Below, piece after piece: positions 1 through 33,921 of a stretch of 33,921 nt of DNA. The stretch spans positions 1 through 33,921 of the forward strand of contig QXZU01000066.1 in NCBI GenBank assembly GCA_009886205.1, in the 5' to 3' direction. Positions within the stretch are counted from its first letter, which is position 1. Each line of letters opens with the position of its first letter. The position numbers and the translations under genes are program-made. Under the pieces are notes generated by a model, which saw only the letters and a program-made list of their open reading frames with translations, was not told the origin of the DNA and did no database searches. Source of the DNA: K189A clade bacterium. GTDB taxonomy: Bacteria > Pseudomonadota > Gammaproteobacteria > Pseudomonadales > Azotimanducaceae.

Positions 1-797
1 GCGCCGTGTACCCGCACGAGTATTTTCTCTCGTAGCTGCGCTATGAGGTTGGCGGGGCTGCGGGTGAGACGGGTCAGGTGTGCAAGCGCCGCGTCTCGAG
101 ACTGTCCAAACTCGGTTAGGTCGCCGCCTGCGCAAAATGCTGAACCGCGACCGCTGATAACAATATGCGCTAAAGATTTGTCAGCCAATGCGAGGTTTAA
201 GGCCAAAGCCAATTCATCGCGCATCGCAGCACAAAATGCATTGCGCTTAGTCGGCCTGTTGAGCATTAAAGTTAAGGTGTCGCCGTGACTAATTTGCGCG
301 TTTAAGTATGCTCGGGGATTGCGCTCGACCAACACAACAGGCCCTTGATCTGCAGTCTCGGTCGCTGGCACCTGAGCCACAGTATTAGATCTGTTGCTTA
401 GCCAGGTTCTAAACCCCTGACTATTTTGTAGCGTACTGTAGGCGAGGGACTCCACCATTAAGCCTTGGCTAATAGACAAATTTTCTGTTTCTCGCAGCAC
501 GCCTACAAAGGTGGCAGCCGCCAATGGCTGGCTGGTTATCGTTGCAACTATTTGCTCTAGCAGCACCTGTTCTTCGGGCAATTGGATAACGAGATCTACC
601 CACGCGCTAATCTCAAATTCGTTATTTGATCCTGATCTTGAGCTTTCTAATGAACTTTTACCTGTATTTGGCCGCTCGGTGATGCCGATCACGGGGCAAT
701 TCGGTTTGGATGTAGGCATGTTCCTAGTTGCAGGCTGGTCTAAATCCACCAATAGATAACTCTGACCGCTGACAACGCTTTGATCTTCAGCCACCAT
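1..797 (-). CDS. Crotonase (enoyl-CoA hydratase/isomerase) with permuted N-terminal module, 3' end off window
   Basis: The minus strand is open from an ATG at 797 to the left edge: 265 codons, no stop. Residues 172-226 are the start of a crotonase core: LNRPTKRNA (179-187), then GRGSAFCAGGDL (216-227), the first oxyanion-hole loop, and the beginning of the second (VHGA, 263-266). Crotonases normally begin with this core. Here about 165 residues precede it, and residues 75-136 (IVATITSQP, VESLAYSTLQ, FRTWLSNR) resemble the helical module that usually ends a crotonase, which suggests a rotated domain order. The substrate is an acyl-CoA ester; the reaction is unknown. The start lies 7 bp from the divergent CoA-transferase start, so the pair probably shares regulation. 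A shorter start at 719, behind TAGGA, is possible and would give N-terminal MPTSKPN. The crotonase assignment is strong; the exact start is weak. Confidence 0.85.
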   Translation of the reverse strand, partial: MVAEDQSVVSGQSYLLVDLDQPATRNMPTSKPNCPVIGITERPNTGKSSLESSRSGSNNEFEISAWVDLVIQLPEEQVLLEQIVATITSQPLAAATFVGVLRETENLSISQGLMVESLAYSTLQNSQGFRTWLSNRSNTVAQVPATETADQGPVVLVERNPRAYLNAQISHGDTLTLMLNRPTKRNAFCAAMRDELALALNLALADKSLAHIVISGRGSAFCAGGDLTEFGQSRDAALAHLTRLTRSPANLIAQLREKILVRVHG

Positions 798-804
798 AGG
801 TGGT

Positions 805-1998
805 GTGATCAAAATAAACAGTTCAGCAGGCGACAAAATTTTGAGCGAAGCCGATTGGGAAAATATATTAGACATGGGCGGTAGTATACCTGCCTGCGGG
901 GTGAACGCCTGCGCTGACCAAGCCCTAGATGCGCTGCGTGTCTGGCACTGTGATTTGCTGCCTGGTGTCATGGGCAGAGACTTGCTTTGGGAGCGGGCTG
1001 CGGAACTAGGTTTGCGAGCCAAGGGCCAAATTTCCGCAAATGGTAGTTGTCGCATAATGGCAACCGGCAATGGCTGGTTGGGGCTGAATCTTGCACGGGA
1101 AGAGGATTGGGGATTGCTGAATCCTTGGCTTGAGCAAGACGGCGACTTATCTGAATGGGCGCATGTTGAGGAAGCCTTACTTGAGCGAGATGCCAAAGCC
1201 TTGGTCGCCCGAGGCAGGCTGATGGGGTTGCCTGTTTCTCTTCTACCGGAAAAAGTCATGTCTGAAAGTGCTGGCGCTAGCGAAATTTTGGACGGCGCGC
1301 CCGTATTTGAATTTACGCCTGATGCCAACGTTACATTGAGGTCATTCAATACAACTCAGCCCATGTCCGGTTTCAAGGTAGTAGACCTGTCAGCGTTATG
1401 GGCGGGGCCACTCTGCGCCCACTTATTGCACCAGTGCGGTATGCAGGTGACCTTTGTTACCAGTGTCCATAGGCCGGATGGTGCCCAGCAAGGTAGTCCA
1501 AAGTTGTATGAGGTGTTGCACCGCGGGCATGACCACGTTGAATTAGATTTCACCTCTCAAGAGGGTTTGCAGCGATTGGCGAATCTGCTGCGTAACGCAG
1601 ACGTGGTTATAGAAGGTTCAAGGCCGCGCGCATTGCGTGCGTTAGGTGTAGATAGAGACACGCTTGTGCCGCAAGGAAAACAGCTTTGGTTGTCTTTAAC
1701 TGCCTACGGACGCCGCGCACCCTTTGGTGACTGGGTAGGTTTTGGTGATGAAGTGGCGCTGGCCGCCGGGCTATTTGTTCAGCGCGAAGATGGACGACCA
1801 GAATTTATCGCTGATGCGGTGGCGGATCCGCTCACAGGTATTTTTGCGGCCCTTGCGGTAGTGAACCTTGTGCAAGGCGAGGCGAGCGGCTTACTCGACT
1901 TGTCTCTTTTTGCCGTGGTGTCCCATTGTCTGCAAAAAATCCACTGCGGCGGCGGGCAAGTGAATCATGAATACCTCAGGCCTAACCTGCGATGCTGA
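805..1998 (+). CDS. Family III (CaiB/BaiF-type) CoA-transferase, circularly permuted arrangement
   Basis: This 397-residue protein would move CoA between an acyl-CoA and a carboxylic acid through an aspartyl-CoA intermediate. The opening motif of the family, VVDLSALWAGPLCAHLL, lies at residues 192-208, not near residue 10. DVVIEGSRPRAL follows at 266-277, and the likely catalytic Asp is D341 in ADPLTG, 147 residues after D194, close to the usual spacing. The protein ends only 56 residues later. The missing distal part appears at the front: residues 78-96 (ANGSCRIM, GWLGLNL) and 136-147 (RGRLMGLPVSLL) look like the C-terminal block of ordinary family members. The start is GTG at 805, just after AGGTGG; ATG 871 is an alternative. 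The stop overlaps the amidohydrolase start by 7 nt (ATGCTGA), so translation is probably coupled. Confidence 0.88.
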   Translation: MIKINSSAGDKILSEADWENILDMGGSIPACGVNACADQALDALRVWHCDLLPGVMGRDLLWERAAELGLRAKGQISANGSCRIMATGNGWLGLNLAREEDWGLLNPWLEQDGDLSEWAHVEEALLERDAKALVARGRLMGLPVSLLPEKVMSESAGASEILDGAPVFEFTPDANVTLRSFNTTQPMSGFKVVDLSALWAGPLCAHLLHQCGMQVTFVTSVHRPDGAQQGSPKLYEVLHRGHDHVELDFTSQEGLQRLANLLRNADVVIEGSRPRALRALGVDRDTLVPQGKQLWLSLTAYGRRAPFGDWVGFGDEVALAAGLFVQREDGRPEFIADAVADPLTGIFAALAVVNLVQGEASGLLDLSLFAVVSHCLQKIHCGGGQVNHEYLRPNLRC

Positions 1999-3401
1999 TA
2001 AAAAACGTAATTCTGGACGGAGCTAAAAAAGACGTTCGCTGTACTCACGCATTTGTCAGTGAAGTTGCGAATGAACTTTTGGCCCATGAGGGTGAGCGGG
2101 TTATCCAGGCGAATGGTGGTGAGTTGTTGCCCGGTTTACACGACCACCACATGCATTTCTTTGCAACGGCTGCGTTGCAGCGCTCGGTAGATTGTGGCGT
2201 TAGTAGTGCCCCTACAGCAACGGGCCAGCTTCATAATGCCGAATCGTTAAGCCACATGTTGGCAAACTCTTCCGGAGAAGGTTGGCTGCGCGGTGTGAAC
2301 TATCACGAGAGCATCGCTGGAGATCTGGACCGCTGGCAGTTAGATGCGTTAGTCAGTGACAGGCCAGTGAGAATTCAGCACCGTAGTGGCAAACTGTGGA
2401 CTCTCAATAGTTTGGCGGTGGAAGCATTAGATTTGACCGCCCACAAAGAGTTGGCTGGCATTGAGCTAGATGACCGAGGAATACCAACTGGGCGGTTGTT
2501 TCGTCTGGATGCTTGGTTGCGCGAAAAATGGGGACAGCAAGATCCGTTAGATGTATCTGTGTTCTCGCGGCAGATGGCGAGCTTTGGTATTACCGGCTTT
2601 ACCGATACGTCGGTAACCAATACCGCGGCTACAGTTAGGCAATTTCGCCAACTGTGTGATGAAGGTGAAATACTGCAACATGCCTATCTAATGGGTGACG
2701 ACAGTCTTGATTTTGGGCATCTAAAAATTCTTCTAGACGAAGATAACCTGCCGCCTTTAAATGAGTTAGAGGCTCGCATCAGACGCGCTAGAGAGAAAGA
2801 AAGAGGCATAGCCTTTCATTGCGTGACCCATATAGAACTGTTGTTTGCAATCGCTGCCCTCAACAGTTGCGCAGATCTCGATCCGCAGATTCAATTTGCA
2901 GACCGCATTGAGCATGGCGCCATGATTTTTGATGATGTACTGCCAATGCTTAGAGCACTTAATCTCAGCGTGATTACGCAACCTCGTTTTTTGTATGAGC
3001 GCGGGCCCCAGTACCAGCAAAATTTAACTGAGCATGAGTTAGCTCATTTGTATCGCCACCGAACATTGTTGGATGCTGGAATAAAAGTTGGGCTGAGTAG
3101 CGATTCACCCTACGGGCCGCTTAATCCTTGGCAGGTTATGCAGTCCTCTGTTGCCCGTAGGACTGCTGGGGGAGTAGTTGTTGGGGCGCGAGATTGCGTC
3201 TCGCCTGAGCAAGCGCTAGCCGGTTATTTGTCCAGTGTTAACGCACCGGGTGGAGTTGTACGAAGGATAGCTGTTGGTGAGCCAGCGGACATGTGTTTGC
3301 TAACGCGGCCTTGGTCAGATGTTAAAAATGATTTGTCGGCAGTATTGGTCAGTCACACCGTTGTTGCTGGCGAGGTGATTTATTCTCGGATTGAGGATTG
3401 A
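1992..3401 (+). CDS. Amidohydrolase family 3 (YtcJ-like) metal-dependent hydrolase
   Basis: The 469-residue protein belongs to the amidohydrolase superfamily (family 3, YtcJ/N-substituted formamide deformylase group), which cleaves amide or related bonds in a metal-bearing TIM barrel. Visible motifs in order: LLPGLHDHHMH (45-55, the HxH ligands H53 and H55), RIQHRSGKLWTLNS (127-140), the candidate bridging lysine K244 in FGHLKILLDE, H276/H280 in FHCVTH, DRIEHG (304-309) and SSDSPYGP (369-376) with metal-site D371. The final beta-sandwich strand is PADMCLL (431-437). No signal peptide is visible, so it is cytoplasmic. The ATG overlaps the stop of the CoA-transferase, indicating an operon. The substrate is unknown; its fixed neighbours suggest it releases or prepares an acid for CoA activation. 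That role is inference. Confidence 0.88.
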   Translation: MLIKNVILDGAKKDVRCTHAFVSEVANELLAHEGERVIQANGGELLPGLHDHHMHFFATAALQRSVDCGVSSAPTATGQLHNAESLSHMLANSSGEGWLRGVNYHESIAGDLDRWQLDALVSDRPVRIQHRSGKLWTLNSLAVEALDLTAHKELAGIELDDRGIPTGRLFRLDAWLREKWGQQDPLDVSVFSRQMASFGITGFTDTSVTNTAATVRQFRQLCDEGEILQHAYLMGDDSLDFGHLKILLDEDNLPPLNELEARIRRAREKERGIAFHCVTHIELLFAIAALNSCADLDPQIQFADRIEHGAMIFDDVLPMLRALNLSVITQPRFLYERGPQYQQNLTEHELAHLYRHRTLLDAGIKVGLSSDSPYGPLNPWQVMQSSVARRTAGGVVVGARDCVSPEQALAGYLSSVNAPGGVVRRIAVGEPADMCLLTRPWSDVKNDLSAVLVSHTVVAGEVIYSRIED

Positions 3402-3424
3402 AGGGAGATGGATTGAAGGGAGAT
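3395..3424 (+). repeat. Perfect 15-bp tandem duplication at the amidohydrolase stop
   Basis: GGATTGAAGGGAGAT occurs twice head to tail (3395-3409 and 3410-3424). The first copy contains the TGA stop of the amidohydrolase at 3399-3401, so this looks like a local slippage duplication at the gene end. Confidence 0.8.
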
Positions 3425-3483
3425 AGATGCTCAAAAGGACTAACGCCACCAGCAAAATGCTGAATAACGTAAGCCCTTTGAAC

Positions 3484-3501
3484 TTAGTCTTGGCAGACTA
3501 A
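3484..3501. terminator. Hairpin between convergent genes
   Basis: TTAGTCT / AGACTAA form a perfect 7-bp stem around a 4-nt loop (TGGC), between the convergent amidohydrolase and OmpA-like genes. No long T-run follows on either strand, so it is at best a weak bidirectional terminator. Confidence 0.45.
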
Positions 3502-3512
3502 TTTAAGTACAA

Positions 3513-4667
3513 CTACTTTTTCTTTGATGTTTGCGTGACAGCCTTAACGGTGCCTTCGACTCTGCGATTTGCACGCCGGTTAGCGAAGTTATCATTATCT
3601 CGCTTAGGCTTAGACTCACCAAAGCTTTTCTTGGAGATTTTGCTGTTTGGGATCCGCGTATTCATCTCAACCAGTTTGGCTACCGCTGCAACGCGCGCTT
3701 GGGATAGAGCTTGGTTATAGGCCGACGCGCCGACACTATCGGTGTGTCCAGACAACTCGATAGATGCGCCAGAATGTCTTTTGGCGAAGTGGACAATTTT
3801 ATTCACTTCGTCATTATGTTCTGGTTTGGTTGCATAAGAATCGAAATCAAATTTGAACAGTACGTTGAGTTCTACGGGTTTACGCACGGTTACATAACAA
3901 CCATTGGAATCAATCACATTTCTTCGGTTTGTTGTATTTGGACATCTATCTTTCGCATCAATTACACCGTCGCTGTCGCTGTCTGTATTTCTGTCTTGCT
4001 GAGCTAAACAACCAATTTTATTGACCACTTGCCCTGCGGGGCTATTAGGGCATTGATCTTTGCTGTTGCTCACGCCGTCGCCGTCGCCGTCGTTATTGAT
4101 GGAACTCCCAGACCCTGCTGAAATGGTCGGCTTAGATTTTCTAGACGAATTGGTAATGACATGATGTATGCCGACACCGATAGTAGATCTGATGAAGCTG
4201 TGATCTTCGCTATCGTAGAACTTAAGCTCTGTGCGAACACCAGTGTTTTCCCACACTCGCCACTTGAGTCCTAGGCCAAAGTTAATTTGTTTCTCGGTGT
4301 TTCTAAAGTCGTTGCGGACATTCACATTAGATTCGCCTAAGCCGAATGTAAGATACGGGCGAATCGTTTCTGATTCGAAGGCGTGGTACAAGCCGTTGAT
4401 ATGCCACAGGTGCGAATCGATAGCGGTGTTGTTTAGGTCGCTGAATGACGAAGAGCCTTTTAGGTACGTATATTCAACGGCCCATGGGTTGTCGAATTGA
4501 TAGCCCAAACCTATGCCGTAACTAGAATCTCTATCGATATTGCTTGAACCTGAATAATTAGTTATGCCCACCTGTGGGAATATGGTGACTCCCGGAGAGT
4601 GATTTGCAAAGCTGATTTGAGACAGCATTGTTAAGGTTATGAGCAAGCATAGTTGAATGGAACGCAT
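3513..4667 (-). CDS. OmpA-family outer-membrane protein with beta-barrel, calcium-type repeats and peptidoglycan-binding domain
   Basis: The 384-residue protein has a signal peptide (1-21, ending SFA), then a small beta-barrel (about 26-172, with alternating strands such as YGIGLGYQF and VRTELKFYD). An acidic linker follows with two thrombospondin-type-3-like repeats (DGDGDGVSNSKDQCPNSP at 193-210, DSDSDGVIDAKDRCPNT at 229-245), expected to bind calcium. The C-terminal OmpA domain (about 268-375) has SGHTDSVG (306-313) and NQALSQARV (318-326); D310 and R325 are the usual diaminopimelate contacts. The role is anchoring the outer membrane to peptidoglycan. The ribosome site is weak (CAGG, 9 nt before ATG). 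It stands alone, convergent with the amidohydrolase operon. The cysteine pairs in the repeats are typical of this architecture. Confidence 0.92.
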   Translation of the reverse strand: MRSIQLCLLITLTMLSQISFANHSPGVTIFPQVGITNYSGSSNIDRDSSYGIGLGYQFDNPWAVEYTYLKGSSSFSDLNNTAIDSHLWHINGLYHAFESETIRPYLTFGLGESNVNVRNDFRNTEKQINFGLGLKWRVWENTGVRTELKFYDSEDHSFIRSTIGVGIHHVITNSSRKSKPTISAGSGSSINNDGDGDGVSNSKDQCPNSPAGQVVNKIGCLAQQDRNTDSDSDGVIDAKDRCPNTTNRRNVIDSNGCYVTVRKPVELNVLFKFDFDSYATKPEHNDEVNKIVHFAKRHSGASIELSGHTDSVGASAYNQALSQARVAAVAKLVEMNTRIPNSKISKKSFGESKPKRDNDNFANRRANRRVEGTVKAVTQTSKKK

Positions 4668-5000
4668 GATATTGGCCTGATGAAATGATTTGATAGGCGC
4701 TCATAGTAGATAAACATTAACCAAACATTTTTGTAAAATTACCGGCGGTAGGCTTTTCCATACGTGTGGTAGTTTAATTGGCAGGTTTGAACCGTTTACT
4801 GAGCATGGTTGCCCAGACTTTGGCAGCCAGAGAGCCTTTATGTTTGTCTGCAGTTGTCTTCAACCTGACAATGACCGCGTTGAGAGGAAGCTGGGTTTTA
4901 GAGGAATGTATGGAAAAGGGTTTGGAAAAGTGAATGGCTCATTGCGTCCAGCATACTTTTACGAAAAGTATTGGACGCAATGAGCCTGTTTTATCGCCTG
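4668..5000. other. Intergenic region between OmpA-like gene and acyl-CoA dehydrogenase
   Basis: This is the upstream region of the OmpA-like gene (minus strand) and the downstream region of the dehydrogenase. I see no credible ORF. An A/T-rich stretch around 4705-4735 could hold the OmpA promoter, but no convincing -35/-10 pair stands out. The clear structure is the long hairpin at 4936-4986. Confidence 0.6.
4936..4986 (-). terminator. Long, nearly perfect hairpin downstream of the acyl-CoA dehydrogenase
   Basis: Arms 4936-4950 and 4972-4986 (GGCTCATTGCGTCCA and its complement) pair over 15 bp. An inner 8-bp stem (ATACTTTT/AAAAGTAT) closes on a 3-nt loop, with a 2-nt bulge (GC, 4951-4952) on one side. 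The structure starts 14 nt after the dehydrogenase stop. Read on the minus strand it is followed by ATTCACTTTTCC, a short T-run, so termination is plausible. It is much longer than a usual terminator and could instead be a small palindromic element. Confidence 0.6.
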
Positions 5001-6182
5001 CTAGTCCGGCAGGCCGAGTACTCTCTTGGCAATAATATTCTGCTGTACTTCATTAGTGCCACCGTAAATGGTGACCGCTCTATCGCGTAACCAACCGCGA
5101 GTGGATTCAAGTTCATCCGCAGAAAATTCGCTGCTTTCCCAAACCAGGCCGGAGGTGCCTCGCAGTCTTGATTTCAGTTCCGAACCCGATTTACTCAACG
5201 AGGATCCCACCAACTTAAAGATCGAAGTCGCGGCTCCAGGGGCGCCAGAAGATTTACTTTCTTCAACGACTCTCTGAGTGGTTAGCGACAGTGCTTTTTC
5301 TTGCATGACTTGACCCAAAACGTCAGCTCTGGCTGCTTCATCTGCAATGCGTCCTTGGCTGTCTTCGCCAGCGTATTCTTTAGCCACAAGCGCGTAAGGA
5401 TTGAGCTTTGGCTTGCCTGCTGATTTCGGTTTGGTCCGTGTTGTAGCGTTGCGCTCATATTGGAGTAGGCGCTTACCCACACTCCAGCCCTTATTCATCT
5501 CTCCAATGAGGTCTTCGCGCTTGGCAATGGCGTTATCGAAAAACGTCTCGCAAAACGGCGAGGAACCTGAAATAAGCTTAATCGGCTTAACGGTAACCCC
5601 CGGCTGGTCCATGGAAAGCACAACAAAACTAATACCTTCATGCTTAGGGGCCGTTGGGTCGGTGCGCACTAGGGCAAACATCCAGTTGGCATATTGCGCA
5701 CCACTGGTCCAGATCTTCTGACCGTTGATAATGAATTGATCACCCTCGAGTACCGCCTTGGTTTGTAGACCCGCAAGGTCAGAACCCGCGCCTGGCTCAG
5801 AGTAACCTTGGCACCACTGAGCTTCGCCAGTAATGATTTTAGGGAGGTGTCTTTGTCTTTGTTCCTCTGTGCCCATTTCTAAGAGGGTCGGCCCAATCAT
5901 TGCCAGGCCCATACCTGTGGCGGGGGGCAGCGCTTTGATACGTGCCATTTCTTGGGCCAGCACCTGATGTTGTTCCTTGGCTAAGCCGCCACCGCCGTAT
6001 TGTGTAGGCCATGCTGGAGCGGTCCAGCCCCTAGCGGCTGCGCGATCTCGCCATTCAATAGCGGCATCAGTGCGGTAAACTTCGTAGGCATCTTCAAAGT
6101 GTACTGCGCCCAAGCGCATATCTTGAGGGCAATTGTCCTCTAGCCAATCTCGGGTTTCTTCGCGGAATGTATTTAGGTCCAT
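5001..6182 (-). CDS. Acyl-CoA dehydrogenase (FadE-like)
   Basis: The 393-residue flavoprotein should oxidise an acyl-CoA to the 2-enoyl-CoA and pass electrons to ETF. It has the alpha-helical N-domain (1-120), the flavin/substrate motif YSEPGAGSDLAG (127-138), IINGQKIWTSGA (151-162), and the end motif IYGGTNEVQQNIIAKRVLG (372-390). Where medium-chain enzymes carry the catalytic glutamate (YEGT) this protein has G374; E243 in LLQYERN sits where long-chain and isovaleryl-type enzymes keep their base. A polar insertion rich in K, P and S (about 249-262) follows it. ATG 6182 is preceded by GAGG with 8-nt spacing. The family resemblance is to FadE enzymes acting on bulky acyl-CoAs, which is inference. 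The next gene upstream on the same strand is the FBP-domain protein, 111 bp away. Confidence 0.93.
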   Translation of the reverse strand: MDLNTFREETRDWLEDNCPQDMRLGAVHFEDAYEVYRTDAAIEWRDRAAARGWTAPAWPTQYGGGGLAKEQHQVLAQEMARIKALPPATGMGLAMIGPTLLEMGTEEQRQRHLPKIITGEAQWCQGYSEPGAGSDLAGLQTKAVLEGDQFIINGQKIWTSGAQYANWMFALVRTDPTAPKHEGISFVVLSMDQPGVTVKPIKLISGSSPFCETFFDNAIAKREDLIGEMNKGWSVGKRLLQYERNATTRTKPKSAGKPKLNPYALVAKEYAGEDSQGRIADEAARADVLGQVMQEKALSLTTQRVVEESKSSGAPGAATSIFKLVGSSLSKSGSELKSRLRGTSGLVWESSEFSADELESTRGWLRDRAVTIYGGTNEVQQNIIAKRVLGLPD

Positions 6183-6293
6183 GCCTTAAGCCTCATAAAT
6201 TTTTTTTCAAATATAATTATGCTGGGAAGCCAGTGCGTTGCCAATCCTTTGGGCCTAAATCACAGTATTCGCGCGTGCAGCAATGGGAAATGT

Positions 6294-6788
6294 CTATATT
6301 TTGTCGATTAATTGGCCGGCTACATTGGCTCGATGCATAAAGGCTAAGACTGAAGTTTCCAGACGCTGAATCTTTCTTCCGATGTCTAATGTTTCAGGTA
6401 AATAGGTGGGTGGATCGGACGGTAAGTTTCTGATCCGCAGGCTGCAATCTAGGTTGCTGCAAATGTGATTGCCAATAAAGCGGCGATCATCCGAACCCGC
6501 AACAGTGGTGCTGAACAGGGCCGTACCCCTGCTGCGATAGACGTGATGGCACCAAGAGCACATACGGCTTCTTGGTTTAGCGTCATGGTTGATGCTACGG
6601 CGCAGACTCATTGAAAAGAGCTTGTCACCAGCCGGTATGACCACAAAACCCTTATGTCCTGACGGGTGTACCCAGCCAAAGTAATCTAACACGCCCCAGT
6701 CCACAGGCTGTAAATCAGGCATGCCCAACTCGGAACTCAGCAGACCTGGGAAAAGTTTTCGAATTTCACTCCGCTCTAATGTATCCAC
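6294..6788 (-). CDS. FBP-domain (FusB-like, treble-clef zinc finger) protein
   Basis: The 164-residue protein carries the cysteine pattern of the EF-G-binding/FBP treble-clef family: C77 and C80 (RMCSWCHH) and C110 and C115 (HICSNLDCSLRIR), followed by basic residues. The region before (about 28-70, GWVHPSGHKGFVVIP) matches the beta-rich part of this family. Known relatives bind translation elongation factor G, and some relieve fusidic acid inhibition; no such role is shown here. The start is GTG at 6788, with no clear ribosome site. The C-terminal helix (about 136-160) closes the domain, so the protein looks complete. It may be cotranscribed with the acyl-CoA dehydrogenase 111 bp downstream, but nothing links their functions. 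Confidence 0.8.
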   Translation of the reverse strand: MDTLERSEIRKLFPGLLSSELGMPDLQPVDWGVLDYFGWVHPSGHKGFVVIPAGDKLFSMSLRRSINHDAKPRSRMCSWCHHVYRSRGTALFSTTVAGSDDRRFIGNHICSNLDCSLRIRNLPSDPPTYLPETLDIGRKIQRLETSVLAFMHRANVAGQLIDKI

Positions 6789-7398
6789 TATTTAAATAAA
6801 CCAAACTTCGTCATAGATTTGAATTTTGTGATTAAAAAAGCACTTTTGATGGCGCAGATCGTTTTCTTCGACGCTAGCCAATCATCTCAGATTTTTTACG
6901 CTGAGAAGTCTACGGCTTTGCTTGAAAAAGCGTAAGTGAATGGACATCAAAATTACCTAAGCTTGATGCCTTGTTTGTTTGGAGGGTCAAATATTGTCAG
7001 ACCTTGAACAGCATTTTTGGCGCGCGCTTCGTGGGTTAAACAGCGACGCATCGATTTTATGTACAACGGTCAACCTTTGGGCTTCCAAACTATACCATTC
7101 ATCTCCAACAGACCGATCCTTTTTCAATAAACCTTAGAATCACACGCCTCTTGGCAGGCCTGACCCAGCGGCAAGGAGCGTTTGCTTAATGCTGGCCTCA
7201 AATCGTCTCAGGGAGACCATGCAGGTCTGGTTTTGCGACGTTGTTTGCTAATCCGTTGGTGTAAAGAGACTTCGAATGAACTGCTTTGCCGGAGGTCATT
7301 AGGCGAGGGCTGTGTTTATTTGCTGCCTACGTTAATAGCTGATATTGCCGCCTGTTGTTGGAAGATTATTTGCGTGAGTTTGCTTCGGGGAGTCTAAA
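6789..7398. other. Long intergenic region with no convincing gene
   Basis: These 610 bp separate the divergent FBP-domain and DUF1566 genes and must hold both promoters. A good ribosome-binding sequence, AAGGAG at 7173-7178, precedes both a TTG at 7182 (71-codon frame running to 7397) and an ATG at 7189 (20-codon frame). Neither product resembles a known protein. A weak inverted repeat (CTCAG/CTGAG) lies near 6887-6906. Nothing else is supported. Confidence 0.5.
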
Positions 7399-8088
7399 TT
7401 GAATAAAAAGTCGCATACAAGGAGCGGTCTCGCCGTTTTCCTGGTTTTTGTTTTTGTATATATGCACCATGCAGTGGCCGCGGAACCAGTAGAGGCGACT
7501 GCACAAAAGCGATTTGTGAAGCTTGATGCTATTGGTCATAAGTTACCTGCCAGTACCAGCCATTGGTCATGCGTAAACGATCTAGAAACCAATCTCTTTT
7601 GGGTTGTGTCCATGCCGCCCTTCACCCATGCTGCCGTCGAGAGAACATTTCGCTGGGGTGGTTTAACTGCCTTAGAAGGCAGGTTAGGTAAGTACTTAGG
7701 CGATAATCGCCGTGCACTTGCCCGAGAATCGTCTGCCCTAGCTTTGGTTTTCGACGATTGGAGTGACTTAATACTCAATCGAAGAAAGACAAAGCTTTGT
7801 GGCCTCGATAATTGGCGAGTACCTTCGCTTTATGAGCTAAATGGGTTGGTCAGCTGCGAGTCTGGTAAGCGAGCGGATTTAGATCGAGGTTGCGGTAAAA
7901 AACAAAAGCCCTTTGCTTTTAATACTGAATATTTTCCGGATACCAAAAAAGGCTATTACTGGAGCAGTTCTCCAGCTGGACTGACCAATACGGCCCATCA
8001 TGCATGGGCAGTACACTCCACCGATGGCAGTGACTCTCCCCGCTATAGAGGCAGCCAACACTATGTGCGCTTAGTAGGATCGCGCTGA
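7399..8088 (+). CDS. Exported DUF1566 (Lcl C-terminal-like) domain protein
   Basis: The 229-residue protein has a signal peptide (about 1-28, hydrophobic GLAVFLVFVFVYMHHAVAA). One DUF1566 domain follows: an LFWVV strand near 67-71, CGLDNWRVPSLYELNGLV (134-151), a FNTEYFPDT region, YYWSSSP and, near the end, HYVRLVG. These match the usual W-R-P/ELxxL, YWSSS and RxVR landmarks. The domain is common in secreted or surface proteins and its biochemical role is unknown. The start is TTG at 7399 with GGGGAG 7 nt upstream; no better start keeps the signal peptide. Four cysteines after residue 130 suggest disulfides. The gene stands alone downstream of a 610-bp non-coding region. Confidence 0.82.
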   Translation: MNKKSHTRSGLAVFLVFVFVYMHHAVAAEPVEATAQKRFVKLDAIGHKLPASTSHWSCVNDLETNLFWVVSMPPFTHAAVERTFRWGGLTALEGRLGKYLGDNRRALARESSALALVFDDWSDLILNRRKTKLCGLDNWRVPSLYELNGLVSCESGKRADLDRGCGKKQKPFAFNTEYFPDTKKGYYWSSSPAGLTNTAHHAWAVHSTDGSDSPRYRGSQHYVRLVGSR

Positions 8089-8292
8089 TTGTTAAAGGCT
8101 GTTGATCAAAAAGCAGTCTAAGCTAATGTTCCATAGGTTTGGTTATCGCGTCCTGCTTAAAGCAACTTCCTTTAAGCTAAGCTTCTTCAAGGCACTTTTT
8201 TTAAGGTACCCAGCTCAGCGCGTGGGTGTCAGTTCTCGCCGCTAGGTTTACTCTGGGTTATAGTGCCTTCCTATTAAATTAAGGGGGCAATA

Positions 8293-9429
8293 ATGAGCAC
8301 TTTACCTGAGACCGGTTTACAACTTCTTTCCTGTGTTACTTCCACAGGCACATTACAACTTTCACTGGCAGACTGCCCCGTGGATGCGCCAAAAGACAGC
8401 CAAGTGGTTGTGCAAATTCAAGCGTCACCGATTAATCCTTCAGATCTTGGTTTGTTGTTGGGTTTGGCTGATATTTCCACTGCCAGATCTGTTGCCGATG
8501 GAGCACAGCCTAAAGTTGAAGCCGATGTGCCGGCTGGTATTTTGCCGCACTTGAGTGCTCGTTTTGATGAGGCCATGCCTGTAGGTAACGAAGGTTCTGG
8601 TGTGGTTATTGCCGCAGGCGACAGCCCTGAAGCGCAAGCGCTTTTGGGTAAGACCGTGGGTGTACTAGGCGGCGCAATGTATTCTCAATATCGCACTTTG
8701 CATGTGAGCCAATGTCTGGCTATGCACGACGGTGTGACAGCGAAAGAAAGCGCTTCTTGTTTTGTTAACCCGTTAACCGCGTTAGGTATGGTTGAGACCA
8801 TGCGCAGCGAAGGCTACAAAGCGTTAATACACACGGCTGCAGCCTCAAACCTAGGTCAGATGTTGCAAAAAATCTGCCTCGCTGATGGAGTCGATTTGGT
8901 CAACATCGTACGTAAGCCTGAACAAGCTCAGTTGCTTCGTGACATCGGTGCAACTTACGTATGTGATTCAAGCCTGCCAACCTTCGCCGAAGATTTGAAA
9001 GCGGCTATTGTTGCTACCGGCGCGTACCTTGCGTTCGATGCAACCGGTGGTGGTCAACTAGCCAACCATATTTTGGCCGCTATGGAAGTTGCAGCTAACG
9101 AAACAGCTACTGAATACAGCCGTTATGGATCAGCGCAATACAAGCAAGTTTACATTTATGGCGGCTTGGAGCGCAGCCCAACTACGCTGACTCGTAGCTA
9201 CGGTATGCAGTGGGGGTTAGGCGGTTGGTTGTTAACACCATTTTTGCAAAAAATTGGTCAAGCGCGCGCAGGTGAGTTGCGTCAACGTGTAGCAGATGAA
9301 GTACGTACAACTTTTGCGAGTAGCTATGCCGAAGAAATTTCCCTCGCTCAGGCCTTGGATTTGGACGTGCTGAAGACTTATGCGCTGCAAGCAACAGGTC
9401 AAAAGTACCTAGTGAATCCCAGCCTATAA
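8293..9429 (+). CDS. Zinc-less MDR-family NAD(P)H-dependent oxidoreductase (enoyl reductase/quinone reductase type)
   Basis: The 378-residue protein is a medium-chain dehydrogenase/reductase. The catalytic GroES-like domain has ASPINPSDLGLL (44-55) and GNEGSGVV (98-105). The Rossmann domain has LIHTAAASNLGQML (178-191), with AAASNLG as the nucleotide loop, and FDATGGG further on. The cysteine and histidine zinc ligands of alcohol dehydrogenases are absent, as in quinone reductases and mitochondrial-type 2-enoyl-CoA reductases (MECR), which share the NPSD motif. It is longer than the usual 325-340 residues because of inserts near 60-95 and in the C-terminal half. AAGGGGG lies a few bases before ATG 8293, a strong ribosome site. 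It is followed by a hairpin at 9448-9488, so it is probably monocistronic. Confidence 0.88.
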   Translation: MSTLPETGLQLLSCVTSTGTLQLSLADCPVDAPKDSQVVVQIQASPINPSDLGLLLGLADISTARSVADGAQPKVEADVPAGILPHLSARFDEAMPVGNEGSGVVIAAGDSPEAQALLGKTVGVLGGAMYSQYRTLHVSQCLAMHDGVTAKESASCFVNPLTALGMVETMRSEGYKALIHTAAASNLGQMLQKICLADGVDLVNIVRKPEQAQLLRDIGATYVCDSSLPTFAEDLKAAIVATGAYLAFDATGGGQLANHILAAMEVAANETATEYSRYGSAQYKQVYIYGGLERSPTTLTRSYGMQWGLGGWLLTPFLQKIGQARAGELRQRVADEVRTTFASSYAEEISLAQALDLDVLKTYALQATGQKYLVNPSL

Positions 9430-9447
9430 GAACGAAAGACAGCGACG

Positions 9448-9488
9448 GGTACTAATCGATTGGGCCTTCGGCCAACTGGGTTAGTACC
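9448..9488 (+). terminator. Stem-loop after the MDR gene
   Basis: GGTACTAA (9448-9455) pairs with TTAGTACC (9481-9488), and an inner TTGG-CC/GGCCAA stem closes on TTC. It begins 19 nt after the stop. There is no T-run, so the structure could be a 3' stabiliser or part of the DUF3604 leader. Confidence 0.5.
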
Positions 9489-9557
9489 TCTTCGCGAAAC
9501 AAATTATCGTTGTGTAAATACTAGCAACGTAAACGAGATAACTGAATCGGGGGAGTT

Positions 9558-11468
9558 ATGTTGATCAAGAATGATACTTGTAACCTAGTGTTGGTAGCTG
9601 GGCTGGTGGCAGGCCTTATGGGTTGTGCTGCCCCGGAAGAAGGTGTTGGTAGCAATGCAGCGTTAGCGGATGAGTCTGGCATGCAGACGCAAGCAGCCGC
9701 AGGTGTTGTATCCGTTAATCCTCTGAAAAACGCCTACTTTGGCGATACGCACATTCATACTGAACTTTCTTTTGACGCGTTTTTATTCGGTACGCGCCGC
9801 ACTCCTAACGATGCTTATCTTTTTGCGAAGGGCGCCGGTATTGAGCACGCCAGTGGCTTTGAGATGAAAATGCAAAAGCCGTTAGACTTTTTGGCTGTTT
9901 CCGACCACGCTTTTTATCTGGGTATGATGCGCGAGATGGCGAGTCTAGACAGCCCCTATGCAAATGAGGCCATGGCCGCAGCGGTTCGCGGTGCAACCAC
10001 ACCGGAAGGATCTCAAGCAGGTTTTGCCGCCGTGCTTGGTCATTTGCGCAGTCAAACTGGCGAAACCAAAGACCCAATAAATGACCTAAGTGTTGCGCGT
10101 TCCGCGTGGCAGGAAATCATTGAAGCTGCTGAGCGCCACAATGATCCGGGCAACTTCACCACATTTGTCGCCTATGAATACACAAGTTCCGGACCGGCTT
10201 TTGAGAACTTGCACCGCAATGTGATTTTTCGCGGTAGTGAAGTGCCTGAGCAACCTTACAGCCGATTTGACTCGATCAATCCAGAAGGCCTTTGGGCATG
10301 GATGGATGAGCAGCGCGCTTTAGGCCGCGAGTCTCTGGCTATTCCGCACAACTCCAACGGGTCTAATGGTTGGATGTTTCCTATGAATAATTGGGCCGGT
10401 GAACCTATTGATGCCGAGTATGCGCAAACCCGTATGCGTAACGAACCTTTGGTGGAAAACACGCAGGTGAAAGGGACTTCGGATACCCACCCCATGCTTT
10501 CACCTAATGATGAGTGGGCGGATTTTGAAATTATGCCTTTGCGCATAGCCACCGATGTGCAATCTCAACCCAACGGCAGTTATGTGCGCGAAGCGTATTT
10601 GAACGGCCTGTTGATTGAGTCAAAAGTTGGCGCAAACCCCTACAAATTTGGCGTGATTGGCGCATCCGATACCCACAATGCAGCGGGCTCATTCGAGGAA
10701 GACAACTATTGGAGCAAAACCGGTGTATTAGATTTTGAACCTTACCGCCGGGGCAGCGTGCCCACGCCTACCTCAACACCAGAGTCGCCCGAGTATCTTG
10801 ACCCAGCGTCCAAATATTGGGGTGCATCGGGTTTAGCGGGTGTTTGGGCTGAGTCGAATACTCGTGAGGCGATTTTTGACGCTATGCGTAGAAAAGAAAC
10901 GTTCTCTACCAGTGGTTCGCACATCAAGTTGCGTTTCTTTGCCGGTTACGACTTTGATCAATCTTTACTCAATGCCCAAGACAACATTGCGCAGGCTTAT
11001 GCCAACGGTGTACCTATGGGGTCTGATTTAACGGTTCAAGGTGAACGCAAACCCAGCTTCTATGTTTGGGCATCCCGTGATCCAGACACTCAGCCACTGC
11101 AACGTTTGCAAATGGTTAAGGGTTGGGTTGAGGACGGTAAGACCCAAGAACGGGTAATGGACATTGCCTGTTCTGATGGTCAGACGGTGGATGCGCAAAC
11201 TGCTCGATGCGGCGATAACGGTGCTCGCGTTAATGTGGCGGATTGCACTGTGACACCGAATAAGGGCGACAGTGAGCTTTCTGCGGTTTGGCAAGACCCA
11301 GATTATGATCCAGCCCAGAAAGCGTTTTACTACGTTCGCGTGCTGGAGAATCCAACATGTCGCTGGTCAACATACGATGCCATTGCCGCAGGGGTTGCAC
11401 CTCGGCCTGACATGCAGTCCACCATTCAAGACCGCGCTTGGTCGTCGCCAATATGGCTAACCAAATAA
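9558..11468 (+). CDS. DUF3604 lipoprotein (PHP-like metal-binding fold)
   Basis: The 636-residue protein begins with a lipoprotein signal (LMGC, cysteine 23), so it is anchored to a membrane from the periplasmic side. The DUF3604 signature AYFGDTHIHTELSFDAF (59-75) supplies H65 and H67. FLAVSDHAFYLG (111-122) and, later, IGASDTHNAAGSF provide further Asp/His pairs typical of PHP-type metal phosphoesterases. Length and order fit full-length family members, including the C-terminal section with SSPIWLT near the end. The family is abundant in marine gammaproteobacteria and has no established substrate. ATG 9558 follows GGGGGAG with very short spacing; TTG 9561 is an alternative. A strong terminator follows. 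Confidence 0.9.
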   Translation: MLIKNDTCNLVLVAGLVAGLMGCAAPEEGVGSNAALADESGMQTQAAAGVVSVNPLKNAYFGDTHIHTELSFDAFLFGTRRTPNDAYLFAKGAGIEHASGFEMKMQKPLDFLAVSDHAFYLGMMREMASLDSPYANEAMAAAVRGATTPEGSQAGFAAVLGHLRSQTGETKDPINDLSVARSAWQEIIEAAERHNDPGNFTTFVAYEYTSSGPAFENLHRNVIFRGSEVPEQPYSRFDSINPEGLWAWMDEQRALGRESLAIPHNSNGSNGWMFPMNNWAGEPIDAEYAQTRMRNEPLVENTQVKGTSDTHPMLSPNDEWADFEIMPLRIATDVQSQPNGSYVREAYLNGLLIESKVGANPYKFGVIGASDTHNAAGSFEEDNYWSKTGVLDFEPYRRGSVPTPTSTPESPEYLDPASKYWGASGLAGVWAESNTREAIFDAMRRKETFSTSGSHIKLRFFAGYDFDQSLLNAQDNIAQAYANGVPMGSDLTVQGERKPSFYVWASRDPDTQPLQRLQMVKGWVEDGKTQERVMDIACSDGQTVDAQTARCGDNGARVNVADCTVTPNKGDSELSAVWQDPDYDPAQKAFYYVRVLENPTCRWSTYDAIAAGVAPRPDMQSTIQDRAWSSPIWLTK

Positions 11469-11503
11469 CTGGATGATCTACCAGCTGAAAGTTGTAAAAG
11501 CAT

Positions 11504-11533
11504 AAAAAAGCCCGGTTATACCGGGCTTTTTTT
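11504..11533. terminator. Strong bidirectional intrinsic terminator
   Basis: AGCCCGGT / ACCGGGCT form a GC-rich stem flanked by six A on the left and seven T on the right. It serves both the DUF3604 gene (plus) and the luciferase-like gene (minus), which converge here. Confidence 0.95.
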
Positions 11534-11575
11534 ATCGGCCTAAACTACTTATGCCTAGGTGTTTTGTGCGGCGAA

Positions 11576-12574
11576 CTACAGATCCGCGCAGGCTTGATAA
11601 GCCAGATCGTAGCTTTTACAGCGCGCTTCGTGGTCGTGTATTTGCGCCACTATAATTAACTCGTCTGCGCCAGTTTTGGCCAAAAATTCTGCGGTCTGTG
11701 CTCTTACTTGATCAATATTGCCCACGGCTGCCGCAGAACTCACTTGAGTCATTAGCGACTTCTCCATTTCTGTGAGGTTATTCTCAAAATCTTCTTCGGG
11801 TTTGGGCAGAGGCCCCGCTTTGCCTTGGCGCAAGTTTAAGAACGCGCGCAGGCCAGAACTGCGCAGCAGCATGGCTTCCTCTTCGGTATCTGCTGCGCAA
11901 ATATTAAAGCCTAAGATCACGTGGGGTTTGCTCAGTTGCTCTGAGGGTTCGAACTCTTGCCGATATAAAGCGATGGCACGCATCATTGCCTCAGGCGCGA
12001 AATGCGAAGCAAAGGCGAAGGGCAGGCCAAGGATGGCGGCCAGTTGGGCGCCAAATAAACTTGAACCAAGAATATACATTGGAATATTGCTGCCTTCGCC
12101 AGGTACAGCGGTGACTCGTTGGCCGGGACCACGCTGGTCGCTAAGGTAGCCTTTTAGTTCTATAACATCTTGTGGGAACTGGTTGGGGTCGCTATTCAGC
12201 GTACGGCGCAGCGCATGAGCGGTTACACCATCTGTACCCGGCGCGCGCCCCAGGCCTAAGTCTATGCGTCCGGGGTGCAGGGCTTCTAATGTGCCAAACT
12301 GCTCCGCCACCATCAGTGGTGAATGATTGGGTAGCATAATGCCCCCAGATCCCACGCGAATTTTTGATGTGCCCGCAGCAATGTGACCAATGACCACCGA
12401 GGTAGCCGCGCTGGCAATGCCGCGCATATTGTGGTGTTCGGCGACCCAATAACGATGGTAGCCAGCGGACTCTGCGTGTTGCGCCAGAGAGCGGCTGTTG
12501 TTCAGGGCTTGGCGAGCGTCGCCACCCTCTGCAATGGGGGATAAATCGAGAACAGATAATACGGTCATGTGCAC
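11576..12574 (-). CDS. LLM-class flavin-dependent oxidoreductase (YhbW/MsnO8-like luciferase fold)
   Basis: The 332-residue protein is a TIM-barrel flavin monooxygenase of the bacterial luciferase superfamily. It begins with [10 protein letters not shown] and has the family landmarks [11 protein letters not shown] (39-49), [16 protein letters not shown] (72-87), [26 protein letters not shown] (starting at 89), and the C-terminal [12 protein letters not shown]. This pattern matches the FMN-using YhbW group. The substrate is unknown. ATG codons at 12574 and 12568 are both possible; family members usually start close to the second. No strong ribosome site is visible. The gene stands alone, convergent with DUF3604 and divergent from the M2 peptidase across a 485-bp gap. 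Confidence 0.92.
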
Positions 12575-13059
12575 TACTGAATAATTTTTAGTTGACCAAT
12601 AGTAGTCATTCTCTGAAGCCGTGTAATCAGCAAATGCATGAAAGTTTCGGTAATGTGGCCTAAATCGACGCCGACAAACCTGTGATGTCGAGATAGCAAC
12701 AACGCGTTGGCTCGGCGAAAAACTACCACTTGTAGATACCCATTCGCTATCTATTTGATAAGTTTGCTATGCAGGTGATGTAGGGTGATTTGTTTAAGTT
12801 CGAGTTTGTTAACTGCCCGAATTTAAGGTCGGATTTAGAGATTCAGATATCGGATAAAGATTGCTCGTTTCCGCCAGGGCTTTTAACTGCGCTGGTGATC
12901 TAATGGAAAACGGCGGTGGCAATTAAACTGCCGGAAATTTAGAGTTTGAAAATGGCAGTCTTCATGAAAGGCTTGAAAGACAGATGTTTGAAATTGCACG
13001 ATGTGCACTCAATTCGACTCCTAAAATTTCTGCGGGAGTGAATCTAATAAAGGTGAGAT
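12575..13059. other. Intergenic region between divergent genes
   Basis: These 485 bp separate the luciferase-like and M2 peptidase genes. I see no credible ORF. An imperfect inverted repeat, TTAAGTTCG (12794-12802) and CGAATTTAA (12818-12826), spaced by 15 nt that include GTTAAC, has the size of an operator, but no regulator is encoded nearby. AAGGTGAG just before 13060 is the ribosome site of the peptidase. Confidence 0.5.
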
Positions 13060-14877
13060 ATGCATAAATACTTATTTTTCTCGGTGGCGCTTTTTGGGCT
13101 GGGCCTCAGTGCTTGTCAAAGCCCAGTACCTCCGGCAGATGAATCCACTCAAACCAAGGATCCGGTTGAGTTTTTACGTAATGTGGAAGCCGAGTCGTTG
13201 GAATTGGACAAAGAGGTGGGCGCGGCCTATTGGGTGCGCTCAACCCATATTACCCCGGACACTGGGATCTTGGCCGCCAAAGCTGGCGAGCGTCAGTTGG
13301 CATTTCAAAGCAGAGTCATTGAGCAGGCCCGGGATTATAAAGGCCTGCCCATGGATGCGGAAACGGCCAGGGGTATAGAGCTGATTCTGCGCGGATCCTC
13401 CTTGCCAGCGCCAGACGATGCCGCGAAGCGTGCTGAGCTTTCGCAGTTGGCTACAGATTTAGAGGGCATGTATGGCGCGGGTGAGTACTGTGACCCCAAC
13501 AACGACGTCTGTTCAACGTTGCCTGAGTTGGAGAATATCCTTGCCAAATCTCGCGATTACTCAGAGCAGCTCAATGCCTGGACTGGGTGGAGAACCGTTT
13601 CGCCACCTATGCGCCCTATGTACGAGCGCTTTGTAGAATTGGCTAATGAAGGTGCGCGCGAAGTGGGCGCAAAAGACCTTGGTGATTTATGGAAAGGCGG
13701 CTACGACATGGGCGTGGCGGAGTTCGAGCAGGAGAGCGAACGTCTGTGGTCTCAAGTTGAGCCGCTTTATGAAGAATTGCATTGCCATGTGCGCGCACAG
13801 TTAGGCGCAAAATATGGCGAAGACTTGGTGCCAAGTAACGGTCCTATCCCTGCGCACCTTTTGGGTAATATGTGGTCGCAGTCTTGGGGCAATATTTATG
13901 ACTTGTTAGAACCCTATCCCGGTGTTGCCTCATTAGATGTGAATAAAGCGCTGGTTGACCAAGAATATGATGCAGTGCGTATGACTGAAACCGCTGAAGC
14001 GTTTTTCACTTCACTAGGCCTGCCTGAATTGCCCGACAGTTTTTGGCAAAATTCTATGCTCACCAAGCCAGCAGACCGAGATGTGGTTTGTCATGCCAGT
14101 GCCTGGGATTTAGATAACGGTAACGATCCGCGCATCAAGCAGTGTGTAGAGGTGAATGAAGAGCAGTTGTCTACTTTGCACCATGAGTTAGGCCATATCT
14201 ATTATTACCTAATGTACAAAGAACAGCGCCCGTTGTTTAAAGGCGGTGCCCATGATGGATTCCATGAAGCCATTGGCGACACTATCGTTTTATCTATGAC
14301 CCCAGCCTATCTGAAAGAAAAGGGCCTAGTGCCTGAAGTGACCCGAAGTGAACAGGCAACCATTAACGAACAGATGAAGTTGGCGTTGGATAAGATTGCG
14401 TTCTTGCCCTTCGGTAAGCTCATTGATCAATGGCGTTGGCGTGTATTTTCAGGCGAAATTACGCCAGAGAATTACAACGCGGGTTGGTGGGATTTGCGCA
14501 CACGTTATCAAGGTATTGCACCCGCTGTTGCGCGTACGGAAGCAGATTTTGATCCAGGCGCCAAATTTCATATTCCTGGCAATACGCCGTATACCCGTTA
14601 CTTTTTGTCTCATGTGATGCAGTTTCAGTTTCATAAAGCGCTATGCGAGGCGGCGGGCAATACAGGGCCGTTGCATGACTGCTCCATATACAACAATAAA
14701 GCCGCTGGGGAAAAACTGGGTCAGATGTTGAGCATGGGAGCTAGTCAGCCTTGGCCAGAGGCCATGTATGCGTTAACTGGGCAGCGGACAATGGATGCGT
14801 CGCCTATCATAGATTATTTCCAGCCGTTAATGGGTTGGCTGCAAGAGCAGAACAAAGGTCGGCAGTGTGGTTGGTAG
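13060..14877 (+). CDS. M2-family zinc peptidase lipoprotein (angiotensin-converting-enzyme-like peptidyl dipeptidase)
   Basis: The 605-residue protein has a lipoprotein signal (LSAC, cysteine 19). The zinc site is HHELGH: H375, E376 and H379, with third ligand E403 in HEAIGD, the same spacing as in mammalian ACE. FHIPGNTPYTRYF supplies H504 and Y514, matching the transition-state His and Tyr of ACE. Cysteine pairs 144/151, 344/362 and 529/541 match the three conserved ACE disulfides, the last two with identical spacing. It should remove C-terminal dipeptides from peptides in the periplasm or at the surface. The length matches a single ACE domain. ATG 13060 follows AAGGTGAG. The glutathione transferase starts 44 bp after its stop and may be cotranscribed. 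Confidence 0.95.
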   Translation: MHKYLFFSVALFGLGLSACQSPVPPADESTQTKDPVEFLRNVEAESLELDKEVGAAYWVRSTHITPDTGILAAKAGERQLAFQSRVIEQARDYKGLPMDAETARGIELILRGSSLPAPDDAAKRAELSQLATDLEGMYGAGEYCDPNNDVCSTLPELENILAKSRDYSEQLNAWTGWRTVSPPMRPMYERFVELANEGAREVGAKDLGDLWKGGYDMGVAEFEQESERLWSQVEPLYEELHCHVRAQLGAKYGEDLVPSNGPIPAHLLGNMWSQSWGNIYDLLEPYPGVASLDVNKALVDQEYDAVRMTETAEAFFTSLGLPELPDSFWQNSMLTKPADRDVVCHASAWDLDNGNDPRIKQCVEVNEEQLSTLHHELGHIYYYLMYKEQRPLFKGGAHDGFHEAIGDTIVLSMTPAYLKEKGLVPEVTRSEQATINEQMKLALDKIAFLPFGKLIDQWRWRVFSGEITPENYNAGWWDLRTRYQGIAPAVARTEADFDPGAKFHIPGNTPYTRYFLSHVMQFQFHKALCEAAGNTGPLHDCSIYNNKAAGEKLGQMLSMGASQPWPEAMYALTGQRTMDASPIIDYFQPLMGWLQEQNKGRQCGW

Positions 14878-14921
14878 CAATGACTAAGCTTGCCGGTCTT
14901 TAACTTAGGTGGAGGCGTCCG

Positions 14922-15557
14922 ATGAATAAGTATCGTGTTTACGGCGATATGCTTTCCGGTAATTGCTACAAGATAGCAATGTTGTTGGAGTTTATGGGTG
15001 TGTCCTATGACTGGGAGGCTGTGGATGTTTTGTCCGGTTATACCCAAAGTCCTGAGTTCAAACAGCTAAATGCCAATGCCAAAATTCCGCTATTGGAGAT
15101 CACGGATAGTGAGGCCGGGGGCAAAGAATATTTGTCCGAGTCTAATGCCATTTTGAATTACTTGGCTGAGGGTTCTGAGTATCTACCCGCCGCTGGTCTG
15201 GCGCGAGGGCGGGTATTGCAATGGCAATTTTTTGAACAATATAGCCACGAGCCTTATATTGCGGTTGCGCGTTTTATAAAGCACTTCCTTGGATTACCAA
15301 CTGAGCGCCAAGGTGAGTTTGCAAGTAAGCAGGCGGGTGGGCATAAAGCCTTGGCGATTATGGATGCGCAATTGAGTAGAACGCCTTATTTAGCTGGCGA
15401 GGGTCTGACTATTGCGGATATCTCGCTTTACGCTTACACGCATGTGGCCCCAGACGGCGGTTTTGATCTAACTGAGTACGCCAATATTTTGGCGTGGATG
15501 GCCAGAATTGAGGCGCTGCCAAATTACTTGCCCATGCAAAATAATATTGCCGACTGA
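14922..15557 (+). CDS. Glutathione S-transferase family protein
   Basis: The 211-residue protein has the thioredoxin-like N-domain (YRVYGDMLSGNCYKIAMLLE, residues 4-23; NAKIPLLEI with the cis-proline, about 51-59; YLSESNAILNYLAE with the glutathione-binding ES pair) and an all-helical C-domain with the N-capping motif GLTIADISLYAY. S12 or C15 near the N-terminus is the likely thiol contact. Length is normal. AGGTGGAG lies upstream of ATG 14922. It lies 44 bp after the M2 peptidase on the same strand. The substrate cannot be deduced; such enzymes conjugate or isomerise electrophiles. Confidence 0.92.
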   Translation: MNKYRVYGDMLSGNCYKIAMLLEFMGVSYDWEAVDVLSGYTQSPEFKQLNANAKIPLLEITDSEAGGKEYLSESNAILNYLAEGSEYLPAAGLARGRVLQWQFFEQYSHEPYIAVARFIKHFLGLPTERQGEFASKQAGGHKALAIMDAQLSRTPYLAGEGLTIADISLYAYTHVAPDGGFDLTEYANILAWMARIEALPNYLPMQNNIAD

Positions 15558-15666
15558 TTTTTCGCAGCTTTTTATGACTTTGCTCTGATTTTGTTATGAG
15601 TTAGCTATGACCTTGCCGTAGGTATTCGCTGGCAACAAACCATTGTTCTCTGACGCTTGCTAAAAA

Positions 15667-16908
15667 TTAGCGAGTCCAGCGGTTGGGAATCATGTCTTCT
15701 ACTAGCTGATTAATACTGAATGCGTGCAGATCTTTTTCTTCGGCTACTGACATAGCGAACTTCGACACACTATTTGAGCGGGTATACACCAGCACTTTTG
15801 GATATTGCTGCTTAATCCATAGCGCCGTGCGCAAATTGTCGCGTTCATTACCTGTGCCCAATATCACCACAGTGTTTTCTAAGCTCAGGTCAATTTTACT
15901 CGAGACATTGCGCCACACTTCAGGGTGGGAAATGTCCCCTAGGAATACAGAGCGTTGATAATCTTTGCCCAGACTTTGCTGTTCCTCAACAACCTGAATA
16001 CGGCGCTCAGCGTCTTGGTCAATCAGAGCCACATGGGAGAGCTCTCTGCCAGCAGTTCTTTCCAATTGCTCCAATACGGATTGGCCAAAGCGCCCAAACC
16101 CAGCGATAACGACATTGTCGCGGTTATGGGTGCGGCGAAAATGCTCGACTAAGTTGTTGCGTACAAAACCCAGCGCAGCAAGGTTGTAAGTATTGAAGAT
16201 AATACAGTGACGACCCAGAGAGGTGCGCAGCAAACTGCGCATAAAGCGCAGGTTTTGGCAGTGTACGACCACGCGGAATTTCAAGTTAGGGGCTACGTCT
16301 AAAACTCGCGTTGCCGCCTCAAAGGCTTGGTAGTCATCGTTGCCTAATAGCAACACTCGGCGGGCTTTGGGCAAGGCAAGTTTCTTCAGCGAGAAGCCCA
16401 AGGTGAGGTCACCGACGACGGTCACCACGCCATAACGCTGCTGTAATTCTTGCTCGCGAATGGAGTTGAAATGATCATCTACCACAATGACTCGATCATG
16501 AGGCGACTGTCTGCGCAGCATACGCAAATAACTGGTTGTCAGGTCTCCTGAACCAAAAATCACAATATGGTTTTCTAAGTTACGCAGCAGCCATTGCTGT
16601 GGGTTAATGACTCGGATGACGGCTTCTATGACCGCGGATGCGGTGAGCAAGGGCGCGCCAAAGTATGTGATCCAGAGTAAGCCCCGAGCCCATACTGGGC
16701 CGCCAGTGGGCACGCCAAGGTCTAATCCGCCGACAACGAATAAACCCAAAATGTAGTAGATCTGCACAGCCAGACCGTCGCTTTCGGTAAATGGCCGCTC
16801 ACTTAGGGTGACTCCGGCAGCGAAACTGCCTAGGCCGAGTACAAACAACGAAGCTACTGCGATCCATCTCCAGCCTAAACTTTTGTTTGTTATTGTTTCG
16901 AGAGCCAT
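15667..16908 (-). CDS. Membrane protein with two TrkA-N/RCK domains, channel-like but without a potassium filter
   Basis: The 413-residue protein has hydrophobic segments at about 13-34, 48-62 and 75-99, followed by two NAD-binding RCK modules: HIVIFGSGDLTTSYLRML (114-131) and NVVIAGFGRFGQSVLEQL (265-282). The layout is that of a two-helix potassium channel with a tandem RCK tail. At the place of the selectivity filter (TVGYGD in channels) the sequence is VVGGLDLGVPTGG (58-70), so potassium selectivity is not supported. The first RCK loop, GSGDLT, lacks the final glycine of GxGxxG; the second is canonical. A regulatory or non-potassium transport role is possible. The ribosome site is weak. 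It is divergent from the crotonase at 16965 with a 56-bp gap. Confidence 0.8.
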   Translation of the reverse strand: MALETITNKSLGWRWIAVASLFVLGLGSFAAGVTLSERPFTESDGLAVQIYYILGLFVVGGLDLGVPTGGPVWARGLLWITYFGAPLLTASAVIEAVIRVINPQQWLLRNLENHIVIFGSGDLTTSYLRMLRRQSPHDRVIVVDDHFNSIREQELQQRYGVVTVVGDLTLGFSLKKLALPKARRVLLLGNDDYQAFEAATRVLDVAPNLKFRVVVHCQNLRFMRSLLRTSLGRHCIIFNTYNLAALGFVRNNLVEHFRRTHNRDNVVIAGFGRFGQSVLEQLERTAGRELSHVALIDQDAERRIQVVEEQQSLGKDYQRSVFLGDISHPEVWRNVSSKIDLSLENTVVILGTGNERDNLRTALWIKQQYPKVLVYTRSNSVSKFAMSVAEEKDLHAFSINQLVEDMIPNRWTR

Positions 16909-16964
16909 GTGCTCAGGCCAATCCAGTTGCTAGTATCAGAGCATTCTATTCCGGGGAGGAGACA

Positions 16965-17801
16965 ATGTCAGAGTTTTCGACAATTCAGTATGAAATAAAT
17001 GACGCCGTTGCGCGTATTACCCTTGATCGCGTGGACATGCGCAATGCGCAGAACAAAAAAATGCTCTACGAGCTCAACGAAGCCTTCGATTTGGCCGCTC
17101 GAGATGACGAAGTCAAAGTCATTGTACTGGCCGCCAATGGGCCGCATTTTTCCTCTGGTCACGATTTGGCAGACAAAGAAAAAGTCACAGATTTTGCTCA
17201 AGTGAGTAACTGGGGTGGCTTTGACAAGCCCGGTGCTGAGGGCCATCAAGCGCAAGAGGAAGAGATTTATCTGGGTTTATGTTGGCGCTGGCGCAACTTG
17301 CCTAAGCCAACGATTGCCGAGGTTCAGGGCAAGGTCATTGCCGGTGGGCTGATGCTGGTCTGGGTCTGCGATTTGATTATAGCTGCTGATGACGCCACGT
17401 TTTCGGATCCGGTGGTGGCCTTTGGCGTGAATGGCGTTGAGTACTTTGCCCACCCTTGGGAATTTGGTGTGCGTAAGGCGAAAGAACTGTTGTTCGCTGG
17501 CGGGCGTATTTCAGCAGCGGAAGCTAAATCTTGCGGTATGGTCAACCACGTGGTGCCTAGGGAAGAGTTAACGGGTTTCACTCAGCAGATGGCCGCACGG
17601 ATCGCTCAGCGACCGAGCATGGGCTTAAGGCTGGCCAAGCAAAGTGTCAACCAAGCGCAAGATGCGCAAGGTCTATGGACCGCACTGCAGTCGGCCATGG
17701 GCTTACAGCAGTTGGGTCATGCGAATAATCAGATCGTGCATGGGATGATTGTTGATCCCAGCGGTGCCGATATCATTCGGAAAGAGGCGAAAGAGAAGTA
17801 G
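16965..17801 (+). CDS. Enoyl-CoA hydratase/isomerase (crotonase)
   Basis: ATG 16965 is chosen because GGGGAGGAGA (16953-16962) lies just before it; earlier in-frame starts overlap the divergent gene and add no domain. The 278-residue product has the crotonase core: ARITLDRVDMRNAQN (16-30), GPHFSSGHDL (59-68, first oxyanion loop) and EVQGKVIAGGLMLVWVCDL (119-137, second oxyanion loop). The catalytic-glutamate region reads GVNGVEYFAHPWEFG (154-168), which differs from the standard hydratase spacing, so hydratase activity is uncertain; some relatives are hydrolases, dehalogenases or isomerases. An internal stretch of about 30 residues (70-100) rich in Q, E and G lengthens the loop after the first oxyanion motif. 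Confidence 0.93.
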   Translation: MSEFSTIQYEINDAVARITLDRVDMRNAQNKKMLYELNEAFDLAARDDEVKVIVLAANGPHFSSGHDLADKEKVTDFAQVSNWGGFDKPGAEGHQAQEEEIYLGLCWRWRNLPKPTIAEVQGKVIAGGLMLVWVCDLIIAADDATFSDPVVAFGVNGVEYFAHPWEFGVRKAKELLFAGGRISAAEAKSCGMVNHVVPREELTGFTQQMAARIAQRPSMGLRLAKQSVNQAQDAQGLWTALQSAMGLQQLGHANNQIVHGMIVDPSGADIIRKEAKEK

Positions 17802-17851
17802 CTGTGAGCGGCTAATACCCGCTGAAACCGCTTAAAGCTTCAGGCAGGTAT

Positions 17852-17915
17852 CCCTCTCCAAAGAAAGAAAAAGTCCAGAGGAGAGGCTAATCCTCTCCAA
17901 AAAGTCCAGAGGAGA
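17852..17915. repeat. Duplicated stem-forming repeat between convergent crotonases
   Basis: CCTCTCC ... AAAAAGTCCAGAGGAGA occurs twice; the first copy has 5 extra bases (GAAAG). CCTCTCC (17853-17859) can pair with GGAGAGG (17880-17886), which could also pair with CCTCTCC of the second copy (17892-17898). It lies between the stops of two convergent genes. The arms are clear; a terminator role is inferred from position only. Confidence 0.6.
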
Positions 17916-17955
17916 CGGGGATCCTGTTGGAAACAAAAGAGAGAGGGTACCCGCT

Positions 17956-18780
17956 TTACCGCCCAGTAAATTCAGGCTTACGCTTTTCAAGAAACGCCTT
18001 TAGGCCTTCTTCAAAATCCTCACTTTGAAATAGACCATGTAGGTGCATCATCAGGTGATCTACTGAAGTGTCATAAGACTCCTCCATGCCCATGCGCATC
18101 ATGCGCTTGGTGGTCTGTACCGCGACAGGTGCATTGTCTGCAATCTCCTGAGCCCAGGTCATAGCGGTGTCCATCAGCTCTTCATGGGGCACCACAGTAT
18201 TGACTAAGCCCAGCGACAGGCTCTCTTCTGCACCTACCGTACGCCCTCTGTAGTAGAGCTCCGCAGCTTTTGCCCAACCCACAAGCTTGGGTAGAAGCCA
18301 TGTGCCGCCACTCTCAGGCACCACATTTCGTCTAGCAGTAACAGCGGCCATTTTGCCCTTATCAGACATGATGCGTATATCGCACAGCAGGGTCATGTCC
18401 ATGCCATAGCCCGCTGCCGCGCCGTTAACTGCGCAAATAATGGGCGTGTCGCAATGCCACATGACATTAATAGGTGCGTCGCGCAGATCAAATAGCTTGC
18501 GCGCTGGTCGGCTATTGCCCCCAGCGTCTTTGGCTTCGCTGTCGCGTCGGTCGCTGGTGTCGATTAGGTCAAGGCCCGAGCAAAACCCGCGCCCGCTGCC
18601 GGTGAGCACAATGCAGCGTATTTCTGGATCTTTGTCTGCCTCTACCACTTTACGCGATAGCTCGTCGAGCATGTCTCGGCTGATGGCGTTAAGCCGGTCA
18701 GGTCGATTCAGTGTTAAAACTAAGATGTGTTGCTGTTGCTCAACTAAAAGTTGCGGTGTTGAAGAAGCTGATATCGTCAT
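17956..18780 (-). CDS. Enoyl-CoA hydratase/isomerase (crotonase)
   Basis: The 274-residue protein is a standard crotonase: LTLNRPDRLNAIS (22-34), TGSGRGFCSGLDL (60-72, first oxyanion loop), AVNGAAAGYGMDMTLLCDIRI (starting at 117, second oxyanion loop), and VVPESGGTWLLPKLVG (153-168) with catalytic-position E156. The second catalytic glutamate of true hydratases is replaced in AAGYGMDM, so isomerase or another reaction is possible. The start is supported by AAGGGA 8 nt before ATG 18780. An insertion with polar and charged residues (about 73-95) follows the first loop. Its 5' end faces the SPOR/DUF5916 gene, and the two starts lie only about 20 bp apart. Confidence 0.94.
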   Translation of the reverse strand: MTISASSTPQLLVEQQQHILVLTLNRPDRLNAISRDMLDELSRKVVEADKDPEIRCIVLTGSGRGFCSGLDLIDTSDRRDSEAKDAGGNSRPARKLFDLRDAPINVMWHCDTPIICAVNGAAAGYGMDMTLLCDIRIMSDKGKMAAVTARRNVVPESGGTWLLPKLVGWAKAAELYYRGRTVGAEESLSLGLVNTVVPHEELMDTAMTWAQEIADNAPVAVQTTKRMMRMGMEESYDTSVDHLMMHLHGLFQSEDFEEGLKAFLEKRKPEFTGR

Positions 18781-18800
18781 TTTTACCGTCCCTTGAATGC

Positions 18801-21800
18801 GTGTTTGTCCATGTTAAGTACCTTTTCATTGGTAAGAAAGTACCGCAAACTACTCGCGCTCGTTTTTGTGTATCGCTTTTAGGGGAAATTTTTATTCGCG
18901 TTTTTATTCTTATGGGCCTCTTGCTGGCCCAGTCGGTGAGCTATGGGCCGGTTTTAGCGGCCAATGCTAGTAGTAACTATTCCCAATCTGGTCCATCTGG
19001 TGGTGTTGTCATTGGTAGCTTTGCGAATGAAGCCAACGCACGCAGGGCGTCCTCGCTGGCGTTCACAGCGCTGGCCAATCGCGGCGTGAATGCAGATTTA
19101 CAGATTATGCCTTCTGCGAATAATGGTCAGGCCCTATTCCGAGTCATTGCGTTGCCACAAGCGGACGCCTCCAGTCGTCGGCTGTTATCGACATTGCGCG
19201 ACAATGGTTATGCCAGCGCATGGCACATGAACGATGTACCTAACGTGGGCATAGTGCCTGCTGCGCCAGAGCAGCCCACGGCTGTTACCCTCAACGAGCA
19301 ATCCCAGCAAGCCTTTGCGACGCCTGTGTCGGCCAACACATCTGTTAATTCTGGGGAAGAATCTACTAGGAAATTACCGCAACTGCTCAATACGAGTGCT
19401 GGCGAGCAAACGGTTTATGGCACTGAAGCCGGCGTAGATTTAAACAAGCTAGCAATGGCAACGTTTGTTGATGCAGAGGTTGGCGTTGAGATTGACGGCA
19501 AGATAGATGAAAGTGTTTGGCAAGATATCGCCTACTTCGACAATATGCGGGTGTCTATTCCCGACATTGGAACGCCGGGTAAATACGCAACAAAAATGCG
19601 CATGTTTGCCACAGAAAAGGGCATGTACATCAGCGCGGACATGGAGCAGCCTCAAGACACGCTGGTGCGCCGCATGTCCAGACGGGATGATTTCATTGAC
19701 CGCGATGTTTTTGGCGTAACTCTGGATGTTTCAGGCGAAGCAAAAATTGGCTATTGGTTTTTCATTGCCCTTGGTGACAGCCAATCTGACGGTAAGGTTC
19801 TGCCTGAGCGGCGTTACCAAAGAGATTGGGATGGCCCTTGGGTGGGTAAGTCGGCAGTAACGGAAAACGGCTGGAGTATCGAAATGTTCTTGCCGTGGTC
19901 CATGATGAGCATGCCCGCAACCGCAGGCGCGCGCGATATTGGTTTTGCGGCAAGTCGAATCATTTCCCATGCTAATGAGCGTTATCAATGGCCGGGTTAT
20001 GGGGTGACCAGTGCGCGCTTTGTTTCAGCCCTGAATAAGATTGAAGTGCAGGGCGTTCAGCCCCGCGCGCAAATGGCGATGATACCCTTTATCGCAGCAA
20101 CGTCGGATCAGGTATATAACGAATCTGATGTGAGAGTAGGTGCGGACCTATCTTGGAAGCCGTCGCCAAAGGTGCAGTTGTCCGCAACCGTTAATCCTGA
20201 CTTTGGCGCTGTTGAAGCCGATGACGTGGTTTTAAACCTCACAGCCAGCGAAACTTTTTTTCCAGAAAAGCGACTGTTTTTCTTAGAGGGTAGTGAAATT
20301 TTTAATGTCATGCCGCGTGATGATTTTAGTGCCTTGTATAGAATTGCGCTGAATGAAGACTACGCCACAACATCAAGGCGCGTTTACTTGAATGACTTTG
20401 TGCCTGTACCTGTTTCCCTTCTTAATACTCGTCGTATTGGTGGTACAGCCAATCAAGTTGGTATTCCAGCTGGCCTGACACCAGAGCGCGGGCAACGCGA
20501 TGTACCAACAGATTTGTTGGGAGCGGCGAAAGTCACTGGGACTAATGGTTCTTTTCGTTATGGTGCGTTGACTGCGGTGGAAGACGATGTTTCTTGGTTG
20601 GCACGTAACAATGCAAATGAGCTGGTGAAGATATCTGATGATGGCCGGGAGTTTGCGGTAGCGCGGCTAAGCTACCAGCTAGCAGGCGAGGCGAAAAAAT
20701 CAGTAGGGTATATGGGTACGTTCACCAGCGGTCCGCTATACGATGCTGAGATTCACAGTGTCGACGGCCACTACACAAGCAGTGATGGTCGTCTCATTGC
20801 GGATGGTCAAGTGATTATGAGTGACCGCGATGAAGTCAGCGGCTATGGCGCTTTGTTTGATGTTCTCTACGCCAGCAAGCCAAACCTTCGGCATAAATTT
20901 GAATTAGACATCATGGACGATCAAATTAATTTCAACGACTTAGGTTTTTTGCGTCGTAACGATTACGTCAAAGGCCGTTATGTGATGCTTTACAATAAGC
21001 AGAACCTAACGGAAAAGTTGACTAACTTTCGCTCAGCTTTTTCGGTGCAACAACAATACAACCTAGAACAAGGCCAGGTGACAGACAGTGCTGTGCTTTG
21101 GCGTACCTCGGTGGTTTTGCCTGGTCGCAATACCCTCAGAACGGGTATCGGCTTTTTACCAGAACGCTATGAAGACATAGACAGTCGGGGCAACGGTGCC
21201 TACCGGGTGGATGCAGGTGGTTGGTTTGAGATGTTGGTAGCCACCGATGCAAATAAAATGTTCAGTTACTCAGCGGGTATAACTGCGCAACAAGAGCATT
21301 TGGGCGACGTAACCTACGGCGCGTCGGCGGGAGTGACCATTCGTCCACTAGATGTATTGAGTATGGACTTCGATTTGCGTTATAAGAAACGCAACGATTG
21401 GTTGGTCTACCAAGGAAATCGCGACTTTGCCAGCTTTGATGGTGATGAATGGCAACCTAGCTTTGACCTTAATTGGTTTATTGCGCCAGGCCACCAACTG
21501 CGTTGGAACATGCAGTGGGCAGGCGTACGCGCCGAGGACACGGGTTTTTATACCATACCGGTGGGCGATGGCGATTTGCAGGCAGGGGTTAGAACGCAAA
21601 CTGATTACGACTTTAACTTGGGTGTTTTTACCACCCAGTTAAGATACCGGTGGGAAATTGCGCCGCTGACAGACTTTTACTTAGTCTATAACCGGGGTAA
21701 CGCTCTACGCAGTGGTGATGAAACCGATGTCACTGATTTGTTTTCTGACAGCATCCAAGACCCGGTTATAGATTCAGTGGTTGCAAAGCTGCGCTACCGG

Positions 21801-21812
21801 TTTGGTAATTAG
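18801..21812 (+). CDS. DUF5916 outer-membrane beta-barrel with CBM9-like domain and N-terminal SPOR-like domain
   Basis: From GTG 18801 the product is 1003 residues. A hydrophobic stretch (about 24-52, ending VLAANA) is an export signal with a long n-region. Residues about 68-143 (GGVVIGSFANEANARR, then RVIALPQADASSRRLLSTLR) resemble a SPOR domain, which binds denuded glycan strands at division septa. A low-complexity linker follows, then a CBM9-like domain (about 222-390; VEIDGKIDESVW) and the DUF5916 barrel (about 410-1003; ATVNPDFGAVEADD, FFPEKRLFFLEGSEIF). The barrel family resembles outer-membrane receptors; its ligand is unknown. The start is uncertain: neither GTG 18801 nor ATG 18912 has a proper ribosome site, and ATG 18912 leaves almost no n-region. 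Confidence 0.85.
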   Translation: MFVHVKYLFIGKKVPQTTRARFCVSLLGEIFIRVFILMGLLLAQSVSYGPVLAANASSNYSQSGPSGGVVIGSFANEANARRASSLAFTALANRGVNADLQIMPSANNGQALFRVIALPQADASSRRLLSTLRDNGYASAWHMNDVPNVGIVPAAPEQPTAVTLNEQSQQAFATPVSANTSVNSGEESTRKLPQLLNTSAGEQTVYGTEAGVDLNKLAMATFVDAEVGVEIDGKIDESVWQDIAYFDNMRVSIPDIGTPGKYATKMRMFATEKGMYISADMEQPQDTLVRRMSRRDDFIDRDVFGVTLDVSGEAKIGYWFFIALGDSQSDGKVLPERRYQRDWDGPWVGKSAVTENGWSIEMFLPWSMMSMPATAGARDIGFAASRIISHANERYQWPGYGVTSARFVSALNKIEVQGVQPRAQMAMIPFIAATSDQVYNESDVRVGADLSWKPSPKVQLSATVNPDFGAVEADDVVLNLTASETFFPEKRLFFLEGSEIFNVMPRDDFSALYRIALNEDYATTSRRVYLNDFVPVPVSLLNTRRIGGTANQVGIPAGLTPERGQRDVPTDLLGAAKVTGTNGSFRYGALTAVEDDVSWLARNNANELVKISDDGREFAVARLSYQLAGEAKKSVGYMGTFTSGPLYDAEIHSVDGHYTSSDGRLIADGQVIMSDRDEVSGYGALFDVLYASKPNLRHKFELDIMDDQINFNDLGFLRRNDYVKGRYVMLYNKQNLTEKLTNFRSAFSVQQQYNLEQGQVTDSAVLWRTSVVLPGRNTLRTGIGFLPERYEDIDSRGNGAYRVDAGGWFEMLVATDANKMFSYSAGITAQQEHLGDVTYGASAGVTIRPLDVLSMDFDLRYKKRNDWLVYQGNRDFASFDGDEWQPSFDLNWFIAPGHQLRWNMQWAGVRAEDTGFYTIPVGDGDLQAGVRTQTDYDFNLGVFTTQLRYRWEIAPLTDFYLVYNRGNALRSGDETDVTDLFSDSIQDPVIDSVVAKLRYRFGN

Positions 21813-21828
21813 TACGGCAACTAATAGA

Positions 21829-21888
21829 GTAAGAGATAGAGTAAGAAATACAGTAAGAAATACAGTAAGAAATACAGTAAGAAACGCA
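21829..21888 (+). repeat. Five-copy 12-bp tandem repeat (GTAAGAAATACA)
   Basis: Five consecutive 12-bp units start with GTAAGA: GTAAGAGATAGA, three identical GTAAGAAATACA units, then GTAAGAAACGCA. The array begins 16 bp after the barrel-gene stop. The three identical central copies suggest recent expansion and possible length variation between strains. Confidence 0.95.
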
Positions 21889-21908
21889 GATGCAACAATA
21901 GTTGCATC
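21889..21908. terminator. Perfect 8-bp hairpin abutting the tandem repeat
   Basis: GATGCAAC and GTTGCATC enclose the loop AATA. It directly follows the 12-bp repeat array and may end transcription of the barrel gene, but there is no T-run, so an RNA 3'-end stem is equally possible. Confidence 0.5.
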
Positions 21909-22230
21909 GACAGTAACGAAAGAGCTGAGTTTTTTCTGACAGGCGATGGCAATCGGCGCCTGATTAGAAATTGTTTTATCAGTTGAATCGAAAGCTTGGG
22001 GCGAAGCCATTTGATGCAAAGGCATCGAGCGAGAATGGCTCAGTCGGCTAAGTAGATTTGCTACAGCAAAAGAACCCAGGCATCAGAATCTGGGGAATAA
22101 CAAAAAGTGTTGGAACAGTTCTTGGGGCTACTAACGAGGCATTTGTGCCTTTAAGGGAGAGTCTGGCGGTATATATTCTGCTGCACTCTTTGGCGCGTGA
22201 ACGAAAGTTCTCGGGCCGTAATTAATGGGA

Positions 22231-22240
22231 GAGGAAAGGT
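22231..22240 (+). promoter_or_regulatory. Ribosome-binding site fixing the start of the first serine hydrolase
   Basis: GAGGAAAGGT lies directly before ATG 22242. It decides for this start over the in-frame GTG at 22197, which lacks a site and would place 15 hydrophilic residues before the signal peptide. Confidence 0.75.
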
Positions 22241-22241
22241 G

Positions 22242-23591
22242 ATGTTTAAAAAAGTTCGAGACTTAATGTTGGTAGTGGCAGTGATGCTGATGATCGCGCC
22301 GGTAAGCGCCAAGGAAATAGGAAGCGCAAAGCCAGAGCGGCAAGGGTTTTCTAGCGAACGTTTGGAGAAACTTACCCAATTAATGAACGCCAAGGTTGAT
22401 GACGGCACCATGGTCGGTGGTATGGGCATGATCGCACGCAACGGCAAAATAATTTATAGCCAAACTTACGGGCAAGCTGACCGCGAAGCGGGCAAAGCGA
22501 TGACCGATGACGCCATTTTTAGAATTTACTCTATGACTAAACCCATCACCGGCGTTGCGCTGATGATGCTCTACGAAGAAGGCAAGTTCCGCCTGAACGA
22601 CCCCATTGCAATGTATATTCCAGAAATGGCCAATTTGCAGGTTGCGCTTTCAACCGCAGGCACGGGCATTGTTTCTGATGGCACGACCAGCACCACTATT
22701 GGCAGTGGTGATGAATCCCTCGTGGGCCAAACACGTAAACCCACACGTCAGCCCACCATTCGCGACCTCATGACGCATACAGCGGGTTTAACCTACGGTG
22801 TTTTTGGTAACACCGAAGTAGATCAAGCTTATCGCGAGGCTGGGTTATTGGGCGATATGGACTTAAAAGCGTTCGTTACCGCCTTAGGTAAATTACCGTT
22901 GCAGTACGACCCGGGCAGCCAGTGGCACTACAGTGTCTCTGTGGACGTTCAGGGCTATTTGGTAGAAGTGCTTTCAGGCATGAAGTTCAGTGAGTTTTTG
23001 CAGCAGCGTATATTCGGACCACTAGACATGAAAGACACTGCCTTCAAGGTAAATGAAGGCAATAAGGATCGTTTAACTCAGCTCTACAAGCCTGAAGGCG
23101 TTACTGCTGGTAATTTCTTTGCGCCCTCAACGGGCGACGGACTCGAGGTTGCAGACGCATTTGTCAGTGCTGGTTATATATATGGGAGCAAGTTTGAAAG
23201 CGGTGGTGGTGGCTTGATTGCAACAGCGCGCGATTACCTTCGCTTTAGCCAGATGATGTTGAACGGCGGTGTTTTACATGGCGTGAGAATTCTCTCGCCC
23301 AAAACCGTAGATCTGATGACAACAAATCATATTGGTGATTTGGGCCTAATCTTTGGCAGAAAGGGCATTGGTTTTGGGCTAGGTTTTGCCGTTGTACTGA
23401 ATCCCGGTGACGTCGGCGAAGTCAGCTCAGCTGGCGAGTATAACTGGGGCGGTTTAGCAGGTACGCGTTTTTGGATTGATCCCCAAGAGCAGTTGATTGG
23501 ACTGTTTATGGTGCAGAGTGTTCCCCATCGCACGCGTCTTGCAGGCGACTTTAAAGTGATGACTTATCAGGCTTTAGTTGAAAAAGAGTAA
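22242..23591 (+). CDS. Exported serine hydrolase of the beta-lactamase class C/esterase family
   Basis: The 449-residue protein has a signal peptide (1-23, MLMIAPVSAK). The catalytic SxxK is S97-M-T-K100, in RIYSMTKPITG. The tyrosine motif is Y230-S-V, in WHYSVSVDVQGYL. A GGGG segment and GGLAGTRFWIDP near the C-terminus take the place of the KTG strand. This is the pattern of EstB-type esterases, penicillin-binding-protein-like enzymes and class C-like hydrolases (pfam Beta-lactamase). It probably hydrolyses esters in the periplasm; a true beta-lactamase role is not supported. An insertion of about 35 residues (137-170, rich in T, S and G) precedes RDLMTHTAGL. The gene is followed by an intrinsic terminator. 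Confidence 0.93.
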   Translation: MFKKVRDLMLVVAVMLMIAPVSAKEIGSAKPERQGFSSERLEKLTQLMNAKVDDGTMVGGMGMIARNGKIIYSQTYGQADREAGKAMTDDAIFRIYSMTKPITGVALMMLYEEGKFRLNDPIAMYIPEMANLQVALSTAGTGIVSDGTTSTTIGSGDESLVGQTRKPTRQPTIRDLMTHTAGLTYGVFGNTEVDQAYREAGLLGDMDLKAFVTALGKLPLQYDPGSQWHYSVSVDVQGYLVEVLSGMKFSEFLQQRIFGPLDMKDTAFKVNEGNKDRLTQLYKPEGVTAGNFFAPSTGDGLEVADAFVSAGYIYGSKFESGGGGLIATARDYLRFSQMMLNGGVLHGVRILSPKTVDLMTTNHIGDLGLIFGRKGIGFGLGFAVVLNPGDVGEVSSAGEYNWGGLAGTRFWIDPQEQLIGLFMVQSVPHRTRLAGDFKVMTYQALVEKE

Positions 23592-23621
23592 CCACTCAAT
23601 TTATTCTGTAGTAGCAGATTC

Positions 23622-23649
23622 GAGGGCCCTAATTTGGGCTCTTTTTTTT
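23622..23649 (+). terminator. Intrinsic terminator after the first serine hydrolase
   Basis: GAGGGCCC / GGGCTC form an imperfect stem (two-base bulge) followed by eight T (23642-23649), 30 bp after the stop codon. Confidence 0.75.
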
Positions 23650-23779
23650 GTGCTTATTTTTGGCTCTATTTTTAGTTCTATCTTTAGTTTTATGTTGCGC
23701 CTGATATTTGCGCCTTTTGTTCCGGGCTTTGCTCAAGAAACTCGTGAGATGTTTCTAACTTTTACTGATACTGGTATTC

Positions 23780-25117
23780 ATGAAAAAAATTATTCTCTTG
23801 CTGCTCATCTTGTCGTTGCCTCTCGTGGGTATGAATTTGGTTGGTCTGTCTCCCTTTGATTTGAAAGCCAACGTGCAGGTGGGTACGGGCATTGCAGCCA
23901 AGCTTGCGTGCTCGGGTCGCTACCTATCTGGTTTTGATGCTCAACAAGTTGTCGCCGATATTGCCTCTTACTCTCCCGCAGCACAGTTGCTCGCTATTGA
24001 CTATGACGATGCCGAGCAGACTGCCAGCGCCAGCCTATTCGGTTTAGGGGCCACGCAGGCCAAGTTTCGACCAGGCATAGGCTGTACCTTGGTGCGCGCA
24101 GGCAGTGAGCAGCTTGATGAAATTCAGGTGCCCAAAATGCAACAATCGTTACAGCCTTGGCCCCAAGGCTCTATGGTTAATAGTTTAGACAATGGCGCGC
24201 AAAGCCAGTTAGAAAAAATGCTGGTCAAGGATAACGACGAAGGTTTGCAGACGCGGTCACTTTTGGTGGTGCGCAATGGATCAATAATCAGTGAAGCTTA
24301 CGCCGAAGGTTTTTCTCCACAAACGCCTTTAATGGGTTGGTCTATGGCAAAAACCCTCTCTGCCATTATGCTCGGCCATTTAGCCCACAGCGATGACTTG
24401 GCTATGGACGAAGCTAATTTGTTTGTTGAGTGGGCCCAGGATGAGCGTCGGAATATTACGTTGCACCAGTTATTACAAATGAGCAGTGGCTTGGATTTTT
24501 CTGAAGTTTACGCGCCGGGGAGCGACGCCACGCGCATGCTATTTGTTGCGGCTAGTGCTTCAGGTGTCGCTAAAGCCAGCGCGTTGATTCATGCTCCGGG
24601 CAGCCATTTTTCTTACTCTTCAGGCACTGCCAATTTGCTCTCAGAAGTGTTCGTTAATCGGACCGGCGGCGCGCAGTCTGCGGTAGATACTTTGCATAAC
24701 GAAATTTTAGCGCCCATGGCCATGGCTCACACCACATTAGAGTTAGATGCCAATGGGGTGTTTATGGGCAGTTCCAATATATATTCCAGTACTCGAGACT
24801 GGGCGCGTCTAGGTTTGTTGATGTTGCAGAAGGGTGAACTCAACGGTCATCGAATTGTAAGTGAGCAATGGGTAGAGCAAGCGACAAGCCCCAACAGTAG
24901 CGATAACGAGCGTGCTTATGGTTATCAGGTTTGGCTGAATGAGGGTGACAAGGCATTGCGTTGGCCGGACCTGCCAGCGGACGCCTATGCTTTTACCGGT
25001 AACCGTGGCCAGCGCGTGATGATCATTCCTTCCCAGCAAACACTCATTGTGCGTATGGGGTGGAGTAGTGTGGGCTACCCGGACAATGTGCGTTTTCCAC
25101 AGCTTTTAGCGTTGTAG
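23780..25117 (+). CDS. Second exported serine hydrolase (beta-lactamase-like)
   Basis: The 445-residue protein has a hydrophobic N-terminus (KKIILLLLILSLPLVGMNLVG), either a signal peptide or an anchor. About 150 residues precede the catalytic domain, with a cysteine pair at 44 and 102. The catalytic motifs are S188-M-A-K191 (GWSMAKTL), Y279-S-S (FSYSSGTANLL) and TGNRGQ near the C-terminus. LHQLLQMSSGLDF (228-240) matches the LLxHTSGL landmark. It is only distantly similar to the upstream hydrolase, so the two are not a recent duplication. The start is supported by the signal sequence; no ribosome site is clear. The upstream gene ends in a terminator, so this gene needs its own promoter, perhaps within the T-rich 23650-23779 segment. 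Confidence 0.92.
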   Translation: MKKIILLLLILSLPLVGMNLVGLSPFDLKANVQVGTGIAAKLACSGRYLSGFDAQQVVADIASYSPAAQLLAIDYDDAEQTASASLFGLGATQAKFRPGIGCTLVRAGSEQLDEIQVPKMQQSLQPWPQGSMVNSLDNGAQSQLEKMLVKDNDEGLQTRSLLVVRNGSIISEAYAEGFSPQTPLMGWSMAKTLSAIMLGHLAHSDDLAMDEANLFVEWAQDERRNITLHQLLQMSSGLDFSEVYAPGSDATRMLFVAASASGVAKASALIHAPGSHFSYSSGTANLLSEVFVNRTGGAQSAVDTLHNEILAPMAMAHTTLELDANGVFMGSSNIYSSTRDWARLGLLMLQKGELNGHRIVSEQWVEQATSPNSSDNERAYGYQVWLNEGDKALRWPDLPADAYAFTGNRGQRVMIIPSQQTLIVRMGWSSVGYPDNVRFPQLLAL

Positions 25118-25171
25118 AGGCGGGCGGGGTGCCTGTTGGTAAGTAGGTTGAGTGCTCTTTCTGGCGCAGCT

Positions 25172-25259
25172 CTCTTAAGCAAGCACTGCGTCTCAAGGGC
25201 TGCTCTTTAAGCACTTCTCACCAAACGTTGGCCCCTTAAGCACTGGCCCTTAAGCGCTG
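25172..25259. repeat. Degenerate TTAAGC-centred repeats at the GMC gene end
   Basis: TTAAGC occurs at 25175, 25207, 25236 and 25250, mostly within a C/T-rich context and followed by a CACT-like tail; the last one overlaps the GMC stop codon. Spacing is irregular (32, 29, 14), so this is a loose family of copies and not a clean array. Confidence 0.4.
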
Positions 25260-26866
25260 TGACCATTGTCGGACTTAATAAAATCCGCGCCTCGCTCTGC
25301 AATCATCACAGTCGGTGCGTTGGTGTTGCCTGAGGTGATGGTCGGCATAATAGACGCATCAATCACTCGCAGCCCAATAACCCCATGTACCTGTAGGCGA
25401 TCATTCACCACAGCCAATGGATCATTACCCATTTTACACGTCCCTACAGGGTGAAATATCGTGGTGCCTAAATCTCCTGCGGCGGATGCCAAGTCCTCTT
25501 CCGAGGTTAAATGCGCGCCGGGTTTCAACTCTTTAGGGTTGAAGGGCTGCAGCGCCGGTGCTGACATTATCTGTCGAGTGAACTTCAATCCTGCTACCGC
25601 AACATCTAGGTCCTCCTGAGTGGATAGGTAGTTGGGTTTTATGGCGGGCGCTGCTGCTGGGTCAGTCGAGGTGATAGATATACTGCCCCGGCTGGAAGGC
25701 CGTAGATTACACACCGAAGGGGTAATCGCATCATACTTATGCAGTGGTGAGCCAAACTTGTCTAGCGAAAGCGGTTGTACATGCCATTCGATATTTGCAG
25801 AAGCCTGGCTGGGGTCGCTTTTGGCAAATGCGCCAAGTTGCGACGGCGGCATTGTCATGGGTCCGGTTTTATTAAAAAAATACTCAAGGCCCATTTTTGC
25901 CATACCCCAAGGGTATTTTGCCCTGCGGTTTAGCGTCACGGTATTGTCCACAGAGTAAATGGTTCTAATCTGCAAATGGTCCTGCAAATTATTACCTACG
26001 CCGGGCAGCTCGCGTTTCGCTTCAATACCGTGTTGTTGGAGCAACTGCGGCTCGCCAATGCCAGAAAGCTGCAAAATTTGCGGCGAGGCCACTGCGCCAG
26101 CGGCCAGTAGCACCTCTTTTCTAGCAGTTATCAATTGCGCCTGGCCTTTGTGATGTACATGCACACCCGTGGCAACCAAGCCCTTGTCGGTTTGTTCCAA
26201 CGCCAGTTTTTGTACCATGGCCTCGGTCATTACAGTGAGGTTGGGGCGTTTTTGCGCGGTGTCTAAAAATGCGCGCGCTGCGCTCCAGCGCTTGCCCGAG
26301 CGCTGATTCATTTGGAAGTAGGCGTTACCAAAGTTGTCGCCAGTGTTGAATTCTTTGATTTTGGGTATGCCGGTCTGCGCCGCGGCTTCACGCCAAACGT
26401 CAAGTATTTCCCAATTCACCCGGCGTTCTTCCACCCTGAGTTCGCCGCCGCTGCCATGAAAATCATCGGCGCCGTGTTGGTAGTCTTCTGATCGCCTAAA
26501 TATAGGCAGCACATCGTCCCAACCCCAACCGCGGTTGCCTTGGCTGGCCCAATAGTCGTAGTCGCTTTTTTGTCCGCGCATGTAAATCATGGCGTTAATG
26601 GAAGATGATCCGCCAATAACTTTGCCTCGGGCATAGCCGATACTTCTGCCATTTAGGCCAGCTTCAGGTTCGGTAGAAAAGCACCAATCCGTGCGTGGAT
26701 TGCCAATCGTGTAGAGATACCCCACGGGGATATCTATCCAAAAATAGTTATCTTTTTTGCCAGCCTCTAGCAACAGAACTTGTTTAGACGGATCTTTAGA
26801 CAGCCGGTTTGCGAGCACACAACCCGCAGTGCCAGCGCCGACAATAATATAGTCGTAAGTAGACAA
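25250..26866 (-). CDS. GMC-family FAD oxidoreductase (choline dehydrogenase-like)
   Basis: The start is TTG 26866, because AGGAG (26875-26879) lies 8 nt upstream and the protein then begins STYDYIIVGAGTAGC, the usual GMC start; the longer frame to 26902 adds an unrelated leader. The 538-residue enzyme has the FAD dinucleotide motif at about 8-20, LLLEAG (31-36), GMC signature 1 (GKVIGGSSSINAMIYMRG, 81-98) and signature 2 (GAVASPQILQLSGIG). The active-site pair is H472 in FHPVGTCKMG and N514 in SGNTNAPT. It oxidises an alcohol to an aldehyde or beyond with FAD. There is no glycine-betaine context, so the substrate is probably another alcohol. It is divergent from the NTF2-like pair. Confidence 0.94.
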   Translation of the reverse strand: MSTYDYIIVGAGTAGCVLANRLSKDPSKQVLLLEAGKKDNYFWIDIPVGYLYTIGNPRTDWCFSTEPEAGLNGRSIGYARGKVIGGSSSINAMIYMRGQKSDYDYWASQGNRGWGWDDVLPIFRRSEDYQHGADDFHGSGGELRVEERRVNWEILDVWREAAAQTGIPKIKEFNTGDNFGNAYFQMNQRSGKRWSAARAFLDTAQKRPNLTVMTEAMVQKLALEQTDKGLVATGVHVHHKGQAQLITARKEVLLAAGAVASPQILQLSGIGEPQLLQQHGIEAKRELPGVGNNLQDHLQIRTIYSVDNTVTLNRRAKYPWGMAKMGLEYFFNKTGPMTMPPSQLGAFAKSDPSQASANIEWHVQPLSLDKFGSPLHKYDAITPSVCNLRPSSRGSISITSTDPAAAPAIKPNYLSTQEDLDVAVAGLKFTRQIMSAPALQPFNPKELKPGAHLTSEEDLASAAGDLGTTIFHPVGTCKMGNDPLAVVNDRLQVHGVIGLRVIDASIMPTITSGNTNAPTVMIAERGADFIKSDNGHSA

Positions 26867-27215
26867 TTGAATTTCTCCTAAACACAGCCAAGCAAAGAGC
26901 ATATCAGGTATTGGCCGTCAGGGGCTGTGCTGCCGGTGGTGTAGGGTCTCGCCAGCGGCTTTCAGAGCCGAGTGCAGCAGTAGTAGTGTCTAGCTTACGA
27001 GGCGCTGGGAAGGATTGGGAAGGGTTGAGTGGCGGTGCTCAGGCGTATACAAGCCTATGCAACCGTAGCTGCTCCGGGGCCAATTAAGTTTGTAGATTCC
27101 AACGGTTGGCTATTGGCGTTGTTTAAAAAACTCGTGCAGTTTGGCGCGCTACATTTGATGAAATCCTCTAGAGAAAGTAGTCTTATCGTGAAGCTACCGC
27201 AATTTAGGGGGTTGA
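26867..27215. other. Intergenic region between GMC gene and NTF2-like pair
   Basis: This divergent gap should contain both promoters. A 5-bp inverted repeat (CGGCT, 26956-26960; AGCCG, 26966-26970) is the only structure noted. The ribosome site AGGGGG (27206-27211) belongs to the downstream gene. No gene is supported. Confidence 0.5.
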
Positions 27216-27995
27216 GTGCAACCAAACATCTTTGTAGAGGTTTTGCAAAACAGTTGTTCGCTGATTGAAAAAATCAACGCCAGAGACATGCGAAACTTGC
27301 GTCTACTTTACAAAGAAGACGCCGTCGTTGAGATAAAAGGCTTTAGCCAATTTGTTGGTGTTGAACAAATTCAGCGCTTTTGGACTGCATTGGTGTCTAG
27401 TCTGAACAGCCACATTGCCTATCGCGATGTAAAGATTGACTGTCTAGATGATGATGTTGTGAGTTTAACGGCCACTTTAACCGCCGATGGCCATAGTTTT
27501 ATTGCGGTTGAACTCAACCAGTTGTGGGTTAACAGCCATGCTCGCTGGCTGATCTCCAAAAGCGACATGCTGTTGCAAGCGGGCGTGCTTAATGCCTCAG
27601 ATTCGTTTTTGGATTTCATTCAAACGTTCTCTGTAAGCCTGCAAAATTGGTTGAATGGGCAAGATGTGAGCGAAGAGAACTGGTTGAGGTTGACCAATGC
27701 CTATAGTGACGAAATGGGCATTGTATTAGTCGATGGACAAAAATTTTCTGGCGTTGAAATTCGCGAGCGAGTGAAGAAATTATCTGCATGCGATCCGGAT
27801 TTGGTGCTAGAGGTTTCTCAGATAGAAGTACTCACTATGAGTGATAGCTTATGCGTGGTGTCGTTTCTAGAGTCCCGACGCGTAAAAGATGAATCTAGTT
27901 TCAGTGATTTTCGCAGTACGCTGGCGTTTGCAAAAAAATCGCCTGAGGGTTGGAGTTGGCGGCACGTGCAACAAACCCAAGAGAAGTCAGGGTGA
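27216..27995 (+). CDS. Two-domain NTF2-like (SnoaL-type) protein, paralogue of the next gene
   Basis: The 259-residue protein starts at GTG 27216 behind AGGGGG. The first half (about 12-125) has the SnoaL/NTF2 pattern: a helix with NARDMRNLRLLYKEDAVVEI, then GVEQIQRFWTALV, and later ELNQLWVNSHARWLISKSD. The second half (about 135-255) has a similar shape: FSVSLQNWLNGQDV, GIVLVDGQKFSGVEI, VLEVSQIEVLTMSDSLCVVSF, WSWRHVQQT. The strands and the final W-R-(H/Y)-(V/I)-Q match the partner at 28234. NTF2-like folds serve as cyclases, isomerases or small-molecule binders. No catalytic residues can be assigned, and no signal peptide is present. Function is unknown. Confidence 0.75.
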   Translation: MQPNIFVEVLQNSCSLIEKINARDMRNLRLLYKEDAVVEIKGFSQFVGVEQIQRFWTALVSSLNSHIAYRDVKIDCLDDDVVSLTATLTADGHSFIAVELNQLWVNSHARWLISKSDMLLQAGVLNASDSFLDFIQTFSVSLQNWLNGQDVSEENWLRLTNAYSDEMGIVLVDGQKFSGVEIRERVKKLSACDPDLVLEVSQIEVLTMSDSLCVVSFLESRRVKDESSFSDFRSTLAFAKKSPEGWSWRHVQQTQEKSG

Positions 27996-28039
27996 GCCAA
28001 GGTTGGTTGTGGCGGGTTTAGCTTTTATTCTTAAACTTT

Positions 28040-28056
28040 GGCCTTTCGGCCTTTTT
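28040..28056 (+). terminator. Weak intrinsic terminator after the first NTF2-like gene
   Basis: GGCC TTTC GGCC followed by TTTTT, 45 bp after the stop. The stem is only 4 bp, so termination is likely to be partial. Confidence 0.4.
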
Positions 28057-28233
28057 GCCTTTCCGTGCAGGTAAATTTTCACCCCAATGTCCCCCGTTTC
28101 TACTGTATTGCAGTTATCGGAATAAAATAGCCGTTTGACTGTAAGTGCAATTTTGCTGCCTGAGAACGAGTTAAGTTGCTTGCTTCAATCATGAAATTGT
28201 TTTGTAAATTTACGCAATGTAGGGGTTTATCTC

Positions 28234-28995
28234 ATGCACCAGAATACGCATATGGAAGTATTGGCGGCGAGCCAAAATTGGATAGCTGGCTTTAATCGCG
28301 GTGATTTGGCCGCAATGGTACGCGGCTACACTAAGAATGCTTCAATGCATCCACGCCCCAATCCATTGTGCTCAGGGCAGGCAGAAATTGAGAGTTTTTG
28401 GTCCGGTTTATTGGCCGCCGGTGCCAGCGAGCTGGTCTATTCTAATATTCGTCTGACCATTGAAGGTGAAGGCCGGGCGCGCTTAGCCGCAGATTGGTCA
28501 ATGAATGTTGCTGCCGGTGTGATCACCAACGAGCTGTGGGTCAGGCAAGAGAACGGTGACTGGCTCATTGCTCAAGACGATTTTGATATATTGCGCCAAA
28601 GCACTGGCAGCATTGCTGAATTTGTTAGCCAGTTTCATGCCAATTTAACAGCATGGTTTTCCGGTTCCGATGACTCAGGTGCCGTGTGGTCTGCTTTAGA
28701 GCAGGCGTGTCCAGGCAATATGCTGCTGGTCTATCCCAGCGGCGCAAAACTTTCTGGCACGGAGTTTCTCCAAAGCATTAAAAACAACCCGCGTAATAAT
28801 GTTGGGTTTTTGGCCACTGTTGAGCAGGTCGAGGTATTGTCTGAATCATCGGAGCAGGGCGTTGTCGCCTATGTAGAGGTACAAGTTGGTGCTGAAAAGT
28901 CAGCGACTGAGAACAGGCGTTTGGCCTTGGCTATGGTTCAGCCAAGCCCCCAAGGTTGGTGCTGGCGGTACATCCAAGAAACCAGCCACACTTAG
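28234..28995 (+). CDS. Two-domain NTF2-like (SnoaL-type) protein, second of a tandem pair
   Basis: The 253-residue protein repeats the architecture of its neighbour: an N-terminal SnoaL-like half (SQNWIAGFNRGDLAAMVRGY at 13-32, AEIESFWSGLL, TNELWVRQENGDWLIAQDDFD) and a C-terminal half (FHANLTAWFSGSDDSGAVW, LLVYPSGAKLSGTEFL, ATVEQVEVLSESSEQGVVAY, WCWRYIQET). Similar blocks run in the same order in both genes, so they arose by tandem duplication and then diverged. It is cytoplasmic with no signal. The start at ATG 28234 has AGGGG 9 nt before it; ATG 28252 is an alternative. Gap to the upstream gene: 238 bp. Function is unknown. Confidence 0.75.
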   Translation: MHQNTHMEVLAASQNWIAGFNRGDLAAMVRGYTKNASMHPRPNPLCSGQAEIESFWSGLLAAGASELVYSNIRLTIEGEGRARLAADWSMNVAAGVITNELWVRQENGDWLIAQDDFDILRQSTGSIAEFVSQFHANLTAWFSGSDDSGAVWSALEQACPGNMLLVYPSGAKLSGTEFLQSIKNNPRNNVGFLATVEQVEVLSESSEQGVVAYVEVQVGAEKSATENRRLALAMVQPSPQGWCWRYIQETSHT

Positions 28996-29341
28996 TGGCA
29001 ATCTTTGTGAGATAGATCTCAAATTGTTCCGGGACTGGCACTATATAAACCCCATATAGAGGGATCAAGAGGTAGGGTGCGCGAAATAACCTAATGAGGT
29101 GAATGGGTGCATTAGGCGGGTAGGGGGTCTTATCCCTTTACCATCCTTATACTGCCCTTTTACCCCCACTGCCCCCCTCTTACCTTCTCACTGCATGGCC
29201 TCTGATCTATTCCTGCTATTCCTATCCCTGTTCCTTCCTCACCTTGCTTGCTATCTTTACGGTAATTCGCACTGCATCGCTGAGCATTAAGTTCTTTTGT
29301 TGTCAGTGCGCCTTTATTAGGAATAGAAACTAAGGCTTACA
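28996..29341. other. Intergenic region with inverted repeats and a pyrimidine-rich tract
   Basis: This gap precedes the second glutathione transferase. Two perfect inverted repeats lie close together: TGAGAT-AG-ATCTCA (29008-29021) and CTATAT-N7-ATATAG (29041-29059). From about 29131 to 29245 the plus strand is strongly C/T-rich, with runs such as TACCCCCACTGCCCCCCTCTT. A 63-codon frame at 29099 crosses this tract and is best explained by it. The repeats are candidate operators for the transferase; this is inference. Confidence 0.5.
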
Positions 29342-29974
29342 ATGAAACTATATACTGTGCCCGCTGCGCCGAACCCGACAAAAGTCATGCTCTATATCGC
29401 CGAGCGCGAAGCCGCCGGTCTCGATATGGGTATTGAACAAGTTCGCGTGAACACACTCAAAGGCGAACAAAATTCGCCTGAACATTTGCGCCGCAATCCA
29501 TTTGGCGCGCTACCGGTATTGGAGTTAGATGACGGTAGATATTTGACCGAGTCGCTCAGCATCATTCATTTTCTTGACGAAACGTTCCCCGAGAACAGCA
29601 TGCTGGGCATTGATCCGCTAGAGCGAAGTTTTGCGCGAGACTTAGAGCGAATTGTTGAACTGCGTATTGCGACACCCATTGCACGTTACGTGCATGTGAC
29701 TAATTCACCCTTCGGCTTGCCGGCAGACCCCAAGGCCGCAGCAGAAATTGAAGCCAGCCTGCCAAAGGCGCTGGGTTATATAGAGGAAATGCTCAGTGAC
29801 GGGCGCAGTCTTTTGCTTGGTGAGCGTGTTTCAATTGCAGACTGCACGCTGCAAAGCGGACTGCAGTTCGCCCGTTTTGGTAAGGCTGAGGTAATCGGCG
29901 ACTACCCAAATATCCAAGCTTGGGACCAAGCCTATCGCGCTCGGCCCGCAGCCTTAGCTGTGCTTAAGTTCTAG
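29342..29974 (+). CDS. Glutathione S-transferase family protein
   Basis: The 210-residue protein shows the N-terminal thioredoxin-like domain (MKLYTVPAAPNPTKVMLYIAE, residues 1-21), the cis-proline strand NPFGALPVLEL, the ES pair of the glutathione site in YLTESLSIIHFLDE, and a helical C-domain with the capping motif VSIADCTLQSGLQFARFG. Proline-rich PAAPNP at 7-12 replaces the catalytic Ser/Cys region and is frequent in bacterial GST paralogues of this type. It is not closely similar to the transferase at 14922. A TAAGG site precedes ATG 29342. It stands alone, convergent with the acyl-CoA synthetase. Confidence 0.93.
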   Translation: MKLYTVPAAPNPTKVMLYIAEREAAGLDMGIEQVRVNTLKGEQNSPEHLRRNPFGALPVLELDDGRYLTESLSIIHFLDETFPENSMLGIDPLERSFARDLERIVELRIATPIARYVHVTNSPFGLPADPKAAAEIEASLPKALGYIEEMLSDGRSLLLGERVSIADCTLQSGLQFARFGKAEVIGDYPNIQAWDQAYRARPAALAVLKF

Positions 29975-30028
29975 TCGCCTGCTGGCTACCCATTGACCAA
30001 GTGTCTGGCCGGGGTATTAGGCGTACTG

Positions 30029-31567
30029 CTACTTCGCCGGCCAATATTGATCTTTGAGTAGACGTTTATATAGCTTGCCAGTGGGTAAGCGTGGCAGTTC
30101 GTCTAGAAAGTCTACTGACCTGGGTATCTTATAGCCCGCCAAGTGATCTTTGGCGTAGGCAATCAGCGCGTGGGCCAATGCCTCACTGCCCTCAATGCCT
30201 TGCATAGGTTGCACTACCGCTTTGACCTCTTCACCAAAATCTTCATTGGGTACGCCAAAAACGGCAACGTCTTGCACGGCCTCGTGCATGATCAGTGCGT
30301 CTTCAATTTCTCGTGGATAGATGTTTACCCCGCCAGAAATAATCATGTAGGCCTTTCTGTCGGTCAGGAATAAGAAGCCGTTTTCGTTGAGGTAGCCTAC
30401 ATCGCCTAATGAGGTCCAGTTGTTATGCACTGGGTGAGTAGCACTGGCGGTTTTTTCCGGCGCGTTGTGATACTCAAAATTCCTTTCCGGCAGCTCAAAA
30501 TAAATTAAACCTTCATCGCCCGGCGCTTGTTCAACACCGGCTTCGTCGCAAATGTGCACAACGCATAAGTGGGCTTTGCCCACTGAGCCAGGGTTAGCCA
30601 ACCAGTCCTGGGGGCCAATTATGGTGAAGCCATTGCGTTCGGTGCCCGAGTAGTATTCCCATAAAATAGGTCCCCACCAATCCATCATTTGATGTTTTAT
30701 TTGCGCCGGACAGGGCGCGGCAGCATGGATGGCACATTGGTGACTGCTTAAGTTGTACTTAGACAAAGTTTGCTCGTCTAACTTAAGCATGCGAATAAAC
30801 ATGGTAGGCACCCACTGGGAATGCGTAATTTGATACTGCTCAATGTACTTGAGCGACAGTTCTGGGTCGAAACGTTCCATCATGACCACACTGCCGCCCA
30901 AAGCCAGCGTGCGCATACAATAGCCGAACGGCGCTGCGTGATAGAGCGGCGCGGGGGACAGGTAGACGGTGTCTGCGTTTAAGCCATAGGGATTGTTGGG
31001 TTCAACACCGGGAATACCCTGGCTGACATCCAACCCAGATAGCGGTCGTTTAATGCCCTTAGGCTGTCCGGTAGTGCCAGAACTATAAAGCATGGAGTCG
31101 CCAGCGGGCTGTTCCGCCAAAGGCGTGGTGGCTTGCTCAGCGACTGCGGTTGAGTAGTCCTCAAAGCCGTCCAGATTGTCTGAGCTTGCTCCGCGAATGA
31201 AGCGGTGCGGGCAATTTGGGATTAATTCCAAAAGCTCCGCTGTGATGTCCAAGTTGCTGGAAGTGAAAAGCACCTGGGTGCCTGAATCTTGAATAATGTA
31301 GGCAGCCTCCTCCGCGGTTAAGTAGCGGTTGATGCAGGTGATGTATAAGCCAGAGCGATAGGCGCCCCAGGCGATTTCAAAAAACGATAAGTGATTTTCC
31401 ATCAAGATGGAAACGTGATCTCCAGGCTTCAAGCCTCGAGCCTGCAGTAGGTTGGCTACTTGATTAGAGCGGTTGTCTAATTCCAACCACGAAACCTCCT
31501 CGCCTGTGGCGGCGTGAATCAATGCGGGGCTATCTGGTTTTACTGTTGACCAATGTCCGGGGTACAT
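30029..31567 (-). CDS. AMP-forming acyl-CoA synthetase (FadD-like, ANL superfamily)
   Basis: The start is ATG 31567: AAGGA (31573-31577) overlaps an upstream ATG at 31573 but sits 5 nt before this one. The 512-residue enzyme activates a carboxylic acid with ATP and CoA. Motifs: MLYSSGTTGQPKGIK (about 159-173, phosphate loop), EYYSGTERNG (adenylate site), SLGDVGYLNENGFLFLTDRK (hinge region and Asp), SGGVNIYPREIE, and LPTGKLYKR with the C-terminal catalytic lysine K498. Length is normal for the family. The F420-type oxidoreductase lies 199 bp upstream on the same strand. The acid substrate is unknown; the neighbouring MFS transporter and oxidoreductase make an imported organic acid likely. Confidence 0.95.
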   Translation of the reverse strand: MYPGHWSTVKPDSPALIHAATGEEVSWLELDNRSNQVANLLQARGLKPGDHVSILMENHLSFFEIAWGAYRSGLYITCINRYLTAEEAAYIIQDSGTQVLFTSSNLDITAELLELIPNCPHRFIRGASSDNLDGFEDYSTAVAEQATTPLAEQPAGDSMLYSSGTTGQPKGIKRPLSGLDVSQGIPGVEPNNPYGLNADTVYLSPAPLYHAAPFGYCMRTLALGGSVVMMERFDPELSLKYIEQYQITHSQWVPTMFIRMLKLDEQTLSKYNLSSHQCAIHAAAPCPAQIKHQMMDWWGPILWEYYSGTERNGFTIIGPQDWLANPGSVGKAHLCVVHICDEAGVEQAPGDEGLIYFELPERNFEYHNAPEKTASATHPVHNNWTSLGDVGYLNENGFLFLTDRKAYMIISGGVNIYPREIEDALIMHEAVQDVAVFGVPNEDFGEEVKAVVQPMQGIEGSEALAHALIAYAKDHLAGYKIPRSVDFLDELPRLPTGKLYKRLLKDQYWPAK

Positions 31568-31657
31568 AAACATCCTTGATTGTGAATTTGTGCTGAGTAT
31601 TGGGATAAAGCTATTGGGCTGGCGTGCAAGTTGTCGCGGAGATCAAACGGCTTGCGC

Positions 31658-31693
31658 ACATTGCATCTATTGCGTCTATTGCATCTATTGCGC
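31658..31693. repeat. Four-copy 9-bp tandem repeat (CTATTGCRT)
   Basis: Four 9-bp units: ACATTGCAT, CTATTGCGT, CTATTGCAT, CTATTGCGC. It sits in the leader of the acyl-CoA synthetase, between it and the oxidoreductase. The purpose is unknown; length variation by slippage is plausible. Confidence 0.8.
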
Positions 31694-31766
31694 AGAGCGG
31701 AAAGCAGCGTGAGATTGGCGTAGCGCCGGATTGTGTGTATCCAGCGCTTAGGAACGCCTCAGTACG

Positions 31767-32804
31767 TTAGAGCACTTCACCTGCGATGACTTCTAACGCC
31801 TCAGGTTGTCGGCAGCCCAATAGCATCGACGCCACGCGGCCATGATTACCTGCGGTCTTCCAGCGCTGTAAGCGTTCTTTAATTCGCTCTGCAGGGCCTA
31901 CCAAGTGGCATGCATCAATGAGTTCTTCGGGCACAGCGGCAGCGGCTTCGTCTTTGCGTCCAGCCAAAAACAGGTCCTGTATCTTTACGGCTGCGTCTTC
32001 ATAACCCAATGCCTTGGCATAGTTGTTGTAGAAGTTTTTGTCGCGTGCGCCCATGCCACCAATATATAGCGCCATGTTTGCGCGGATAGGCATCATGCAT
32101 TGTTCCACGTCATCACCCATAGACACCGTGACAAAGGGCGAGACTTCAAATTGCGTCATGTCTTTGTCGCCGGCTTTGGCAAAGCCCTCTTGGATAGGTG
32201 CTGAAAATACGTCGTGTTTTTCAGGGTCCATCCAGATAGGGAAAAAGCCATCACAAACCTCTGCGGCAGCAGCAACACCTTTGGGCGTAATGTTTGCGGC
32301 AAAAATTGGAATGTCTTCTTCGCAGTGCAAAATACTTTTCAAAGGCTTACCCAAGCCCGTGGCACCTGCGCCGGTGTAGGGTAGTTGGTAGAGTTCGCCT
32401 TCAAAACTCAGTGGACCTTCGCGTTTAAATATCTGCTTCATAATCTGCACATATTCTTTCAGTCGTGTGACGGGTTTGCCGTAAGGTACGCCGTGCCAGC
32501 CTTCAACAACTTGGGGGCCAGATGCCCCTAAACCAACAATAAAACGGCCGCCAGAAAGTTCCGCTAAGCTCATTGCTGTCATGGCAGACATAGCCGGCGA
32601 GCGTGCAGGCATTTGCATGATTGCAGTACCGACTTTGATCTTGCTGGTATGGGCAAGCATCCAAGTTGCTGGCGTGACGGCGTCGCCACCCCAAGCCTCT
32701 GCTGTCCATACTGAGTCGAAACCCAGTGTCTCGGCGTGTTTAACTACGCCCATGTCCACTTTGACGCGTGGGCCAATATTTCCTGCTAACAGACCTAATT
32801 TCAT
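31767..32804 (-). CDS. LLM-class F420-dependent-type oxidoreductase
   Basis: The 345-residue luciferase-fold protein begins KLGLLAGNIG and has GFDSVWTAEAWGGDAVTP (28-45), IKVGTAIMQMPARSP (56-70) and LSGGRFIVGLGASGPQVVEGWHG (starting at 84), all typical of the F420/FMN group that includes mycobacterial-type enzymes. A C-terminal CHLVGPAERIKERL segment (about 300-313) is the usual helix of this group. Whether it uses F420 or FMN cannot be read from the sequence; F420 biosynthesis genes are not in the window. GGGAGG just before ATG 32804 is a strong ribosome site. It lies between the MFS transporter and the acyl-CoA synthetase on one strand, a likely operon. Confidence 0.93.
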   Translation of the reverse strand: MKLGLLAGNIGPRVKVDMGVVKHAETLGFDSVWTAEAWGGDAVTPATWMLAHTSKIKVGTAIMQMPARSPAMSAMTAMSLAELSGGRFIVGLGASGPQVVEGWHGVPYGKPVTRLKEYVQIMKQIFKREGPLSFEGELYQLPYTGAGATGLGKPLKSILHCEEDIPIFAANITPKGVAAAAEVCDGFFPIWMDPEKHDVFSAPIQEGFAKAGDKDMTQFEVSPFVTVSMGDDVEQCMMPIRANMALYIGGMGARDKNFYNNYAKALGYEDAAVKIQDLFLAGRKDEAAAAVPEELIDACHLVGPAERIKERLQRWKTAGNHGRVASMLLGCRQPEALEVIAGEVL

Positions 32805-32954
32805 TGCCTTTTCCTCCCGGTTCTCTTTATTTGCTCAGAGCACTCTTTCGTCTCTACTCTTTTCTCTACTCTGCACTCTATGGGTTCCATGCTTTCGATT
32901 TTCACGCGCCCGGCGCGGTTGCAGTGAGCGCGCTAATTTTTAACCCCAGCCTTT

Positions 32955-33921
32955 TTAGGCAGCGTTACCCTCAGTTAACAGCTTTTCGTTCATCTCTTGG
33001 GTGTCTGCTAAATCGCCGCGCATTGTGCGCGCGCCAATGAAGTAGTGGCATGCAGCCCAAACGTTAACCAAAACTGCCGCGCACATAGCGTAACGTATTG
33101 AGTAAATGCCAAAGTCCGGGGTCAGTATGTCGCTCAGAACCCCGACAAAGTATGGGCCAAGGCCCATGCCAATAAGGTTAAGGACGAAAAGTAAAATAGC
33201 AGAAGCAACCGCTCGCATGCGCAGTGAAACTAACGCTTGGGTCATAGCGAAAGATGGCCCCAAATAGGCGTTACCTAAGATTGCAACCATCATGAGTGAG
33301 GCGACAACCACCCACACGCCACCGTATAAGTAGGCCACCAGTTGAAATGGCACCATAACCAGAGTCGCTATACCTGGTACCCAAAAGTACCAGCGCTTGT
33401 CGTTGGTGCGGTCCGAGAGTTTGTCGGAAATATAACCGCCAAAGAATGTACCGATGGCACCAATACCCGCAATTAAGGCCAAAATACTGCCAATGTCGGT
33501 GAGCGACATTTCATGAATACGAATAAAGAACGGTGCATTCCAGGTGCCCGCCCCGTAACTGACAAAAGCGTGCAGCCCCGCAGCGAAGGCAAGGTGTCTA
33601 AATGAGGTCTTGCTCCAAAGCAGTTTGAGAACAGTACTTACCGGCGGCGGTGGTGCAGTGTTAACGGGTGGTGCTGAAGGCGCATCGAGTTTTATATCAG
33701 ACATGCCTCTGGGTGGTTCGCGCAAAGTAAACCACACGATAAAAGCAAAGATAATGCCGGGTACGCCAACCAAGAAAAAGGTATAACGCCACCCCACAGT
33801 ATCGGCGCCCCAGCCACCCACAAAGCTACCAATCATTGTGCCCAAGGGTATGCCTAGCGCGTAAATAGACAGCGCCGTGGCTCTAGTTTCGATTGGGAAA
33901 TAGTCAGAAATCAACGAGTGG
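32955..33921 (-). CDS. MFS transporter, N-terminal end cut by window edge
   Basis: The frame is open through the right edge; the in-frame TTG at 33914 is an internal leucine codon within HSLISDYFP. The 322 visible residues hold the MFS loop and helices: FPIETRATALSIYALGIPLG (the usual RxxA/G helix), GWRYTFFLVGVPG, a polar proline-rich cytoplasmic loop with SAPPVNTAPPPPVS, and the second helix bundle with GGYISDKLSDR (the MFS loop motif), GPSFAMTQALVSLRMRAVAS, and a charged tail. It probably imports an organic acid or related compound, as its operon neighbours are acyl-CoA enzymes. Substrate unknown. The gap to the F420-type gene is 150 bp. Confidence 0.92.
   Translation of the reverse strand, partial: HSLISDYFPIETRATALSIYALGIPLGTMIGSFVGGWGADTVGWRYTFFLVGVPGIIFAFIVWFTLREPPRGMSDIKLDAPSAPPVNTAPPPPVSTVLKLLWSKTSFRHLAFAAGLHAFVSYGAGTWNAPFFIRIHEMSLTDIGSILALIAGIGAIGTFFGGYISDKLSDRTNDKRWYFWVPGIATLVMVPFQLVAYLYGGVWVVVASLMMVAILGNAYLGPSFAMTQALVSLRMRAVASAILLFVLNLIGMGLGPYFVGVLSDILTPDFGIYSIRYAMCAAVLVNVWAACHYFIGARTMRGDLADTQEMNEKLLTEGNAA

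Follow-up and report, generated by a model that had tools for sequence, protein, structure and literature searches.

A recurrent trio of two rearranged CoA enzymes and an amidohydrolase, a putative degradation module, at a K189A clade contig end

Three adjoining genes on contig QXZU01000066.1 encode a crotonase (here CROT), a CoA-transferase (CoAT) and an amidohydrolase (AMID), and in both CoA enzymes the parts of the family fold stand in a “rotated” order, with the catalytic core last. The same genes recur together in many unrelated bacteria, and the trio looks like an undescribed degradation module. Our favored reading, which we consider fairly probable, is that the locus belongs to a catabolic module, conserved and portable, whose CoA enzymes were both remade by tandem duplication and loss, and which carries out the reactions proposed below. 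“Rotated” serves well as a first description; the anatomy suggests duplication combined with truncation. The literature listings and abstract openings that were searched contain no report of the rotations or of the module.

Layout of the locus

The window (the whole analyzed stretch of 33,921 nucleotides) has an assembly contig end as its left edge, and CROT, on the minus strand, is therefore incomplete in it: the gene's 3' end is cut there, and because the cut falls in the core, the stretch with both catalytic glutamates is absent from the window. A close relative, L062, has a full-length copy. The initial annotation read the crotonase at 3-797 (minus strand), the CoA-transferase at 805-1998 (plus) and the amidohydrolase at 1992-3401 (plus). 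These coordinates hold as first-read frames, the three families are matched in Pfam (ECH_1, CoA_transf_3 and Amidohydro_3), and the open reading frame coordinates give the reported 7-nt overlap between the end of CoAT and the start of AMID (1992-1998, plus strand).

Starts 7 bp apart on opposite strands (797 and 805), as also proposed there, are probably not the real ones, the conserved starts across the loci of the genus being different. In the window and in its three closest relatives, an in-frame CROT ATG lies 26 codons further upstream (875 in the window, minus strand); this is the most likely start and would give a gene at 3-875. In further loci of the genus the upstream in-frame start lies 25 (nine loci), 20 (seven) or 17 (one) codons away. 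CoAT (805-1998, plus strand) could start at GTG 805, but TTG 841 is better conserved: in 18 of the 22 loci of the genus, codon 12 or 13 of the first-read frame is a start codon, and in seven of these 18 a preceding in-frame stop excludes the start equivalent to GTG 805. As for the other four, L079 and L080 start at codon 20-25, L083 aligns too poorly for the comparison, and L072 is cut by a contig end. Start codons compared in this way make it probable that CROT and CoAT, arranged head to head, share about 35 nt at their 5' ends (841-875).

Anatomy of the two CoA enzymes

Even cut, the window copy of CROT matches ECH_1 (49.5 bits against a cut-off of 27; E-value 4.6e-13). By the ECH_1 match and structural alignment, the segment at 3-344 (minus strand) is the catalytic core, equivalent to the N-terminal part of a normal crotonase; in the L062 model, residues 141-333 align to residues 4-188 of 6lvp_A (Z 21.3, 183 residues, rmsd 1.9). 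L062 residues E263 and E283 align with the GAGCEL and LPE motifs of PaaF (4fzw_A) and are present in 58/58 CROT rows, the cut window copy not being among them; we take their catalytic role to be that of Glu144 and Glu164 in rat ECH. CROT, a member of the crotonase superfamily, resembles the known enzymes in core fold, motifs and both glutamates. It differs in that the helical part that normally ends the protein is placed near its beginning, preceded by a remnant of another piece of the core.

The core stops early: the C-terminus lies 4-10 residues past the GL[IV] motif in 57 of 60 CROT relatives and 19-36 residues past it in the other three (from 70 genes, leaving out seven without the IGR motif and three without GL[IVLM]), compared with 79-81 residues in 11 canonical crotonases, the only ones of a set of 28 in which the motif was matched. 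The helical module expected after the core is absent there and is found in front. In the L062 model the protein begins with a beta-beta-alpha-beta remnant (597-875 in the window, minus strand), followed by four helices, as many as expected and in the expected order (390-596, minus strand, read on relatives from profile and model evidence). The remnant, whose profile matches are weak and in the right order, seems to be a decayed fragment of a first crotonase copy, and the four-helix module looks like the C-terminal helices of normal crotonases, on matches that are weak singly. Against 177,635 PDB sequences, the two best matches of the N-module profile are crotonases, at residues 188-227 and 190-254, with E-values (0.053 and 0.26) that are weak singly. 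In NCBIfam, crotonase models are matched by a minority of N-modules, alongside other weak matches; the commonest is a crotonase (eight members, best E-value 0.0073), matched at C-terminal positions where positions are shown. Among ten chosen N-modules scanned singly, one matches a crotonase family (positions 199-256 of 259), one an unrelated family and eight none.

CoAT has the same tail-first arrangement in a different fold. Its C-half (residues 187-376; 1363-1932, plus strand) matches positions 1-203 of the 366 of PF02515 and is, by the predicted structure, the Rossmann half with which family III CoA-transferases normally begin; its N-half (841-1371, plus strand, positions read on relatives) is equivalent to about 139-313 of PF02515, so that the small-domain half precedes the Rossmann half, the reverse of the family III order. 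Isolated N-halves match CoA_transf_3 in 24 of 59 members (best E-value 5.9e-9), and no other Pfam family is matched by more than one of the 59. The window's own N-half gives no Pfam match when taken alone; that of Rhodococcus opacus matches PF02515 139-313 at 27.4 bits against a cut-off of 23.3, and of ten chosen N-halves scanned singly, seven match CoA_transf_3, one of them above the cut-off. NCBIfam finds a CoA-transferase model in 1/59, and the sole PDB match is a CaiB/BaiF protein at E-value 2, probably out of register in part. By hhalign the N-half scores 26.8 against canonical CoA-transferases (16.2 reversed) and 49.9 against two-domain CoA-transferases (14.4 reversed). Descent from the neighboring two-domain CoA-transferases is not supported: the N-half is nearer their second domain and the C-half nearer their first.

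That positions 139-203 of PF02515 occur in both halves of CoAT suggests that it arose by tandem duplication with truncation, and longer relatives, on a weak match, may retain the normal C-terminal tail. The putative catalytic residue, Asp341 (codon at 1825-1827, plus strand, numbered from GTG 805), is present in 59/59 rows and aligns with Asp175 of Rv3272 (5yit; 5yiy is the D175A mutant). Like family III enzymes (CaiB/BaiF proteins, Rv3272, formyl-CoA transferase), CoAT has a Rossmann half, the aligned aspartate and a small-domain half; unlike them, it has the halves swapped and 139-203 twice, with the normal tail apparently kept in longer relatives.

The unusual motif order first noticed in both CoA enzymes is thus upheld by matches to family models, by searches with profiles and by structure prediction. 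In the predicted structures (pLDDT 92.7 and pTM 0.91 for CROT, 87.4 and 0.90 for CoAT) the catalytic core comes last in both; the structural alignment of the models covered the cores only, and it is for these that the comparison stands. Profiles built in rotated order gave mixed results. For CROT, the first rotated profile scored +2.93 bits on 30 targets, inside the range of its shuffles (1.78-5.37) and beside 2.61 for the reversed and 7.76 for the native order; a second, given junctions chosen on the anatomy once the first test had failed, scored +6.23 bits on 22 targets against a maximum of 5.19 for 15 shuffles. For CoAT, the first profile scored -1.66 on 34 targets (native +0.25, shuffles about -1.6) and the second 0.02 bits against a maximum of -0.16, with the module crossed in just 3% of 33 targets.

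Another possibility is that the N-terminal parts are not moved pieces of the folds but unrelated accessory domains fused to truncated enzymes. The better score of the native-order profile in the first CROT test is what this would predict, as are the Pfam crotonase families' failure to match any of 58 isolated CROT N-modules and the hhalign score of the helical module against 27 canonical crotonases (13.4, below the shuffled-column maximum of 21.5; the remnant scores 15.3, with a maximum of 12.8). It would leave unexplained the CoA_transf_3 matches of the CoAT N-halves, one of them above a curated cut-off, as well as the crotonase identity and C-terminal position of the leading PDB and NCBIfam matches for CROT, its four helices in the expected order, and the end of its core just where the moved part would normally start; we regard it as very improbable.

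Tandem duplication with truncation is a general route to circular permutation, and the stretch common to both halves and the complementary losses recall it; unlike in the usual cases, two unrelated folds within one gene module are involved. In the favored reading, tandem duplication would have been followed by loss, leaving the C-terminal part of the first copy ahead of the N-terminal, catalytic part of the second.

Distribution and gene neighborhoods

At least 577 stretches encode CoAT relatives, of which 80 were kept and examined; among the matches listed are records titled as members of the Pseudomonadota, Actinomycetota, Verrucomicrobia, Polyangiaceae and Deltaproteobacteria. The claim of a recurrent set of three genes is strongly supported: homologues of all three, sought together in other genomes, do lie together. 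The first search gave 25 loci, 22 of them with the whole trio; contig ends cut two of the other three. Of the 80 loci, which are from GTDB genomes, 48 have the trio, as do 10 of the 12 plasmid loci (from Rhodococcus, Streptomyces and Sphingomonadaceae), the remaining two having CROT alone. Two of the plasmid loci (L175 and L088) are about 95% identical and so not independent, and the CoAT N-half, searched against plasmids, matched nothing beyond its own source record. Trios in actinobacteria, mentioned in the initial annotation, do exist, in Rhodococcus, Streptomyces and Geodermatophilus. CoAT and AMID are mostly adjacent on one strand. For 74 of the 80 CoAT loci, CROT is encoded in the same genome, either within the locus or at another site, the latter in 21 of the 27 genomes lacking it at the CoAT locus; for six of the 80 it was found in neither place. 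Of 398 genomes of the phylum, CoAT was found in three and CROT in those three too (with the 8-12 best first-look candidates scored per genome, so that misses are possible). Distance matrices of the three proteins correlate at 0.88-0.90 over 42 loci (all three genes within set lengths; near duplicates L093, L106 and L125 dropped), many of them from one genus and compared without an unlinked control gene. Annotated plasmids carry the trio under generic names (CoA transferase, enoyl-CoA hydratase/isomerase, amidohydrolase); with the chemistry of the module solved, hundreds of loci could be annotated.

In many proteobacterial copies there is also an acyl-CoA-ligase-like gene and one for an undescribed protein of about 100 aa; in L062 both come after CROT. 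Neither gene was found in the window's genome, where the best match for the ligase has 32% identity and the 8-12 best first-look candidates were scored for the small protein; presumably both are missing because the contig ends inside CROT. The core of the module would be the CoAT-AMID pair plus CROT, with the ligase-like enzyme and small protein as additions in many proteobacteria.

The flanking genes suggest two further possibilities. One is that the trio degrades a single class of compounds, e.g., a steroid- or terpenoid-like acid, together with its oxygenase, thiolase-like and OB-fold neighbors. A ChsH2-type OB protein, a lipid-transfer/thiolase-like protein, a P450 and a KshA-type Rieske protein do recur near the trio in Hellea and related loci (families identified on L102; greedy open reading frame calls miss genes in GC-rich loci, so that gene orders here are rough). 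The plasmid trios have other flanks, i.e., hydroxyphenylpropionate, hydantoinase and mycofactocin genes and ABC transporters, and overall the flanking genes are too varied for a substrate to be deduced; this single-substrate role is possible but doubtful. The other is that the trio forms a complex serving as a general helper, recycling or correcting CoA thioesters from many catabolic pathways. Its cohesion despite differing flanks and four gene orders among the plasmid loci would fit; its rarity would not, since CoAT and CROT were not found in 395 of the 398 genomes of the phylum (8-12 best first-look candidates scored in each), and we think such a role rather unlikely.

Possible reactions and the shared rearrangement

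AMID (1992-3401, plus strand) matches PF07969 over the full profile (5.1e-39), and its metal ligands H53, H55, H276, H308 and D371 are each present in 70/70 aligned sequences, from a cluster of 84. In these respects it is like other members of amidohydrolase family 3; its PDB sequence relatives lie at about 1e-10, and the only two at an E-value of 1e-6 or better (3igh and 3icj) are both uncharacterised hydrolases. Members of the superfamily also act on esters, lactones and cyclic amides, and amide cleavage therefore cannot be read from the sequence. The order proposed in the initial annotation, with amide cleavage first, CoA transfer second and a crotonase step last, is thus hypothetical.

Assuming that the three proteins act in one route, AMID would hydrolytically cleave a ring or an ester or amide bond to yield a free carboxylate; CoAT, via Asp341, would put CoA onto carboxylates or shift it between them, and so could activate the carboxylate made by AMID; and CROT would hydrate an enoyl-CoA through its two glutamates. 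Rearranged folds might instead mean that one or both CoA enzymes have become non-catalytic, acting as regulators or scaffolds, but the invariance of the catalytic aspartate and of both glutamates, together with the conserved metal ligands of AMID, makes this improbable.

Within the favored reading of a catabolic module, the same rearrangement in two unrelated enzymes that occur together would come as a surprise and can be tested. A tentative explanation is that the portable unit is a CoA-ester pathway or complex in which both enzymes were remodelled tail-first since their N-modules share a purpose, e.g., docking for substrate channelling. The docking partners could then be the two CoA enzymes themselves, the amidohydrolase, or the protein of about 100 aa.

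Domain order in the crotonase and the CoA-transferase

The crotonase (CROT*) and the family III CoA-transferase (CoAT*) are each a member of a known superfamily; what is new is the altered domain order, which departs from that of normal crotonases and CoA-transferases in placing the C-terminal part before the N-terminal catalytic part. This rotation, proposed in the initial annotation, holds up in predicted structures, where the core of each protein aligns as its C-terminal part. In the CROT* model, made for the complete protein of a close relative (L062; pLDDT 92.7, pTM 0.91), residues 141-333 align to 6lvp_A 4-188 (Z 21.3, 183 residues, rmsd 1.9), and the CoAT* model (pLDDT 87.4, pTM 0.90) aligns to solved CoA-transferases from residue 183 on (5yit_D: Z 19.6, 204 residues, rmsd 3.0).

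Complete CROT* relatives carry the catalytic core at their C-terminal end, 57 of the 60 measured sequences ending 4-10 residues past the GL[IV] motif, while normal crotonases (n=11) run 79-81 more residues past it. The part missing after the core has its counterpart in the N-terminal module. When a profile of this module was run against 177,635 PDB sequences, the top two matches were crotonases, at residues 188-227 and 190-254 (E 0.053 and 0.26, each weak singly), with the N-terminal remnant weakly on their residues 80-124 and 104-141; a sensor kinase and two lyase chains, all unrelated, came next. Since just 216 of these PDB sequences match the whole CROT* protein at E 0.001 or better, two crotonases are unlikely to have ranked first by chance. 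NCBIfam crotonase models match the module in a minority of members, one at positions 199-256 of 259, and a profile with the module behind the core gained 6.23 bits on 22 normal crotonases (best of 15 shuffles, 5.19). In the model, a predicted beta-beta-alpha-beta remnant is followed by four helices, in the expected number and order. Other results speak against it: Pfam yielded no crotonase family for the module, its helical part did not rise above shuffles by hhalign, and a cruder, earlier test gave the native-order profile a larger gain than the rotated one.

In CoAT*, the C-half of the window's protein matches positions 1-203 of the 366 in PF02515. Of 59 N-halves scanned in isolation against Pfam, 24 hit this family too (best 5.9e-9), and any other Pfam family was hit by at most one; scanned singly, seven of ten match it, one exceeding the cut-off, and the window's own N-half had no Pfam match when scanned alone. 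The Rhodococcus opacus N-half covers PF02515 139-313 (27.4 bits, curated cut-off 23.3). In profile-profile comparison the N-half scored 49.9 against two-domain CoA-transferases, with 14.4 for the reversed control; against canonical ones it scored 26.8, along positions 161-341, with 16.2 for the reversed control. Positions 139-203 are therefore in both halves, and the end of longer relatives falls on the normal C-terminal tail in a separate weak match (columns 434-452 on 388-406, score 28.3). If a gene were duplicated in tandem and then lost the front of the first copy and the middle of the second, just such a doubled segment and tail would remain; CoAT* may have arisen in this way. A literature search, with subscription papers mostly outside its reach, turned up neither of the two rotations, nor the module.

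Gene layout and recurrence

CROT* lies on the minus strand, broken off at the window's left edge, which is a contig end (C174 of genome G000); rightward from it, both on the plus strand, follow CoAT* and the amidohydrolase (AMID), whose 7-nt overlap at 1992-1998 was correctly read. The start codons behind the earlier claim that crotonase and CoA-transferase begin 7 bp apart were probably wrong, as a comparison of starts across the genus indicates. CROT* has an in-frame ATG 17-26 codons upstream of the start first chosen (window 875), and in 18 of 22 genus loci codon 12 or 13 of the original CoAT* frame is a start codon (TTG 841 in the window), an earlier one being excluded by an in-frame stop in seven of the 18; of the other four, two have a later start, one gives a poor alignment and one is truncated. 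From these conserved starts, the divergent 5' ends probably overlap by about 35 nt (841-875), in which case each gene's promoter would lie inside the other gene.

That the three genes form a recurrent set is borne out: they occur together in 22 of the first 25 fetched loci (contig ends cut two of the exceptions), in 48 of 80 CoAT* loci from GTDB genomes, and in 10 of 12 plasmid loci. The 80 are the best of at least 577 relatives; of those without the full trio in the stretch fetched, 19 have no CROT*, five no AMID and eight CoAT* alone, several of the incomplete loci being short or ending early. Whole-genome searches found CROT* elsewhere, one copy each, for 21 of the 27 loci without it, so that 74 of the 80 have it in place or elsewhere. 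CoAT* and AMID are mostly side by side on one strand. Among 398 genomes drawn evenly from the phylum, scored on just the best first-look candidates per genome, the CoAT* N-half was found in three and the CROT* N-module in exactly those three; leaving out the window genome, the chance of the same two among 397 is about 1 in 79,000. Across 42 loci, the distance matrices of CoAT*, CROT* and AMID show correlations of 0.88-0.90, a value without an unlinked control.

The plasmid loci (Rhodococcus, Streptomyces, Sphingomonadaceae; 11 of 12 annotated, L175 a near copy of L088) carry full-length rotated proteins wherever the trio is present, in four gene orders among the nine annotated trio loci. The actinobacterial trios mentioned in the initial annotation do exist, in Rhodococcus, Streptomyces (on plasmid L091, for example) and Geodermatophilus. 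The other two plasmids have CROT* without neighbouring CoAT* or AMID, in Rhodococcus (L089:11674-12732) and Sphingomonas (L090:11731-12780); in the latter, genes for a protein of about 100 aa and an adenylate-forming enzyme precede it.

Possible function and neighboring genes

Both catalytic glutamates of CROT* are invariant (58 rows), and all 59 CoAT* rows keep the catalytic Asp, whose position came from aligning the protein with Rv3272 and its D175A mutant; this conservation argues for both being active enzymes. CROT* would carry out a hydratase step, CoAT* CoA transfer via an aspartyl intermediate, and AMID metal-dependent hydrolysis, steps that could jointly fit breakdown of an acid bearing a ring, ester or amide. 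Plasmid flanks vary (mycofactocin, hydroxyphenylpropionate and hydantoinase genes, transporters), which favours either an intermediate shared by several pathways or a helper role. The mycofactocin cluster immediately adjoins the trio at L091:3856-11349; when five of its proteins were used as tblastn queries, the cluster was absent from every other fetched locus.

An acyl-CoA-ligase-like gene is present in 57 of 106 loci with a trio gene, 44 of them within 500 nt of one, and in 29 a protein of about 100 aa is encoded within 300 nt of the ligase-like gene. In 28 sequences of this small family (L062:4893-5207, L102:8251-8553 and 31 other loci), the motifs CGG, GKRY and a C-terminal LP..D are invariant, the last within an LPSSD/LPKTD-like tail. 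Scans of two members against Pfam and of one against NCBIfam gave no match, and the family profile gave no credible match in PDB. It occurs in two of the three CoAT*/CROT* genomes among the 398; the third is the window genome, whose contig ends there.

Between the trio and an acyl-CoA dehydrogenase, the window encodes an OmpA-like protein with acidic repeats (3513-4667, translation read by eye), in a gene cluster also present in L063 and L064. The acyl-CoA dehydrogenase, a 164-aa hypothetical protein and an alcohol-dehydrogenase-like gene (5001-6788 and 8293-9429) adjoin the trio in many genus loci. The window genome, at 2.97 Mb, has 38 crotonase-like matches, among which the N-module was reached by the window's CROT* alone, and 20 CoA-transferase-like matches; such numbers in a small genome suggest that the organism is probably an acyl-CoA specialist.
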